From contig NVWL01000002.1 of NCBI GenBank assembly GCA_002733645.1, forward strand, positions 62,001 through 126,000: 64,000 nucleotides of DNA, in the 5' to 3' direction. Shown here piece after piece: positions 1 through 64,000 of the stretch; position 1 is the first letter of the stretch, and the number at the start of each line of letters is the position of its first letter. Both the position numbers and the translations under genes were made by a program. The notes beneath the pieces were generated by a model, which saw only the letters and a list, made by a program, of their open reading frames with translations, was not told the DNA's origin and made no database searches. Source of the DNA: Oceanobacter sp. (GTDB taxonomy: Bacteria; Pseudomonadota; Gammaproteobacteria; Pseudomonadales; Oceanobacteraceae).

Positions 1-476
1 TTGTTATTGCTACTCAGAACCCTTCTTCTCAGGCGGGTACTTTCCCGCTGCCAGAATCTCAGCTAGATCGATTTTTGATGTGCTTAAGTCTTGGCTACCC
101 TGATGAAAATTCTGAACGCGAGCTTCTGGAAGGGCGCAGTCGTCGTGAGTTGGTCGATGAATTAACAACGGTGGTTGGTAGTGCTGAGTTGATCGTCCTA
201 CGTGAGCAGGTTGCTGCGGTTAAAGCCTCTGCCTCAGTTTTAGATTATCTACAACGTTTACTGGCTTACAGCCGCCATGATGGTGGTTTCCCTTATGGGT
301 TATCCCCTCGAGCTGGCTTGTCGCTATTACGCGCAGCAAAAGCGTGGGCATTGCTCGAAAATCGTGATTTTTTAATTCACGAAGACGTTCAGGCGGTGTT
401 GGCGTCGGTGGTTGATCATCGTTTACAACCATTAGCGTCTCGTAAGTTGCTCGAATATGTCCCTGTGTTGGCATGA
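1..476 (+). CDS. MoxR-family AAA ATPase, C-terminal part (5' truncated by window)
   Basis: The frame is open from base 3, so the gene starts before the window; about 157 residues are visible. The first residues read ATQNP...GTFPLPESQLDRF, the sensor-1/arginine-finger region typical of MoxR ATPases. The C-terminal lid domain follows (SPRAGLSLLRAAKAWALL...V.PEDV-like segment). MoxR proteins are AAA+ chaperones thought to help assemble or activate partner complexes, usually encoded beside DUF58/vWA proteins. That is the context here: a DUF58 gene starts 25 bases downstream and a TgpA gene follows it. Walker A and B lie outside the window, so catalytic integrity cannot be judged. Confidence 0.93.
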   Translation, partial: VIATQNPSSQAGTFPLPESQLDRFLMCLSLGYPDENSERELLEGRSRRELVDELTTVVGSAELIVLREQVAAVKASASVLDYLQRLLAYSRHDGGFPYGLSPRAGLSLLRAAKAWALLENRDFLIHEDVQAVLASVVDHRLQPLASRKLLEYVPVLA

Positions 477-501
477 TGCTGTTGTGTAATCGAGAGGTGG
501 C

Positions 502-1482
502 ATGAAGAGTATTCGCCAATGGCGTATTGATTTGTGGCAGCGCTGGTTGAATCGACGCATTCCGCCAGTCACTAAGCTCGCGCTCAATCATAAGAATATT
601 TTTATCTTACCTTCGCGTACGGGGTTAGCCTTCGTTGCCTTGTTGATTTCGATGCTACTGACGGCCATAAATTATCAAAACGCTCTGGTGTACGCACTGA
701 CCTTTTGGCTGCTCAGTGTTGGGCACGGAACAATTTGGCTGACGTTTAGAAACTTATCTGGATTAAATCTCGCCGCAGGAAAAGGAGCGTCGGGTTATCT
801 GGGGGACACTTTTTATTTACCTGTACGATTGTCTTCGTCCAAAGGGTGGGCTGTCGCGCTTAATTTGGGGTATCCAGGTCATGAGTTTGCGGACTGTACA
901 CTTGCGCCGAATACCTCCGAGACGTTGAACTTGGCCTTTGTACCCGAGCAGCGCGGCTACTTACCTTTGCGGCGCTTAAAAATCCAAACCTGCTATCCGT
1001 TTGGACTTTTTACCGCATGGAGCTGGGTGGCGTTGGAGTATCCAGTACTTGTTTATCCCAAGCCTGACCATACCCCTCTTCATTTAGCGCAAGGGAGTGA
1101 TGGCGAAGCGGCAGCATCATTACAGCAAGCCAGAGGCAACGAAGATGTTGCTGGTATTCGTGAGTATGGTTACGGCGACAGTATGCAACAAATTGCGTGG
1201 AAGCATTCTGCCCGTACGGGTGAATTGAAAAGCTTAGAGCGAGAGCAAGATGACGGAGCCTTATGCTGGTTAGATTGGGCCTCGTTAGCGGGGGTTGATA
1301 CAGAAGTGCGTTTGTCGCGTTTGACCTCCTGGGTAGATCAGGCAGAACAAGCAAACTGGCGTTATGGTTTACGAGTGCCAGGGGTGGAAATAGCGCCGGG
1401 AAATGGCGATCAACATCGTATTGCCTGTTTGGAAGCCTTAGCGTTATGGCAGCCTGATAGCTTTGCGCAGGAGGCCTTATGA
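502..1482 (+). CDS. DUF58 domain-containing membrane protein
   Basis: This 326-residue protein has two hydrophobic segments near the N-terminus (about residues 41-56 and 61-80). A soluble part follows with the DUF58 signature around GNEDVAGIREYGYGDS and IAWKHSARTGEL. DUF58 proteins are the usual partner of MoxR ATPases and resemble vWA folds; their molecular role is poorly defined. The start is an ATG after GAGAGGTGGC, which is a usable ribosome site. Its end overlaps the start of the next gene by four bases (ATGA), which suggests translational coupling with the transglutaminase. Confidence 0.92.
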   Translation: MKSIRQWRIDLWQRWLNRRIPPVTKLALNHKNIFILPSRTGLAFVALLISMLLTAINYQNALVYALTFWLLSVGHGTIWLTFRNLSGLNLAAGKGASGYLGDTFYLPVRLSSSKGWAVALNLGYPGHEFADCTLAPNTSETLNLAFVPEQRGYLPLRRLKIQTCYPFGLFTAWSWVALEYPVLVYPKPDHTPLHLAQGSDGEAAASLQQARGNEDVAGIREYGYGDSMQQIAWKHSARTGELKSLEREQDDGALCWLDWASLAGVDTEVRLSRLTSWVDQAEQANWRYGLRVPGVEIAPGNGDQHRIACLEALALWQPDSFAQEAL

Positions 1483-3707
1483 TGAATACGGCTTCCTCTT
1501 CTTCCGCGCCAAACGTTTTGACTAGCGTGGCGACTAAAGGTCAGGCGCAAGTATCAACACACCTTCCACGGCAGACATTGTTATTACTTGTTGGGGCTTT
1601 ATTGTCTTCGCTGGTGTTGCACCTCAATTATTTACCGGTGTGGTTTTACGCTGCCGCAGTGTTTGTACTCGGTTGGCGGGCGCTGGTGTATTTCGGCTAT
1701 TTATCATTCCCCGGGCGCGTAGCAAAAACGATTACGGTATTAATTGCTTCTTATGGTGTGTACGTCACGGCTGGAGGGCAAATTACCTTAGAAGGCAGCG
1801 GTGCCTTTTTGGCCTCAGCGGGTTTATTGAAGTTGCTCGAAATAGCGAATCGTCGTGATGCCGTGTTCGTCGTATTTATGGCGCTGTTTTTACAGGCGAG
1901 TGGTTTTTTGTTTGATCAAAGTATCTTTGCCGCCGCTCAAGGCATCTTCACTATGTTACTGGCGATGGCGGCCATGATCAGCGCTCAATCGGCAAACCGC
2001 AGCGGTATTCATCCTGAATTGCCGGTATTCGCGACGGCGGGGCGGCTAATGTTATTTTCGATTCCTTTTATGTTGATTGTGTACTTTTTATTTCCACGGC
2101 TTGGGCCGCTTTGGAGTGTCGCCTTAAATTCGGATTCTTCCATGACGGGATTGTCTACTCGAATGCAACCGGGGGATATTTCAAGTTTAAGCCAATCTTC
2201 AGAGGTCGCTTTTCGGGTAACGTTTGATGATGAAAAACCCGCACAACGTGATTTATATTGGCGAGTAATGACGTTAGATTTTCATGATGGAAGTGGATGG
2301 GCGCAATCAAAGTTAGATGAGACGGCAGTGATCATGCCGCAAAAAACAGATGCACATCGGTATGAATATGAAATTATTCAAGAAGCGACCGGGCAGCAAT
2401 TTTTATTTTCTCTGTCTGAGTCCGTGTCTGAAACTCAAGGCGTTGAGTTTGCGATGACTCGAGTACTGTACAGCGACCGCCCAATTTACGAGCGCAAGCG
2501 CTACCGCGTAGCCTCTATTGGAACTGATCAAGTAGTATCGTCGTTAATTACTGGTACTGGAATAACGACCTTTGGAAAGACGAGCTCTGGAATAGAAGAC
2601 CCTACTGTCCTCAAAGGTAGTGTTGAAACAGATGCGCTAGACACCAGTGATATAGGAAGGACAGATAAGAACAGTTCAGTGCTCAGCACCTATTCTAAAT
2701 TACCAAATGACAGTAACGCCCAGACTATAGCGTGGGCAAAAACACTCCCCAAAAATACGGCTGAATTTATTCAAGCGTTTACCCAGTACATCTCACAGCA
2801 AGCGTTTTATTACACCTTGAAGCCACCAAAATATGGCGATAACGACATTGATAAATTCTTATTTGAAGGTCGCAGAGGCTTCTGTGAGCACTACGCGTCG
2901 GCTATGGCCTTTGCCGCTCGAGCGGCGGGTATCCCTTCACGTGTTGTTGCTGGCTATCAAGGTGGTGAGTGGCATACGGAAGGGCATTTAACTGTGCGTC
3001 AGTATGACGCTCATGCTTGGGTGGAGTTATGGACAGGGCAAGTTTGGCAAAGAGTAGACCCAACGGCCGCTGTGGCACCATCAAGAATAGAATATGGGTT
3101 AGAACGAGCTGTAGAGAATGAGGGGAGTTTTCTCTCACAGGAATTACTCTCCCCGCACCGGTATCGCTCAATCAACTGGATTAATAACTTGCGATTGAAA
3201 ATGGATAACATTAATTATCTATGGAGTCGCTGGGTGTTGTCCTATGATGAAAAAAAGCAGTCTGACTTTTTATCACGCTGGTTTGGTTTAGATGATCTTC
3301 TTGATGGCTTGTACATACTTGCCAGTACCATTGCCGGGTTGTTTGTTTTTGGAACCGTTTGGCAATGGTGGTTACAGCGTCCGGCAAAAGAGCGACGATT
3401 AATACTTGCCTGGGCGGGTTTAATACAGCAAGCCGAAAAAGCGGGTGTGAGTGTGGACTCTGGTTTGCCACCACTTAGTTTGCTCAGTCGTCTGGCTGAA
3501 TATTATCCTGAATTATCCGATGATTGTGCCGAGGCGCAACGGTTGTTTATAACAGCGCAATATGGTGAAGGCCCTGATCTACATGCCGATGCATTACTTG
3601 CTCGGCAATTGAAGGGAGTTGGTCGACGGTTAAGGGGTCTCGACCGTAAGATGCGCCGAGATGGGCGCAGGCCAAGCACAAAAACATCCGCTTCCAGCGA
3701 TGTTTAA
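1479..3707 (+). CDS. tgpA: TgpA-type transglutaminase-like membrane protein (DUF3488/transglutaminase core/DUF4129)
   Basis: This is a 742-residue protein. Several transmembrane segments lie in roughly residues 30-210 (DUF3488), followed by a periplasmic transglutaminase-like core, one TM near residue 620 and a cytoplasmic DUF4129 tail. The catalytic triad can be read: Cys469 in RRGFCEHYAS, His512 in YDAHAWVE and Asp527 in VDPTAA. The family is exemplified by TgpA of Pseudomonas aeruginosa; its substrate is not established. Gene order MoxR-DUF58-TgpA is the standard arrangement. The last 78 bases overlap the 3' end of a convergent gene on the other strand. Confidence 0.93.
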   Translation: MMNTASSSSAPNVLTSVATKGQAQVSTHLPRQTLLLLVGALLSSLVLHLNYLPVWFYAAAVFVLGWRALVYFGYLSFPGRVAKTITVLIASYGVYVTAGGQITLEGSGAFLASAGLLKLLEIANRRDAVFVVFMALFLQASGFLFDQSIFAAAQGIFTMLLAMAAMISAQSANRSGIHPELPVFATAGRLMLFSIPFMLIVYFLFPRLGPLWSVALNSDSSMTGLSTRMQPGDISSLSQSSEVAFRVTFDDEKPAQRDLYWRVMTLDFHDGSGWAQSKLDETAVIMPQKTDAHRYEYEIIQEATGQQFLFSLSESVSETQGVEFAMTRVLYSDRPIYERKRYRVASIGTDQVVSSLITGTGITTFGKTSSGIEDPTVLKGSVETDALDTSDIGRTDKNSSVLSTYSKLPNDSNAQTIAWAKTLPKNTAEFIQAFTQYISQQAFYYTLKPPKYGDNDIDKFLFEGRRGFCEHYASAMAFAARAAGIPSRVVAGYQGGEWHTEGHLTVRQYDAHAWVELWTGQVWQRVDPTAAVAPSRIEYGLERAVENEGSFLSQELLSPHRYRSINWINNLRLKMDNINYLWSRWVLSYDEKKQSDFLSRWFGLDDLLDGLYILASTIAGLFVFGTVWQWWLQRPAKERRLILAWAGLIQQAEKAGVSVDSGLPPLSLLSRLAEYYPELSDDCAEAQRLFITAQYGEGPDLHADALLARQLKGVGRRLRGLDRKMRRDGRRPSTKTSASSDV

Positions 3708-4304
3708 AAATGGTCCGTACGACTCACCATTTAACAGTGTCGTGATCATATTGGTGAAAAGACTGTCATCAGACAGGCTGCACAAGGCACCAAAGCCGTA
3801 GGCTCCAAAATACGCCATTTTTCCTGCTGGATTAAATACCGCAAGGGCGGGGCTGGCGGTCAGCGGAATATCATCATTCTGTTGTTGACGAATAACAGTC
3901 GCACTAGGATTTAGCTCTTGTGCTTCTTTAATTTTTTGGTCGCTGGTGGATGCAGGTGCAAGCATCACAAAGTTAAGTTGTTCGGGAGTGAATGCATCAA
4001 TAATTGCATTAGTGTGACGAGCGCTGACGTTATTGCACAAACAGTCTGGGTTCCATAAGTGGATGACCGTCACTGGGTTTAAATCCGTTTGTGGTGATGG
4101 CAGCCGAGAATATAGCGTGGTGAGTTTTTCAGAGACTAAGGTTAGATTTCGCGCAGCCGGATTATCCGATGCTTCAACAAACGGTCTCACTGCTTGTTGC
4201 TGAAACCACCACAACCCAAATAACGACCCGGTTAGCCAGACAATAACTAAAGTGGTTATTAGTGTGACCTTACGAGTGCTGTGAGAGTGTTCTGGTTGAT
4301 TCAT
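3630..4304 (-). CDS. Membrane-anchored thioredoxin-fold-like protein (DUF6436-like)
   Basis: This 224-residue protein has one N-terminal membrane anchor (about residues 14-32) and then a domain that looks thioredoxin-like. Visible landmarks are VIHLWNPDCLCNNVSARH, with Cys-Leu-Cys instead of a CxxC, and ASPALAVFNPAGKMAYFGAYGFG, which resembles the cis-Pro loop and following strands. A further GSGCFCAWP lies near the C-terminus. It resembles DUF6436 proteins of gammaproteobacteria, whose function is unknown. The extracytoplasmic location is inferred from the anchor. Its 3' end overlaps the transglutaminase gene tail to tail by 78 bases. Confidence 0.7.
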   Translation of the reverse strand: MNQPEHSHSTRKVTLITTLVIVWLTGSLFGLWWFQQQAVRPFVEASDNPAARNLTLVSEKLTTLYSRLPSPQTDLNPVTVIHLWNPDCLCNNVSARHTNAIIDAFTPEQLNFVMLAPASTSDQKIKEAQELNPSATVIRQQQNDDIPLTASPALAVFNPAGKMAYFGAYGFGALCSLSDDSLFTNMITTLLNGESYGPFLNIAGSGCFCAWPAPISAHLTVETP

Positions 4305-4398
4305 GAATTTGCTCAGGTGGTTATAAGAAACAGATGATTAAACAAACAGACGGTCATGATAGCGGTTGTATCGTGCTAAGGTGCCTCAAGTAACGCGT

Positions 4399-5106
4399 AT
4401 GCAAGAGTCTACAATTATCAATATTACCCCGGATGAATTAGACCGCCTAATTGCCGTTTCTCAAGATCCAGTGTTGGTCGATGTCTGGGGGACTCATTGT
4501 GCGCCGTGTAAGGCGCTTGAAGAGTTATTGCTGCGCCAGCAGGACCATTTGTTAAAGGGAATATCTGTGCATAAATTATGCGCCAGTGAATTTCCTGATT
4601 GGTCGGCAGAGCAGGCTATTCGGCAAGTACCTACGGTGCTCTTGTATCTCGATGGCAGGCTAGTGAAACGTGAGACTCAAATACTCAGTAGTAGCCAGTT
4701 GCGGCGCTTCGTTGCCTCCGTTCGCTGTGTTGAGGCCTATGGGGGCGAGGTTGATGGGGTCGATAATGTAGACGATCTTATCCTTGCTGGAGACTATTCC
4801 GGGGTTCGCACATTGTTGGATGCGCTGTCTGGTGAGGAGCTGCGTGCGCCGGCGTATCAGCGGGCTAGTTCTATGTTGGCAATGCATGACATGGCATTGG
4901 CTTTATCATTGATGCAGATTCGCGATGACTTTATTGCTATGGCGCTCAGTCATGGCTGGGAGCTTGCTGTAAAGGGGCTTTATAACCAAGCCCTTGCGGC
5001 CCCAAGTGATAATGAACTTCAGTCTTTGTCATTCGCCTTACTCGACTTGCTGCCGGACCGATTGCTGGCTCAGCGTTGGCGGCGGGAGTTTTATCAGCTT
5101 AAGTAA
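4399..5106 (+). CDS. Thioredoxin-family protein with helical C-terminal extension
   Basis: About 235 residues from the ATG at 4399; the frame can be extended to a TTG at 4366, but that adds residues unlike the family. An N-terminal thioredoxin domain shows VLVDVWGTHCAPCKALEELL (active-site CAPC preceded by His rather than Trp) and VPTVLLYLDGRLV, the cis-Pro region. Residues after about 115 are helical and TPR-like, recalling the CnoX/YbbN layout but shorter. No signal peptide is present, so a cytoplasmic redox or chaperone role is likely. No clear Shine-Dalgarno sequence decides between the starts. Confidence 0.75.
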   Translation: MQESTIINITPDELDRLIAVSQDPVLVDVWGTHCAPCKALEELLLRQQDHLLKGISVHKLCASEFPDWSAEQAIRQVPTVLLYLDGRLVKRETQILSSSQLRRFVASVRCVEAYGGEVDGVDNVDDLILAGDYSGVRTLLDALSGEELRAPAYQRASSMLAMHDMALALSLMQIRDDFIAMALSHGWELAVKGLYNQALAAPSDNELQSLSFALLDLLPDRLLAQRWRREFYQLK

Positions 5107-5489
5107 TCTGTAGATTATGAGTTATACCGTTATCTGTATTGGCCTTGTATTTAAAATAAGGCCCCTTGTTACTCAGCTAGCGATGGATATTGGATTGAGC
5201 GCAGGGTGAAGGCTCGGGTGAGAGACCGGTTAGGCTCTGGTTAGACTCAGGAGAGAGTTGGTTTGAATTTCATATTTTGGCAGCCACGCTCTTCTGTTGA
5301 GGGTGTGCCACTTTGCTATTTCTAGTCATATTGAAAAAAACACATGACCTAAGGGCCTATTGGGATAAGTCTTGCTGCAGAGTGAGCGCAGCCCGCTATA
5401 GTTTTTATTAATAATATTCTCAATAAGTGTTTGGCAATGATTGCAGTTATGGGAATAACAATTAGTGAAACGTTCAGTGGAGACACAGT
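5107..5489. other. Intergenic region, no gene seen
   Basis: 383 bases between the thioredoxin-like gene and the chemoreceptor gene. It holds a GGCCTT...AAGGCC hairpin at 5141-5163 and otherwise no convincing reading frame or structured RNA. The chemoreceptor promoter must lie here, but I cannot pick it out with confidence. Confidence 0.6.
5141..5163 (+). terminator. Possible terminator hairpin after thioredoxin-like gene
   Basis: The inverted repeat GGCCTT-N11-AAGGCC lies 35 bases after the stop codon, with extra A/T pairing possible in the loop. The following CCCCTTGTT is only weakly U-rich, so termination is plausible but not certain. Confidence 0.4.
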
Positions 5490-7079
5490 GTGAGTTTACG
5501 TCGACGTCTAATCATGATGATGGCAACCCTATTTATGATGGGGGTAAGTTATTTAGCTTACGATCTGGTGGTCTATAAAAATGATCTAGAAGCGCAAAAA
5601 CATACTCAACTTAAAAATCTAGTCAGAGCGCAAGCTAGCCAGCTCGGTGCAATGTTGTCTTCCGGTATGAGCGAACAAGAAGCACTGACTGGTCTAAAAG
5701 AAGCTCGGTATGCCGATAATGAATACTTTTTTGTGATTGACCGTGACTTGACGATGGTGATGCATCCATTTAAAGAGTCACTAAGCGGTACCTCGGTAGC
5801 AAGCTCTAAAGATCCTGATGGTGTGTTCTTATTTCGCGAAATGAGAGCAGCCGTCAGTGCAGGTGGTAGTGGGTTTGTTAACTACAAATGGCCACGTCCT
5901 GGTAGCTCTGATCCAGTTCCTAAACTGACTGCAGTCACTAATGTGCCAGGGTCCGATCTGATTATAGGCACGGGTGTTTACATAGATGATATTTCGGCCT
6001 TAGTCGTATCTCGATCTTGGCGAGTCGCGATTTTCTCCTTACTTTGGCTGGGCATCATGGTCGTCTGCAGTCGATATTTAATTCAAGCGATCAGTGTGCC
6101 AGTAACAAAGATAGAAAAATGCATGGCCCAGTTGGCAGATGGCGACCTTTCATCGCAGTGTCCAACGTCAGGTACCTTGGAGTTTGATCGCCTATCGAGT
6201 GCTATTAACTCTATGAGAACACGTATCGGTGAGATGATTTCAAACATAGGGGCAGACAGTGAAGGGCTGATTTCTCAGTCGCATAAGTTAACTGAATCAA
6301 CCCGGGAAGTCAGGGAAGGATCAAGGTGCCAGCATGGAGAATTGGATCAGTTATCTGTGGCCATGACGGAAATGGTGCAAACGATTCAGGTGATGGCGCA
6401 TGTTGCACGCGATGCATCTCACAATATGACGGAAGTAACCGTCGCGGCATCAGGCGGTGAGCGTGCCATCGAATTGGTTCAGGAGCGCGTCCATAAGGTG
6501 TTGGAGCAATTAGAGAGTGCCGTTGGGTCAATCACCCAGATGAATGATTCAGCGGAGCAAATCTCGAATGTTGCTGAAGTGATTGCCAGTATTTCAGAGC
6601 AAACCAATTTACTTGCATTGAATGCAGCGATTGAAGCGGCACGGGCTGGTGAATCTGGCCGAGGCTTTGCGGTAGTGGCGGATGAGGTTCGCACTTTGGC
6701 TCAGCGAACGGGGGTTGCGACAAATGAAATTAAAGACGTGATTGAGGCGATTACTAGCGTCGCCAGTAAATCAGCTTCAACGATGAAGCAAAGTGCAGAT
6801 GAAACTAGAGAGTGTGCGGTACAAGTAGAAACTACGCGCTCTCAGTTACATGATATCGCGGTAAAAATGACGGAGGTTCAAGACCTGAATGTTCAGGTTG
6901 CTACCAGTGTGACCCAGCAAGAGCAGGTGGCTACAGAAATGGATAAAAATTTAGCGACTGTCACTCATGCTGCGGATGCTCATAGTGATACTGCTGAACA
7001 TCTAGAGCTTGCGAGTACTCAAGTTCATAAATTGACCACAGATGTTGCTCAACAACTTAGCGTGTTTCGTCTTTTTTAA
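5490..7079 (+). CDS. Methyl-accepting chemotaxis protein with periplasmic Cache domain
   Basis: This 529-residue chemoreceptor starts at a GTG preceded by GGAG seven bases upstream. TM1 is at about residues 8-27. A periplasmic single-Cache-like domain follows ([22 protein letters not shown], then [11 protein letters not shown]). TM2 is at about 178-198, then a HAMP region, then the signalling domain with the conserved hairpin tip [32 protein letters not shown]. No C-terminal CheR/CheB pentapeptide is present; the protein ends in VFRLF. Single-Cache receptors usually sense small organic acids or amines, but the ligand cannot be named here. No other chemotaxis gene is nearby. Confidence 0.94.
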
Positions 7080-7127
7080 GGTAGCTCTTATTTAACAGTA
7101 TCTCTTACTTAAGGTAGATCTGATTTA
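7078..7127. repeat. Direct repeat pair (17 bp, two mismatches)
   Basis: AAGGTAGCTCTTATTTA at 7078-7094 recurs as AAGGTAGATCTGATTTA at 7111-7127. The first copy covers the chemoreceptor stop codon. It may be a local duplication or a paired binding site ahead of the MOSC gene. Confidence 0.6.
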
Positions 7128-7232
7128 GAAAATAATGCTTGTTAATTAACACAGGCGGTTGAGAGTTTGGCGGGTGCGGTTTAAATTTAGGCATGGACTA
7201 TTTTTTCGTGGCCTTTAAAGAGTTTTTTAATC

Positions 7233-7760
7233 GTGTCTGTTATTGGTAATAGTCAGCAAGCCTTATTTGGACGATTCAGTACTGACCTTCCACCAGGGAA
7301 GGTTGAATGGATAGGTGTACGCCCGGAACGAAAAGCTCCTATGCTTCGAATGCAGGAAGCGCTCGCGGTTGAAACTCAGGGTTTGCATGGTGATCGTCGA
7401 ATGGAAGGCTCGCCAGGATCGGGACGGCAAATCACCTTTATCAGTTCTGAGCATATTGAGGTTGTGGCTAAGCTTCTTAAATTCGACAAAATAGATCCCG
7501 CACGCTTGCGTCGCAACGTCGTGGTGAGTGGAATTAATCTAAATGCGCTGCGCCATCAGCAGTTCCGTATTGGTGAGGCGGTATTTTTGGCTACCGCCGC
7601 ATGTCATCCGTGTTCGAAAATGGATAAAGCATTAGGGCAGGGCGGCCATGCTGCCATGCTTGGTCATGGCGGTTTGTGTGCCAAAATATTGCGCAGTGGC
7701 GTGATTCGTGTGGGGGATGCCGTCGAGTGCTTGATGGCCGAAGAGCGACTGCCGATGTAA
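7233..7760 (+). CDS. MOSC domain-containing protein
   Basis: 175 residues from a GTG start. The MOSC domain is visible through GDRR...GSGRQITFISSEH, LRRNVVVSGINLNALRHQQFRIGEA and ATAACHPCSKMDKALG. The Cys in CHPC corresponds to the conserved cysteine proposed to carry sulfur in MOSC proteins. The family occurs in molybdenum-cofactor sulfurases and in YiiM/YcbX-type proteins that reduce N-hydroxylated bases; this stand-alone domain fits the latter loosely. It is a single gene, with a MATE gene convergent just downstream. Confidence 0.9.
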   Translation: MSVIGNSQQALFGRFSTDLPPGKVEWIGVRPERKAPMLRMQEALAVETQGLHGDRRMEGSPGSGRQITFISSEHIEVVAKLLKFDKIDPARLRRNVVVSGINLNALRHQQFRIGEAVFLATAACHPCSKMDKALGQGGHAAMLGHGGLCAKILRSGVIRVGDAVECLMAEERLPM

Positions 7761-7783
7761 TCACCCTAACGGTAAATTGTTTC

Positions 7784-9154
7784 CTACATTTTCTCTATTA
7801 TCGTCTCTGCTCTATTAGAAATAGACATTAATCTCGCCACCAGTGCGACGGCTGCAAAAGTAAGGCCTATGATAAGTCCAATCCAAAACCCTGCCGCGCC
7901 CATCGGTTCACTCGCTTCGTAGGCTAAATACCAGCCAGAACCAAAACCAATCAGCCAGTAAGCGACAAAGGTGATCAACATCACCGCAAAAGTGTCTTCG
8001 TAAGCGCGCAATGCCCCCGCAGCGGCTATTTGAATCGCATCAGAAATTTGAAAAAGAGCCGCAAAAAACAGCAAGGAGGTACCTATGGCTACGACCGCTG
8101 GGTCAGGGCTGTACAAGTTAGCGATAAAACCGGCAAACAGTGTAATTAGTACGGCATTTAACAGCGCTAACCCTAAGTTAAGCTTGACGCCCAACCAAGA
8201 AGATCGCTTGGCGTCTTGCGTGCCCGTTTGACCTTCCGCAGTACTGCCGAGGTGGTGGCCGACACGAACGGTCATCGCCATACCTAAGCTTAATGGCAGC
8301 ATGAAGGTTACAGAGGCGACGTTAAGCGCGACCTGATGACCAGCAACAACGACAGGGCCAAGATCCGCAAGAAACAAAGCAATGGCAGTGAATAAGCTGA
8401 CTTCAAAGAAAATGGCAATACCGATTGGAAGTCCCACTTTTGCGAGCGCCAATAGGTCGGAAAAACGACTTCGCAGTGCGTTAGCAAACAGCGCGTAATT
8501 TTTTTGAAGCCTGTGTTTGCGGGTGTTGGACAGCATGGCAATGCTCATGATCAGTAATACGGTGGCGCTGCCGACGCCGCAGCCAACGCCGCCAAGTTCA
8601 GGCAAACCGAACAGGCCGTAGATGAGGACGTAGTTGATCGGAATGTTGAGTGCCAACCCAATCAGCATGATACGAGTGACATGTGATGCCGCATTCAATG
8701 CTTCTGCATAGAATCGCAAGGCTAAAAAGACGCCCGATATCGGCATTCCTATGGCGATCGCGTATAAATATTGGCTGGCAACTTGGGCGGTATGGGCGTC
8801 GTCGACAAATACAGGAATAGACCAACCGATGTAGGCAACAAGAGCGCCCAAAATAAGCCCGGACGTAACGCCCAGCGCAATGGCAGTGCTGAGCAGTTTG
8901 GGTAGGTTTGCAGCATCGTTGGCGGCGTTGGCTTTGGCAACGGCAGGAGAGAGCGCGACTAGTATGCCTGCGAGAAACAACCAAACTGGAGTCCAAACAG
9001 CACTACCGATGGCAACGGCGGCTAAATCGCGGGTGCTTACATAGCCAGACATTAAGGTGTCTATGGTGCCCATGCCGACCTGAGCAAGCTGAGTTGCAAG
9101 AATTGGGGCGGTCAGTTTTAGAATGGCTCGGACTTCGCTCGAAGCAAATGACAT
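7784..9154 (-). CDS. norM: MATE-family multidrug/Na+ antiporter (NorM-like)
   Basis: 456 residues with about twelve predicted transmembrane segments arranged as two related halves. The N-terminus reads ILKLTAPILATQLAQVGMGTIDTLMSGYVS, the usual opening of NorM-type MATE transporters. These export cationic drugs and dyes across the inner membrane using Na+ or H+. The length matches the family. The start ATG is 82 bases from the divergent EF-P hydroxylase gene, so the two promoters share a short region. The substrate is unknown and the NorM subgroup assignment rests on overall look. Confidence 0.9.
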   Translation of the reverse strand: MSFASSEVRAILKLTAPILATQLAQVGMGTIDTLMSGYVSTRDLAAVAIGSAVWTPVWLFLAGILVALSPAVAKANAANDAANLPKLLSTAIALGVTSGLILGALVAYIGWSIPVFVDDAHTAQVASQYLYAIAIGMPISGVFLALRFYAEALNAASHVTRIMLIGLALNIPINYVLIYGLFGLPELGGVGCGVGSATVLLIMSIAMLSNTRKHRLQKNYALFANALRSRFSDLLALAKVGLPIGIAIFFEVSLFTAIALFLADLGPVVVAGHQVALNVASVTFMLPLSLGMAMTVRVGHHLGSTAEGQTGTQDAKRSSWLGVKLNLGLALLNAVLITLFAGFIANLYSPDPAVVAIGTSLLFFAALFQISDAIQIAAAGALRAYEDTFAVMLITFVAYWLIGFGSGWYLAYEASEPMGAAGFWIGLIIGLTFAAVALVARLMSISNRAETIIEKM

Positions 9155-9236
9155 GCGGATTAATCGCCAAATAGTATAATACGTTGAAAATTAAGCGTAT
9201 TGTGCCCGTAGATAGTGAATAAGCAAATGATAAACA

Positions 9237-9860
9237 ATGGCAACCGCAGAGACGGCTCTTGCTCCAATGCAAACCGATGAGTTAAATCGAACAGAAAATC
9301 CGCAGGCCAAGCGTGAGCTTAAGGTTGAGGATTTGATCGTCCTATTTGAAGATGCGTTTTTGGCCTCCGAAAACACACGATTAGTTGCTGGTGGCGGTGA
9401 TCCCGAGTATTTACCCGCCAGCAAAAATACACCGTATCACCAGGTGATTTTTGCTCATGGGTTTTATGCATCAGCGTTACATGAAATTTCTCACTGGTGT
9501 ATTGCTGGAGTAGAGCGTAGGTTGTTGCCCGATTATGGCTATTGGTATGAACCAGATGGTCGTTCGGCTGAGCGCCAGAGAGAGTTTGAGCAAGTTGAGG
9601 TCAAGCCTCAAGCCATAGAGTGGATATTGTCTGAAGCTTGCGGGCGTCGTTTTTATATTAGTACCGACAACCTCGACGGCGATCCTGTTGAAGTCGAGGC
9701 TGGAAGGCGTCAATTTACTGCTGCGGTGGTCGTTCAAGCGAATAAATACATTGAATCTGGCTTGCCTAAGCGGGCTGAGATATTAAAACAAGCGCTGTTA
9801 GATTATTATCAACGGCATCTGGAATTTGGCACGCATCTGTTTGTGCCTGAAAACATCTGA
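9237..9860 (+). CDS. epmC: Elongation factor P hydroxylase
   Basis: This 207-residue protein matches the EpmC/YfcM (DUF462) family: YLPASKNTPYHQVIFAHGFYASALHEISHWCIAG, then LPDYGYWYEPDGR and a conserved QVEVKPQAIEW. EpmC hydroxylates the beta-lysyl-lysine of EF-P. The HEISH segment supplies candidate metal ligands. EF-P and its lysylation enzymes EpmA/EpmB are not in the window. The gene ends six bases before the RhlB-like helicase, so the two are probably co-transcribed. Confidence 0.92.
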   Translation: MATAETALAPMQTDELNRTENPQAKRELKVEDLIVLFEDAFLASENTRLVAGGGDPEYLPASKNTPYHQVIFAHGFYASALHEISHWCIAGVERRLLPDYGYWYEPDGRSAERQREFEQVEVKPQAIEWILSEACGRRFYISTDNLDGDPVEVEAGRRQFTAAVVVQANKYIESGLPKRAEILKQALLDYYQRHLEFGTHLFVPENI

Positions 9861-9866
9861 TCGGAG

Positions 9867-11276
9867 ATGGGTTTGTTAAAGAAACTGTTCAAACGGGATA
9901 ACTCGAAAAAAACTGATTCACGGACGTCAAAAACGTCTAGTGGAAATCCAAAAGCAGCAAACGCTGCAGCCAAAACATCGGTCAGGGGCTCAAAAGGGAA
10001 GGTCGCTCCGACCAAAAATACTAACAATGCTAAGCCTGCTCATGGTAAAGCGGCGGCGAAAAGCACAGCACCTAAATCAGAGTCTAAAGTAGACGTTAAG
10101 CCTTGGAAGCTGGAAGAATTTAAAGTTGAGCCTGCTGAAGGCAAAACGCGTTTTCATGATTTGATGCTTCCTGAGTCAGTCATGCGTGGTATTCATGAGC
10201 TTGGCTTTGAATACTGCTCGCCGATTCAGGCTGAGAGCTTGCCTGCGGCATTACGTGGTCGCGATACAATTGGTCAAGCGCAAACGGGCACAGGTAAAAC
10301 CGCCGCCTTCTTACTCACTATCTTCAATCGTATATTGAATGTGGTACCTGAAGAGCGTTTTGCTAGCGAGCCGCGTGCATTAGTCGTCGCCCCTACCCGC
10401 GAACTTGCTCTTCAGATTGGTAAAGATGCCGAAGGTTTGGCCAAATACACCGGGCTTAATGTTGTCACGGTTGTTGGTGGGATGAACTACGAATCTCAGC
10501 GCCAAATGTTAAGGGACAATGTCGTCGACGTACTAGTGGCAACGCCGGGTCGTTTGATCGACTTTATGCGTAGCCAGGATGTCTACCTTGATCAAGTTGA
10601 AGTGCTGGTGCTTGATGAAGCTGACCGTATGCTCGACATGGGCTTTATTCCCGATGTGAAGCGTATTGTTCGTGCGACGCCGACCAAAGACATTCGTCAG
10701 ACCTTGCTGTACTCAGCAACGTTTAACTTTGATGTTCGAATTTTGATTGATCAATGGACAACGAATCCACATAAAGTTGTTATCGAGCCTGAGCAGATTA
10801 CGACCGATCGTGTTGACCAAAAGCTCTATTTGGTGGCAGAAACTGACAAGTATTCGATTCTTGAGCGTGTATTGGCTGAAGAGAAGCCCGAGCGGTTGAT
10901 CATCTTCGCAAACCGTCGCGATTTAACGCGTAATTTGTGCGATAAGTTGAATAAAAATGGCCATTCCGCCGCTTTATTGTCGGGCGAAGTTAGCCAAGAA
11001 AAACGTATTCGTACACTTGAGCGATTCCGTGAAGGGCGAGTAAATATCATGGTCGCTACAGACGTCGCGGGTCGTGGTATTCACGTTGATGGTGTCAGCC
11101 ATGTGATTAACTATACCTTGCCGGAAGACCCTGAAGATTACGTACACCGTATTGGGCGTACTGGCCGTGCGGGTGCGAAAGGCGTATCGGTATGCTTAGT
11201 ATCTGAAGATGATGCGTTTTGCCTACCTGACCTTGAGAAGTACCTAGGTACCAAATTAGAACTGACTCAGCCTTAA
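9867..11276 (+). CDS. rhlB: DEAD-box ATP-dependent RNA helicase RhlB
   Basis: A basic, low-complexity N-terminal tail of about 85 residues rich in Lys, Ala, Ser and Asn precedes a complete DEAD-box core. The motifs are [11 protein letters not shown] (motif I), PTRELALQI (Ia), [12 protein letters not shown] (II, DEAD), LYSATF (III) and [10 protein letters not shown] (VI). RhlB unwinds RNA in the degradosome with RNase E. The tail and the motif order match Pseudomonas-type RhlB. The ATG at 9867 directly abuts GGAG (9863-9866), which is too close; an in-frame TTG at 9873 has better spacing and may be the true start ([10 protein letters not shown]). Confidence 0.9.
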
Positions 11277-11313
11277 ACCAGTATTCGGATTGCGGTGATA
11301 TTAGGGACGTGGT

Positions 11314-12084
11314 GTGTTTAAAGTATTTCAAGTGACGGCTGTTTCGATAAGCTTGCTGTTGGCTGGATGTGCGAGTCAGCAGCAAGAAGGGGCTGAATCC
11401 GCAGGCTTAGAAACAAAAAGCCTAGAAACAAAAAGCCTAGAAACAAAAAGCTTAGAAATAAAAACACTTGAATCTCCCCCCCTAGAAGCAGAAAGCTATA
11501 GCGGGGCAAGCTCTGAGCCAGCTAAAGCAGGCTCTGAATCAATGGTTTCTGGTGGGCTTGCACATGATGAAGCCGTCGTTATTGATGCCTCAGGCAATGC
11601 GCCACTGCCATTTAATGCCGTGACTCCGCAATGGACCGAATCCTATCTTGAAGATACCGATTCGGCGTTATTGGGAGGTGCCGAGGACGATCACGTTAAC
11701 TCGTATTATTACTTTGGTCTTCATGGCCAGCGAACGCTGATTGGTCTTGAGCGAGTGAAGGGCAGTAACTTTCAGCAGTATTTCAGTTTATTAATTTTTG
11801 ATCATCAAACCCTGCTTGGCTATTACGAAAATATTCCCAATTTACCTTTTGTCGTTACTGACAGTGGCCAGTTAACCTTTCCACGTGGCTATGAGTTGGA
11901 TGATGTTATTCTGATTCAGCAAGCGCGCTTTCCGCCCTTATGCTTGGCTGAATATCCATGTGTCGAGTGGGTATCTGTTGCAGATACTAAGAGCATAGAT
12001 ACTAAGAGCATAGATACGAAAGCCAGCCCTAAGGTAGATGCTAGCCCCAGCGCTACCGTTGAGGAGAAGACTCAAGTTGAGTAA
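11314..12084 (+). CDS. Lipoprotein of unknown function with two blocks of five-residue repeats
   Basis: A GTG-start protein of 256 residues with a lipoprotein signal (SLLLAGCASQ, lipobox Cys at about residue 19). After the Cys comes a tandem repeat of the type LETKS (about residues 32-51). A globular middle follows (TPQWTESYLEDTDSALLGG...YYYFGLHGQRTLIGLERV), and near the C-terminus there is a second repeat, DTKSI. I recognise no family for the middle part. It is probably tethered to the outer membrane, with the repeats as flexible spacers. Its last 32 bases overlap a convergent hydrolase gene. Confidence 0.75.
   Translation: MFKVFQVTAVSISLLLAGCASQQQEGAESAGLETKSLETKSLETKSLEIKTLESPPLEAESYSGASSEPAKAGSESMVSGGLAHDEAVVIDASGNAPLPFNAVTPQWTESYLEDTDSALLGGAEDDHVNSYYYFGLHGQRTLIGLERVKGSNFQQYFSLLIFDHQTLLGYYENIPNLPFVVTDSGQLTFPRGYELDDVILIQQARFPPLCLAEYPCVEWVSVADTKSIDTKSIDTKASPKVDASPSATVEEKTQVE
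11407..11466 (+). repeat. 15-bp tandem repeat, four copies, in lipoprotein gene
   Basis: The unit TTAGAAACAAAAAGC repeats in frame; the first three copies are nearly identical and the fourth has diverged. It encodes LETKS units. Confidence 0.9.
11983..12027 (+). repeat. Second 15-bp tandem repeat in same lipoprotein gene
   Basis: GATACTAAGAGCATA occurs twice exactly and then a degenerate third time, encoding DTKSI DTKSI DTKAS. It is not the same DNA unit as the upstream block, but has the same length and similar residues. Confidence 0.85.
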
Positions 12085-12805
12085 GAATGTTCTCTTCTAA
12101 CCACTCCGGATCATCTACCGGTAAATCGTGCCCAGCCGTCGGGTGAGTGAGTAATGGTTTATTCCAGCGTTTAGCAATACGACGAGTGCAGCCAGATCGT
12201 ACCAGTCGGTCGTGAGTCGCGTTATAGAAAAATACATTGTCTATTGGTGCGGTAACTGGGCCTTTGTAACGACTTGCTGCGAGCAGCTGAATGAAAACAT
12301 TACGCCAACGAAGAGGGTGGTTTTCTGCAAAGCTTAACCATTTATTCTGCTCTTCTAGAGAATAGGGACGGTTCATTGTCAGGCTGTAAATTGTCCGTTC
12401 AAGTTTAAGCAGAGAGCCAGCACACGCTAACAGACGAAAAAAACCTACGGCAGACATGCGCTCCCACGGTAACGATATATTCGCCAAGCTGGTGTTGATT
12501 AAGTGCATAGCTGAGATTTCTTCAGGGAACTGACGCGCCCATTCGGTTGCAATCATCCCACCCATCGAGATGGCAATGACGGTAATAGGGCCCGAGTGTT
12601 GTTCTCGCACTTGGTGTCTGATGCTATGCATCATTGTTGGAATGTCGGAAGGTGTGGTCTCGTTAAAGCGATAGCCGTTGCCCGGAAGCTCGACCTCTAT
12701 AACGTTATACTGTGTTTTAAAGCGGTCAGGAAACCCCGCCCAATGATAGCGACTGCGAATTAAACCTCGCATAAACACTAACACTGGACGTTGATCGATT
12801 GACAT
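12053..12805 (-). CDS. Alpha/beta-fold hydrolase
   Basis: 250 residues. The nucleophile elbow reads IAISMGGMIATEW (GxSxG-type with Ala first), with a late DATHDRLV-like acid region and GHDLPVDDPEWL carrying the likely catalytic His. No signal peptide is seen. The substrate cannot be inferred. It is encoded 9 bases after a TorF-like porin gene on the same strand, so a shared transcript is likely. Confidence 0.85.
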   Translation of the reverse strand: MSIDQRPVLVFMRGLIRSRYHWAGFPDRFKTQYNVIEVELPGNGYRFNETTPSDIPTMMHSIRHQVREQHSGPITVIAISMGGMIATEWARQFPEEISAMHLINTSLANISLPWERMSAVGFFRLLACAGSLLKLERTIYSLTMNRPYSLEEQNKWLSFAENHPLRWRNVFIQLLAASRYKGPVTAPIDNVFFYNATHDRLVRSGCTRRIAKRWNKPLLTHPTAGHDLPVDDPEWLEENILTQLESSPQR

Positions 12806-12814
12806 AAATTGCGG

Positions 12815-13525
12815 TTACCAGATGCGGAAGTAACGATGTAAGCTAAATTGCATTGAAGTACCACCATCAAACTCTTTGCCTAAGTTCGTGCGTTCAAGGT
12901 TTAGGCGGTAATCCCAGTGGTTGTAGGTGCGAGCAACGCCGACACGGAAGTGCCAGTAATCATCGGTGCTCGTGCTGTCACCAAAATTAGTATCGTCATC
13001 GGTGTTGTCTAGACGATGGTTGGCCATGTATAGCTCAATCGAGAAGGTCTTAGTTTGAAAAATGTAGGCGGTTTCCAATGTGTGTAGATTGAAATCACTG
13101 CCGTAGTAGCCTTCCCCAATGCGATAACCCGCTGTGAAATTATTATCCCACAGTAAGCGTAGCGCCCCCTGGTTGTAAGCATCCGCACGTCGATCTTTAT
13201 CACCATAAAAGGTGAAGCGGGTCAGGCTGGAGTCTATTGACCACTTGCGGTAAAGCGGTAAATGAAAACCGGCATAGCCATCCCATTCAGAATGTAGGTC
13301 ATCGTTTTTACGATGATCAATACCACTTCCCCAAATGCCGCCATAAAGACCTGAGGAGTGAGTGGCTGTCGTGCCAGCCTGCCAGGTGATGTTGCCGCCA
13401 GTTTGGCTAATGCCGTCGCGAACAAATTCGGACGTTAGGCCAAGATCAGCAGTAATGTCAGCGTGAGAAAGGGTAGTTGTGGCGCAAAGCGCAAACAGCA
13501 AAGGTAAACGACGCAAGGAAACCAT
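12815..13525 (-). CDS. TorF-family putative porin
   Basis: 236 residues with an N-terminal signal peptide (LPLLFALCATTTLSHA). The sequence then starts DITADLGLTSEFVRDGISQTGGNITWQAG, the characteristic opening of the TIGR02001/TorF outer membrane protein family. Amphipathic beta strands follow to the end, which closes in an aromatic-rich RYFRIW. The family is predicted to form outer membrane barrels of unknown specificity. It heads an apparent two-gene unit with the hydrolase. Confidence 0.88.
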   Translation of the reverse strand: MVSLRRLPLLFALCATTTLSHADITADLGLTSEFVRDGISQTGGNITWQAGTTATHSSGLYGGIWGSGIDHRKNDDLHSEWDGYAGFHLPLYRKWSIDSSLTRFTFYGDKDRRADAYNQGALRLLWDNNFTAGYRIGEGYYGSDFNLHTLETAYIFQTKTFSIELYMANHRLDNTDDDTNFGDSTSTDDYWHFRVGVARTYNHWDYRLNLERTNLGKEFDGGTSMQFSLHRYFRIW

Positions 13526-13587
13526 GAATATCAGAAAGTCCGTAGCAAAATAACGCGGACGTCAGTGTAACGGATGCGGCGGCGGCT

Positions 13588-14658
13588 TCACACTATTGAT
13601 GTGAGTTTTCCATCGTATCCGGGGTACCAACGCCCTAATGCTGCCTCTAATGCCAACCCTTTTTCGTTAGCGGTAGCCGGTGCCCAGTCGGGCATTGTTC
13701 GCGTAGCTGCCATTAAAAAGTCAAAAAGAACCAAGTGACGGCGCAATATTCGTTGATGGCGATGGGGCAGTATGGGGTTAAATAGCCCGTGGTAGCGGAA
13801 TAGGTGACGAGGATTCTTCTTTACCCACAGCCAAGACCCCATTTCTAACGTCATCGGGATAAAGCAGCCATCGGGCTGTTGAGCTTTATAATCGTCGTAA
13901 AGGTAATCCCATAGGTCACCGTTGGTGGTGTAACTGTGCGCTTGTGGTTCAAATAAGTATTGATCGTGGTGTGGAAAGCTGTGCTCGAATAACTCAGTGA
14001 GGACATGCGCCGCACCAATGTCAGGCCAAGGCGCTGTGCTTTTCGCGTAGGGGAACCACATGCGATCGCGAGTACCAAAGCCGGAGTGACAATCCAAGCT
14101 AATACAAAATTTTTGCCCTTTGAGCGCGTGATGGACGGCGTCGCTTAAGGCTTGGCTTTCGGGTTGCATTGGTTGCCCCGCGGCTCCTCGATACCAAGGA
14201 AGTGATGAGCTAATGCGTTGCCCGCCCACTAGCCAGGGTGTTTTTCCTTCAGCTTCTACTGGCGCATTGCGCATAAGATCAATGCCACTGGGATTACAGC
14301 GGCTGTTATCTAACATACCGCCGGGATTCACCAATGGAATAATTAATAAACGGATATTTTCGAGCTGATCACGTACAACGGGATCCCAGTGGAGTCGACG
14401 AATTAGGCTTTTCATAAAAGCTAATATGACTTGCGTTCCGATGCGTTCAACACCATGTACGCCACCAACAAGCGACAGTACTGGTGCATTTGGGGAGTTT
14501 GATCCCATTTCCAAGACATAAAAGGGAAGGTGCTCACCTTGATGTTGGATGTGCGCGGGCACACGAATGCGCATGTATTGCTTCCCTTCTTCAAGAAGGG
14601 ATTCTAGTTCCGTTAGTTCAGGTAGCGCTGCCTTGATGCGGGAAATTCGTTGAATCAC
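13588..14658 (-). CDS. M14-family zinc carboxypeptidase / succinylglutamate desuccinylase-like protein
   Basis: 356 residues. Metal and catalytic landmarks are visible: HGVE in LVGGVHGVERIG (HxxE), the second His in SLDCHSGFG, and TLEMGSW with the likely catalytic Glu. NPGGMLDNSRCNPSGIDLMRN is the M14 substrate-binding region. The protein lacks a signal peptide and looks cytoplasmic. M14 members of this kind remove C-terminal residues or cleave amides; no specific substrate can be assigned. It is transcribed divergently from the ABC exporter gene, 78 bases away. Confidence 0.85.
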   Translation of the reverse strand: MIQRISRIKAALPELTELESLLEEGKQYMRIRVPAHIQHQGEHLPFYVLEMGSNSPNAPVLSLVGGVHGVERIGTQVILAFMKSLIRRLHWDPVVRDQLENIRLLIIPLVNPGGMLDNSRCNPSGIDLMRNAPVEAEGKTPWLVGGQRISSSLPWYRGAAGQPMQPESQALSDAVHHALKGQKFCISLDCHSGFGTRDRMWFPYAKSTAPWPDIGAAHVLTELFEHSFPHHDQYLFEPQAHSYTTNGDLWDYLYDDYKAQQPDGCFIPMTLEMGSWLWVKKNPRHLFRYHGLFNPILPHRHQRILRRHLVLFDFLMAATRTMPDWAPATANEKGLALEAALGRWYPGYDGKLTSIV

Positions 14659-14736
14659 GTTGTTCAGGACCTTATGCTCTTGGCCGTAAATTGCCAGTAG
14701 CTTTTATGCTACGAGTACTAACAGAGTAAACCCTCA

Positions 14737-16581
14737 ATGAGAAGTTTTCACGCACCACCAGCGGATATGCCCGAGAAATTGCGCATTCGACGATGGATTC
14801 AGACCTTATGGCCCTTCCTTCTAGAGTATCGAGGGCGCGTGGTTGCTGCATTCTTGTGTTTGCTTGTGGCCAAACTGGCCAGTGTGGGAATGCCCTTCCT
14901 ACTTAAGTATCAGGTTGATCATTTGGACGCGACGGGCGTGTTGTCTGAGGATTGGTGGATCGGCTTTCCCCTGATGTTGTTAGTGGCTTATGGCGCTGTG
15001 CGGTTTATGACGGTATTGGCAGGTGAGCTTCGAGATTTATTGTTTGGTCGGGTGACTGAGCGGGTGATGCGCCGTATGTCTCTGACCTTGTTTCGGCATT
15101 TGCACAGCTTGAGCTTGTCTTTTCACTTAGACCGCCAAACAGGTGCGTTGCAGCGTGATATTGAACGAGGCACAAGCGGTATCAGTTTTTTGATGCGTTT
15201 TATGATTTTTAACATCCTTCCTACCTTGCTTGAATTGCTGCTCGTGATCGTGCTTTTGTTTGCGAATTACCCACCGATTTTTGCCCTAATTACCTTGGTC
15301 GCGGTGGTTCTTTATATTGGCTATTCAGTTCAGATAACGGAGTGGCGTACACGTTATGTGCGAGAAGCGAACAAGATGGATTCCACCACGCACGCACGAG
15401 CGTTGGATAGTTTGCTGAATTACGAAACCGTAAAGTATTTCACCGCTGAAGAGCGTGAGTCGGCGGTATACGATGAGTCACTAGGGCGCTGGGAAGAGGC
15501 GCGTCGGATGAATCGTTTATCTCTGTTCACTTTAAATAGTGGGCAAGCACTGATTATCTCTGTGGCTATGGCCGCGATGTTAATGTCGTCAGCCCATTAT
15601 GTGCTGACGGGTGAGATGACCTTGGGTGACTTCACTTTGGTCAATGCCTTTATGTTTCAGTTGTTTTTACCGCTTAATTTTCTGGGTTTTATTTATCGTG
15701 AAATAAAAGCCTCAGTGGCGAATATCGAGCGCATGTTTGAGTTGTTGGATGTTGAATCTCAGGTGCCTGACAATGGAAAAGCAGCCTTGAGCGTGAGCCA
15801 AGGCCGAGTTGAATTTCGTGATATTCAGTTTGGGTATAACGAAGATCGACAGATATTAAAGGGGTTAAACCTAGCGCTGGAGCCGGGGCGGAGTTTGGCC
15901 TTGGTGGGTGGAAGTGGTGCCGGTAAGTCGACAATAACGCGTTTATTGTTTCGTTTTTATGATCCCCAGTCTGGGCAGGTGTTGATTGACGGCCAAGATA
16001 CGGTGTCAGTGACGCAGCAGTCCTTGCGGCACACTTTAGGGATCGTGCCTCAAGATACCGTGCTGTTTAACGACACCTTGCGCAATAACTTACTTTACGC
16101 CAAGCCAGACGCTAGCGAAGAGGATCTTATCGAGGTGATTCGGATGGCGAGTTTAACTACGCTAGTAAATGATAGCCCTGATGGGTTAAATACTTTGGTT
16201 GGTGAGCGTGGTTTGAAATTATCTGGTGGTGAAAAACAACGTATTGCGATTGCGCGTATGTTGTTAAAAGAACCCGCGATAATGGTGTTCGACGAAGCCA
16301 CATCATCACTTGATTCCGAAACCGAACGTACAATCATGGCTGAAATACGGAAGGTTGCAGAAGGGCATACGGCCTTGATTATTGCTCATCGATTGTCGAC
16401 GGTAGTGGATGCAGATGAAATTGCCGTGATCGAAGACGGAAGCGTCGTGGAGCGCGGAACACACCAAGGCCTGCTCGCGAAGCAAGGGCGTTACTTTCAA
16501 TTGTGGCTGGCACAGCAATCCACCGATTCTGGTGAGACTCAGGATCAAGGAGGCGACCAAAATGCACCTGTTGATCATTGA
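14737..16581 (+). CDS. Atm1/HMT1-type ABC exporter (fused permease and ATPase)
   Basis: 614 residues. A six-TM exporter domain occupies about residues 25-330 and the ATPase domain about 350-590. The ATPase has GGSGAGKST (Walker A), LSGGEKQRIAIARMLL (signature), IMVFDEATSSLD (Walker B and D-loop) and a switch His in AHRLSTV. The segment YETVKYFTAEERE in the TM domain is typical of Atm1/AtmA proteins, which export glutathione-linked species or metals. The 3' end overlaps the next gene by 20 bases. Confidence 0.9.
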   Translation: MRSFHAPPADMPEKLRIRRWIQTLWPFLLEYRGRVVAAFLCLLVAKLASVGMPFLLKYQVDHLDATGVLSEDWWIGFPLMLLVAYGAVRFMTVLAGELRDLLFGRVTERVMRRMSLTLFRHLHSLSLSFHLDRQTGALQRDIERGTSGISFLMRFMIFNILPTLLELLLVIVLLFANYPPIFALITLVAVVLYIGYSVQITEWRTRYVREANKMDSTTHARALDSLLNYETVKYFTAEERESAVYDESLGRWEEARRMNRLSLFTLNSGQALIISVAMAAMLMSSAHYVLTGEMTLGDFTLVNAFMFQLFLPLNFLGFIYREIKASVANIERMFELLDVESQVPDNGKAALSVSQGRVEFRDIQFGYNEDRQILKGLNLALEPGRSLALVGGSGAGKSTITRLLFRFYDPQSGQVLIDGQDTVSVTQQSLRHTLGIVPQDTVLFNDTLRNNLLYAKPDASEEDLIEVIRMASLTTLVNDSPDGLNTLVGERGLKLSGGEKQRIAIARMLLKEPAIMVFDEATSSLDSETERTIMAEIRKVAEGHTALIIAHRLSTVVDADEIAVIEDGSVVERGTHQGLLAKQGRYFQLWLAQQSTDSGETQDQGGDQNAPVDH

Positions 16582-17323
16582 TGCCATGAACGTTATTCGA
16601 CGTGTGTATGCGGCGGTTGAAGGTAATGAACTGGCGGATGAAGCAACACGTACCCGTTCGCTGGGTATCATTATGAGTAACTTAGCGCGCTTAAAAGCAA
16701 CACACCTTGTGATGGTGTTCGAGCATCACGACATTACCTGGCGGCATGAGATTTGGCCAACTTATAAAGAAGGTCGCTCGCCTATGCCACAGGCATTGGC
16801 TGATGACCTTGCTAGTATTCGCCAGTATTTAGAAATTAATGGTGTGCATTGTTATGACCAAGATGGCTGGGAGGCGGATGATATTATCGCCACCATCGCA
16901 GTAAAGGCCGCCGAACGATCGTTAGATGTCACGATCCTGTCGACAGATAAAGGGTTTTGTCAGCTTGTCTCTCCTAAAATTAAAGTCCTCAATCACTTTG
17001 AGCGCTTGATGTGGGATGAGGATCAGGTGCGAGATCGCTGGGGGTTTACTCCTACTAAGTTGACTGATTTTTGGGCTTTATGCGGGGATCAAACGAATCA
17101 TCTGCCCGGTGTGACAGGCATAGGCACAAAGGGCGCAGGGCAGGTGTTGGATGCTTGTGGGTCGTTAGATCGTGCCATTGGCTGGCCTGAATCAGTACCG
17201 CAGCGCTATCAAAAACCGTTGCAAGAAGGCATCGAATTCGCAATGAAGACCCGAGTGCTGGCGACTCTACGTAGAGATGTTCCGGTGGGGATTAACCTTG
17301 CATCATTGAGAGCGAAGGCCTGA
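16562..17323 (+). CDS. xni: Flap endonuclease Xni (ExoIX)
   Basis: 253 residues from ATG 16562, chosen because AGGAGG lies just upstream and the family starts at HLLIIDAMNVIRR; the frame extends back to 16532. It resembles the 5'-nuclease domain of DNA polymerase I. Visible are EADDIIATIA (metal ligands), TDKGFCQLV and the helix-hairpin-helix region LPGVTGIGTKGAGQVL. It is expected to cut 5' flaps during replication or repair. It overlaps the ABC exporter gene and is probably translated from the same message. Confidence 0.92.
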   Translation: MHLLIIDAMNVIRRVYAAVEGNELADEATRTRSLGIIMSNLARLKATHLVMVFEHHDITWRHEIWPTYKEGRSPMPQALADDLASIRQYLEINGVHCYDQDGWEADDIIATIAVKAAERSLDVTILSTDKGFCQLVSPKIKVLNHFERLMWDEDQVRDRWGFTPTKLTDFWALCGDQTNHLPGVTGIGTKGAGQVLDACGSLDRAIGWPESVPQRYQKPLQEGIEFAMKTRVLATLRRDVPVGINLASLRAKA

Positions 17324-17398
17324 TTCGCTAGAATTCGTGCCCTCATTTATCCCTTAACTGTTATTACGATCTCAGCGATTGAGTTCTAGGAGTGTTAT

Positions 17399-17809
17399 TT
17401 GTCCGTCGATATCCGTGTTCGAGGTTACCACCTTGATGTCTATCAGCATGTAAACAACGGACGTTACATGGAGTTCTTAGAAGAAGCCCGCTGGGATTTT
17501 ATGGGGAAAACAGGGTTTACCGAACAACTTGAAGCGCTAGGACGTGCCTTAGTGGTTGTTAATATTAATATCAATTACCGCCGCCCTGCATTACTTGATG
17601 ACCTACTTAGAGTGACTGTTCGTTTAAGTAAAATCGGCAATAAAAGTGCTCAGTTTGAGCAGGTAGTGACTCGTATTGTTGATGGTGAAGAGCAAGACGT
17701 AGTCGCTGATGCCATGGTGACGTTTTGTGTGATGGACCCTGACGCCGAAAAGGCCGTCGTACTTGCAGGTGAGCTGCGTAGCATTCTTGAGAAGGCAATG
17801 GAGTACTAA
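17399..17809 (+). CDS. Hotdog-fold acyl-CoA thioesterase
   Basis: 136 residues from a TTG start with AGGAG seven bases upstream. The 4-hydroxybenzoyl-CoA thioesterase-type signature is present: DVYQHVNNGRYMEFLEEARWDF near the N-terminus (Asp/His-Val-Asn-Asn). The NINYRRPALLDDLLRV strand follows. Such proteins hydrolyse acyl-CoA thioesters; the YbgC and FadM groups are alternatives. It ends one base before the start of MiaE. Confidence 0.9.
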   Translation: MSVDIRVRGYHLDVYQHVNNGRYMEFLEEARWDFMGKTGFTEQLEALGRALVVVNININYRRPALLDDLLRVTVRLSKIGNKSAQFEQVVTRIVDGEEQDVVADAMVTFCVMDPDAEKAVVLAGELRSILEKAMEY

Positions 17810-17810
17810 T

Positions 17811-18467
17811 ATGAGTCTTGATGCGGTATTGAACGAGATTAATGAGTTTTTGCTGTGCCCAACGCCGCAGGCGTGGGTTGATGTGGCGCTTAAAAATCAG
17901 GAAATCATGCTGATTGACCACGCAAACTGCGAAAAGAAAGCAGCTTCTACAGCGATGACCTTGTTGTACCGCCACCTTAATCGAGAAGACTTGTTGAAAA
18001 AAATGAGTCAACTTGCCCGAGAAGAGCTGCTGCATTTTGAGCAAGTGGTGACGATTATGAAAGATCGTGGCATTCAATATAAAAATCTGACGTCTTCGCG
18101 CTATGCGGGTCGCCTTCGAGATTGTGTTCGCAAAGATGGTGTTGAAGAACTAGTCGATGTACTGATTTGTGGCGCGTTGATCGAAGCACGCTCTTGTGAA
18201 CGTTTTGCTTGTTTGGCCCCCCACCTCGATCCAGTATTGGCGAAGTTTTATAAGTCGCTACTGCGCTCAGAAGGTCGCCACTATCAAGACTATCTTGGCT
18301 TGGCTAGGCAGTACGCCGGTAAGGATATCGAAGATCGGATCGACGAGTTACGTCGAGTCGAGAAGGATCTGATCGAATCTCCTGACTCGGAATTTCGTTT
18401 CCATAGCGGTGTTCCCACTCTCAATCATGGCGCTGATAATGATGGCAGCATCTCGGTAGCGTCCTGA
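17811..18467 (+). CDS. miaE: tRNA-(ms2io6A) hydroxylase
   Basis: 218 residues from ATG 17811; longer forms add unrelated residues. MiaE hydroxylates the isopentenyl group of ms2i6A at position 37 of tRNAs using a non-haem diiron centre. Candidate iron ligands are visible in HANCEKKAAS, REELLHFEQV, GALIEARSCERF and RSEGRHYQDYL. The length matches the short MiaE form. It follows the thioesterase gene without a gap and is likely translationally coupled to it. Confidence 0.93.
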   Translation: MSLDAVLNEINEFLLCPTPQAWVDVALKNQEIMLIDHANCEKKAASTAMTLLYRHLNREDLLKKMSQLAREELLHFEQVVTIMKDRGIQYKNLTSSRYAGRLRDCVRKDGVEELVDVLICGALIEARSCERFACLAPHLDPVLAKFYKSLLRSEGRHYQDYLGLARQYAGKDIEDRIDELRRVEKDLIESPDSEFRFHSGVPTLNHGADNDGSISVAS

Positions 18468-18478
18468 TCCTTGCCTAA

Positions 18479-18655
18479 TTATTGGCATGCTCGAATAATT
18501 TTCTGGCAAACATCGGTTTCCGTCTCGTAAGTGTCGGTGTCTATGACGCCGGCTTTAAGATCTCTTCCAGCTTGTTTTAGACGTGCTTGCGCATCTTTTA
18601 AATCAGTAAAGCGGCGGTTTGCTTCTAGTGCGTGTAAGGTTGCTGCTGCGGTCAT
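18479..18655 (-). CDS. Small hypothetical protein (58 residues)
   Basis: A short gene opposite in strand to MiaE and ending 11 bases from it. It begins ATG with AGAGGAGA upstream, an excellent ribosome site. The protein is MTAAATLHALEANRRFTDLK (residues 1-20), then a charged helix-rich part with KDAQARLKQAGRDLKAG and two Cys (CQKIIRACQ at the end). No family is recognised. The strong ribosome site, the plausible composition and the space between genes support a real gene. A perfect 8-bp inverted repeat lies 46 bases upstream of its start. Confidence 0.7.
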   Translation of the reverse strand: MTAAATLHALEANRRFTDLKDAQARLKQAGRDLKAGVIDTDTYETETDVCQKIIRACQ

Positions 18656-18700
18656 TTGGGATTCTCCTCTCGTTGTTTTTAATAAAACTAGACCTGTATG

Positions 18701-18727
18701 GGAACCTTAGCTATGCCTAAAGGTTCC
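18701..18727. promoter_or_regulatory. Inverted repeat in divergent promoter region
   Basis: GGAACCTT-N11-AAGGTTCC is a perfect 8-bp inverted repeat between the small minus-strand gene and the hydrolase gene. There is no U-tract on either strand, so an operator or RNA hairpin is more likely than a terminator. Confidence 0.5.
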
Positions 18728-18802
18728 GAATGCGTGCAAATGTGACAAAAATAAATCGATGATGATTACAAAATGAACAATTCGATCAATGGAAGCTTAT
18801 TT

Positions 18803-19684
18803 ATGCCCCGTTTAGAGACAACTTCCTGGAAGACTCCGGACCTTGGAGGGTTTGATTCAATCGTAGGTGGCGAACGAGTGTTTCATTTTTTACATGGCAA
18901 TGGTTTTTGCGCCAGAACCTTACAGCCGTTGGCGTGCCAGTTACGAGAGCAGACGTTAGGCGCAAGTGATTTATTATTTACAGATCTACCGGGTCACGGT
19001 GTGTCACCTCAGCCTCAGCGTGTTCAGCCAGATTGGAATGAAATGGCAGCGCAGGTCGCAGACAGTATTGCTTCGAGAAGCCGAGGGCCGGTTGTTGGTA
19101 TTGGTCATTCTATGGGGGGTGTCATCACATTACTGGCGGCGGCGCGTTTCCCTGAATTGTTTACTCGTATTGTTTTGCTTGACCCGGTGCTGTTTAGTTC
19201 AGAGATTATTTTATTTCAGCGAGTGATGCGTAAGACGGGTCTATGGAACAGAACCAAGCTAGTCAATTCAGTGCGTCGACGCAGGTGTGAATGGCCAAAT
19301 AAACAGACCATGATAGACAGCCTCAAAACTAAACCTCTGTATAGAAAATGGGATGCTCAGGCGCTGGCGCTGTTTGCTGAATACGGCAGTCGTACTAACG
19401 ACGACGGTTCTGTGCACTTGGCGTGTTCTCCTGACTGGGAAGGGTCTATTTTTGGCTCTTACCCAAGAGGTTTATGGAATGCCGTGCGTAACTTGGGGGT
19501 GCCTGTCGATATCTTTGTCGCCTCGCAGTCGTATGGGTTTATTAGTGGTTCGGTTGATCGGGCGTGTCGGGCAAATGGCAATATTCGCCGTCATGATATT
19601 GAAGGGTCGCATTGCTTTCCGATGGAAGCGCCAGAAACTGCCGCGCGGCGTATTTCTGTCATCATTGCCCCGGATAATAATTGA
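18803..19684 (+). CDS. Alpha/beta-fold hydrolase
   Basis: 293 residues from ATG 18803, preferred because GGAAG is well placed upstream; an ATG at 18773 would add ten residues without a ribosome site. The fold is shown by FHFLHGNGFCARTL (oxyanion-hole HGNG), VVGIGHSMGGVITLL (GHSMGG nucleophile elbow) and EGSHCFPMEAPE (catalytic His). No secretion signal is present. The substrate is unknown; family members include esterases and lipases. It is a single gene with its own upstream region. Confidence 0.88.
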   Translation: MPRLETTSWKTPDLGGFDSIVGGERVFHFLHGNGFCARTLQPLACQLREQTLGASDLLFTDLPGHGVSPQPQRVQPDWNEMAAQVADSIASRSRGPVVGIGHSMGGVITLLAAARFPELFTRIVLLDPVLFSSEIILFQRVMRKTGLWNRTKLVNSVRRRRCEWPNKQTMIDSLKTKPLYRKWDAQALALFAEYGSRTNDDGSVHLACSPDWEGSIFGSYPRGLWNAVRNLGVPVDIFVASQSYGFISGSVDRACRANGNIRRHDIEGSHCFPMEAPETAARRISVIIAPDNN

Positions 19685-19779
19685 GGTTGCAAAAAGGCGT
19701 CTGAAAACCTTTGTCAATTGAAAGCGGCTGGGCTAAGGTAAGATTTACAATTCGTATTAAGTGGTAATGAGTAGGACCT

Positions 19780-20244
19780 ATGAACATGGAGATTCAGGCG
19801 GCGCTAGACGTTGCTGATGAGACTGATTCATTTCTTCAGATTACAGACGTCATTTACGATAAAGAAAATGACTCTGGCTATAAAACTCTGAATGAAGCGG
19901 AGAAAACAGTATTCTGCATTGATCAACTATTGCGGGAAATGGAGAACGGAGGTTTCGTTCAATTTATTCACCATGAAGCGGGTGCTCTAACAGAAGATAC
20001 GTTGGAAGCGCTAGAGCGAATTAAGGCACGTGTGTCTTACGATTTACTCGATAGCTTGATTGATCTTTTCGAAAATCGAGACGTTCCTACCGATGAGGAT
20101 GATCGCATAAACGCCTTCGACCATATCGAAAGTGAACATGCCGATGAAATCGCTAGCTTAGATGATAGATTTTACGATAGCGGTGAGAATCTCGTTGAAA
20201 TGACTCTTCGCTATGTTCAAAAGAATCTACGCGATTTTCATTAA
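19780..20244 (+). CDS. DMP19 (DUF4375)-like protein
   Basis: 154 acidic residues. The pattern LNEAEKTVFCIDQLLREMENGGFVQFIHHEAGALTEDTLEALERI fits the DMP19/DUF4375 family, known from a Neisseria DNA-mimic protein and many uncharacterised relatives. The high Asp/Glu content is consistent with the family. It is not obviously part of an operon. The function here is not known. Confidence 0.8.
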   Translation: MNMEIQAALDVADETDSFLQITDVIYDKENDSGYKTLNEAEKTVFCIDQLLREMENGGFVQFIHHEAGALTEDTLEALERIKARVSYDLLDSLIDLFENRDVPTDEDDRINAFDHIESEHADEIASLDDRFYDSGENLVEMTLRYVQKNLRDFH

Positions 20245-20534
20245 TCCAATTTAAATTGGGTTTGTTTCGTAGCTTTTGAATGGCTTGGTGTGAGATGTGT
20301 CGGGTTTAGAATCACTGACATTGAAAGCATCTTGCTTTTTATTGGTTGCGTTAACGCGCTAGTGCAACATACTATTTTTATCTGCTACGCGTATGGCTCG
20401 TGTTGCAGTCTTTTGCTATTAGAAAAAATTAGTCATAGTAAAATATGCCCTCTTAATGCACCTCCTCAAAAGCATATTGAGCCAGCGTATGTCAGGGATG
20501 TGGTTGTTTTTAGGTGTGTTGTTTAAGGATTTAT
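20245..20534. other. Intergenic region with short palindrome
   Basis: 290 bases. A perfect palindrome CCAATTTAAATTGG lies at 20246-20259 immediately after the DMP19 gene, followed by GTTTGTTTCG, and may act as a weak terminator. A 78-codon open frame here (20290-20526) has no good ribosome site and an implausible composition, so I do not call it. Confidence 0.5.
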
Positions 20535-21098
20535 ATGATCAGATTCATTCTGAGTGTCGTATTTCTTATCACTTCGATATCAGTTGTTCATGCTGCAACG
20601 AAAATTGATGGCGTCAAACTACCAGATGACTTGTCGTTTGAGGCGTCTGAGCTTGTCTTGAATGGTGCGGGTGTTCGCAGTAAATTCTTCGTTCATGTGT
20701 ATATCGCTGCTTTGTATTTGGGAGAAAAGTCTTCAGATGCAGAAACCATTATCGCGGCAGACGAACCAATGAATATAAGAGTGGTGATAACCTCCGATTT
20801 GATAACGGGGGAGCGCTTTGCTGAATCCGCAATGGATGGTTTTGTTCGCTCTACCCACGGTGACTTATCTGGCATTAAGAGTGAAGTGGATGTAATGATT
20901 GAAACGTTTCGCAGCTCTTTAGAAAATGGCGACGTGTTTGATCTCAATTACGTACCTGATGTGGGCGTTGAAATTTATCGCAATGGTGAGAAAAAAGAAG
21001 TAGTGCCCGGTTTAGCCTTTAAGCAAGCCATGTTTGGAATTTGGCTGTCAGATGACCCAGTGCAAGGGCATTTGCGTGATGACATGTTGAGTAAATAA
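20535..21098 (+). CDS. Chalcone isomerase-like secreted protein
   Basis: 187 residues from ATG 20535, which has AAGGA five bases upstream; a longer form from 20514 would spoil the signal peptide. Signal peptide MIRFILSVVFLITSISVVHA, then the chalcone-isomerase-like domain (bacterial CHI-like family): LVLNGAGVRSKFFVHVYIAALYLGEK and YRNGEKKEVVPGLAFKQAMFGIWLSDDPV. Bacterial members are periplasmic proteins of unknown role, not flavonoid enzymes. Confidence 0.87.
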   Translation: MIRFILSVVFLITSISVVHAATKIDGVKLPDDLSFEASELVLNGAGVRSKFFVHVYIAALYLGEKSSDAETIIAADEPMNIRVVITSDLITGERFAESAMDGFVRSTHGDLSGIKSEVDVMIETFRSSLENGDVFDLNYVPDVGVEIYRNGEKKEVVPGLAFKQAMFGIWLSDDPVQGHLRDDMLSK

Positions 21099-21200
21099 GA
21101 GCACATGTTTTGTTTTTATTGATGGCCTTTTCTCCTCAAGTTTCTGTTGGTTCCTACGTATTAAGCTGTGGATTTTTTTCATGCAAAGGATTGCTAGAAA

Positions 21201-22841
21201 ATGACTGAAGACCCCCTTCCAAGTACCTCCTCTGAGTTTTTGCCTGAGCGTTTCCCAGTACTTGTGGTCGATGATGACCGCTCGGTGCTGGATGTCACTC
21301 GACTCGTACTGTCTCGTTTTAAATTTGAACATCGTGGTATTGATTGTTTGGAGGCAAGCAGTGCGGAAGAAGCGAAAAAAACACTTCAAACTCGTGATGA
21401 TATTGCCGTGATATTGCTGGACGTTGTGATGGAGCACGACGCGGCAGGATTAGACTTGGTTGAATACATTCGTAGTGAATTGGGTAATCGTCGCATTCGT
21501 ATTATTTTGCGCACAGGGCAAGCTGGATTCGCCCCTGAATATCGAGTCGTTCAAAACTATGATATCAACGATTACTTAGCAAAAAGTGAATCTACGCAAG
21601 AGCGCCTGTTTGTGTCATTAACAACAGCCCTTCGTGGTTATCGTGATGTTGTTGCCGCTGACGTCTATGCCAGAAGAGCATTAGAGGCAGAGCAGGAGCG
21701 AGAGGTGGCCGCTCGTGCTCTTGAGTCTAAGACCCAGTTCCTTGCTCATTTAAGTCATGAAATTCGGAATCCTTTAACAGGGGTTGTGGGTATCGTTGAG
21801 CTACTTGAGTCGGAATCGCTTAGCCCTAGCCAGATTGAATTGGTGGGTGATCTTGAGTACACAGTCCAATCCTTGTTGGGGGTTGTTGACGATGTGTTGG
21901 ATGTTGCCAAAATTGAAGCAGGCCGCTTACAGCTCCATCATGAAGCTTTTAACGCGCGTTTATGGCTGCAGCGTAGCTCTGCTGTGTTGGCGGCGAATAT
22001 TCGGCGTAAAGGGATTAGGTTGACGTCAGAGTGTGTTGCGGGGGTGCCTGAATACTTAGTAGGTGATGCCGCTCGTATGCGTCAAATACTGGTTAATTTT
22101 TTGAGTAATGCCTGCAAGTTTACGCCAGAGGGCGGGAGGATACATGTGCAGCTCAATGCCGAGTCTAGGCGTGATAAATTAATTCTGCACTTGTCGGTTT
22201 CTGATTCCGGAGTCGGTATTGATTCCTCCAAACTAGCCGATGTCTTTCAGCCGTATGAACAAGCCAGTGGTCTTACCGCGTTGGAATACGGAGGAACAGG
22301 GTTAGGGTTGAGCTTATGTCAAAATTTAGCCGAGTTAATGAAGGGGCAGGTTGGAGTTATCAGTCAGCCGAATAGAGGTTCGATTTTTTGGTTTGATGTG
22401 CCTGTGGATGTGATGTCTGAGACCACCGAAACTATCGATACTCTGCCATCGGAATCGCTGAATATTGCCATCTGTGAAGATGACCTTACGAACCAAAGAA
22501 CGTTACAGGTAATTTTGACTAAACGAGGCATGACCGTCGAAACTTTTAATAATGGTCGGGAGCTTCTCGATAGTGATGGTTGGAAAAAAATGGACGTTAT
22601 TTTGATGGACTGTCATATGCCAGTTCTTAACGGGATGGATACAACTCGTCAGCTACGTAAGCAGGGGTGTACGATTCCAGTGATTGCATTGACGGCGGGC
22701 GTGTCTGATACCGAACGTCAGTTGTGTTTGGATTCCGGTATGGATGCGGTTATGGCGAAGCCTGTTGATTTTTTACTGTTGCACGAGCAGGTGCTGGCAT
22801 TTGTTCGTTATGGGCGCCATCCGGTACGTACGACGCTTTAA
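21201..22841 (+). CDS. Hybrid histidine kinase, REC-HisKA-HATPase-REC
   Basis: 546 residues with no transmembrane segment. The first receiver domain has VVDDD and phospho-acceptor Asp74 in ILLDVVME. The dimerisation domain has His186 in LSHEIRNP. The ATPase domain shows NFLSNACKFTPEGG, DSGVGID and GGTGLGLSLC. The second receiver has ICEDDLTNQ and Asp470 in LMDCHMP. A kinase with receivers at both ends and no sensor suggests control by phosphorelay input at the N-terminus rather than by direct ligand binding. No cognate regulator is next to it. A strong terminator follows. Confidence 0.92.
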   Translation: MTEDPLPSTSSEFLPERFPVLVVDDDRSVLDVTRLVLSRFKFEHRGIDCLEASSAEEAKKTLQTRDDIAVILLDVVMEHDAAGLDLVEYIRSELGNRRIRIILRTGQAGFAPEYRVVQNYDINDYLAKSESTQERLFVSLTTALRGYRDVVAADVYARRALEAEQEREVAARALESKTQFLAHLSHEIRNPLTGVVGIVELLESESLSPSQIELVGDLEYTVQSLLGVVDDVLDVAKIEAGRLQLHHEAFNARLWLQRSSAVLAANIRRKGIRLTSECVAGVPEYLVGDAARMRQILVNFLSNACKFTPEGGRIHVQLNAESRRDKLILHLSVSDSGVGIDSSKLADVFQPYEQASGLTALEYGGTGLGLSLCQNLAELMKGQVGVISQPNRGSIFWFDVPVDVMSETTETIDTLPSESLNIAICEDDLTNQRTLQVILTKRGMTVETFNNGRELLDSDGWKKMDVILMDCHMPVLNGMDTTRQLRKQGCTIPVIALTAGVSDTERQLCLDSGMDAVMAKPVDFLLLHEQVLAFVRYGRHPVRTTL

Positions 22842-22860
22842 ATATTTTTGAATAATCATA

Positions 22861-22898
22861 AAAAAACCGCTATGGAGTGATCGATAGCGGTTTTTTTA
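22861..22898. terminator. Bidirectional intrinsic terminator
   Basis: AAAAAACCGCTAT-N10-ATAGCGGTTTTTTT: a strong stem with an A-tract before it and a T-tract after it. It can stop both the hybrid kinase gene (+) and the Lon-like gene (-), whose stop codons flank it. Confidence 0.92.
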
Positions 22899-22917
22899 TT
22901 GCTGTGTTTATTCAGCG

Positions 22918-25305
22918 TTAGTCAGTTTGTTTTTCACCAAGTTTGGCGATGGCTGCTAAACGCTTAATAATTTCGCCATTAATCGTACCTTCTGGGAATT
23001 CGCCATTCTCGTTGATGATGCCCGGCTCTCGATCAAGCAATAAATGCAATGCTTCATCAACATGGCGGACACAATAGACGTTGAATTTCCCATGCTCTAT
23101 AGCGGTAACTACATCTTCATGTAAAACCAAATTGCGCTGGTTGGATTGAGGTATGATGACACCTTGTTTTCCAGTTAACCCACGTGCTTCACATAGTCGG
23201 AAGAAGCCTTCAATTTTTTCATTTACGCCGCCAATGGCTTGGGCTTCACCGTATTGGTTTACTGAGCCGGTAATAGCAAAGCTTTGATCAATAGGCGAAT
23301 GAATCAATGCCGAAATTAAACACACCAGTTCGGCCATGGAGGCACTATCACCATCGACGTAACCATAGGATTGTTCCATAGCGATGTGAGCCGAAATCGC
23401 TAGTGGGAATTTTTGGGCATAACGATTACCCAGAAATCCACTTAAAATCATGACGCCTTTCGAGTGTAATGCTTGGCCCAAGGACACTTCACGTTCAATG
23501 TCCACGACGCCTTTAGAGCCTGGGTACACCGTTGCTGTGATGCGCGCGGGGGAGCCAAAGCTTGTATCACCCAGTGACATTACGGTTAGCCCGTTAATTT
23601 TACCAATGGCTTTATCAGAGGTCTCAAGGAGCACTGTGCCATCGAGCATTTGCTCAAATAGTTTATCGTATACACGCCCGGTACGTTCTTTATTAGCAAC
23701 CAGTGCGCGATCGATGTGGGTACGAGTAATGAGTTCATCTTGAGCCAGTTTTCGAATAAAATCGGCTTCGGCTAATAAATCGAACTGGTCGCCAATTCTT
23801 GCGCTGAGCGTGTCTTGCTGTTCCGCAAGACGAGCGCTGTGACACACCATTCTTTCAACCGCGTCACGATCTAGGTCGGCGTATTTTTGCTCTTCAATGC
23901 GGCTCTTAATTAACTGTGAGTAAGCGGTGAGGTGCTCTTCTGTTAATGGGATGTCGCTGTCGAAATCCACCACGGTTCTAAATAGTCGTTTGAAGTCTTC
24001 ATCGTATTCTTGCAGAAGGTAATAAATCTGGCGTGAGCCAATTAATACCAACTTGAAATCAAGAGGAATTACGGCGGGTACCAATGACGTGGTATTAACT
24101 AAACCAATTTCAGAATAGGGCGATTCCATTTTTAATTGGTTGGATTGTAGTGCGCGTTTTAGTACGTCCCATACCATGGGCTCGGCCAGTACTTTTTCGG
24201 CGTCGAGAATTAAATAGCCGCCATTAGCTTTGTGTAGTGCACCCGGAGCAATGCGCTGATAATTAGTGACTAGTGCGCCTTGATCGCTCACGTACTCAAT
24301 ACGGCCAACTAAATTGGCGTAGCTTGGGTGTGGCTCATAAATGACCGGTGCGCCACTGTCGGGCTTGTGGTGCGTTGCAATGTTTGGCAATAGTGAATCT
24401 TCAAGGCTGCTGCGTTTTGCGTATTCTTCACGCAAATCCATGATGCGTTCTTCAACCAGTTCCTCTAGCACTAACGAGGGGAGGTGTTCTTCCATCTCGT
24501 TTAAGTATTCTTGAATAGGCTCGTGGTCTTTAAATGCTTCCCGAGTAGGGACTAGTAACGGCGCGACCGCATCACGAATAGTGACTTTGTTTAGGCTTCG
24601 CAGCTCATTGCTGCTTTCTCGTTTCCATTGGGGTAGCTCGGCGAGTTGTTCGCTGAGCATATGCTCGAGTTCACCAATGGTGTCGTGAAAGGTGTCGCGC
24701 TCTTCTTCGGTGAGTTGAGCAAATTCGGTTTCGTCTAATGCCTTACCTTCGCGCATTGGGGTGAAGCTAATGGCGTTTGAATCTCGGTAAACGGCTACGT
24801 TGCGTTTATGGGCTTCACGCTCAACGGTTTCGATTGCCTTGTCGTATCGACGGTTAAAAATGTAATCGATGGCCGATTTCTTTTGCTGGTATGTGGGGTG
24901 TTCCAATACCGCTGGAAAGCTGGCCAATAATTGATCAATTAACTCGTTGATTAATTTTTTAAATTCACCCGCTTCGTGAGGGTGGAGCGATACAGATCTT
25001 GGCTCTCGAGGATTGTTGAAATTATTTACATAGCACCAGATGTCGGGCGTTGATTGACGTTTTGCTTCACTTTTTAGGTAATCACGCACATAGGATGATC
25101 GGCCGGTACCTGTGTCGCCCATTACAAATATGTTGTATCCCGGACGTTCCATTGCGACACCAAATTGAATCGCGTTAACGGCGCGTTCTTGGCCAAGTAC
25201 GCCATGAAACGGTTCCACGTCTTTGGTGGTTTCAAACGGGAGGGACTTTGAGTTGATTGTCTGTGTTGCGAGTGTCTTTGGAATTGGAGCTGGTTTCTGT
25301 GTCAT
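22918..25305 (-). CDS. Lon-like ATP-dependent protease (AAA_32/LonB-type, YcbZ-like)
   Basis: 795 residues. The P-loop region is GDTGTGRSS (residues 63-71), with Arg in place of the usual Walker Lys, which this family shares. A long helical insert follows, then a Lon protease domain with catalytic Ser654 in DGDSAS and Lys697 in GVNEKIEGF. The Ser-Lys spacing of 43 equals that of E. coli Lon (S679/K722). It is soluble, with no membrane segment. Family members are putative Lon-type proteases of unsettled substrate range. The gene stands alone, opposite the YbfE-like gene. Confidence 0.92.
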   Translation of the reverse strand: MTQKPAPIPKTLATQTINSKSLPFETTKDVEPFHGVLGQERAVNAIQFGVAMERPGYNIFVMGDTGTGRSSYVRDYLKSEAKRQSTPDIWCYVNNFNNPREPRSVSLHPHEAGEFKKLINELIDQLLASFPAVLEHPTYQQKKSAIDYIFNRRYDKAIETVEREAHKRNVAVYRDSNAISFTPMREGKALDETEFAQLTEEERDTFHDTIGELEHMLSEQLAELPQWKRESSNELRSLNKVTIRDAVAPLLVPTREAFKDHEPIQEYLNEMEEHLPSLVLEELVEERIMDLREEYAKRSSLEDSLLPNIATHHKPDSGAPVIYEPHPSYANLVGRIEYVSDQGALVTNYQRIAPGALHKANGGYLILDAEKVLAEPMVWDVLKRALQSNQLKMESPYSEIGLVNTTSLVPAVIPLDFKLVLIGSRQIYYLLQEYDEDFKRLFRTVVDFDSDIPLTEEHLTAYSQLIKSRIEEQKYADLDRDAVERMVCHSARLAEQQDTLSARIGDQFDLLAEADFIRKLAQDELITRTHIDRALVANKERTGRVYDKLFEQMLDGTVLLETSDKAIGKINGLTVMSLGDTSFGSPARITATVYPGSKGVVDIEREVSLGQALHSKGVMILSGFLGNRYAQKFPLAISAHIAMEQSYGYVDGDSASMAELVCLISALIHSPIDQSFAITGSVNQYGEAQAIGGVNEKIEGFFRLCEARGLTGKQGVIIPQSNQRNLVLHEDVVTAIEHGKFNVYCVRHVDEALHLLLDREPGIINENGEFPEGTINGEIIKRLAAIAKLGEKQTD

Positions 25306-25493
25306 TTCAAAACATAATCATAGGTAGTTGCCTTCACATTATTGCCATGACTCATATAAGGCAAGTAACCAAGCAGGAAAACTAGGGAATTATCGCTGTA
25401 AATACGTATTCGTTCGCTGAATGGTCGTCTTCCATATTGCTTTTAGCGATCTTGCTGGGATAATCGCGCCAGTTTTAGAGTTAGGAGTGGTGG

Positions 25494-25763
25494 ATGTCTG
25501 TCCAGCCAGAAGACCGTACCACAATAGATATGTTCGGTACGCCGCGGCCAGGTCGACCGCGAAGTAATCCTTATGACCGTGCCAAGCAGAGTCGCCATAA
25601 TAAACGCTCGCAACGTATGCGCGACAAGCACGCTGGTCTGCATCGCCTTGAGGTTAAATTACCAGCGGATATTGTCGACGCTCTTGATGATGCGGCTGAC
25701 GATTTAGGCCTTAGTCGTGCCGAGGTTATTAATAAGGCGTTGGAGCAGTGGTTGCTACTTTGA
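25494..25763 (+). CDS. ybfE: YbfE-like ribbon-helix-helix protein
   Basis: 89 residues. The N-terminal DRTTIDMFGTPRPGRPRSNP, the QSRHNKRSQRMRDKHAGL stretch and the C-terminal VKLPADIVDALDDAADDLGLSR helix pair match the E. coli YbfE pattern, which is described as LexA-regulated. The C-terminal part looks like a ribbon-helix-helix DNA-binding fold. I did not find a convincing LexA box upstream, so SOS control is not supported by the sequence here. It starts at an ATG with AGGAG upstream. Confidence 0.83.
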   Translation: MSVQPEDRTTIDMFGTPRPGRPRSNPYDRAKQSRHNKRSQRMRDKHAGLHRLEVKLPADIVDALDDAADDLGLSRAEVINKALEQWLLL

Positions 25764-25792
25764 TGTATTTTTACATTCAATGCTCTAACTCC

Positions 25793-25821
25793 TTGATTTA
25801 ATAATCTGTTTTGGCTAATGT
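25793..25821 (+). promoter_or_regulatory. Candidate sigma-70 promoter for 4.5S RNA
   Basis: TTGATT (25793-25798), a 17-base spacer and TAATGT (25816-25821). The -10 is weak (three of six). The position would put the transcript start about 25 bases before the 4.5S RNA, similar to the precursor leader of E. coli. Confidence 0.35.
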
Positions 25822-25828
25822 AGCCGCC

Positions 25829-25846
25829 TCTTGAGGTTCCTCAAGA
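25829..25846 (+). repeat. Perfect hairpin ahead of 4.5S RNA
   Basis: TCTTGAGG-TT-CCTCAAGA, an 8-bp stem with a two-base loop centre, seven bases before the likely 5' end of the 4.5S RNA. It may be a leader structure or an operator. Confidence 0.6.
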
Positions 25847-25852
25847 CGTTAT

Positions 25853-25967
25853 GGTGGCCCTTGCCGGTCCCCTCGCAACGATACACTGCGAACTCCGCCA
25901 GGTCCGGAAGGAAGCAACGGTAGTAGTCGACTCGTGTGCCGGGGTGTGGCTGGTAGGGGTCATCTCC
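25853..25967 (+). ncRNA. ffs: 4.5S RNA (small signal recognition particle RNA)
   Basis: The invariant SRP core CAGGTCCGGAAGGAAGCA is present, followed by GTGTGCCGGGGTGTGGCTGG, the typical 3' strand of domain IV. The two ends can pair (GGTGGCCCTTGCC with GGTAGGGGTCATC) into the long hairpin expected. The length of about 115 bases matches E. coli ffs. It binds Ffh for co-translational targeting. The exact ends are estimates. It sits directly upstream of dnaX, a frequent arrangement in gammaproteobacteria. Confidence 0.95.
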
Positions 25968-26042
25968 AAAATATCCTGACTTTCCCCTTGCTTCCGGTTA
26001 TCATGCGACCTCAGTTTTTAATTATTGGGTTAGCCTAATTTC

Positions 26043-28133
26043 ATGAGTTATCAGGTACTTGCGCGTAAATGGCGTCCACGCTTCTTTGACGAGATGGTGG
26101 GTCAGGAGCACGTCCTGCGAGCGCTAATCAATGCTCTGAATGAAGGCCGTCTGCATCATGCCTATTTGTTTACCGGTACGCGCGGTGTGGGCAAGACCAC
26201 CATTGCTCGAATTTTGGCCAAATGCCTCAACTGTGAACAGGGTGTCAGTGCACGTCCTTGTGGTGAGTGTTCATCTTGTAAAGAGATCGCTGAAGGTCGT
26301 TTTGTCGATTTGATTGAAGTGGATGCGGCGTCTCGTACTCGCGTTGAAGACACGCGCGAACTGCTTGATAACGTTCAATACGCACCGACAAGAGGCCGCT
26401 ATAAGGTCTACTTGATCGATGAAGTGCATATGCTGTCTACTCACAGTTTTAATGCACTGTTAAAGACTCTCGAAGAACCCCCTGAGCATGTTAAGTTTTT
26501 ATTAGCGACTACCGATCCGCAAAAGCTTCCGGTGACGGTCTTGTCGCGTTGTCTTCAGTTCAGTTTGAAGAACATGACCCCTGAGCGCATTGTGGAGTAT
26601 CTGGGTAAGGTGCTTCAGGCTGAAAAAATTGGGTACGAAGAACCAGCCCTATGGTCTCTGGGCCGTGCTGCACAAGGCAGTATGCGTGACGCTTTAAGTT
26701 TAACCGACCAAGCCATTGCCTACGGTGAAGGTGATGTGAGCGAGTCGCACGTCAATGCCATGCTCGGGACTATGGATCGCGGTCGATTATTTCGCTTGGC
26801 CGGAATTATGGCCAAAGGCGATGCGGGTGAAATTCTTGCTGAAACCGCTTCTATGGCGGAGCACTCTCCCGATTACGATGAAATCATTCAAGGTTTGCTG
26901 CATATCTGGCATCGGGCCTCGTTAGCTCAGGTGGTGCCTGATGCCATTGAAAATACGGAAGGTGACCGCGAGGCAATTCTTCAGTTATCGATGGCGATGC
27001 CGGCGGAAGACTTGCAATTGTGTTATCAAATTGCGTTACAGGGCCGTAAAGATTTGGCCTTAGCACCTGATCCTCGCCAAGGTTTTGAAATGATCTTGTT
27101 GCGAATGTTGGCGTTCCGTCCTGCGCCTGATGTGGTGCCTGAATTGGATCTTGAGTCTGCCCTCGAAAAAAAAAAGTCTCTGACGCCTAGTATTGCGCCC
27201 ATCGACTCTGCTCCCGAGGATGTAAACGACACCCCTGCGGGAAGTGGATCAACGACGGATGATGTCCCAGTTGTTACACCGCTTGCGGAGAACGAGACGC
27301 CTACGACACCGCAGGAAGCTGAACCGCTACCTCCTAAAAGTGCATCCAGTGAATCAGTGCCTAATGAACAACCTGCACCTGATCAACCAGCGCCGGATCA
27401 ACCAGCGCCGGATCAACCAGCGCCTGATAAAATAATATCGCCTCATATAGATGAGTTGGTTCAGCCCAGTGAAGTAGGCCTGCCCGTTGAATCGATTGAT
27501 GAACTCGCCCCATCTGCGCCTATCGTCACGGAAATAGCGCCGCCTTCGGGGGATTCTCTAGATACTCCTGCTTCATCTCGAACGCCTATTGCAGATATTT
27601 TAAATGCCCCGGCGCCGCTTGCGGATCATTCGGGTACAGCATCCCAGGCACCTGAACCTCCTTCAGTTGCAACGCAACCCTCTGCGACAGAAACCAGCAC
27701 TCCTGTTCGTGAAGAGCATAACCCTGCGGAGGGTGTAGAAAATTTAGCCCCACTGGCTCCCCATACTTGGTATCAGTGGGTCGAATACCTCCCTCTCGCA
27801 GGTTTGCCAATGGCGATTGCCAAGAACAGTGCGTACATTGGTGAAGAAGACGGTTTGATGGTATTCGATGTGGATACGGCTCAGTCGGCTCTGTACAACG
27901 ATTCTCAAAAATCACGTGTGGAATCGGCCTTGCGGCAACTTGTGCCCGGCGCAAAAATACTGATGACGTTGCGTCCTCCGCGTGGCGAGACGCCGGAGCA
28001 ACGTCGTCACAGATTAAAAACAGAGGCTCTTTATGGAGCCAAGCACGCGATTGATAGTGATCCCGTGGTCAATCAAATCATCAATGATATGGGCGGGCAG
28101 GTTCTTGAAGATACTGTTCGCCCGAATACTTGA
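26043..28133 (+). CDS. dnaX: DNA polymerase III subunits gamma and tau
   Basis: 696 residues. The clamp-loader AAA+ core has GTRGVGKTT (Walker A), a zinc knuckle of Cys64, 73, 76 and 79, and the SRC motif in TVLSRCLQF. A Pro/Ala/Glu-rich linker (about residues 375-575) includes four PAPDQ-type repeats. The C-terminal tau-specific domain begins near LAPHTWYQWVEYLPLAGL. A run of ten A at 27166-27175 with an A AAA AAG heptamer could give a truncated gamma form of 382 residues (see findings). It heads the dnaX-ybaB-recR unit. Confidence 0.96.
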   Translation: MSYQVLARKWRPRFFDEMVGQEHVLRALINALNEGRLHHAYLFTGTRGVGKTTIARILAKCLNCEQGVSARPCGECSSCKEIAEGRFVDLIEVDAASRTRVEDTRELLDNVQYAPTRGRYKVYLIDEVHMLSTHSFNALLKTLEEPPEHVKFLLATTDPQKLPVTVLSRCLQFSLKNMTPERIVEYLGKVLQAEKIGYEEPALWSLGRAAQGSMRDALSLTDQAIAYGEGDVSESHVNAMLGTMDRGRLFRLAGIMAKGDAGEILAETASMAEHSPDYDEIIQGLLHIWHRASLAQVVPDAIENTEGDREAILQLSMAMPAEDLQLCYQIALQGRKDLALAPDPRQGFEMILLRMLAFRPAPDVVPELDLESALEKKKSLTPSIAPIDSAPEDVNDTPAGSGSTTDDVPVVTPLAENETPTTPQEAEPLPPKSASSESVPNEQPAPDQPAPDQPAPDQPAPDKIISPHIDELVQPSEVGLPVESIDELAPSAPIVTEIAPPSGDSLDTPASSRTPIADILNAPAPLADHSGTASQAPEPPSVATQPSATETSTPVREEHNPAEGVENLAPLAPHTWYQWVEYLPLAGLPMAIAKNSAYIGEEDGLMVFDVDTAQSALYNDSQKSRVESALRQLVPGAKILMTLRPPRGETPEQRRHRLKTEALYGAKHAIDSDPVVNQIINDMGGQVLEDTVRPNT
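27372..27431 (+). repeat. 15-bp tandem repeat in dnaX linker
   Basis: Four in-frame units of the form CCAGCGCCGGATCAA (two identical, two diverged) encode PAPDQ repeats in the flexible gamma/tau linker. Confidence 0.9.
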
Positions 28134-28157
28134 ATCGTAGACAGTGAGGAATGACGA

Positions 28158-28484
28158 ATGATTAAAGGCGGAATGGGCAACTTGATGAAGCAGGCCCAAA
28201 AAATGCAGGAAGAAATGGCCAAAGCTCAAGAGAAATTGGCTGAAGCTGAGATCACTGGCGAAGCGGGTGCAGGTCTAGTGAAAGTCACCATGACAGGTCG
28301 CCACGATGTTAAGCGTGTTGAACTTGATGATTCCATCATGGAAGAAGATAAAGAGATGGTTGAAGACTTACTAGCCGCAGCAGTGAATGATGCGGTACGT
28401 AAAATTGAACAAAACAACCAAGAGCATATGTCAAAAATGACCGCCGGGATGGGCTTGCCAGCGGGCATGAAGCTTCCATTTTAA
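28158..28484 (+). CDS. ybaB: YbaB/EbfC nucleoid-associated protein
   Basis: 108 residues, with [20 protein letters not shown] at the N-terminus and [20 protein letters not shown], the hallmark of the YbaB/EbfC family. These small dimeric proteins bind DNA and are conserved between dnaX and recR. An ATG start follows GTGAGGAATGACGA. It is probably in one operon with dnaX (24-base gap) and recR. Confidence 0.96.
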
Positions 28485-28526
28485 TGGCGGAGTGCGGTCC
28501 GCATTTAACCATAACGTAGGTCATCG

Positions 28527-29093
28527 ATGAAATCGTCTGGATTCCCTAAGAGTTACCGCGACTTATGTCGTGCATTTGATACCTTACCGGGTATCGGTGA
28601 ACAGGGTGCGCAGCGATTGGTGGAGTGGCTTATTTATCATGGTGACGTGCAAGCGTTTTCATCAAATATGACGGCGTTGCAAGCCTTAGAGCGGTGTCCC
28701 TTGTGTAATCGTTTGGCAGAAGCCGCTGCGAAAGGTTGCTCAAATTGTGTAGCGTTAGGCGAGGATGAAAATGACTCCGTACGGTCTAAAACTGTGATGA
28801 TTCTTGAATCTGAACAAGATGTTGCGCGTGTTCAAGAGTCTGGCTACCAAGGGCGAATGTATGTTCTTCACGGGGTGTTGTCTCCCGCTCGAGGTGTTGG
28901 CCCGGATCAACTAAAAGTCCCTAGCTTATTGGCCATGCTTGAAGGGCTAGGTGAATCAAATTTGATGATGCCGCTGGCTGATAGTGTAGAAGGGCGGGCA
29001 ACCGCTGAATATATTCAACGTAAAAGCGGCCTTCAAGGCAAAATACTTACCATGAAAGATTTACTGGCAGAACTGCAGGGTGCTCAAGGATGA
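28527..29093 (+). CDS. recR: Recombination protein RecR (divergent C-terminus)
   Basis: 188 residues, shorter than the usual 195-205. The N-terminal helix-hairpin-helix (LPGIGEQGAQRLVEWL), the four-Cys zinc site (Cys57, 60, 71, 74) and the Toprim start (VMILESEQDVARV, YVLHGVLSPARGVGPDQLK) are clear. RecR acts with RecF/RecO in loading RecA. The part after VEGRATAEYIQ is unusual: the expected TRLARGLPVGG-type segment is absent, replaced by SGLQGKILTMKDLLAEL. It overlaps the start of rnd by four bases. Confidence 0.9.
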   Translation: MKSSGFPKSYRDLCRAFDTLPGIGEQGAQRLVEWLIYHGDVQAFSSNMTALQALERCPLCNRLAEAAAKGCSNCVALGEDENDSVRSKTVMILESEQDVARVQESGYQGRMYVLHGVLSPARGVGPDQLKVPSLLAMLEGLGESNLMMPLADSVEGRATAEYIQRKSGLQGKILTMKDLLAELQGAQG

Positions 29094-30250
29094 CTGAACT
29101 GAATATTCCTGCTCCGATTTGGATCAGTGATGATGAATCCTTGGTCAAAGCTTGTGATGAATGGAAGAGTAGCGCTTATATATCGCTTGATACTGAGTTT
29201 ATTCGCACGACGACGTTTTATCCTCAGCCGGGCTTGTTTCAGCTGGCGACGGATAGGGCTTGTTGGTTGCTCGACCCTCTTAGCATTACAGATTGGGCAC
29301 CGTTTAACGAACTCATGGTTTGCCCAGAGATCATTAAGGTATTTCACGCTTGCTTGGAAGATCTTGAAGTTTGTCGGCAGCTATTGGGTGTGTTACCGAC
29401 CCCGCTGTTTGATACGCAGATGGGCTTGGCTTATATCGGAGAGGGTGGCTCTGTTGGATTTCAGCGTGCTGTCGCCGGTATTTTGGATATTGATATCCCC
29501 AAGGGAGCGACTCGCACCAATTGGCTTCAGCGCCCGTTAACCGAGCATCAGGTTGAATATGCCACAGCCGATGTATATTACCTGCATCAGCTTTATCCGA
29601 AGATATTAGCGCGACTCGAAGCGCTTGGGCGACTTTCTTGGCTGCAAGAAGACTGTGCTCGTGTTATTGAATTAGCCAGTGCTGTTAGCGATGACTACAG
29701 TCAAGCCTATCAGCGGGTGAAGCTGGGTTGGAAGCTACGACCGCAAGAGCAATATGTGCTGCAGCAGTTATCCATTTGGCGAGAAATAGAAGCGCGAGAG
29801 CGCGATGTTCCGCGCAACAAAATCGCAGATGATCCCACCCTCTGGAACATGTGCCGGTTTAAAGCTCGTAATCGGGATCAGCTTCAAAAAGCCGGGTTAA
29901 GAGCTCAGGTGTTGCGAGATCAAGGGAAAGTGATTTTAAGAATTATTGCCGATGCGCTAGATGCTCCAGCCAGTGAGTGGCCAACTCAGTTAGAGCGTCC
30001 TTTGCATATTGAAGCGGCAGACCGGCAAAAGAAAATGAAAAAACTCGTGGTTAATCATGCCGAAAAGCTGGATATTCCTCCGGAGCTTTTAGCCAATAAA
30101 CGTATTCTCGATGTGTTGATTCGCAGCGAAGGAAGCGTTATTCCAGAAGCGCTATCCGGTTGGCGGATGGCGGAGATTGGTCGCCCATTGATCGACTGGC
30201 TGTCTGCAGGCGATGTGAATGAAAACCTAAGTGTTGATGTAGATGAGTAA
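29090..30250 (+). CDS. rnd: Ribonuclease D
   Basis: 386 residues. The 3'-5' exonuclease domain shows the DEDD residues in SLDTEFIRTTTFYPQPGLFQLA, KVFHACLEDLEV and ATADVYYLHQLYP (Asp and Tyr of the last motif). An HRDC-type region follows (LSIWREIEARERDVPRNKIADDPTLW). RNase D trims tRNA 3' ends. It starts inside the recR stop (ATGA) and its end overlaps the YcgL gene, so the whole run is likely co-translated. Confidence 0.95.
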   Translation: MTELNIPAPIWISDDESLVKACDEWKSSAYISLDTEFIRTTTFYPQPGLFQLATDRACWLLDPLSITDWAPFNELMVCPEIIKVFHACLEDLEVCRQLLGVLPTPLFDTQMGLAYIGEGGSVGFQRAVAGILDIDIPKGATRTNWLQRPLTEHQVEYATADVYYLHQLYPKILARLEALGRLSWLQEDCARVIELASAVSDDYSQAYQRVKLGWKLRPQEQYVLQQLSIWREIEARERDVPRNKIADDPTLWNMCRFKARNRDQLQKAGLRAQVLRDQGKVILRIIADALDAPASEWPTQLERPLHIEAADRQKKMKKLVVNHAEKLDIPPELLANKRILDVLIRSEGSVIPEALSGWRMAEIGRPLIDWLSAGDVNENLSVDVDE

Positions 30251-30536
30251 AATGACAAAAGTATTGTGCGACGTATTTAAAACCCGCAATAAAGATGAGA
30301 TGTACTTGTACGTATCCCGTGCGGATGGCGTGACTCGTGTGCCAGACGATCTCATGGATATGTTTGGTCGCCCGGAATTGGCAATGACTATTATCATCAC
30401 GCCGGATAAAAAGTTGGGTCGTGCTGATGCGGCAAAAGTGTTGTCTGAGATTGAAGAAAAGGGCTACTACTTACAAATGCCCCCGCCTAAAGATCCGCAA
30501 ACCCTTGATCTATTTACAAAGCGCGATGTTGATTAA
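30243..30536 (+). CDS. ycgL: YcgL domain protein (UPF0745)
   Basis: 97 residues (or 94 if the second ATG at 30252 is used). LCDVFKTRNKDEMYLYVSRADGVTRVPDDLMDMFGRPELAM matches the YcgL family, a small conserved gammaproteobacterial protein of unknown biochemical role. It sits between rnd and ycgN, as in pseudomonads, and overlaps the end of rnd by eight bases. Confidence 0.92.
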   Translation: MSKMTKVLCDVFKTRNKDEMYLYVSRADGVTRVPDDLMDMFGRPELAMTIIITPDKKLGRADAAKVLSEIEEKGYYLQMPPPKDPQTLDLFTKRDVD

Positions 30537-30977
30537 ATGAGTGCTCAGCCGTTCTGGGAGACAACCTCTCTTAAAGATATGACACGTAAACAGTGGGAAT
30601 CTCTTTGTGATGGGTGTGCCCTGTGTTGTCTTCATAAGCTTGAAGATGAAGACACGGAAGAGGTGTATTACACCGATGTCCATTGTCGCTATATGGACAC
30701 CGCTAACTGCAATTGCACCGTGTATTTAGAGCGGCAAGAAAAAGTGCCAAATTGCGTTTGGTTAACACCGGATCAAGCCAGTGAATTTCACTGGTTGCCT
30801 GATTCTTGTGCTTATAGAGTGCTGGCTGAAGGACGAAAGTTGGCGGACTGGCACCCACTGATTAGCGGCGACCCAAATTCTGTTCATGAGGCGGGTGTGT
30901 CGATTAAAGGCAAAGGCGTAGCGGACAATCAAGTGGCTGAGGAAGACTGGGAGGATCACATTATATGGAAAGCCTAA
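30537..30977 (+). CDS. ycgN: YcgN-family cysteine cluster protein (UPF0260)
   Basis: 146 residues beginning directly after the YcgL stop codon. The conserved cysteine cluster CDGCALCCLHKLED, then HCRYMDTANCNCTVYLERQ and PNCVWLT, define the UPF0260 family. A metal or Fe-S role is often assumed but unproven. The gene overlaps the next membrane-protein gene by 13 bases. Confidence 0.92.
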   Translation: MSAQPFWETTSLKDMTRKQWESLCDGCALCCLHKLEDEDTEEVYYTDVHCRYMDTANCNCTVYLERQEKVPNCVWLTPDQASEFHWLPDSCAYRVLAEGRKLADWHPLISGDPNSVHEAGVSIKGKGVADNQVAEEDWEDHIIWKA

Positions 30978-31375
30978 ATGACTATTTGTTTTTCTGGGGA
31001 TTGTACTTTTTTGCGGGTCTAATCGGGTTTTGGTGCTGGGGAAAAATGGCTTTTTGGGTTAAAACCAAAGGCTTATTTTATCACTTGTATAGCGCATTGG
31101 GAGCAGTCTTGATTTTCACACCTGCGCCGGTGGCTGGAGATTTGTCTATTCAGCTAGCGCCGGGTTTTATTGTCTTGATGTTTCATATTATCTCGCAAGG
31201 CATTACTGGCTTTAACGACTACCTCCTTCTATTTTCTGCATCCGCAGTGATAGCCTTTTCAGTTACCTTGATGGGCATTTTTGCTGGCCTTGCCCCTTCT
31301 GATGAGGGTGATGAAAACGCAAAAAATACCCGCAAAGAACGCACGGAACCTGTGGTAGGTAATCCATTTAGATGA
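30965..31375 (+). CDS. Hypothetical membrane protein
   Basis: 136 residues with about three membrane-spanning segments (residues 7-27, 38-56 with a break, and 82-107), including FFAGLIGFWCWGKM and a hydrophilic, charged C-terminal tail (DEGDENAKNTRKERTEP). I recognise no family. It is the last gene of the rnd-ycgL-ycgN run and overlaps ycgN, so it is expressed with it. Confidence 0.75.
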   Translation: MESLNDYLFFWGLYFFAGLIGFWCWGKMAFWVKTKGLFYHLYSALGAVLIFTPAPVAGDLSIQLAPGFIVLMFHIISQGITGFNDYLLLFSASAVIAFSVTLMGIFAGLAPSDEGDENAKNTRKERTEPVVGNPFR

Positions 31376-31675
31376 ACATTTTTTGGCCCAATATTGGGCC
31401 GAAAAAACTCCTTTCCGCGTATATTATCTCGTTGAATACGTTCAATTTTTGCGCATTTATTGATGCTTTTTGTGCCCCGCCTGTATTTAGGACTAAACCT
31501 GTCTTTTGGTTTGTTCGTTACTTTTCTGGCTAACCGCTGAAACTTTGCTAGTTTTAATTCAAGGCGAACTTAATTGGACGCATGAATTCACTGCCTGAGA
31601 AGTGCAGTGTTGGAATTGGTGTCAGACAGGTAATAGAAATACCAGATTACTCTGGTGTTTAAGAGGATACGGAAG
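31376..31675. other. Intergenic region ahead of the large envelope gene cluster
   Basis: 300 bases. A perfect palindrome GGCCCAATATTGGGCC at 31385-31400 is flanked by T6 on its left and GA6 on its right, the reverse of a normal U-tail. The rest is AT-rich and must include the promoter of the cluster that starts at 31676; I could not fix a -35/-10 pair. No reading frame is supported. Confidence 0.6.
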
Positions 31676-32344
31676 ATGGCTAATCACATTTTCATTCTTG
31701 CGACCGTAATGCTGCTTGCCGGTATTTTTGGTGGCCTGGTGAATTTTTATCTATACGGGGACAAAGATCCGGATTCGGCGAGTCTCCCTCGATTTTTGGT
31801 TGTTGGGGTGGGTGCCTCGTTTCTGGTACCCGTCGTGCTAGATATGGTTAATAGTGAGCTGGTGCTTGAGAGTCAGGGGGACCCATCACAACTGCTTATT
31901 TTTACAGGCTTTTGTTTGGTGTCGGCACTATTGAGTCGTTTTGTGATCGACAATATGTCGGATCGTATTTTGAATGAAGCTCACGTTGCTCGTCAGCGTT
32001 CTGAAGAAGTAGAACAAGACCTGCGCATTATACAAAATGAACTTCTTCCTCTGATTGATACAGAAACAGAAAAAGACATGAGTGGATACGATCCACAAGT
32101 GGCGAATGTGTCGGACGAATTAGACACGACATCAACTCAAGTTTTACGAGTACTTTCCAATGGTCGTTACATCTTCCGCTCGCTGGCGGGGGTGTGTCGT
32201 GAATCAAATCACGAAGAATCCACCATTTTGAAAACTTTGAATGTACTCACTACGCGTAGCTTAGCTGGCAAGGTCAGTGGAAAAAATGGTGTGCGCTGGC
32301 ACATCACCGAAAAAGGCCGACGCGTATTAGAAAGCAACCTCTGA
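31676..32344 (+). CDS. Membrane protein with C-terminal winged-helix-like domain (yLATT_3TM-like)
   Basis: 222 residues from ATG 31676, with AGAGGA upstream; a GTG at 31655 would add seven charged residues. Three membrane segments lie in about residues 1-95 (IFILATVMLLAGIFGGLVNF, RFLVVGVGASFLVPVVL, LIFTGFCLVSALLSRFV). A coiled region follows (residues 100-130), then a domain ending in LNVLTTRSLAGKVSGKNGVRWHITEKGRRVL that resembles a winged helix. This looks like the YEATS-like-associating three-TM group, whose role is unknown. It opens the cluster. Confidence 0.65.
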   Translation: MANHIFILATVMLLAGIFGGLVNFYLYGDKDPDSASLPRFLVVGVGASFLVPVVLDMVNSELVLESQGDPSQLLIFTGFCLVSALLSRFVIDNMSDRILNEAHVARQRSEEVEQDLRIIQNELLPLIDTETEKDMSGYDPQVANVSDELDTTSTQVLRVLSNGRYIFRSLAGVCRESNHEESTILKTLNVLTTRSLAGKVSGKNGVRWHITEKGRRVLESNL

Positions 32345-32368
32345 GTTAATATGCCCACGGGAGCAGGT

Positions 32369-34594
32369 ATGCATTTATTGCGGATACTGGCTAGCGCGTT
32401 ATGTATTATCGTGGTTAGTCAGTCGTCTCTTCAGGCTGAAGAGCGTAAGTCAGATGTCAGGGTTGTCATCGATATTTCTGGCAGCATGAAAGACACCGAT
32501 CCAAAAAATCTGCGTCAGCCTGCTCTCAATTTATTAACCGAACTATTACCGGATGGTTCTCGTGCCGGTGTTTGGACCTTTGGTCGTTACGTCAACATGC
32601 TAGTGCCGCTAGAGGCGGTAGATTCACAGTGGCGTAATTCTGCACGCGAAGCATCGCCTAAAATTTCCTCCCTCGGGCTTAACACTAACTTGGTCGAAGC
32701 CCTTGATCGCGCCCTTTATCAGGCCACGCTTGATGGCGGATATGATCAAACCGTTATTTTATTAACCGACGGTCGTATCGATATGGATACCACTGAAGGT
32801 GACCCCACATCTAAAGCAAACGCTGCTGAACGAGCGCGTTTGATTCGCGATGTCTTACCACGCTATACCAGCAAAGGTGTTCGAATACACACGCTGGCTT
32901 TGTCTGATGGTGCTGATGCAGCGATGCTTCAACAAATCGCGATGGAAACTGACGGTCTCGCGTTAAAAGCTCACACTGCCGATGAGTTGATGCCTGCATT
33001 CTTGAAAGCGTTTGACCGTGCAGTACCCTCTGAGCAGGTTCCACTAAACGGCAATACATTCAGCATTGATGACAGCGTTAAAGAATTCACGGCCTTAATA
33101 TTCAGGTCGCCATCTGCTAAGCCTACCGTGCTGGTTTCACCAACCGGGCAGCGATTTTCTCGTGAAATGGCAGCGAGTGGTGATCAGCTACGCTGGCACA
33201 ATGATCTCAACTTTGACTTGATTACCATTAAGTCCCCTGAGTCTGGGGGGTGGTTGGTTGACGCCGATGTCGCACCGGACAGCCGCGTCCAGATTCTCTC
33301 GGATTTACGTCTTAATGTATCCGGATTGCCGGGCAGTTTATTTTCCGGCGTGCCTGTTGAATTAGAGATTGCGTTGGTTAATGAAGGTGATGTCGTTGAT
33401 GAAGCCACTATTTTGCAGCTCACCGATGTTAGCTTGCAGGTCACAGCGCCCGATGGTCGAACCGGTAGCAAATTGCTGTCAGATCCAGAGCAGCTACCGA
33501 TTGACGGTATCTTTCGTGAAACGCTCAGTCGCTTGACGCTGCCGGGTGAATATCAGTTGGAAATTAACGCTATTGGGCGGACCTTTCAGCGTCATCAGGT
33601 GTTAACCGCCACATTAGCCGAGCCAATGCGAGTTGATGTAACCGAGAATATTGACGAACAATCACTGAGTATTCGAGTGTTCTCGGAAAGCGATATGGTG
33701 GATTCTACGCTCAGCCGTGTGATTGCACGAGTATCCAGCCCAGATGGCAGCTCCGTTATTCAATCCATGGTATTTAATGACGCAACACGATCGTGGGAAA
33801 TGACCCTGACGCCAGACAAAGGAGAGGGGCAGTATGAGGTGATGCTTAATATACGCGGTGTCTCTAGCAGTGGCATGACGTTTAAAAGCAAGCCTGAAAC
33901 GATTGCGAAACGCTTCCCGATAGAGCGGCCTGGCATTATTCCTGAAGAGTCTAGCGTGTTGGCATCAGAATCTGTAGTGGAAGCGCCTTCTGATGCTGAG
34001 TCACCGCAGCCTGTCCCTTTCGAGGCTAACGCTAATGATGCGACGCCAGAGCCTGAAGAGTCTGAGCCGATGAATACTGTCGAGGTGGAGAAGGAAGCGC
34101 CAGAGCCGACAGTACCAGAACCGACAGTACCAGATGAGGCTGTGGCCGCTGAAGCGTCTGAGGATGATATCGAGGATGAGTCAGGGATTCCATGGTGGGT
34201 CTACGTCATTCTTGGAGTAGCAAATTTAGGCTTGATGGGTGGGCTGGCTTGGTGGTGGCTGAGTAGAAAGAAAAAATCATCAGCAGAAACCTCGGTGCCA
34301 GACAGTGACAGCAAGCCCACTAAGTTACCTGAGGGCGAATTGGATATAGGAAATCTTGATGATGCCGACTTAGAAAATGGCGACTTTGATGATTTTAATA
34401 GTGAGGCGGAAGAGGAAATTCCTGTGGCTGATGATGAAAGTCACATTCCAACCTCCATGGGCGGTGATACCGATATGGGCAGTGCCGTTGCCAAGGAAGA
34501 CTTTAAGATTGACGAAGAAGCTGCGGAAAGTGAGGGGGATGATGACGAATGGGGTGAATTCGATCTACCGGACGATGAAAACCCCAAAACCTGA
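32369..34594 (+). CDS. Membrane-anchored von Willebrand factor A protein (TIGR03503-like)
   Basis: 741 residues from ATG 32369, preferred over 32351 because GGGAGC is correctly spaced and the signal peptide then starts cleanly (MHLLRILASALCIIVVSQS). A vWA domain with an intact MIDAS (DISGSMKDTD) lies near residues 30-200, then two beta-sandwich-like regions, an acidic Pro-rich stretch, a single TM (WWVYVILGVANLGLMGGLAWWWL, about 615-637) and a long acidic cytoplasmic tail. It matches the TIGR03503 type. The vWA part is periplasmic by topology. It pairs with the MoxR and CoxE genes next to it. Confidence 0.85.
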   Translation: MHLLRILASALCIIVVSQSSLQAEERKSDVRVVIDISGSMKDTDPKNLRQPALNLLTELLPDGSRAGVWTFGRYVNMLVPLEAVDSQWRNSAREASPKISSLGLNTNLVEALDRALYQATLDGGYDQTVILLTDGRIDMDTTEGDPTSKANAAERARLIRDVLPRYTSKGVRIHTLALSDGADAAMLQQIAMETDGLALKAHTADELMPAFLKAFDRAVPSEQVPLNGNTFSIDDSVKEFTALIFRSPSAKPTVLVSPTGQRFSREMAASGDQLRWHNDLNFDLITIKSPESGGWLVDADVAPDSRVQILSDLRLNVSGLPGSLFSGVPVELEIALVNEGDVVDEATILQLTDVSLQVTAPDGRTGSKLLSDPEQLPIDGIFRETLSRLTLPGEYQLEINAIGRTFQRHQVLTATLAEPMRVDVTENIDEQSLSIRVFSESDMVDSTLSRVIARVSSPDGSSVIQSMVFNDATRSWEMTLTPDKGEGQYEVMLNIRGVSSSGMTFKSKPETIAKRFPIERPGIIPEESSVLASESVVEAPSDAESPQPVPFEANANDATPEPEESEPMNTVEVEKEAPEPTVPEPTVPDEAVAAEASEDDIEDESGIPWWVYVILGVANLGLMGGLAWWWLSRKKKSSAETSVPDSDSKPTKLPEGELDIGNLDDADLENGDFDDFNSEAEEEIPVADDESHIPTSMGGDTDMGSAVAKEDFKIDEEAAESEGDDDEWGEFDLPDDENPKT
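34100..34129 (+). repeat. 15-bp direct repeat in vWA gene
   Basis: Two in-frame units, CCAGAGCCGACAGTA and CCAGAACCGACAGTA, encode PEPTV PEPTV in the acidic Pro-rich linker. Confidence 0.85.
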
Positions 34595-34746
34595 TTTGAC
34601 GTAAAGCTTGATGAATATTCTGTACATAATGCTGTTTGTGTCTGATTTATCGACACTTTTCTAAGTGTCGCCTTGCTGTCCTGTGGGTGCCTCCTTATAC
34701 TCTGGCGTGTTTTGAACAGAGTGCACTGACGGACGTCGAGGTTATT

Positions 34747-35589
34747 ATGAAATTCCAAGGTACTGGTGAGTACGTAGCAACACCTGAATTGCAGATGGCA
34801 GTGAATGCCTCAATCACACTACAGCGACCACTGTTGTTAAAAGGTGAGCCAGGAACCGGCAAAACCATGCTGGCTGAACAGTTAGCGGAATCACTCGGTA
34901 CCGATCTAATTCAGTGGCACGTTAAAAGTACCACCAAAGCGCATCAAGGCTTATACGAGTACGATGCCGTATCACGCTTGCGCGATTCTCAGTTGGGCAC
35001 GGATCGTGTCCACGATATTTCAAACTACATTATTAAAGGTAAGCTGTGGGAAGCATTCACCGCAGATAAACCGGTTGTTTTACTAATCGATGAAATTGAT
35101 AAAGCAGACATTGAATTCCCAAATGACCTGCTGCTTGAAATCGACAAGATGGAATTCTACGTCTACGAAACTCAAGAGCGAGTTGTTGCTAAGCATCGTC
35201 CTATTATTCTGATCACCAGTAATAATGAGAAAGAACTGCCTGATGCATTCTTGCGTCGTTGTTTCTTCCACTATATCGACTTCCCAGATCGTGACACGAT
35301 GAAAGCAATTGTCGATGTACACTACCCAGACATTCAAAAGCAGCTTGTTAATGAAGCGCTTGAAGTCTTTTTTGATGTACGTAAAGTGCCGGGCTTGAAG
35401 AAAAAGCCATCGACCTCTGAATTAATTGACTGGCTAAAGCTATTAATGGCTGATGAATTGGGTGTTGAACTGCTGCGTAACAGCGATAGTACAAAAGCCA
35501 TACCGCCAATGGCTGGTGCGCTGGTTAAAAATGAGCAAGATGTTCACCTGCTCGAGCGCTTGGCCTTTATGAGCCGCCGCCGGGGCTAA
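34747..35589 (+). CDS. MoxR-family AAA ATPase
   Basis: 280 residues from ATG 34747 with GAGG five bases upstream; the frame is open to 34636 but those codons are unlike the family. The ATPase core has LKGEPGTGKTMLAEQLA (Walker A), VLLIDEIDKAD (Walker B) and TSNNEKELPDAFLRRC (sensor 1 and Arg finger). A C-terminal helical lid follows. Together with the adjacent vWA/CoxE-like gene (4 bases on) it forms a MoxR-vWA pair, known elsewhere to mature or remodel metalloenzymes and complexes. Confidence 0.92.
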   Translation: MKFQGTGEYVATPELQMAVNASITLQRPLLLKGEPGTGKTMLAEQLAESLGTDLIQWHVKSTTKAHQGLYEYDAVSRLRDSQLGTDRVHDISNYIIKGKLWEAFTADKPVVLLIDEIDKADIEFPNDLLLEIDKMEFYVYETQERVVAKHRPIILITSNNEKELPDAFLRRCFFHYIDFPDRDTMKAIVDVHYPDIQKQLVNEALEVFFDVRKVPGLKKKPSTSELIDWLKLLMADELGVELLRNSDSTKAIPPMAGALVKNEQDVHLLERLAFMSRRRG

Positions 35590-35592
35590 TTG

Positions 35593-36774
35593 ATGTTAAT
35601 CGATTTTTTCGACACCGTCCGTAAAGCCAAGGTACCGTGTTCTATACGTGAGTACCTAGATTTAGTCGGCGCTGTTCAGGCACATGTGGCGTTTGCAGAT
35701 CTCGAAGAGTTTTACGCTTTATCGCGTCTGTGTCTCGTCAAAGATGAAAAGCATTACGATAAATTCGATAAAGCTTTTGCTGCTTATTTTGAAGGCATTG
35801 ATGCCATGCCTGCATCATTTGAAGACGCCAGCATTCCTGCTGACTGGATGCGCAAAGAAGTTGAGAAGTTCTTGTCTGAAGAAGACATGGCCAAAATCCA
35901 ATCGTTAGGCGGATTCGATGAGTTAATGGATACGCTCAAAAAGCGTCTTGAAGAGCAGAAAAAGCGTCATCAAGGTGGCAACAAAATGATTGGCACTGGT
36001 GGCACATCACCTTTTGGGTCTGAAGGATACAATCCAGAAGGCGTGCGTATTGATCAAGGGCGTTCACGGCATAAAAAAGCAGCCAAGGTGTGGGAACAGC
36101 GTAACTACCGTAATCTGGATGATAATGTTCAGTTAGGTATTCGTAATGTGAAGGTCGCGTTGCGTCGATTGCGTAAGTTTGCGCGTCAAGGTGCGGCAGA
36201 CGAGCTAGATATGAACGACACTATCGCCTCGACTGCGCGAAATGCCGGATTTCTTGATATACGTATGGTGCCAGAGCGGCATAATGCGGTAAAAGTGCTG
36301 TTGTTTTTTGACGTGGGTGGCTCAATGGACCCACATGTTCGAGTGTGCGAAGAATTATTCTCAGCGGCACGCACCGAGTTTAAGCACATGGAAACCTTCT
36401 ATTTCCACAATTGTCTGTATGAATCTGTGTGGAAAAATAATGTTCGTCGTATGAACGAGCGCACAGAAACTTGGGATATTTTGCGCAAATATGGTAACGA
36501 TTACCGAGTTATATTTGTCGGTGATGCCATGATGGCGCCTTATGAAGTGACGCACTCTGGCGGCAGTGTTGAACACTGGAATGAAGAGGCCGGTGCGGTA
36601 TGGATGCAGCGCATGGCAGATCACTTCGGCAAGCTGGTTTGGTTGAATCCAGCGCCAAAGGATCATTGGGGAAATGGCGGATCGCTTGGGGCTATTCGCA
36701 GCTTGGTCAACGACCAAATGTACCCAATGACACTGAATGGACTAGAAGATGCGATGAAGTTTTTAAGTAAATAG
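35593..36774 (+). CDS. CoxE-like von Willebrand factor A protein
   Basis: 393 residues from ATG 35593 (a TTG directly precedes it). The N-terminal part is helical and the C-terminal half is a vWA-like domain in which the MIDAS reads DVGGSMDP, with Gly instead of the first Ser. The sequence RYGNDYRVIFVGDAMMAPYE follows the usual vWA strand pattern. CoxE-like proteins act with MoxR ATPases (CoxD) in enzyme maturation. Here the target is more likely the neighbouring envelope complex, which is inference. Confidence 0.88.
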   Translation: MLIDFFDTVRKAKVPCSIREYLDLVGAVQAHVAFADLEEFYALSRLCLVKDEKHYDKFDKAFAAYFEGIDAMPASFEDASIPADWMRKEVEKFLSEEDMAKIQSLGGFDELMDTLKKRLEEQKKRHQGGNKMIGTGGTSPFGSEGYNPEGVRIDQGRSRHKKAAKVWEQRNYRNLDDNVQLGIRNVKVALRRLRKFARQGAADELDMNDTIASTARNAGFLDIRMVPERHNAVKVLLFFDVGGSMDPHVRVCEELFSAARTEFKHMETFYFHNCLYESVWKNNVRRMNERTETWDILRKYGNDYRVIFVGDAMMAPYEVTHSGGSVEHWNEEAGAVWMQRMADHFGKLVWLNPAPKDHWGNGGSLGAIRSLVNDQMYPMTLNGLEDAMKFLSK

Positions 36775-36885
36775 ACAGTAATAGCAACAAAATAATAAAG
36801 CTCAGACGCTAAACAACTTGGAAGAACCATGGTCATTGGTGTTACACAGACAGATCGAATTACCCATAACGTTATTGGCATGACT

Positions 36886-36909
36886 GTCCCGACTATAGTC
36901 CCGACTATA
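36886..36909 (+). repeat. 12-bp direct repeat before SH3-like gene
   Basis: GTCCCGACTATA occurs twice in immediate tandem, 25 bases upstream of the start codon of the next gene, and creates the palindrome GACTATAGTC. It could be a regulatory site. Confidence 0.75.
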
Positions 36910-36933
36910 AAAAAGATAACAGGGCGTTAAACC

Positions 36934-37644
36934 ATGCAGCCTCGGCGCTTAATTAAAACACTACTTACACTCTCGTCGTTATTGCTGGCAATAATGACCA
37001 CAAATACTGCATCGGCTGCTCAAAATTATATTGGGCTGCGCAGTGGCCCTGCGCCGGCATTTCCTATCGTATTTGAAGTGACTGAATTTCGTGAACTTCG
37101 ACCTGTCAGTCGTCGTGGTAGTTGGCTACTCGTGACGGATGAACGTAATCGGGGCTGGATTCATGTCGACGATATCCACAAAATCCGAAGTTTTCCGCGG
37201 GATGAAATGTGGAAGCTTATCAATGACGCGCGCCCGGGCGATACCCGATTGGAATTTGGGCTATCAAGTGATGAGGCTTATTCCTTCAGTATCATAGGGC
37301 AGGTGTTCTCAGAAAAATTATACGCGGCGTACACACGTGGCCCAGAAGGGCGGACATCTTGGTCTAAGTTGGAGGCCGGGGTGACGCGGGAATTTGGTGA
37401 AATCCAAGATGACATACGCTTGCACTGGCGTGCTGGTCTTGGGTACGGCATGGAAGGTACAGATAGCACACACTGGCGCCTTGCCGACGATGAACCTGTC
37501 TGGTTGGGTGCGGGTGGGGTAGAAGCCGTTTGGCAAGTTGAACGTTATTTTGAAATAGGGCTGCGTGGTGATGTATCTGTCACTTTAGATGCTGATACAA
37601 CTACACACACCACAGCTTCTTTGGTCTGGAGAATAAGAATATGA
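36934..37644 (+). CDS. Secreted SH3b-domain protein with beta-barrel-like tail
   Basis: 236 residues. A signal peptide (about residues 1-29, ending AASA-like), then a bacterial SH3-like region with IGLRSGPAPAFPIVFEV and SWLLVTDERNRGWIHVDDI. The rest is alternating hydrophobic-polar strands such as AAYTRGPEGRTSWSKLEAGVTREF, consistent with a small outer-membrane barrel. I do not recognise a named family for the whole. It overlaps the next gene by four bases and begins the second part of the cluster. Confidence 0.7.
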   Translation: MQPRRLIKTLLTLSSLLLAIMTTNTASAAQNYIGLRSGPAPAFPIVFEVTEFRELRPVSRRGSWLLVTDERNRGWIHVDDIHKIRSFPRDEMWKLINDARPGDTRLEFGLSSDEAYSFSIIGQVFSEKLYAAYTRGPEGRTSWSKLEAGVTREFGEIQDDIRLHWRAGLGYGMEGTDSTHWRLADDEPVWLGAGGVEAVWQVERYFEIGLRGDVSVTLDADTTTHTTASLVWRIRI

Positions 37645-38252
37645 AAAAGGCGCTGATGGTTATCATCGCTGCGTTAGCACTTCCGACGCAAAGCTTGGCG
37701 GCAGATTCGCAACTATATCGTCCAAAAGTGCAGAATAATGGCCTTGATGAGATTAAAGGCACGGATGTTCAACGAGGTATGTTTGGCGCTGGTTATGCCA
37801 GCACACTAACCACGAGTAATGATATTCAGCCGGGTTTACTCATTTCTGGCCGCTACTTTGCTGGCGAAAAATGGTATCTGCTCGGAGAAGTTCAGCTCGG
37901 TTCCTACAGTACTACTGCAATTATTCAAGATGGTGTAGAGGTTAGAGGCGACAGCGAAGACGCTCTACGTTTTGGCGCTGGGGCTGGTTTGTCTTTGTTG
38001 CAGGGTAATGCCAGCACCTCAGGCATTACTGCCGTCCCTTGGGTGCTCGCCGCTGAACTGGCGGTGGGGGAACAGTATTCTGGCGATACCAGTGGACGCT
38101 ATACGTCGCTAGGTATGTCGCTTCAGTTTCATGGCGAACGAGTGTGGACAGCATTAGGGACTCGCCAGTTTTTAATCACAGACGAGCGCCTAGAACGCCT
38201 TAATTCCGACGGAGGAATACAGTGGGATATCTCACTCGGTTTGTGGTTCTGA
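37641..38252 (+). CDS. Predicted outer membrane beta-barrel protein
   Basis: 203 residues with a signal peptide (MKKALMVIIAALALPTQSLAA). The mature part is rich in amphipathic strands (GMFGAGYASTLTTSNDI, WYLLGEVQLGSYSTT) and ends in SLGLWF, the aromatic C-terminal residue favoured by BamA substrates. No family name is evident. It sits between the SH3b/barrel gene and a redoxin-like gene, overlapping both, so the three are probably co-translated. Confidence 0.68.
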   Translation: MKKALMVIIAALALPTQSLAADSQLYRPKVQNNGLDEIKGTDVQRGMFGAGYASTLTTSNDIQPGLLISGRYFAGEKWYLLGEVQLGSYSTTAIIQDGVEVRGDSEDALRFGAGAGLSLLQGNASTSGITAVPWVLAAELAVGEQYSGDTSGRYTSLGMSLQFHGERVWTALGTRQFLITDERLERLNSDGGIQWDISLGLWF

Positions 38253-38776
38253 TATTGCTGAGTAGTGTGGGCTATGCCGACACCGCCAGTCTTAGTGAAT
38301 CTCAGGATGCTTCCGATCAGGCAGGCATAAAGAAAGAGGCGCAAACACTAAAGCCGGGCGACATGGTGCCTGATTTTACAATGGCTGCGACCAATGGTTT
38401 TGGCCAGCGCCTGCAAGAAGCACGTGGTTCTTTTTTGATGCTTATCTGGCTGGGTAATTGTGATGAGTGCTCTGAGCGATTAGTGCGCTATCAATTGTTG
38501 GCAGAAAGCTTATCAATGGATGGCCTAAAGGGCTGGTTTGTATGGACGCCTAAAGGCGATGACGAGCCGCCCAAAATGCGATTGCCGGTACTAAAGTTTG
38601 ATTCCTACTGGCCGCAAAGTTGGGTGTTTGAAGATCAACCGGCGATCATGCTCATTAATGCAGATGGTCGTTTGGATCACCTAATTACTGGTGATCTTAA
38701 TGATAATTATCGTGAAACTGAACAAGTCCTGATGCGTTGGATGGCCCGTGGCCTCGACGGTCAGATGACGGAGTAA
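38222..38776 (+). CDS. Periplasmic redoxin-like protein with CxxC
   Basis: 184 residues from a GTG with GGAGG upstream. N-terminal hydrophobic signal (GYLTRFVVLILLSSVGYADT). The domain begins KPGDMVPDFTMAATNGFGQ, typical of TlpA/AhpC-like folds, and carries WLGNCDECSERLV, an active-site CDEC. A thioredoxin-like role in the periplasm is inferred. A thiol-redox protein inside this cluster hints that partner proteins contain reactive Cys or that assembly needs reduction. Confidence 0.75.
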   Translation: MGYLTRFVVLILLSSVGYADTASLSESQDASDQAGIKKEAQTLKPGDMVPDFTMAATNGFGQRLQEARGSFLMLIWLGNCDECSERLVRYQLLAESLSMDGLKGWFVWTPKGDDEPPKMRLPVLKFDSYWPQSWVFEDQPAIMLINADGRLDHLITGDLNDNYRETEQVLMRWMARGLDGQMTE

Positions 38777-38779
38777 AGA

Positions 38780-39277
38780 ATGAAACATCTATTGATATGT
38801 GCACTGTTGGTGTCGGGTACTGTGTTCGCAGAAGATGCAGCGATACGTGAAGATGTTCGCACGGTAAAAGAATCCGTGCTTGAGCTGAATCGAGATCTGT
38901 ATGAGCTTGAACGTGAACTGCTCAGCCCAGCGACCACTCGAGCAGCGTTTCATGTGACGCTTAATCATGGCGAATTTTTTGAACCGCTATCTATCGAACT
39001 CAGCGTAGATGGTGACATGGAATTGCAACACCTTTATACCGAGCGCCAAGTTAAGGCTTTACGTATGGGGGCTGTGCAACCCTTGGGTGACCTTAACCTA
39101 GCGCCGGGTAAACATGACGTCACCGTCGTTGTTCGAGGTATTAATCACTTAGGGCAAGGCCGCGAATTAAGCATTACTGAAACCGTCACCAAAACAGGAA
39201 AGCCACTAATTACCGAATTAGTCATTATTGATCGGGAAGAGCTGCAAAGCGCCCGAGTGCAGTTGAAGTACTGGTAA
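38780..39277 (+). CDS. Periplasmic protein of unknown function
   Basis: 165 residues with a signal peptide (MKHLLICALLVSGTVFAE). A short predicted coiled coil follows (VRTVKESVLELNRDLYELEREL), then a beta-rich domain containing AAFHVTLNHGEFFEPLSIEL and PGKHDVTVVVRGINHLGQG. No family recognised. It starts three bases after the redoxin gene and four bases before the next, so it is part of the same transcript. Confidence 0.7.
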   Translation: MKHLLICALLVSGTVFAEDAAIREDVRTVKESVLELNRDLYELERELLSPATTRAAFHVTLNHGEFFEPLSIELSVDGDMELQHLYTERQVKALRMGAVQPLGDLNLAPGKHDVTVVVRGINHLGQGRELSITETVTKTGKPLITELVIIDREELQSARVQLKYW

Positions 39278-39281
39278 TTAA

Positions 39282-41213
39282 ATGCGCAGATACCTTTTTA
39301 TACTTGTCCTTATTCCGCTGTTTGCATTCGGGCAAGAAACAGCCTCGGGTCTAGATGATCCGCTGGATTTTGAACTTGAAGAGCTTGGCGTTAACGACGG
39401 TGCCGAGCTTAGAGTGTTGCGTGGTAATTTTTACTACAGCTATTTAATTGGTGATTACTACCGCACGCTGTATTACTTAGAACGCTGGCAAACTTTAGCA
39501 GGTATGGAAGACACTCCTGAGCTTGAAGCTGAGGTTATGCGTGCGGCTGTTTACTTGGCGCTAGGTTTAGAAACCGAAGCGGAGCAAACCTTTTATAAAG
39601 TCTTTCAACAGGGTGGGTCCGCGTCTGGGGATGCGTGGTACTTTCTTGCTCAGCGCTTGTTTGGTGCTGGTTTATACGAGCGTGCTGAATTAAGTGCACG
39701 TAACGCATTGAGTGCGGAGCCAAAGGTTAGCTCTCAAAACGACCAAGAAACACGGTATTTGTTATCCAGCAGTATTTCCCAGCAGGATCGAATTGAAGAA
39801 GCTGAGGCTGCGCTAGATGGCATGCGTGATAAAAGTATTTGGACAGGTTATGCCCGTTATAACTTAGTACTTGCAATGACGCGGCAAAACTACAAAAGCC
39901 AAGTACTTGAGCGCGTAGTGGATGAAAGTATTTATTACCTACCAAAGACCGATGAAGGAACGGCACTTCGAGACCGTACTCTGCTGATTTCTGGTATCGC
40001 TGCGATGGAGCGTGATAAACATAAATTAGCCAATCAATATTTTCGCGAAATTACACTTGAATCTGTCTTTTCTGCACCGGCATTGCTGCACTATGGCTGG
40101 AACTTACTTGCCCAGTGGAAGTACGAAGATGCTATCCAGCCATGGCGGATTTTACAGCACACGTATGACGAATATCATCCTGCCGTTATTGAATCATTAT
40201 TAGCGGTTCCGCATACCCTAGAGCTGGTTGATGCTGTTAATCAATCGGTGCTTGCGTATGAGCGAATTGAAGACACCTTGTCAGTGATGGTTGATGAGTT
40301 AAAAGCAGTTAATCAAACCGAGGGAATTAAAAGCTGGTTGGGAGAATGGCGCGCAAATAACGCCGTACAAGATTGGGGCTGGCAACGTCAGGCGCTTACC
40401 GATCTTCAAGACAGTGAAATCACTCGCTTTACTCAAGGACTATTGGATGACGATCTTTTTGTTCGTGAGCTAGAAACGCTTCATGACCTTGATCGTATTT
40501 ATACTGATTTGCTCAAATTTAAACGAGATTTAGCACTCTGGGCGGATATTTTAGTACAACGCCGAGAGCGTTTAGAAGCGCTTGGCGGTGATGCCTTATT
40601 AGACTCCCTTGAGGAACGTCAAATGGACGTATTAAGGGCAACACTTGCGGTGCAGGACCGATTACTTGACGAAGAAGAAACGGTTTTCTCCTATGCTTCT
40701 CGTGCCGATAAAGTTCGCGTGGAGCGATTACGAAATGTTGTTCCGGCGGTGACCCACCTACAGAAAGTAGGGACCCCTACACGTAATTTAAATCCTTATA
40801 AAGAACGCTGGAGACGTATGCGTGGTCTGCAGTTATGGGCTATTTATGAAGCTCAGCCTCAGCGCCAATGGGATACGCAGCGTGACCATATGATTATGCG
40901 TGCTGAGACTGACAAGCTTTTTGCACAGTTAGAAAATACGCGTACTTCGTTGATATGGGCCGATAGTAGTTGGAGAGGTTTCCCTGAGCGAGTTAATGCA
41001 GCGCAGACGAATGTGGATACCGCACTTGAGCAGGTGGAAGCACTCCAGCAGCGACAAGAGACCGTATTGACGGAGATTACACAGAATTATCTGACTGAGC
41101 TTGATGAGCGACTCACACTCTATTTAGCGCAAAGTCGTTTAGCGTTAGCGCGTCTTTATGATGATTCGCTGCAAAATGAAATGAGTATCGATATGGAGGA
41201 GACTGGAGAATGA
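39282..41213 (+). CDS. Large secreted TPR-like protein of unknown function
   Basis: 643 residues with an N-terminal signal (MRRYLFILVLIPLFAFG). The body is helical and TPR-like, with repeated YxxALxxxxxA-type patterns (VYLALGLETEAEQTFYKVFQ; GLYERAELSARNALS; KYEDAIQPWRIL). Long charged helices in the C-terminal third may form a coiled coil. It probably acts as a periplasmic scaffold. It overlaps the next lipoprotein gene by four bases (ATGA). Confidence 0.75.
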   Translation: MRRYLFILVLIPLFAFGQETASGLDDPLDFELEELGVNDGAELRVLRGNFYYSYLIGDYYRTLYYLERWQTLAGMEDTPELEAEVMRAAVYLALGLETEAEQTFYKVFQQGGSASGDAWYFLAQRLFGAGLYERAELSARNALSAEPKVSSQNDQETRYLLSSSISQQDRIEEAEAALDGMRDKSIWTGYARYNLVLAMTRQNYKSQVLERVVDESIYYLPKTDEGTALRDRTLLISGIAAMERDKHKLANQYFREITLESVFSAPALLHYGWNLLAQWKYEDAIQPWRILQHTYDEYHPAVIESLLAVPHTLELVDAVNQSVLAYERIEDTLSVMVDELKAVNQTEGIKSWLGEWRANNAVQDWGWQRQALTDLQDSEITRFTQGLLDDDLFVRELETLHDLDRIYTDLLKFKRDLALWADILVQRRERLEALGGDALLDSLEERQMDVLRATLAVQDRLLDEEETVFSYASRADKVRVERLRNVVPAVTHLQKVGTPTRNLNPYKERWRRMRGLQLWAIYEAQPQRQWDTQRDHMIMRAETDKLFAQLENTRTSLIWADSSWRGFPERVNAAQTNVDTALEQVEALQQRQETVLTEITQNYLTELDERLTLYLAQSRLALARLYDDSLQNEMSIDMEETGE

Positions 41214-44014
41214 CTCGTCTTTTCATGTTGATTATTGCCGTCACGTTTTTATCCGCCTGTAGTTTGTTTAAAGACAAAAATGAACCGTTGCACCTGTCTG
41301 ATATCGGCTCGCTGAAAGTTAGATTGTCTTCTGATGAACCATTAGGTGTGGATCACCGAGATGTTATTCGTAGTTATCAGTCTTACCTTGAGGTAGGGTC
41401 AGATGCAGAAATGCGAGTGCGAGTTGCGCACCGAATCGCTGGCTTAAAGCTTCAGTGGGATGAAGTTCGCCTTGAACAGTTTGATGAAAATATTGATATC
41501 GTTGTTGCTGAAGATAAAGCCATGGCGGAAGCTTCGATTGGCGATTACGAAACATTAATTTCAGAATACCCAGATCGAATTGACAACGACTCTATTTACT
41601 ATCAGCTTGCCAAAGCGTATTCCATTGCCGGACGTCCTAATCAAGCCATTGCGGTTTTGGAAGCGTTAACTGAATTGTATCCAGAATCCATTTACTACAT
41701 CGAGTCTGAATTTCGCCTCGGTCGGATGCTGTATGCTGTGGGTGACTACCAAGGCTCAGAGCAACGATTTTCTGAAGTAGTCGCATTTGGCGCAGAGGGG
41801 AATCAGTACTACATGGATGCCCAGTATCTAGGGGCGTGGGCGATATTTAAACAAAATCGTTTAGAAGAAAGTTTGCTCGCATTTACCGCAATGGTCGACG
41901 AACATTTTCCGGATGACGAAACATTGCTCGCGGCAGAAGGATCATCCTACGAGCTGCTCAATGATACGCTGCGCATCATGGCGATCATCATTGATTACAT
42001 GGGAGACTGGACCGAAATAGCTCGTTTCTATGATGAACACGGACCTCGTTACTACGAATACCGAATTTATGCGGAGCTATCTAATCAGTACTTCGAGAAA
42101 AAATACTACAAAAGCTCGGCCTCAACTTTGCGTGCATTTGTTGAACGCTATCCGAATGATGATAAAGCTCCACTTTATTACCGCCGTTTAATTACCGGGT
42201 ATGAAAACGCAGGTTACCCGGAGTTGCGTCGCAAGCATAAACAGATATTTATCGAACGTTTTGGTGTGGGATCTGAGTATTGGGAAACTCATGGGGAAGA
42301 CGTCCGCACGTTAATTACTGTATCTCTGGGTGACTACATTTGGGACCTTGCAACCTTTTCGCATGGATTTGGACAGCAGGCTAAGTCGACCACAGCTAAG
42401 CGCGAACGACTAGGTCAAGCAGCACACTGGTATCGCGAATATATTCGCAGTTTTCCAGATGCTCCTGATACTGTGGAAGCTCATTTTTTGTTAGCCGAAA
42501 TTTCTTTTCAGCTTAAGAATTATGACGATGCTCGTAATAACTATGAAATCGTCGCTTACCAATATCCATTTTATGAAAAAGCTTCTGAAGCTGGTTACGC
42601 TGCATTGCTGGCTTATGATAAGCACAAACCAGAACAGGGGGATGAGCTTCGTTGGCGTCAGTTAACTGTAGCAAGTGCTAAGCGTTTTGTACTTGAGTTT
42701 CCGCAAGACGAACGTCGCGGCACAGTGCTAGTAAATACGGCTGAAATGTTACTTGGTGATAAATATTACGACCAAGCTTTAACCACTGCTCGATTAGCTC
42801 AACAGAGTGGTGTCGAACTCGAACCGCGCTATGCCTATGGTGCGTCGTTGGTTCAGGGACACTCCGCCTTTGAACTTGCAGAGTATGCTGAAGCTGAATC
42901 TGCACTCTTAAGTGCGTCGACGTATGAAAAACTAAGTAGAAAAGACCGTGGAGCACTACGACAAAAAGCCGCAGCGTCGATATATAAACAAGGCGAAGCT
43001 GTAAAAGATAGCAACCCTGACATCGCCGTGGAGCAATGGTTGCGCCTAGCCGAAGTTGTCCCTGAAAGTGAATTGCGAGAAAGCGCCGAATACGATGCAG
43101 CGACCCTATTAATGCACGTCGAAAATTACGAGCGTGCAGAATCAGTATTGTTGTCTTTCCGCGAAAATCACCCGAACAGTGAATTCAGTAAAGATATTCG
43201 CAGTAAATTAATTATCGCTTATGAAGGCCAAGAGCAATGGCGAAAAGCGGCATTGGAGCTGCGTGCGATTTCGGACGGTGGAACGGATGATGAAGAAAAA
43301 CGTGTGGCCGCTTTTCAGTCGGCGGAATATTTTGAAAAAGCGGAAGACTACGATAATGCCATCGTGATGTATAAGCGTTACGCACATACTTATAAACGCC
43401 CATTCGATCCTGCGATTGAGGCGCACTTCAAACTTGATCAAATTTATGCAATTCAAGAAGAGGAAGAAAAACGTCGTTTCTGGTTAGATAAAATAATTAC
43501 CCTACATAATCGAGCGGGTGATGATCAAACTGAGCGCTCACGTTATTTGGCTTCTAAAGCGGCGTTTGATTTGGGTGAATTTGATCGCAAACAATTCGAC
43601 AGTATTGCGATCACTTTACCGTTGTCAAAAAGCATCGTAAAAAAGAACAAAGCGATGCAAGGTGCGTTAAAGCGTTATACCCAAGCGGTTGAGTTGGAGG
43701 TGCTTGAATTTACAACACCAGCGACCTTCCATATTGGCGATATGTACGCCAAATTCAGTCAAGGCTTGATGGATTCAGAAAGACCCAAAGGCCTTGATGA
43801 GGTAGAAGCTGAAGAATATGACTTCTTGCTTGAAGATCAGGCGTTTCCATTGGAGGAAGCTGCTATAGAAATTCATCAAACTAACATTAGCCGTACCTAT
43901 GACGGCCTGTACGATGTTTGGGTGAAAAACAGCTTTAAATCGATGGCTGAGTTAATGCCTGGCCAATACAACAAACAAGAAAAGGCGACGAGCTATGTTG
44001 ATCAGATTCGCTAG
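41210..44014 (+). CDS. Large TPR lipoprotein
   Basis: 934 residues with a lipoprotein signal: LIIAVTFLSACSLF, lipobox Cys near residue 17. Tetratricopeptide-type helices run through most of the protein (AYSIAGRPNQAIAVLEALTELYP; YQGSEQRFSEVV; NYERAESVLLSFRENHPNSE). The residue after Cys is Ser, so outer-membrane attachment is expected. TPR lipoproteins of this type accompany ExbB/ExbD/AgmX-like genes in other proteobacteria and in Myxococcus Glt complexes. It ends overlapping the next TPR lipoprotein gene by 20 bases. Confidence 0.82.
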   Translation: MTRLFMLIIAVTFLSACSLFKDKNEPLHLSDIGSLKVRLSSDEPLGVDHRDVIRSYQSYLEVGSDAEMRVRVAHRIAGLKLQWDEVRLEQFDENIDIVVAEDKAMAEASIGDYETLISEYPDRIDNDSIYYQLAKAYSIAGRPNQAIAVLEALTELYPESIYYIESEFRLGRMLYAVGDYQGSEQRFSEVVAFGAEGNQYYMDAQYLGAWAIFKQNRLEESLLAFTAMVDEHFPDDETLLAAEGSSYELLNDTLRIMAIIIDYMGDWTEIARFYDEHGPRYYEYRIYAELSNQYFEKKYYKSSASTLRAFVERYPNDDKAPLYYRRLITGYENAGYPELRRKHKQIFIERFGVGSEYWETHGEDVRTLITVSLGDYIWDLATFSHGFGQQAKSTTAKRERLGQAAHWYREYIRSFPDAPDTVEAHFLLAEISFQLKNYDDARNNYEIVAYQYPFYEKASEAGYAALLAYDKHKPEQGDELRWRQLTVASAKRFVLEFPQDERRGTVLVNTAEMLLGDKYYDQALTTARLAQQSGVELEPRYAYGASLVQGHSAFELAEYAEAESALLSASTYEKLSRKDRGALRQKAAASIYKQGEAVKDSNPDIAVEQWLRLAEVVPESELRESAEYDAATLLMHVENYERAESVLLSFRENHPNSEFSKDIRSKLIIAYEGQEQWRKAALELRAISDGGTDDEEKRVAAFQSAEYFEKAEDYDNAIVMYKRYAHTYKRPFDPAIEAHFKLDQIYAIQEEEEKRRFWLDKIITLHNRAGDDQTERSRYLASKAAFDLGEFDRKQFDSIAITLPLSKSIVKKNKAMQGALKRYTQAVELEVLEFTTPATFHIGDMYAKFSQGLMDSERPKGLDEVEAEEYDFLLEDQAFPLEEAAIEIHQTNISRTYDGLYDVWVKNSFKSMAELMPGQYNKQEKATSYVDQIR

Positions 44015-44894
44015 TCTTAGCTTGCTGGTATTCACTCTAGGGTTGGTGGGGTGTGCGACAAACAACCCCGCGATCTCCGATGCTGGATTGGTTGATGAAA
44101 ATGGCAATGTAATAGCTGTACCGTTACCTGATGGCTTTGAGGATAACTATCGAAAAGGCCTATCTTTACTGGAAGACGGCGAGACTGATGAGGCCGTCGA
44201 GCATTGGGAAAAAATGTCCCAAAGTGATCCTGAATATTCAGGCGTATGGACAAACTATGGGTTGGCCTTGTTTCAGCAGGGTAAAGTAGAGGAAGCCTTG
44301 GTTTCTTATGAGAATGCCCAAGCGGTAGATCCTGCGTATTGTCCAGTTAATGGCTTAAAGGGTATTGCGTTACGTGACTTAGGTCGGTTTGATGAAGCCC
44401 AGAATAGTTATGAGGCTGGAATTGAGTGCGCACCAAAAGATGCTCGTAATTACTATAATTTAGGCATATTGCATGATCTGTATCGAAATGATCTTGTGGC
44501 CGCGTTAGGTAATTACCGTAAAGCGCGTCGCTTAATGCCTGACGAAGACGTGTTGAATATTTGGGTGGTAGATCTGGCACGGCGCAGTGGCGAACCGGAG
44601 GAGGATCCTGCCGAACTAGACGATTGGGAGCAGTCACTGAATGAAGTCAGTGCACCTGTTTCCGGCACTTCTGTTGAAAACGCTGTCGATTCTTCAGGTG
44701 TCGATTCTTCAGGTGTCGATTCTTCAGGTGTTGAAGTAGACGCAGATGCGCCGAACTCTGTTTCAGAAAACTCAGGCGACGTGCAAGCGCAGGACGCAGA
44801 AGTACAAAGTGAAGAAGGGCAAGGTGACGCCGAAAATACGGAAATAAATGACTCTGACGTCATCACCCGTGGCGAAGACGAGGTTGGTCAATAA
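43995..44894 (+). CDS. TPR lipoprotein with acidic C-terminal tail
   Basis: 299 residues. Lipoprotein signal SLLVFTLGLVGCATN, then about four TPR repeats (YRKGLSLLEDGETDEAVEHW; GLALFQQGKVEEALVSYENAQ; GIALRDLGRFDEAQNSYEAGI). After residue 200 the chain is acidic and low in complexity, including three VDSSG repeats. It probably recruits partners in the periplasm. It overlaps the larger TPR lipoprotein gene and the small periplasmic gene, so it is tightly coupled to both. Confidence 0.85.
   Translation: MLIRFASLSLLVFTLGLVGCATNNPAISDAGLVDENGNVIAVPLPDGFEDNYRKGLSLLEDGETDEAVEHWEKMSQSDPEYSGVWTNYGLALFQQGKVEEALVSYENAQAVDPAYCPVNGLKGIALRDLGRFDEAQNSYEAGIECAPKDARNYYNLGILHDLYRNDLVAALGNYRKARRLMPDEDVLNIWVVDLARRSGEPEEDPAELDDWEQSLNEVSAPVSGTSVENAVDSSGVDSSGVDSSGVEVDADAPNSVSENSGDVQAQDAEVQSEEGQGDAENTEINDSDVITRGEDEVGQ
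44685..44729 (+). repeat. 15-bp tandem repeat, three copies, in TPR lipoprotein gene
   Basis: GTCGATTCTTCAGGT is repeated three times without change, encoding VDSSG repeats in the acidic tail. Identity at the DNA level points to recent expansion. Confidence 0.92.
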
Positions 44895-45199
44895 TGAGAG
44901 TTTTATGTGTACTTAGCCTTCTGCTGTCACTTGAGTTATTTGCGGCAGATGATGACGTAGTCAAACTGCAAGGTATGACGATTCGCGGTAATAGCGAAAA
45001 CCCAAACGTCTTATATGTTAACGCGTGGCAGCCACCACCGGGAACAGGGCGTCTGTATGAGCCTGTGACTAGTTTTAATCGTCACTGGTTTCAACCGCTT
45101 ACAAGAAGCAGCCTGCAGCGCGAAATGCGCTATGGCAAGCGCTATACTGAAAAAGACGATCACGTCACACGGCTGAATGAAGTCCTTGAAATTCAGTAA
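44894..45199 (+). CDS. Small periplasmic protein of unknown function
   Basis: 101 residues. Signal peptide MRVLCVLSLLLSLELFA, then LQGMTIRGNSENPNVLYVNAWQPPPGTGRLYEPVTSFN and a charged C-terminus. I recognise no family, although the pattern IRGNSENPNVLYVNAWQPP looks conserved rather than random. It shares its first base with the last base of the previous gene's stop codon and lies 111 bases before the ExbB-like gene. Confidence 0.72.
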   Translation: MRVLCVLSLLLSLELFAADDDVVKLQGMTIRGNSENPNVLYVNAWQPPPGTGRLYEPVTSFNRHWFQPLTRSSLQREMRYGKRYTEKDDHVTRLNEVLEIQ

Positions 45200-45310
45200 T
45201 CTACGGTTTTTTCCGCTACCATTTAATGGTTAAATCAACGCCAGTGTTAGGTGTAAGCTTCCTGACATCAATTTTAACAAGAACAATGATTCAGATACCG
45301 GAGATAACTA

Positions 45311-45967
45311 ATGGATGTCATCATTCGCTTCCTTCAGGAAGGTGGTGTGTTTATGTACCCGATCGCAATTATCATGATGATCGGTCTAGCAGTCGCCATT
45401 GAGCGCCTGATTGTTTTAGCTAAAGAAAAATCAGGCAACCGTCGTGCCTTTGATGAAATGTACCCCATGCTGCAAAAGCGTGATCTTCGCTCTGCACTGA
45501 ACTATGCCAATAGTTCTGATACTCATATCGCCAATATCTTTGCTGCAGGCATTCAGCGTATTCCTAATGCACAGCGTCGTGAAGAAGTTGAATACGCGCT
45601 TGAAGAGTGCCTAATGGAAGCGATTCCTCAATTAGAAAAACGTACGCCTTACATTGCTACCTTGGCTAACATCGCCACCTTGATGGGGCTGCTTGGTACG
45701 ATTATGGGTTTGATCGCTGCATTTACCGCGGTTGCTAATGCGGCACCTGCTGAAAAAGCGACACTGCTTTCACAGAGTATCTCTGTTGCGATGAACACCA
45801 CAGCATTCGGCCTGATCGCTGCGATCCCGCTCTTGTTGTTCCATAGCTACCTGCAAACTAAAACCTCTGAGATTGTAGACAGCATCGAAATGGCCGGTGT
45901 TAAGTTCTTGAATACCATCACAGAAAAGAAAGCAGGACAAAACGGCACTCCTACTAATAACGGTTAA
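45311..45967 (+). CDS. MotA/TolQ/ExbB-family proton channel protein
   Basis: 218 residues with three TM segments (about 16-34, 122-144 and 158-180). The conserved core reads TPYIATLANIATLMGLLGTIMGLIAAF and SISVAMNTTAFGLIAAIPLLLFHSYL. It should form the pentameric channel around ExbD-like subunits and use the proton gradient to drive a periplasmic movement. It is the first of four consecutive genes for an energised transducer. AglR of the Myxococcus gliding motor is one relative. Confidence 0.93.
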   Translation: MDVIIRFLQEGGVFMYPIAIIMMIGLAVAIERLIVLAKEKSGNRRAFDEMYPMLQKRDLRSALNYANSSDTHIANIFAAGIQRIPNAQRREEVEYALEECLMEAIPQLEKRTPYIATLANIATLMGLLGTIMGLIAAFTAVANAAPAEKATLLSQSISVAMNTTAFGLIAAIPLLLFHSYLQTKTSEIVDSIEMAGVKFLNTITEKKAGQNGTPTNNG

Positions 45968-45984
45968 TCGGGGAGACTGTTTCG

Positions 45985-46494
45985 ATGAGACGCCACAAGA
46001 AGTTAAAAGAAGAGGCGGAACTCAACGTAACATCCTTCATGAACCTGATGATTGTACTGGTACCTGTATTGCTGATGAACATGGTGTTCTCTCAGCTCGC
46101 AGTACTGGATCTCAGGTTACCAGCAGGTGATCAACCTGGTGAGGTTAATCCGGAGGATGTCACGCTTGAAGTGACGATAAGAAAAAGCGGTTTTGTTGTA
46201 TCTCGTACTTATCTGAACGAGACCGTAGAGCTAGCTTCATTGCCTGCTAAAGCAGACGGGCCTGATTATGATGGCTTATCTACCGCCTTGCAGGGCGTGA
46301 AGAAAAACGCAGTATTTGCTAACCGAAGTGAAATTACTTTGCTGGCTGATCCAGCAACAGATTATCAGACGTTAGTCACGGTGATGGATACGGTTCGTTT
46401 GTATCCAGCGGTGGTCGCTGCATCTTTGGTTGATGCTGTGCTGTTTCCGGATATTTCTTTAGGTGAAGCCGATGCGTTGGAGGTGACACCATGA
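45985..46494 (+). CDS. ExbD/TolR-like protein lacking the conserved TM aspartate
   Basis: 169 residues with one N-terminal TM. The segment LNVTSFMNLMIVLVPVLLMN aligns with the ExbD membrane helix, where the proton-binding Asp (Asp25 in E. coli ExbD) is replaced by Asn20 (codon AAC). A periplasmic domain follows. It overlaps the second ExbD gene by four bases, which suggests equal production and perhaps a heterodimer in which only the partner carries the ionisable residue. Confidence 0.92.
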   Translation: MRRHKKLKEEAELNVTSFMNLMIVLVPVLLMNMVFSQLAVLDLRLPAGDQPGEVNPEDVTLEVTIRKSGFVVSRTYLNETVELASLPAKADGPDYDGLSTALQGVKKNAVFANRSEITLLADPATDYQTLVTVMDTVRLYPAVVAASLVDAVLFPDISLGEADALEVTP

Positions 46495-46985
46495 AAATGT
46501 CACGTCGTGCGCAGCGTATGCAGCGCAACCATAAAAGAAATAAAAAAGTCAGCGCTCTTAACCTGACCTCTCTGATGGATATTTTCACCATTTTGGTGTT
46601 TTTCCTGATGGTGAACCAGTCTGAGGTTGAAGTTCAGAATACAGATACGGTGGAACTGCCGGTCTCTGTTGCTGAAAATAAGCCAGATGAACAGCTAACC
46701 GTTCTTGTTACTCAAGATGATATTTTGGTTCAAGGTCGTTCAATTGTCTCCGTTGCCAACTTAAAAGGCGTGGAAAACGATTTGATTGCACCCTTACAAA
46801 CTGAGCTTGAATATCATGCGGGCAGAACCGCATTGGCTCCGGGTGAAGAAGGCCGCCCCGTAACCATTATTGGAGACAAAGCAACGGCGTATTCCGTACT
46901 TAAAAAAGTAATGAATACCTGTGCAAAAGCGGGTTTTAGCAACATCTCTCTGGCTGTCAACCAGAAACAACCGGGAGGTGCGTGA
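46491..46985 (+). CDS. ExbD/TolR-like protein with intact TM aspartate
   Basis: 164 residues. The N-terminus is strongly basic (KMSRRAQRMQRNHKRNKKV), followed by the TM segment LNLTSLMDIFTILVFFLMVN with Asp30 (codon GAT) at the proton-binding position. A periplasmic domain follows. It is the likely active subunit of the motor and is coupled to the Asn-bearing paralogue before it and to the TonB/AgmX-like gene after it, each by a four-base overlap. Confidence 0.93.
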   Translation: MKMSRRAQRMQRNHKRNKKVSALNLTSLMDIFTILVFFLMVNQSEVEVQNTDTVELPVSVAENKPDEQLTVLVTQDDILVQGRSIVSVANLKGVENDLIAPLQTELEYHAGRTALAPGEEGRPVTIIGDKATAYSVLKKVMNTCAKAGFSNISLAVNQKQPGGA

Positions 46986-47950
46986 TGAGCGGTATTAATC
47001 GCGCTCCTGAATTACCATGGAATGAAGGCCAAGATGGTCGTCGTTTATGGTTGATCGTCGGTATTCTGTTGCTGATTGTGTTTACCGTGGGTGTTGTTGT
47101 TCCTTTTATCGATCTGCCACAAAAAGATCGTTCTGAGCTTGAAGAATTGCCGCCACAATTGGCGAAAATGATTGAGCGTAAGAAAAAGGAATTACCAAAG
47201 CCTGTGCCTAAGCCAGAACCAAAACCTGAGCCTAAGCCCGAGCCAATACCTGAACCGAAGCCAGAACCAAAACCTGAGCCGAAGCCAGAACCAAAACCTG
47301 CGCCTAAGCCCGAGCCAAAACCTAAGCCGAAACCGAAGGTAGAAGCGACGGAAGAGAAGCGTCAGGCAGCAAAAGAAACCGCTAAGAAAGCAATCGGTGC
47401 TGATGCATTATCGGCCCTAAGTGCATTGAAAAATTCGATCCCTACGACGGCCTTAAATACGTCAAGCTCGAATCTCAGTACCAAAGGGACGAAAGCAACC
47501 AATGTGGGTTCTGTTGTTGATCGTTCTGCCGCGACCCGAGTATCTGGTGGGGTTGATGTTGCCGCGTTAACGAACGTGACGTCTGGCGAACAGTTGGGTG
47601 ATCGTGAAGTGACTACCGTGGAAGTAACTGCGGAGCAAGTCGCCGCCGAAGTGCAGTCTACAAAACGTAGCCAGGAAGAAGTTCGGTTGGTGTTTGAAAC
47701 GTTTAATGTTAATTACGATCGTTTGTATCGTAGTGCGTTACGCAAAGACCCAACGCTAGAAGGAACGGTGACTTTAGCTGTCACTATTCAACCGAGTGGT
47801 TCGGTATCGTCTTGTGAAGCTGCCAAGAGTGAGCTTAAGGATGCGAAGCTGATCCGCCGTATTGAATCTAAGTGTAAGCAGATGACGTTTGAAAACCGTC
47901 CGAAAGTGGATGTGATGAAGGTCGAATATCCGATCCGATTTAATCCATAA
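46982..47950 (+). CDS. TonB-like energy transducer with AgmX/PglI-type C-terminal domain
   Basis: 322 residues. One TM (about residues 22-44), then a Pro-Lys-Glu repeat of PKPEPKPEP type spanning roughly residues 70-120, able to cross the periplasm. The C-terminal domain ends KSELKDAKLIRRIESKCKQMTFENRPKVDVMKVEYPIRF, matching the AgmX/PglI C-terminal domain family, with a Cys pair (SCEAAKS and KCKQM). It is the last gene of the cluster and should transmit motion from the ExbB/D complex to outer membrane partners. Confidence 0.9.
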   Translation: MMSGINRAPELPWNEGQDGRRLWLIVGILLLIVFTVGVVVPFIDLPQKDRSELEELPPQLAKMIERKKKELPKPVPKPEPKPEPKPEPIPEPKPEPKPEPKPEPKPAPKPEPKPKPKPKVEATEEKRQAAKETAKKAIGADALSALSALKNSIPTTALNTSSSNLSTKGTKATNVGSVVDRSAATRVSGGVDVAALTNVTSGEQLGDREVTTVEVTAEQVAAEVQSTKRSQEEVRLVFETFNVNYDRLYRSALRKDPTLEGTVTLAVTIQPSGSVSSCEAAKSELKDAKLIRRIESKCKQMTFENRPKVDVMKVEYPIRFNP

Positions 47951-47955
47951 TCAAG

Positions 47956-47983
47956 AAGCCCGGCTAGCGCCGGGCTTTTTTTT
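47956..47983 (+). terminator. Intrinsic terminator at cluster end
   Basis: AGCCCGGC-TAG-CGCCGGGCT stem followed by TTTTTTT: a GC-rich hairpin just after the AgmX-like gene stop codon. It closes the envelope cluster. Confidence 0.93.
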
Positions 47984-48176
47984 GTGTAGTTTGTGTGTGG
48001 TACTTATTGAGCGGCTATCAGTATTTGCAGTCCGTTGTTAGCACTGAATGCATTCGTATTAGTGCCCTTGCCTTATCTTTCAGAACCTTATAAGTTTTTA
48101 CTCATATACCTCTCTGGCTAGCTATGCTTGTTATAGGTTAAATACAATAAAGTATTTTGCGCATAAAGGAGTCGCA

Positions 48177-49859
48177 ATGGACATTCAGTTCTTTCAAGAT
48201 AGATATCCACCGAGCATCCCTAAAACAGTTGATGTTAACCAGTACTCATCAGTTGTAGAGATATTCAACAAGTTCGTACAAAAATACGCTGAGCGGCCAG
48301 CATTCACTTGTCTGGGGCAGACCATGACATACGCTGAGCTGAATGCACAAAGCGCGGCTTTTGCTGCGTATCTGCAAAATGAAACATCTCTCGTGGCGGG
48401 AGACCGAATTGCGGTTCAACTTCCCAATGTGTTGCAGTATCCAATAGTTGTTTTTGGCGCTATGCGTGCCGGGATGATTGTCGTTAACACCAATCCGCTA
48501 TACACCGAACGCGAAATGGAACACCAGTTTAATGATTCTGGGGCTAAAGCCTTAGTGGTGTTGGCGAATATGGGGGATAAAGCGGCGAATGTTGTTCCTA
48601 AAACGGGCATCAAGCACGTATTTGTCACTCAAGTAGGTGACATGCATGGGACCGTGAAGCGGTTGTTAATCAATACTGTATTGAAGCATGTTAAAAAAGA
48701 AGTCCCAGAATTTAGTATTGCAGGCGCCGTATCATTGCGGCAGGCACTAAACCACGGCACCGGTAAACAATATACGCCAGTGGCCGCGACAGCAGAGGAT
48801 GTTGCCGTGTTGCAATACACCGGTGGCACCACTGGTGTTGCTAAGGGAGCGATGCTGACACACGGCAATCTGATGGCCAATATGATGCAGTCTCATGGCG
48901 TGTTTAATCACGTTATTGATGAAGCGAATGAGGTCTTGATTTGCCCATTACCCCTGTACCACATTTATGCGTTTACCGTGCATTGCATGGTGTTGTTAGA
49001 AACTGGTAACCACAACATACTTATCCCTAATCCGCGTGATATTCCCGGTTTTATTAAAACGCTGCAGAAGGTCGAATTTACTGGGTTTGTTGGCTTAAAT
49101 ACATTATTTGTTGCGCTATGCGCACAACAGGACTTTCGTGCCCTGAATTTTTCGAAACTGAAGTTAACCGTTTCCGGCGGTATGGCCTTAACAAAAGCGG
49201 CATTTGATGAGTGGCGGAACGTCACCGGTTGTGACGTTGCTGAAGGCTACGGGATGACCGAAACTTCCCCCGTGGTGTCGTTTAACCCGTCAGACAATAT
49301 CAAACAGGGCAGTATAGGCATGCCGGTGCCTAACACTAACTGTAAAGTGATTGACGATGATGGTAATGATTTACCATTGGGAGAGGCTGGTGAGCTGTGT
49401 GTGAAAGGCCCCCAGGTGATGAAAGGTTACTGGCAGCGCCCTGAAGCGACCGCAGAAACAATCACGAAAGATGGTTGGTTAAAGACTGGTGATGTGGCTG
49501 TGATTGGTGATGATGGTTATATGAAGATCGTCGATCGTAAAAAAGACATGATCATCGTTTCTGGCTTTAATGTGTATCCCAATGAAGTGGAGGACATCAT
49601 TGTCTCTCATCCGGATATTATAGAAGCGGCCGCCATTGGTATTCCGGATGTTAAAAGCTCTGAAGCTGTCAAAGTATTTGCTGTGCGAAGTGATCCCAGC
49701 CTCACGGAAAAGGATGTGATTGATTACGCTCGCCAAAACTTAACGGGTTATAAAGTGCCTAGATACATTGAGTTTCGGGATGACTTGCCAAAAACCAATG
49801 TAGGTAAAATTTTGCGTCGTGAGTTACGTGACGAAGAGTTGAAAAATCATCCGCAGTGA
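48177..49859 (+). CDS. fadD: Long-chain fatty acid-CoA ligase
   Basis: 560 residues. AMP-forming synthetase signatures are present: YTGGTTGVAKGAMLTH (P-loop-like AMP-binding), EGYGMTETSP, and WLKTGDVAVIGDDGYMKIVDRKKDMI. The closing Lys is in TNVGKILRREL. The enzyme activates long-chain fatty acids with ATP and CoA for beta-oxidation; FadD is the likely type from length and sequence, though other acyl chain ranges are possible. An ATG start follows AAAGGAGTCGCA, a good ribosome site. Confidence 0.92.
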   Translation: MDIQFFQDRYPPSIPKTVDVNQYSSVVEIFNKFVQKYAERPAFTCLGQTMTYAELNAQSAAFAAYLQNETSLVAGDRIAVQLPNVLQYPIVVFGAMRAGMIVVNTNPLYTEREMEHQFNDSGAKALVVLANMGDKAANVVPKTGIKHVFVTQVGDMHGTVKRLLINTVLKHVKKEVPEFSIAGAVSLRQALNHGTGKQYTPVAATAEDVAVLQYTGGTTGVAKGAMLTHGNLMANMMQSHGVFNHVIDEANEVLICPLPLYHIYAFTVHCMVLLETGNHNILIPNPRDIPGFIKTLQKVEFTGFVGLNTLFVALCAQQDFRALNFSKLKLTVSGGMALTKAAFDEWRNVTGCDVAEGYGMTETSPVVSFNPSDNIKQGSIGMPVPNTNCKVIDDDGNDLPLGEAGELCVKGPQVMKGYWQRPEATAETITKDGWLKTGDVAVIGDDGYMKIVDRKKDMIIVSGFNVYPNEVEDIIVSHPDIIEAAAIGIPDVKSSEAVKVFAVRSDPSLTEKDVIDYARQNLTGYKVPRYIEFRDDLPKTNVGKILRRELRDEELKNHPQ

Positions 49860-49905
49860 GCGATTAGGTGGATAGTACGAAGCTGATGCTTGGTCATGTT
49901 AAGAT

Positions 49906-49931
49906 AAACGCCCCGTAAACCGGGGCGTTTT
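49906..49931 (+). terminator. Intrinsic terminator after fadD
   Basis: AACGCCCCG-TAAAC-CGGGGCGTT with a TTTTCGTTT tail, 46 bases after the fadD stop. Confidence 0.9.
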
Positions 49932-49954
49932 CGTTTCCACAGTTGGTAGATTGA

Positions 49955-52900
49955 ATGTTTGCAGATGTAAAAAAAGCCGTTGAACATTGCCTGATTCGCG
50001 ATAGGCACTCGGTTAGAGAGGCACTTAAGCGTATTCGTGAACTTCCTGAAGATCAGCAGACGGATAAGTTGGCGTCTCTCCTTGAACGAGTTAAGTCTAG
50101 TCAGGCCATTGCGGGTTTGCGCGAAACTATGCCTGCTCTTAATTATCCTGAGAATTTACCGGTCAGTGAGCGACGCGCCGAAATATTAGAGCTCATTAAA
50201 AGCAATCAAGTGGTTGTGATTGCTGGAGAAACCGGGTCGGGGAAAACGACACAGCTGCCCAAATTGTGTATGGAGGCTGGCCTAGGTATTTATGGTCGCA
50301 TTGGTCATACCCAACCTCGTCGTTTGGCTGCGCGATCCGTGGCTCAACGGATCGCTGATGAGCTTCAAGTGCCATTAGGCGAAGCGGTGGGGTATCAGGT
50401 TCGATTTACCGATCAAAGCAATGATGCGTCACGTATTAAAGTAATGACTGACGGCATACTTTTAGCGCAAACCCAGCGTGATAAATTCTTAAACGAATAC
50501 GACTGCATCATTATTGATGAAGCTCATGAGCGTAGTTTAAATATTGATTTTTTATTAGGGTATTTAAGGCAACTTTTACCGAAACGTCCGGGCCTTAAAA
50601 TTATCATAACTTCGGCCACTATCGATGTTGAGCGCTTTTCACAGCACTTCAATAATGCCCCAATTATTGAAGTGTCAGGTCGAACCTTTCCTGTTGATGT
50701 GCATTATCGCCCCTTAGTTCGCTCCGAAGTGGATGAAGAAGATAGAACGCTATACGAAGGTGTTGCAGATGCGTTAACAGAATTTCGCACGTTCGACAAA
50801 AAAAATGGACGCCCCGGAGATGTGCTGGTTTTTCTTCCCGGTGAACGAGAAATTCGAGAGTGTGCCGAATACCTTAGACGACTATCAATTCCAGCGACCG
50901 ACATCCTACCCTTGTATGCGCGTTTAAGTGGCGCAGATCAGCAGCGAATATTTAAACCTCACGGCGGACGTCGTGTAGTACTAAGTACCAACGTTGCCGA
51001 AACATCGCTCACGGTGCCGGGAATTCGTTATGTAATTGATTCGGGGGTTGCGCGCATTAGTCGATACAGCTATCGAACTAAAGTGCAGCGCTTACCCGTA
51101 GAGGCTATTTCTCAGGCCAGTGCAAATCAACGCGCGGGGCGATGTGGTCGTACCGAGCCGGGCATCTGCATCCGCCTTTATGATGAGCAAGATTTTAATA
51201 ATCGATCCGAATTTACCGACCCAGAAATTCAGCGGACTAATTTAGCGTCTGTAATTTTACAAATGCTCAATTTAAATCTGGGTGATATCCGTCAATTTCC
51301 ATTTGTTGATGGTCCTGATGATCGTTTTGTAAAAGACGGCTACACCTTATTAGGTGAATTACAGGCCGTTGATGAGCACAGGAAAATAACTGCTGCTGGC
51401 CGTACTATGGCTAAATTGCCGGTAGATCCACGTATTGCTCGAATGTTAATTGAATCTGGGAAACGTGGCTGTACACATGAAATGATGGTTATTGCTTCTG
51501 CACTAACCATTGCCGATCCGCGAGAGCGACCGCAAGACAAGCAACAAGCGGCCGCTGAAAAGCATAAATTGTGGGCGGACGAAGACTCGGATTTTGCGAC
51601 GTTAATTAATTTATGGAATCAGTTTGAAGAAGAGCGTCAGAACCAAACTCAAAACCAATTAAGAAAATGGTGTAAAAAACACTTTCTGTCCTACCTTCGT
51701 ATGAAAGAGTGGCGAGATGTTCATCGTCAATTACATTTACTGCTGCGCGAACTGAAACTCAAAGTAAATGACCAACCTGCAAGTTACGATACGCTTCATA
51801 AGTCCATTCTTGCGGGAATGCTTAGCCATATCGGATTTCGCGCGGAACACAAAGAGTTTCTAGGAGCGCGAGGTCGTCGTTTTATTATGGCACCGGGGTC
51901 GGCCAGCTATAAAAAACCGCCTAAGTGGTTGATGGCCGCAGAGCTAGTTGAAACTACGAAGCTCTATGCACGCATGATCGCTAAGATAGAACCGGAGTGG
52001 ATTGAAGAGCAGGGTAAGCCACTACTTAAATATCAGTATTCAGAACCACACTGGCAACAGAAACGTGGCCAAGTGGTGGCCTCTGAGCAATCTTCACTGT
52101 ATGGATTGATCGTCAATCCTAGAAAAAGTGTGGATTATTCCAAGAGTCACCCTGATGAAGCACGAGAAATTTTTATTGCTGAAGCATTAGTTGGCCAGAA
52201 CCTTGAGTCAAAAGTCGATTTTTATCGGAAAAACTGTCAATTATTAACCGAAGTGACAGAGTACGAAGAGAAATCACGACGCCGAGATTTGGTAATAGAT
52301 GATCAGGCACTGGTTGAGTTTTATGAGAAATACCTTCCGCCTGATATTTCTACGCGTCGCAATTTGGAGCTTTGGTTTAAACGGGTCGATCTTGCTGAAA
52401 AATCTCAGCTATATTTCACACGTGAGTTTTTGCTCTCTGATGCGGCGCGCAGCGTTTCGGCGAACGATTATCCAACGTCATTAGAATTGAATGGTATGCA
52501 GTTTCCACTTGCCTATTCTTTTGCTCCCGGCGCACAGGATGATGGAGTCACCATGACGGTACCAGCTGCAATGCTTGAACAAGTGCCTGAAAGAGTAACG
52601 GATTGGTTAGTCCCGGGCTTTATACACAACAAAATCACCGCAATGCTTAAAGGGCTGCCGAAACAAATTCGTAAGCAATTTGTTCCTGTGCCTGATACGG
52701 CGACCAAGTTTTTGAAATCAGTGTCTATTGGTCAAGGTAACTTACATGTACAGCTAGCGGAGTTTTTGAATCAAACATTGCGTCCCAAAATTACGCCGGA
52801 AGAGCTATCAGAGATTGAACTTGATCATCATTTTTTGATGAATTTCAAAGTGCAATCTGGCGATAAAATCATCGCTGAGAGTCGTGATATTCATTGGTTA

Positions 52901-53839
52901 AGGCAGAGCTGCCATGATGCCGAGGTCAATACTGAAACCGTCTTAATTGATGATCGCTTTAATAATAAGCCTGTTCAGCAGTGGGATTTTGGCAGAATCC
53001 CGGAAACAACGGAGGCCGAGGTCGCAGGTTTGCCTATTAGAGCTTACCCTTGTTTGTCTGTTGTAAGGAATGAGGTGGTATTAACGACAGAAAATAATAG
53101 TGACGTTGCGGAGAGTAATCATCGGCAAGGTACTCTGGCTTTGTTACGTCAACAGCTCAGTGGTTTGGATCGTGATTTACGCCAAGAAGTACAAAAGCGG
53201 ATGAAGCCACATTGGTTGCTGGCAAAAGGGATGGGCACGGAGCAAGAGCTGACCCGTATGATTGCTGATGCGGTGATCACGCATGTACTCTTACCCTTGG
53301 ACGAGTCGCTACCCAGGACGCAGGTAGAGTTTGATCAGCGGCTAGAACGGCGCGGCGAGCTATTCACGTTTGCCGATGAGTTGCTTGTTCAGTTGGTTGA
53401 ATGGCTAAAGATTCGCCATCGTGTCCTAAAAAGCTTGCGTGGTGCTGTCTCAATGGATAAGGCGATGGCTTTCAGTGACACCAAGGCACACATGGAGCGC
53501 TTGGTTGCGCCGGGGTTCTTATCAGCAGCCCCCTGGGAGCGATTGAAATGTTATGCACGCTATCTGAAAGGTATGGAATTTCGGATTGAAAAATTACAAG
53601 GTAATTTGCCACGTGACCGGCAATCCATGTTGGAATTTGAGTCTTTGTTTAACCCTTGGATGGACGCGCTGAAGCGTGATGAACCGGAAAAGCGCGCTGT
53701 TCTTGAAGAGTTTCGCTGGCTTCTTGAAGAGTTTAGGGTGTCTTTGTTTGCTCAGCCGTTGGGTACTAAAGAGCCAGTGTCGTTGAAGCGACTTAATAAA
53801 AAATGGCAAGAAATTATACATTTTGAGTCATTAAGCTAA
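49955..53839 (+). CDS. hrpA: ATP-dependent RNA helicase HrpA
   Basis: 1294 residues, the usual HrpA length. The DExH core has VIAGETGSGKTTQLPK (motif I), CIIIDEAHERSLN (DEAH), IITSATIDVERFS (III) and QRAGRCGRTEPG (VI). Ratchet/OB-like domains and the long HrpA-specific C-terminal region follow (DUF3418 type, about residues 680-1290). HrpA helps resolve stalled ribosomes in E. coli. It stands alone between a terminator and the RiPP operon, with 121 bases before the next start. Confidence 0.95.
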   Translation: MFADVKKAVEHCLIRDRHSVREALKRIRELPEDQQTDKLASLLERVKSSQAIAGLRETMPALNYPENLPVSERRAEILELIKSNQVVVIAGETGSGKTTQLPKLCMEAGLGIYGRIGHTQPRRLAARSVAQRIADELQVPLGEAVGYQVRFTDQSNDASRIKVMTDGILLAQTQRDKFLNEYDCIIIDEAHERSLNIDFLLGYLRQLLPKRPGLKIIITSATIDVERFSQHFNNAPIIEVSGRTFPVDVHYRPLVRSEVDEEDRTLYEGVADALTEFRTFDKKNGRPGDVLVFLPGEREIRECAEYLRRLSIPATDILPLYARLSGADQQRIFKPHGGRRVVLSTNVAETSLTVPGIRYVIDSGVARISRYSYRTKVQRLPVEAISQASANQRAGRCGRTEPGICIRLYDEQDFNNRSEFTDPEIQRTNLASVILQMLNLNLGDIRQFPFVDGPDDRFVKDGYTLLGELQAVDEHRKITAAGRTMAKLPVDPRIARMLIESGKRGCTHEMMVIASALTIADPRERPQDKQQAAAEKHKLWADEDSDFATLINLWNQFEEERQNQTQNQLRKWCKKHFLSYLRMKEWRDVHRQLHLLLRELKLKVNDQPASYDTLHKSILAGMLSHIGFRAEHKEFLGARGRRFIMAPGSASYKKPPKWLMAAELVETTKLYARMIAKIEPEWIEEQGKPLLKYQYSEPHWQQKRGQVVASEQSSLYGLIVNPRKSVDYSKSHPDEAREIFIAEALVGQNLESKVDFYRKNCQLLTEVTEYEEKSRRRDLVIDDQALVEFYEKYLPPDISTRRNLELWFKRVDLAEKSQLYFTREFLLSDAARSVSANDYPTSLELNGMQFPLAYSFAPGAQDDGVTMTVPAAMLEQVPERVTDWLVPGFIHNKITAMLKGLPKQIRKQFVPVPDTATKFLKSVSIGQGNLHVQLAEFLNQTLRPKITPEELSEIELDHHFLMNFKVQSGDKIIAESRDIHWLRQSCHDAEVNTETVLIDDRFNNKPVQQWDFGRIPETTEAEVAGLPIRAYPCLSVVRNEVVLTTENNSDVAESNHRQGTLALLRQQLSGLDRDLRQEVQKRMKPHWLLAKGMGTEQELTRMIADAVITHVLLPLDESLPRTQVEFDQRLERRGELFTFADELLVQLVEWLKIRHRVLKSLRGAVSMDKAMAFSDTKAHMERLVAPGFLSAAPWERLKCYARYLKGMEFRIEKLQGNLPRDRQSMLEFESLFNPWMDALKRDEPEKRAVLEEFRWLLEEFRVSLFAQPLGTKEPVSLKRLNKKWQEIIHFESLS

Positions 53840-53960
53840 TCCATCTGCAGACTAGCGGCGTATAGGTAGTAACCACCCTGCGTTTAGGGGGGCATTACCA
53901 TAAAGATCAATTCGATCCTTATGATTAAAAACTACCCTGAAAGACTTGAAAGGAAATACT

Positions 53961-54308
53961 ATGAAAGCTTCTAATAAAGCGATGACTGCGATTCTTGGTA
54001 CTGCATTTGTGACTGCGATGTCAGTTGGATCAGTGAGCGCTGCAGAAAACCCATTTGCTTCTGCTGAGTTGGCACAAGGCTATCAACTTGCTGCTCATGG
54101 TGAAGGCAAGTGTGGTGAAGGCAAGTGTGGTGAAGGTAAGTGCGGTGCTAAATCTGAGTCAGAAGGTAAGTGCGGCGAAGGAAAATGTGGTGCAAAGTCA
54201 GAATCTGAAGGCAAGTGCGGCGAAGGTAAGTGCGGTGCAAAGTCAGAATCAAAAACCAAACACAGCGAAGGTAAATGTGGTGAAGGTAAATGTGGCGGTA
54301 AAAGCTGA
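53961..54308 (+). CDS. hvfA: HvfA/BufA-type RiPP precursor with nine EGKCG motifs
   Basis: 115 residues from ATG 53961, with AAGGA upstream. Sec signal peptide (about residues 1-28, ending VSAA), then NPFASAELAQGYQLA, the leader typical of bufferin/HvfA precursors. A core follows with EGKCG nine times: Cys 51, 56, 61, 71, 76, 86, 91, 106 and 111. No other Cys is present. In this family EGKCG cysteines are converted by a DUF692 enzyme to oxazolone/thioamide groups, giving a copper-binding peptide. The maturase and partner genes follow at once, so this is a complete minimal operon. Confidence 0.93.
   Translation: MKASNKAMTAILGTAFVTAMSVGSVSAAENPFASAELAQGYQLAAHGEGKCGEGKCGEGKCGAKSESEGKCGEGKCGAKSESEGKCGEGKCGAKSESKTKHSEGKCGEGKCGGKS
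54100..54300 (+). repeat. 15-bp-period repeat region of hvfA
   Basis: GGTGAAGGCAAGTGT-like units (five codons, GEGKC) recur throughout, broken by AAATCTGAGTCAGAA-like spacers. The first two are identical at DNA level. Confidence 0.9.
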
Positions 54309-54316
54309 GTGGTTGA

Positions 54317-55189
54317 ATGACTAATAATACGATTCAAGGGTCAGGTCTTGGATTACGACGCGCCTTAGCGGGCGCGTTAAAATCCAGTATCGACGCTGGT
54401 GATCAGCTTCCGATTGATTTTCTGGAAATAGCTCCAGAGAACTGGATGAATGTGGGTGGACGGTTATCTAAGCAGCTTCGGTATTTTACCGAACGCTTTC
54501 CGTTTGCTTGCCATGGGCTGTCTCTATCTATAGGTAGCCCAGCACCCCTTGATGAAGAATTTGTGCGCGATGTTGGGCGCTTTTTAGATGAACACGGGAT
54601 TGGCGTATACAGTGAGCATTTGAGCTATTGCTCCGATGTTGGCCACATGTACGATCTTATGCCGCTGCCCTTTACTGAAGAAGCCGTCAATTATGTCGCT
54701 GAGCGTATTCAGCGCGTACAAGATATTCTTGGTCGCCGCTTGATTGTGGAAAACGTATCAGCGTACGTTGAGCCGGGAAAACAAATGTCCGAGCCTGAAT
54801 TTGTGCAAGCGGTGTTGCAAAAGGCCGATTGTGACTTATTGTTGGACGTTAATAATGTTTACGTTAATTCCGTGAATCATGGCTACAACCCACACGACTA
54901 CATTACTCAAATGCCCACCGATCGCATTCGTTATTATCATATAGCGGGTCACTACACTGAAAATGATTCATTGCTGGTAGATACCCACGGTGCTGATGTG
55001 ATTGATCCTGTGTGGGCGCTACTTCAACACGCTTATGAAACGCATGGCCAGAAAGCCACCTTGCTTGAACGCGATTTTAATTTCCCTGAACTCTCTGAAC
55101 TTAGTTCGGAGCTGGAACGTATTCGTTCCTATCAAGAAGATATGTCTGATGTAGGGCCATCCCATCTAACTTCAGTGCGGGGGATTTAA
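54317..55189 (+). CDS. hvfB: DUF692 multinuclear iron oxidative enzyme (MNIO) RiPP maturase
   Basis: 290 residues of the DUF692/MNIO family. Landmarks: GLGLRRALAG at the N-terminus, FACHGLSLSIGSPAPLD, YSEHLSYCSD, LIVENVSAYVEPG, LLLDVNNVYVNSVNHGYNP and YYHIAGHYTE. His, Glu, Asp and Asn in these match the iron-ligand pattern of the TIM-barrel family. MNIO enzymes oxidise Cys residues of precursors. The start is eight bases after the hvfA stop. Together with the precursor it is of the HvfB/BufB type. Confidence 0.95.
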   Translation: MTNNTIQGSGLGLRRALAGALKSSIDAGDQLPIDFLEIAPENWMNVGGRLSKQLRYFTERFPFACHGLSLSIGSPAPLDEEFVRDVGRFLDEHGIGVYSEHLSYCSDVGHMYDLMPLPFTEEAVNYVAERIQRVQDILGRRLIVENVSAYVEPGKQMSEPEFVQAVLQKADCDLLLDVNNVYVNSVNHGYNPHDYITQMPTDRIRYYHIAGHYTENDSLLVDTHGADVIDPVWALLQHAYETHGQKATLLERDFNFPELSELSSELERIRSYQEDMSDVGPSHLTSVRGI

Positions 55190-55948
55190 ATGTCTGAGCT
55201 AGCAATAATGCAGGCTGCATTTGCCCGAGATTTACGCACAAGCGGTCATGAACAGTTCTCAGATGCTCCTGGGATGTCCATTTATCGTGAGTTGTTTTTC
55301 AATAATATTTGCGGCTTTATTGATGGCGCTTTTCCTGTATGCGCAGATGTTGTGGGAGAAGAAGGCTGGAGGTCTCTCTGTAGAGATTTCTTTTCGAGCT
55401 ACTCGTGCGATACGCCTTTATTTTTGAAGATATCTGAAGAGTTTTTAGCATACCTTCAAGCTCGCCCTGAGCTTTACCAAGACTTTCCTTATCTTGCTGA
55501 ATTAGCCCATTACGAATGGTTGGAGCTGGCTGTTGATGTGATGGAGGATGTTGATACGCCAGAGATTGATGGTGGGGATGTCGTTAATGGAATTCCTGTC
55601 GTTACTCCCGCGTTAATGACGGCTTGTTATCATTATCCTGTGCATCGAATCAGTGTAGAGACTTTAGTGACGGCTGGAGGGGGAGTCGGAGGGATAGTTG
55701 AGGAGATTTCCGGGTTTATTGTTTATCGTAATTCGGATGATTTAGTAAAGTTTGTTGCGTGTAACCCTATGACTCTCGCGATTATGGAGCACCTTTTGGC
55801 GGGGGAGCAATTAACAGGCAAAGACGCTGTGTTGGCTGTGCTTAGTATGATGGGACTTGCAGATAATGACGTTGCCATTAATGGTGGTATCGAAATACTG
55901 AACACATGGTTCTCTCAGGGGATCTTATTGGGTGCTGCAAAGCACTGA
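55190..55948 (+). CDS. hvfC: DUF2063 RiPP maturation partner
   Basis: 252 residues, starting directly after the hvfB stop. The N-terminal DUF2063 domain shows MQAAFARDLRTS and MSIYRELFFNNICGFIDGAFPVCADVVGEEGW, the family signature. The C-terminal part is less conserved and is likely the leader-recognition module. HvfC/BufC-type proteins bind the precursor and are required with the MNIO. No DoxX-like membrane gene follows, unlike in some other bufferin operons. Confidence 0.92.
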   Translation: MSELAIMQAAFARDLRTSGHEQFSDAPGMSIYRELFFNNICGFIDGAFPVCADVVGEEGWRSLCRDFFSSYSCDTPLFLKISEEFLAYLQARPELYQDFPYLAELAHYEWLELAVDVMEDVDTPEIDGGDVVNGIPVVTPALMTACYHYPVHRISVETLVTAGGGVGGIVEEISGFIVYRNSDDLVKFVACNPMTLAIMEHLLAGEQLTGKDAVLAVLSMMGLADNDVAINGGIEILNTWFSQGILLGAAKH

Positions 55949-56007
55949 TGATTCTGAGATGATGCTTTTCAAATGACGTTAAGACTCACGAATAGCGAGA
56001 AAGATTG

Positions 56008-56736
56008 GTGATCCCATCCTTAGTTAAGAGCGCACCTTCAATAATAGCCACCACTGCTGTTATAGCGTTTACCGTGCCAGTTAATGCGGCTGAAGATTAC
56101 GATCCGTTTGAAAAAACCAATCGTAAAATCTTTGCGTTTAATGATTACCTTGATCGTAATCTCCTTGTGCCAGTGGCCAAGGGGTACAATGCAATTACGC
56201 CAAGAGTCGTAAATAACGGCATTTCGAATGCCTACTCCAACGCATTAGAGCCGTTGACGACCGTTAACGATGTGGCTCAGCTGAAGTTTGGTCGAGGAGT
56301 AACGGCTGTATCCCGGTTTGTTGTTAATAGCACGGTAGGATTTTTTGGTGTGTTTGATGTGGCGAGTAAAATTGGTTTGCCAGCGCATAAAGAAGACTTC
56401 GGGCAGACCCTAGGGTATTGGGGAGTAGGGAATGGGCCTTATTTGGTGCTTCCTTTATTTGGTCCTCGAACTCTTCGGCATACGGTAGGCCACGTCGGGG
56501 ATTACTACACAGGAATGTCGTACACTTATTTCGGTGATAATTTAGGCGAAGACGCACTAATGTTCGGGTTGAAAGGTTTGGATCTTAGGGCTAGCTTGCT
56601 CGGTTCTGAAGAGTTCATTACTGGGGATCGTTACTTATTTATTCGTAGTGCTTATCTTCAGAATCAGGAATATCAGGTTAATGATGGTGTTGATGAGAAC
56701 GAATTTGAAGATGAGTTCGGTCTTTTTGATGAGTAG
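56008..56736 (+). CDS. mlaA: MlaA/VacJ-family protein without obvious lipobox
   Basis: 242 residues from GTG 56008 (an upstream TTG is possible). MlaA signature: AAEDYDPFEKTNRKIFAFNDYLDRN, VVNSTVGFFGVFDVASK, EDFGQTLGYWGVGNGPYLVLPLFGP. MlaA removes misplaced phospholipids from the outer leaflet together with porins and MlaC. The N-terminus has a hydrophobic signal ending in PVNAAE, which suits signal peptidase I; no Cys lipobox is visible, unlike E. coli MlaA. A strong terminator follows. Confidence 0.9.
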   Translation: MIPSLVKSAPSIIATTAVIAFTVPVNAAEDYDPFEKTNRKIFAFNDYLDRNLLVPVAKGYNAITPRVVNNGISNAYSNALEPLTTVNDVAQLKFGRGVTAVSRFVVNSTVGFFGVFDVASKIGLPAHKEDFGQTLGYWGVGNGPYLVLPLFGPRTLRHTVGHVGDYYTGMSYTYFGDNLGEDALMFGLKGLDLRASLLGSEEFITGDRYLFIRSAYLQNQEYQVNDGVDENEFEDEFGLFDE

Positions 56737-56774
56737 GTATTTCTATCTATCACTGTGTTTCTTTAAAAACAGAT

Positions 56775-56804
56775 AAAAAAGGCCTCTAAATAGAGGCCTT
56801 TTTT
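56775..56804. terminator. Bidirectional intrinsic terminator
   Basis: AAAAAAGGCCTCTA-AA-TAGAGGCCTTTTTT: a symmetric hairpin with A- and T-tracts between mlaA (+) and the DAHP synthase gene (-). Confidence 0.94.
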
Positions 56805-56819
56805 ATGTTTGTCATTTAA

Positions 56820-58151
56820 TTACTTGCGGCGAGTAGGGAGTACGCTTTTTAGCTTCTCATGCATTTTGCGAATTGCGTCTTCAGTTTCTTCCCAGCCGAT
56901 GCAGCCGTCAGTTACTGATAAGCCGTATTCAAGATCATCCAGGTTCGCCGGAATATTTTGGCGGCCATGTTTGATGTTGGATTCAATCATTAAACCAACG
57001 ATGGACTTGTTGCCTTCCAGAATTTGGTTGGTAACGTTATCCATTACTAGTGGCTGCAATGCCGGGTTTTTGTTCGAGTTTTCATGGCTGCAATCAATCA
57101 TGATATTGGCTGCTAGGTCTGACTTTTCTAACGCTTCCTCAGCAATTTTAACGTTGACTGAGTCGTAGTTTGGCTTGCCACCGCCGCCGCGCAATACTAC
57201 GTGAGCGTATGGGTTGCCCTTGGTCGATACGATAGATACTTGGCCGGATTGATCAATACCCAAGAAGCGGTGCGGGTTAGCTGCCGACTTCAGTGCGTTG
57301 GTGGCCACGGTAAGGCTACCGTCGGTGCCATTTTTAAAGCCTACCGCTGATGATAACCCAGAGGCCATTTCGCGGTGGGTTTGTGATTCAGTCGTTCGGG
57401 CGCCAATGGCTGACCATGCAATCAAATCTTGAACATACTGAGGCGAGATTGGATCAAGCGCTTCTGTTGATAGAGGTAAGCCCAGCTCAGAAAGATCCAA
57501 TAACAGACGGCGGGCAATGTGCAGGCCGTCCTGAATCTTAAAGGTGTCGTTCATGTAGGGGTCGTTGATTAAGCCTTTCCAGCCAACCGTGGTACGTGGT
57601 TTTTCAAAGTACACTCGCATAACTAGGTAGATGGTGTCGCTGACTTCTTCAGCGAGATCGCGTAAGCGTTCGGCGTATTCTTTGGCGGCATCGACATCAT
57701 GAATTGAACACGGGCCGACCACAGCGAAGATGCGGTGATCGCTGCCATCGAGAATGTTGCGAATGACTTCACGCCCTTTTGTTACGCTAGTTACCGCAGA
57801 TTCTGAAATAGGCATTTCTTTTTTCAGTTGTTGCGGTGTGATTAGTGGCGCTATGGATTCAATGTTTAAGTCTTCTACGCGATTGTCAGTCATGGTTTTA
57901 CTACCTGTATTTTCTGCAATTGGCTTTGCCAGTTTGTTATTGGCTTTAAAATTGTCTGTGGATTCGTGTTGAGAAGACGCTGCTTTGAGCGCTCCTTTGG
58001 TGATGTTCTCAATTTGATTTTGACGCCCCAGAGGTGGAGAGTTGCCCCACTGAGAGACTGCTGCCGCAGTTAAAGGCCAGCCGTCTTCCGAGCAGGCCTT
58101 CGCGATTGCACTTTTGGTTTTAAAGTAGGATACAACGTCGGCTGTCTTCAT
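56820..58151 (-). CDS. aroF: Cro-like HTH domain fused to DAHP synthase (class I)
   Basis: 443 residues from ATG 58151. Residues 1-58 (ADVVSYFKTKSAIAKAC, AAAVSQWGNSPPLGRQ, ENITKGALKA) match the Cro-type helix-turn-helix of P22-like Cro repressors. A 28-residue linker leads to a full DAHP synthase from Met87, showing VVGPCSIHD, KPRTTVGWKGLINDPYM, VVLRGGGGKPNYD and MIDCSHENSNK. An internal start at 57893 would give a normal-length 357-residue enzyme, with only a weak ribosome site. DAHP synthase makes the first shikimate intermediate. The frame is continuous without a stop, so either a fusion or two products are possible. The aroF/G/H type is not settled. Confidence 0.88.
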   Translation of the reverse strand: MKTADVVSYFKTKSAIAKACSEDGWPLTAAAVSQWGNSPPLGRQNQIENITKGALKAASSQHESTDNFKANNKLAKPIAENTGSKTMTDNRVEDLNIESIAPLITPQQLKKEMPISESAVTSVTKGREVIRNILDGSDHRIFAVVGPCSIHDVDAAKEYAERLRDLAEEVSDTIYLVMRVYFEKPRTTVGWKGLINDPYMNDTFKIQDGLHIARRLLLDLSELGLPLSTEALDPISPQYVQDLIAWSAIGARTTESQTHREMASGLSSAVGFKNGTDGSLTVATNALKSAANPHRFLGIDQSGQVSIVSTKGNPYAHVVLRGGGGKPNYDSVNVKIAEEALEKSDLAANIMIDCSHENSNKNPALQPLVMDNVTNQILEGNKSIVGLMIESNIKHGRQNIPANLDDLEYGLSVTDGCIGWEETEDAIRKMHEKLKSVLPTRRK

Positions 58152-58194
58152 AGTCTCAGATTAAGTTATCTTAGTATGAAGTCAGGATATGAAC

Positions 58195-58217
58195 TTAACT
58201 TTATTAAGTAAAGTTAA
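58195..58217. promoter_or_regulatory. Perfect inverted repeat upstream of DAHP synthase gene
   Basis: TTAACTTTA-N5-TAAAGTTAA, a 9-bp perfect stem, lies 44 bases upstream of the Cro-DAHP start and just after the HTH gene. No U-tract follows on the minus strand, so it fits an operator better than a terminator. Confidence 0.6.
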
Positions 58218-58220
58218 TTT

Positions 58221-58397
58221 TTAGCGAAGTTTGGCTTGGATCTCTTTGAATTTCTCAACGTTAGGGCGTTCGAATAACATAGGTTGTGCTTTTCCGGTGC
58301 TGTCGAGCAAGCCTTCTTTGGCGTATCGCTTGACGGTGACAGGTTTGATTTCAAGGAATGTGGCAACTTCTTCGATGGTCATTAGTTGTTCTGACAT
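58221..58397 (-). CDS. Small excisionase/MerR-like HTH protein (58 residues)
   Basis: The protein reads MSEQLMTIEEVATFLEIKPV, then TVKRYAKEGLLDSTGK and ends VEKFKEIQAKLR. The pattern xTIEEVAxFLxIKxVTVxRYxxEGLL is a helix-turn-helix of the excisionase/MerR (HTH_17) type. A start ATG is preceded by GAGAGG. It is too short to have another domain. It lies directly upstream of the Cro-DAHP synthase gene on the same strand, with an inverted repeat in the 69-base gap. Confidence 0.85.
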   Translation of the reverse strand: MSEQLMTIEEVATFLEIKPVTVKRYAKEGLLDSTGKAQPMLFERPNVEKFKEIQAKLR

Positions 58398-58528
58398 GGC
58401 TTGGCCTCTCTTTGGGTCTGTCTTCTGATCTGTTTTTGGTGGTGTGTTGTGGCAATGAGAGAAGTCTAGTTGGTCGTATTAAAGATGCGAGAAGGTAGGT
58501 TTGATGTTTTGATTGTGGCGCCTGACTA

Positions 58529-58548
58529 GACTGACATCCGTGTCGGTC
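58529..58548 (-). terminator. Possible hairpin after TSUP gene
   Basis: GACCGACA-N4-TGTCAGTC (one mismatch) lies just past the stop codon of the sulfite-exporter-like gene on the minus strand. It lacks a U-run, so it is only a possible terminator. Confidence 0.3.
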
Positions 58549-58553
58549 TGTAA

Positions 58554-59327
58554 TTAGAAGATCATGTAGCGAATGCCCATGCCCAGTAAGAGGGTCGCGA
58601 GGGCGGTGCGGAGTATGGCATCGGGAACCTTCCTGCTCAGTAGGCTACCTAAATGGATGGCTGGTATTGAGCCAACCAGTAGCGCTCCTAGCAGCATGAA
58701 GTCCACATTGCCCATGGCCATGTGGATAGCGCCTGCGGCCAGTGTTAGGGGGACGGCGTGCGCAATGTCGGTGCCTACAATGTGAGTGCCGCGTAAGGCA
58801 GGGTAAAGAATCATTAAGATGGCGGTGCCAATTGCTCCCGCTCCTACGGATGATAAGGTGACAAAAACACCCAGAAGCACACCCATAACGATGGTTGCGT
58901 GGGGGCGCAAATGTGCCAGTCGTCCGGCAGACCTGGCAGTAGCGAAATCTTGTATTTTTTTACGCATCAAAATAACGATGGCAGTTAGCGTGAGCATAAT
59001 GCCAAGCGCATTTTTAAGCAGGTGGCCGTAATCCTCTGCTCCGGTGAAAAAAGTACTTAGCAAATAGCCGGTGATAAGTGCCGAAGGGAGGCTGCCTATT
59101 GCTAGAAGCTTTACTAGTCCCCATTTGATGTGACGTTGCTGATGGTGGCTGTAAGCACCGCTTGCTTTTGTTAATCCGGCATAGAGTAAATCGGTCCCAA
59201 CAGCAGTGTGCGCGGGAAAGCCAAAGGATAGGAGAAGTGGGGTCATGAGTGCGCCACCACCAATTCCTGTTACGCCAACAACTAAGCCGACGGCAGCTCC
59301 GGCGGCGATATATAACAAAATATCCAT
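58554..59327 (-). CDS. TSUP-family (TauE/SafE) permease
   Basis: 257 residues with about eight hydrophobic segments. GVTGIGGGALMTPLLLSFGFPAHTAVGTDLLYAGLTKASGA is the family's first repeat, and VTLSSVGAGAIGTAILMILYP with GTDIAHAVPLTLAAG forms the second. TSUP proteins carry sulfite, taurine-derived or other organosulfur anions. Its divergent neighbour is cysB and cysH follows, so a sulfur-related substrate is likely by context. Confidence 0.9.
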   Translation of the reverse strand: MDILLYIAAGAAVGLVVGVTGIGGGALMTPLLLSFGFPAHTAVGTDLLYAGLTKASGAYSHHQQRHIKWGLVKLLAIGSLPSALITGYLLSTFFTGAEDYGHLLKNALGIMLTLTAIVILMRKKIQDFATARSAGRLAHLRPHATIVMGVLLGVFVTLSSVGAGAIGTAILMILYPALRGTHIVGTDIAHAVPLTLAAGAIHMAMGNVDFMLLGALLVGSIPAIHLGSLLSRKVPDAILRTALATLLLGMGIRYMIF

Positions 59328-59532
59328 TAATTCGACTACATTAATACTGTGAGACTATATAGAAGGCGACAATGTAGTCGCTGTCATCTATTCTGGAAAG
59401 GAATATTTGTTTATATTTTTATAACTAATTATTCAGTTTTGATTCTGCTTGGGGCATGGTTGCTTCGCAGTGTTGGAGTGTTAGCGGCACGTTGTTAAGA
59501 AGTTTGCTGCGCTGGTGAGTCATTTAATGTGA

Positions 59533-60528
<996 letters not shown>

Positions 60529-60538
60529 TTTTTTTGTA

Positions 60539-61264
60539 TTAACCTTTCGAGATGATATTACCTGCATGAAGTCCGCACTCTTTGTGCGTGGCTTCTTCCC
60601 ACCACCATCGGCCTTCGCGTTCGTGTTGGTTTGGTAGGACTGGGCGAGTACACGGCTCGCAGCCGATGCTTGTAAAGCCTTGCTCATGTAGCTTATTAAA
60701 AGGCACATCAAACAATCGAATGTATTCCCACACTTGAGATGACGTCCAGTTCGCCAGTGGGTTGTACTTCGTTAAGTTGCCACTTAGTCCCTTGAATGTG
60801 GTATCTGCTTCGACAATGTTGACGTCGGAGCGGGTGGGGCTTTGGTCTTTACGCTGACCCGTTATCCAAGCATCAAGCGTGGAGAGTTTTTGGCGAAGCG
60901 GAGTGATTTTACGGATGCCGCAACATTCTTGGTGGCCATCTTCAAAGAAGCTGTATAGCCCTTTTTCTTTAACGAAAGATTGAAGGCTGGCTTGCTCTGG
61001 TGTGCGTACATCTATACGAATACCGTAATGTTTGCTGACTTCCTCAATAAAACGATAGGTTTCAGGGTGGAGGCGACCGGTGTCTAGTGTAAATATATCG
61101 GCATTGGGGTTCAGCTTGACGGCCATGTCAACAAGGATAACGTCTTCAGCGCCACTGAAAGAGACACCTATAGTGCTGTGTTGCTCAAAAGCGTGACGAA
61201 TAATATCTTTAGGTCTGCTCTCGGCGAAGCCAGTGTTTAATGCTTCAAAGTCGGTAGGGGCCAT
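60539..61264 (-). CDS. cysH: Assimilatory adenylyl-sulfate (APS-type) reductase CysH
   Basis: 241 residues from ATG 61264 with AGGAAA upstream; an in-frame ATG at 61321 would add residues outside the family. The [11 protein letters not shown] and [10 protein letters not shown] motifs provide four Cys for a [4Fe-4S] cluster, which marks the APS-using type rather than the E. coli PAPS type. The catalytic Cys sits in KECGLH near the C-terminus. It makes sulfite for cysteine synthesis, with electrons from thioredoxin. It lies tail to tail with cysB. Confidence 0.93.
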
Positions 61265-61441
61265 GCTGAGTTTCCTAAGTGTTTGATAAAAAATTATTTT
61301 ATCATGGGCTTGATAGGTCAAATAAGACTAAAAACGAATATTCTTAGTCTGTGAAGTGATTTTGGGCAACATTGGTTGTTTTTGAAAAAGCTTCTGGCTA
61401 GAGTACCGGCTTTTATATTGTCCTGAATCGTTGGAGTATCC

Positions 61442-62059
61442 ATGGAAATCGCATGTTTAGATCTAGAGGGTGTACTGGTTCCTGAAATTTGGATCGAGTT
61501 TGCTAATAAAACTGGCATTGAAGAATTGAAAGCGACCACGCGCGATATTCCAGATTACGACGTGTTAATGAAGCAGCGTTTGGCGCTACTGGATCAGCAC
61601 GGTTTTAAGTTGCAGGATATTCAGGATGTTATTGCCACGCTTTCGCCATTAGAAGGCGCTGCTGAATTTGTTAACTGGTTACGTGAGCGTTTCCAGGTAA
61701 TTATTCTGTCTGATACGTTTTATGAATTTTCTCAGCCGCTAATGCGTCAGTTGGGCTTTCCTACGTTATTTTGTCACCGTCTCGTGACGAATGATGAAGG
61801 TCGGGTTGTGGATTATAAATTACGTCAGGCTGATCCTAAGCGCCAGTCTATCCGTGCTTTGCAGACAATTTATTATCGTACAATTGCGGCTGGTGATTCT
61901 TATAACGATACTACTATGTTGGCTGAAGCCGATGCGGGCATTTTGTTTCATGCGCCGCAAAACGTGATAGAAGAATTTCCGCAATTCCCAGCTGTGCATA
62001 CATTTGAAGAACTCAAGAAAGAGTTTATCAAAGCGAGTAATCGCGACTTAACACTTTAA
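61442..62059 (+). CDS. thrH: ThrH: phosphoserine phosphatase / homoserine phosphotransferase
   Basis: 205 residues of the HAD superfamily. DLEGVLVPEIWIEFANKTG holds the first motif (Asp nucleophile), VIILSDTFYEF the second (Ser/Thr), and AGDSYNDTTMLAEADAGI the acidic motif. This is the ThrH pattern known from Pseudomonas, which can move phosphate from phosphoserine to homoserine. The start is an ATG after GGAGTATCC. It is divergent from cysH with a 177-base gap holding both promoters. Confidence 0.93.
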   Translation: MEIACLDLEGVLVPEIWIEFANKTGIEELKATTRDIPDYDVLMKQRLALLDQHGFKLQDIQDVIATLSPLEGAAEFVNWLRERFQVIILSDTFYEFSQPLMRQLGFPTLFCHRLVTNDEGRVVDYKLRQADPKRQSIRALQTIYYRTIAAGDSYNDTTMLAEADAGILFHAPQNVIEEFPQFPAVHTFEELKKEFIKASNRDLTL

Positions 62060-62123
62060 ACCCAATCTTCAGCACGCATCCAATTTATATGGTTGGCTTG
62101 AGTGTATGGGGTTGTGTTGCGAA

Positions 62124-62149
62124 GTGGTGTTGTGAGGTGGTGTTGTGAG
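62124..62149 (+). repeat. 13-bp tandem repeat, two copies
   Basis: GTGGTGTTGTGAG occurs twice in direct tandem in the spacer between thrH and pabB. Confidence 0.9.
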
Positions 62150-62172
62150 GTGAGTAGCGGAGTAATGTGGCG

Positions 62173-62192
62173 GGGTGCCTAAAAAGGCACCC
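62173..62192. terminator. Hairpin between thrH and pabB
   Basis: GGGTGCCT-AAAA-AGGCACCC is an 8-bp perfect stem between convergent genes. There is no U-run after the stem on either strand, so it may be a factor-dependent or weak terminator. Confidence 0.5.
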
Positions 62193-62212
62193 TGTTAACC
62201 CTCTAGCTTTAC

Positions 62213-63496
62213 TTATAAGGGGGTGTCTAATATTTGCTGAACCTTGTTGAATATTTCTTGATATTCGCTCTCTAGCTCACTGTCGATAACTATGCCGCCA
62301 CCACCCCAGCATACGGCCCCTTCTTTTTTGGCTTCGATGGTTCTGATTAAAATATTGAAGTCGCAGATTCCTCTGTCATCTATATAGCCAAACGATCCGC
62401 AATAGGCGCCACGAGGTTGCGCTTCTAATTCTTTGATTATCTCCATAGCGCGTTTTTTCGGCGCTCCCGTAATTGACCCACCTGGAAATATATCCCTGAT
62501 CGCGTCGATCAGTATGGTGTCGGGTTTAAGTTTTGCGCTTATCGTTGAGACGAGGTGGTGTACGTTGTGATGAGATTCAAGCTCGTAGAGTTTTTCAACC
62601 TTTACGCTATGCGGTAGGGCATGAATGCTTAAGTCGTTGCGTAGTAGGTCAACGATCATGAGATTTTCCGCTTGGTTTTTAATGCTTGCTGTTAAATCTG
62701 CGGCATTTTGTCTATCTATCGATAAGTTATTACTTCGTGGTGCTGTACCTTTAATTGGGCTGGTCGTTAATTCTTGGCCGTTGATGCGTATTAACCTTTC
62801 TGGTGACACGCTAAATATAGTTCTGTCGTTTCTTTTTATATAGCACGCGTGTCGCCCATTAAACTTAGTTAATAGTGGGTAAGGAGAGGCGTTGGTTAAA
62901 TTGTCGTTACATATAAAAGGCATTGCGAGATTGATTTGATAGGTATCCCCGCTGGCAAGATAGTTTTTAACGCGGTTGAAGGCCTTGTTGTATTGAGTTT
63001 TGCCCCATCTATGTGCCCATGTTCTTGTTTTGGTTGCTTGAGTTGTGTTGCTTGAAAGTTTGATAGCGCTATTGAGCTCGTCCTTAATGGATGAGAGCTC
63101 GCTTGGATTTAGATCATAGAGAGACTGGGCTGTGCAGGTGTCGCTTTCTGTGTCTATTAATATGCTGAAGTTGAAATACGAAAAACTCTTGTTGATCGCG
63201 GGCTGATCGTTAGGGTAGTCAATGACACCAAGCCAGCCTGAAATGAACCCTCCGCTACTGTGAGTTTCTGTGCTTACACGGGTATTTGTTAGAGTGTTGA
63301 ATCCAGTGTCTGGTGAAAGTGTGAGTGTGTAAGCTGAGCCTGAGCCTGAGGCTTTTGGCTCAGTAGGATCACTGCTTAATGTCAGTGAATTGTAATGCTG
63401 ATGTGCTGTGGTAGTCGGGAATAGGGCACATTGCGTTAAAAAATGCACAGATTTCAATAAGTTAGCTGCTGAGATGTTTAGATTGTAGGTGAACAT
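62213..63496 (-). CDS. pabB: Aminodeoxychorismate synthase component I
   Basis: 427 residues of the chorismate-binding family. Landmarks: SGDTYQINLAMPF, FSVSPERLIRINGQELTTSPIKGTAPR, ENLMIVDLLRNDLS, FPGGSITGAPKKRAMEIIKELE and GAYCGSFGYID. These fit PabB (Lys in TSPIKGTAPR) over anthranilate synthase TrpE, which reads differently there. It converts chorismate for folate synthesis with PabA. Neither PabA nor PabC is in the window. Confidence 0.9.
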   Translation of the reverse strand: MFTYNLNISAANLLKSVHFLTQCALFPTTTAHQHYNSLTLSSDPTEPKASGSGSAYTLTLSPDTGFNTLTNTRVSTETHSSGGFISGWLGVIDYPNDQPAINKSFSYFNFSILIDTESDTCTAQSLYDLNPSELSSIKDELNSAIKLSSNTTQATKTRTWAHRWGKTQYNKAFNRVKNYLASGDTYQINLAMPFICNDNLTNASPYPLLTKFNGRHACYIKRNDRTIFSVSPERLIRINGQELTTSPIKGTAPRSNNLSIDRQNAADLTASIKNQAENLMIVDLLRNDLSIHALPHSVKVEKLYELESHHNVHHLVSTISAKLKPDTILIDAIRDIFPGGSITGAPKKRAMEIIKELEAQPRGAYCGSFGYIDDRGICDFNILIRTIEAKKEGAVCWGGGGIVIDSELESEYQEIFNKVQQILDTPL

Positions 63497-63816
63497 TTTA
63501 AGCCATTTTGAATTGCAGGATGAAATCTAACTGATTGATTTTAAAAGATTTTACATTATTTCTTTACCGTGATTATACATGGGGTGGGGTTAAAGAAGCT
63601 ATTCTCCGTAACTTCTTGTAAAAAAATGGTAGACAAGTGGAAAACAACATAATAGATTGGTTGCAAGTCTCGTGTAGCGGGGCTTAATTGAAACACCTTA
63701 GGGTGTAAATCAATGTTTGATGTATGAGTGACTCAATGATGAGAATCTTGTATATTAAGCGAACGGGTAAATGACCCGCTGTACTACACAAAAAAAATAA
63801 TCGGAGTGTGCACATA
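63497..63816. other. Intergenic region upstream of FilA-like gene
   Basis: 320 bases, AT-rich. Contains short hairpins (ACACC-TTAG-GGTGT near 63695 and CGGGT-AAATG-ACCCG near 63763) and a ribosome site before the last gene. Promoters for pabB (-) and the partial gene (+) must lie here. No gene is seen. Confidence 0.5.
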
Positions 63817-64000
63817 ATGAAATTCCTCAAGAAAGCTTCTCTTGCTGCGTCAATCGCTGCTGTATCTTTCGCTGCAAATGCTGAATTGGTAGCAATGGAC
63901 GAAATGTCTATGGCTGCTGCAACTGGTCAGGCTGGTATCGATCTAGATATTTCTTTGACTGGTACTGATGCAATTACTATCGGTGAAATTTTATACACTG
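63817..64000 (+). CDS. Secreted FilA-like protein, N-terminal part (3' truncated by window)
   Basis: 61 codons visible, running off the end. A signal peptide (KFLKKASLAASIAAVSFAANA) is followed by AAATGQAGIDLDISLTG, the ATGQAGI-type opening found in proteins annotated as putative pilus-system FilA-like or DUF6160 proteins of marine gammaproteobacteria. GGAG lies ten bases before the start. The rest of the gene is outside the window, so no more can be said. Confidence 0.75.
   Translation, partial: MKFLKKASLAASIAAVSFAANAELVAMDEMSMAAATGQAGIDLDISLTGTDAITIGEILYT

Follow-up and report, generated by a model that had tools for sequence, protein, structure and literature searches.

The locus examined here raises the question of whether an enzyme at the entry of the aromatic pathway may also act as the regulator of its own gene. 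Entry into this pathway is usually governed by feedback inhibition and by separate regulators such as TyrR and TrpR. In the window, a stretch of 64,000 nucleotides from Oceanobacter sp., a helix-turn-helix (HTH) domain of phage Cro type stands in frame with a DAHP synthase, so that a phage switch domain appears to make a single protein of regulator and enzyme. A first-pass annotation had described this arrangement as a possible regulatory fusion that might report flux or aromatic amino acid levels to its own promoter, and had named as its alternative a short leader running into an enzyme made from an internal start.

Gene architecture and domain identity

The N-terminal part of the fusion matched the Pfam family P22_Cro (PF14549) over residues 2-61 (E 1.2e-11; 44.7 bits vs a cut-off of 30.2), and scores of 42.6-49.4 bits across nine genomes of the same genus of marine bacteria likewise exceeded this curated cut-off. 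The HTH had previously been placed at residues 1-58; the domain is indeed present, with the Pfam match running on to residue 61. At the sequence level P22 Cro was the only PDB match (E 0.0018); compared with it, the HTH region of the fusion carries a five-residue insertion ahead of the recognition helix. The C-terminal part was assigned to a class I DAHP synthase by Pfam DAHP_synth_1 (PF00793; residues 127-425 of the fusion, E 1.1e-82) and by NCBIfam, as subfamily PRK12755.1 of AroF type over residues 87-437 (E 8e-160) and as aroFGH (TIGR00034) over residues 93-435. The motifs GPCSIHD, EKPRTTVGWKG, KNGTDG, DCSH, ES, and TD, which we take to be the metal- and substrate-binding motifs, align with those of solved AroF and AroG, and the complete catalytic part, with 348 residues aligned to 6agl, is apparently intact by these comparisons. 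Among solved structures the best scores came from Tyr-sensitive AroF chains (432 bits vs 378 for the Phe-sensitive one). An enzyme and a domain of DNA-binding type are united in one protein, the arrangement looked for in a trigger enzyme. The coordinates of all features are collected in Table 1.

Table 1. Features of the fusion locus, with positions counted from the first letter of the window.
Feature	Position	Strand	Basis
Fusion gene, 443 codons: P22-Cro-type HTH, linker, and class I DAHP synthase	56820..58151	(-)	Open frame, Pfam, NCBIfam
P22_Cro domain, residues 1-61	57969..58151	(-)	Pfam match, AF2, Foldseek, pN/pS
Recognition helix region, T28-W35 (TAAAVSQW)	inside the P22_Cro domain, 57969..58151	(-)	
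Linker, residues 59-86	57894..57977	(-)	Sequence and length unconstrained, always in frame
Class I DAHP synthase, AroF type, 357 aa	56820..57893	(-)	Pfam, NCBIfam, solved chains, pN/pS
Internal ATG (Met87)	57891..57893	(-)	Met in 9/9 fused proteins; also the start in the 21 unfused relatives read
Shine-Dalgarno-like AGGT before the internal start	57903..57906	(-)	Anti-Shine-Dalgarno pairing
Box 1, operator-like, ATTAAC-TTTA-CTTAAT	58203..58218	(-)	Conserved in 8/9 genomes, weaker in L002, absent in L007
Box 3, operator-like, ACTAAG-ATAA-CTTAAT	58160..58175	(-)	Conserved in 9/9 genomes
Terminator-like hairpin 3' of the fusion gene	56773..56806	readable on both strands	

Distribution of the fusion

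A match to the fusion was present in 54 of 55 genomes of relatives, its own included. All nine same-genus genomes were matched from residue 1, in frame and stop-free, in agreement with the first-pass description of a continuous frame joining a Cro-type HTH to a complete DAHP synthase from Met87. In the 45 other matched relatives the HTH was missing, the alignment beginning only at residue 61 or later, and none of the 21 frames read among them carried the domain. A stop codon between the two parts in close relatives, which the annotation had named among the observations that would speak against a fusion, was sought and found in none of the nine genus genomes; relatives further away just lack the HTH. 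Because all nine genomes share one stop-free frame despite linker lengths of 15 to 28 aa, the 443-codon frame is, on this comparison, more than a chance open frame.

Wider searches returned few comparable proteins. Scanning a collection of species genomes with the HTH alignment, by means of two narrow peptide patterns, yielded seven loci (five Thalassolituus, one Oleibacter marinus, and one Oceanospirillaceae bacterium), which are seven of the nine genus genomes. Across 293 genomes of the order, nine matched the first 86 residues; five of these belong to the genus and are fused, and the other four matches lie in frames of only 89-162 aa. Across 369 genomes of the class, a P22_Cro match was found in 29 and, besides the window's own, seven frames of at least 250 aa contained one (G499, G605, G349, G675, G536, G668, and G672); a DAHP synthase was present in none of the three of these seven that were inspected (G499, G605, and G675). 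Two of the inspected loci, L103 in G499 and L105 in G605, carry the P22_Cro match in longer frames (313 and 320 aa, respectively), the remainder of which contains no DAHP synthase.

The fused copy is the sole P22_Cro match in eight of the nine genus genomes, G001 having a second, short one. This second copy (L031, 1456-1704) encodes an unfused 82-aa protein of P22_Cro type and is transcribed divergently from the gene of a phage-repressor-like HTH protein of 245 aa; within this genus, then, the pair probably represents a prophage switch. A class II DAHP synthase was detected in none of the nine genomes and a second class I enzyme only in G007, so that the fusion is the only DAHP synthase found in eight of nine, two of these eight being assemblies of 80% (G004) and 84% (G005) completeness.

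Selection and predicted fold

In order to compare constraint along the protein, pN/pS was averaged over the 36 pairs of the nine genus genomes, pairs that are not independent of one another. The mean was lowest in the enzyme part (0.104), somewhat higher in the HTH (0.25), and 0.985 in the linker; pN was below pS in 36/36 pairs for both enzyme and HTH and in 18/36 for the linker. By this measure the HTH is under purifying selection as a protein and the linker is not. Furthermore, the recognition-helix residues T28, A30, A31, V32, Q34, and W35 are invariant in all nine fused proteins.

An AF2 model of the isolated HTH (62 residues) had a pLDDT of 86.2 and five helices. The first Foldseek match of this model was P22 Cro (1rzs; 39% identity, E 4.4e-3, TM 0.78, rmsd 0.9); N15 Cro came next at E 0.58, and no match had an E of 0.001 or lower. 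A full-length model built from seven sequences reached a mean pLDDT of 45.8, with the enzyme poorly modelled, and only its HTH and linker were used. The linker, at pLDDT 26-29, is predicted to be disordered.

Operator-like sites upstream of the fusion gene

Alignment of the upstream regions revealed two P22-operator-like 6-4-6 palindromes. Box 1 has the form ATTAAC-TTTA-CTTAAY across the genus, with 10/12 matches to ATTAAG-N4-CTTAAT in seven of nine genomes and 9/12 in L002, and box 3 is close to AYTAAG-NNNN-CTTAAY, with 10/12 matches in all nine. The starts of the two boxes are 42-44 bp apart in all eight genomes that have both. A 23-bp palindrome at 58195-58217 had been put forward earlier for a test of DNA binding; sites do occur upstream, but that palindrome is peculiar to this genome, and what is conserved is box 1 together with box 3, the latter unnamed in the earlier description. 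In L006, about 70 bases ahead of the fusion start, extra bases between box 3 and the start contain, judged by eye, an 18-codon ATG frame ending one base before the fusion ATG.

Within 200 bp of the nine fused genes, 16 sites with at least 10/12 matches were counted vs 0.25 expected from dinucleotide shuffles, a figure to be read in light of the consensus ATTAAG-N4-CTTAAT having been chosen post hoc (with the promoters and the P22 site already known) and of the nine genomes being related. The 20 unfused promoters, a set from which the 21st (L019) was left out, held one such site vs 0.41 expected. A matrix built solely from four P22 operators provided a fairer test and a weaker result: p was at or below 0.05 in four of nine fused promoter regions vs none of 21 unfused ones, the other five of nine fused promoters not being significant, and box 1 or box 3 ranked as the best or second-best window in eight of nine fused promoters.

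The recognition helix of the fusion, TAAAVSQW, resembles that of P22 Cro. Hall and others are said to have related Cro helices to half-sites in 2005. In a comparison of six phages, made with no statistic, TTAAG/CTTAA sites were present for P22 and phi21, whose Cro proteins are near-identical (SDAAVSQW), and one such site was found for BUCT566 (PSAVTQW). For the Cro proteins of Valp1 (KQAISKW), D14O (YEAVRQW), and mEp390 (HASVSGW) no site was found at 9/12 or better.

Elsewhere in the nine genomes, box 1 with at most one mismatch occurs in 0-2 copies per genome, and its seven exact copies lie only at the fusion promoter. A looser pattern occurs 2-9 times per genome, for a total of 32 matches vs 36 for the reversed control. 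Twelve loci were inspected, the fusion promoter among them; each of the remaining 11 sites was confined to one or two genomes. A wider regulon was rejected on these two counts. Three of the 11 recur in two genomes each, the first inside a coding frame (L077/L080), the second overlapping the beginning of a gene (L087/L081), and the third adjoining what by eye is a transposon-like gene pair (L078/L070). No promoter consensus was detected by a scan of 56700-58600, and as regards RNA regulation no Rfam family reached the gathering threshold in 54000-62000.

Two translation starts

Anti-Shine-Dalgarno pairing before the first ATG of the fusion is poor, with a mean of -0.44 kcal/mol and one of nine genomes at -3 or below. 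Before the internal Met the mean is -3.92 kcal/mol, all nine genomes lying at -3.3 or below, and the starts of unfused relatives pair likewise (mean -4.03 kcal/mol; 20/21). As background, four of the 84 remaining Met codons in the enzyme part pair at -3 kcal/mol or below. A Gly codon stands three or four codons ahead of the internal Met in all nine linkers. Two controls bear on how this signal is read. Under synonymous recoding, random codons equalled the Shine-Dalgarno-like signal in 65 of 500 trials, and within the linker windows 0 to 30% of other positions pair equally well, the worst cases being L008 (19%) and L009 (30%); selection on the internal start signal is therefore unproven.

Initiation at the poorly paired first ATG may be leaderless or inefficient. 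One gene with two products, with and without the HTH, is predicted from these start contexts. The proposal of an internal start at 57893 thus stands in part: that start is favoured by its pairing in all nine genomes vs one of nine for the first ATG, but a pure leader upstream of it does not agree with purifying selection on the HTH, which rules out a relic or pure leader as the main reading. The ideas of a fusion regulator and of an internal start are compatible.

Proposed mechanism and alternative explanations

The fusion is probably a self-repressing DAHP synthase of which one form carries the HTH and a second form lacks it. A phage-type HTH on the enzyme is accompanied by phage-type sites before the same gene, and the enzyme therefore probably controls its own production. 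In the proposed mechanism, a phage Cro-type domain would have been joined to an existing aroF gene, and the HTH would bind box 1 and box 3 as two P22-like operators just upstream of the fusion gene. Binding would probably occur as part of the enzyme oligomer, in which several HTH domains are brought together, with the two operators on one DNA face. With more enzyme the operators would fill and transcription would fall. The same message would probably also yield HTH-free enzyme from the internal ATG, so that catalytic subunits could be made without each being a repressor. Binding, repression, oligomer bridging, and use of both starts are what we infer from sequence; as no promoter was located, it is also by inference that repression is preferred to activation. 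Weighing against the model are the five-residue insertion in the HTH region relative to P22 Cro, the five of nine promoters that were not significant with the matrix of P22 operators, and a Shine-Dalgarno-like signal that does not exceed what the encoded amino acids provide. The sequence part of the original suggestion of a regulatory fusion holds up, with the frame kept in nine of nine genomes, the HTH under selection, and P22-like sites at its own promoter.

Whether the protein reports more than its own amount leads to the first of the alternatives, a full trigger enzyme in which Tyr, Phe, PEP, or E4P switches operator binding and so conveys both pathway state and enzyme amount. This reading extends self-repression and is compatible with it, and it is possible, if somewhat unlikely. 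It would fit the closeness to Tyr-sensitive AroF chains and the finding of no other DAHP synthase in eight of nine genomes. In E. coli AroG, moreover, the N-terminal tail helps to form the inhibitor site; because the HTH is attached to this tail, tyrosine or another ligand may possibly gate DNA binding. Tight mechanical coupling is less likely, however, because the linker is long, variable, and predicted to be disordered. A more far-reaching version, taken as a whole, is unlikely: the only DAHP synthase of the cell would be a metabolite-gated self-repressor by virtue of a domesticated phage Cro domain, HTH-bearing and HTH-free subunits from one message would form mixed tetramers, a tetramer would bridge the two operators, which are some four helical turns apart, and feedback would be as strong as the ratio between the two starts makes it.

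The remaining explanations assign the HTH a smaller or a different part. If it were a little-used extension, nearly all protein would come from 57893 and the upstream frame would serve mainly as a leader, as the poor pairing at the first ATG and the good pairing at the internal one might indicate; purifying selection on the HTH as a protein, its invariant recognition helix, and the operator-like sites adjoining its frame make this quite improbable. Control of other genes, or activation, in which the fusion promoter would be just one target among several, is very improbable: the sign of regulation is unreadable from the sequence, the promoter scan was empty, and looser sites do recur in each genome, but these are no more frequent than in the reversed control, and none of the 11 others inspected is shared among more than two genomes. 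A post-translational cut that separates the Cro-like repressor from an ordinary enzyme would suit a linker that looks exposed and unconstrained, but the nine linkers contain no conserved cleavage motif and the frame is kept open in every genome, leaving cleavage a remote prospect. Self-repression by a protein made in two forms is the preferred reading.

Comparison with known systems

By analogy, the fusion would work like a trigger enzyme of the PutA type. PutA of E. coli is an enzyme repressing the putA/putP spacer only (PMC8249747). In both cases an enzyme of metabolism includes a domain of DNA-binding type, and the fusion, like PutA, would act at its own promoter and on very few targets. 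PutA is catabolic and senses proline; the fusion is biosynthetic, bears a phage Cro domain, has predicted binding, and may give an HTH-free form from its second start. BzdR contains a shikimate-kinase-like domain that has lost activity and binds benzoyl-CoA (PMC3602430). It shares with the fusion an N-terminal HTH, a linker, and a domain related to a shikimate-pathway enzyme. Unlike BzdR's enzyme-like domain, the catalytic part of the fusion is apparently intact, with its enzyme motifs retained in what is the only DAHP synthase found in eight of nine genomes.

Two forms from one gene, with and without an N-terminal domain, are described for IncC of plasmid RK2, and the forms mix (PMC2666795). 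The resemblance consists of two in-frame starts and an N-terminal domain affecting DNA binding that is present or absent; IncC differs as a partition ATPase both forms of which were detected by blot, whereas the two forms of the fusion are predicted. Phage P22 Cro (PF14549; 1rzs) has in common with the fusion its fold, the recognition helix AAVSQW, and TTAAG/CTTAA sites, but is a free 61-aa phage protein, whereas here the domain is joined to an enzyme in a host gene. The AroF-type class I DAHP synthase 6agl shares the complete catalytic part, the E. coli enzyme being without a DNA-binding domain. Among the matches listed, no HTH-DAHP synthase fusion appeared in open-access titles or abstract openings, and nothing was found in the open-access literature for Thalassolituus together with DAHP synthase.

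Genomic context and origin

The gene order around the fusion is MbnB/TglH-type, DUF2063, mlaA, aroF, small HTH, tauE, cysB, cysH, and thrH. The same order is present in the sister-genus genome L109 with aroF unfused; in L108, another sister-genus genome, matches within 10 kb were limited to cysB and aroF. Since the order of the locus is common to the unfused L109, the HTH was gained by, or lost from, a pre-existing locus. The locus being syntenic yet unfused in the sister genus, it offers a natural experiment on an enzyme gaining a regulator. Among the neighbours compared around the host fusion gene there were no phage genes. The enzyme tree did not recover the nine fused proteins as one clade (three changes), and a single clade was not rejected (AU p 0.255). 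A donor phage was not found: the best 20 of 94 phage records were 30-46% identical, and one viral contig was 43% identical.

Directly upstream of the fusion and on the same strand lies a 58-aa MerR/excisionase-like HTH gene (HTH_17; 58221-58397, (-)), with tblastn matches in seven of nine genus genomes, its own included, and in the sister-genus L109. On the opposite strand, 53946-55948 (+) encodes a peptide rich in Cys with EGKCG repeats, for which Pfam gave no match, and after it a RiPP enzyme of the MbnB/TglH/ChrH type (PF05114) and a DUF2063 protein, which together look like a bufferin-like, metal-binding RiPP operon.
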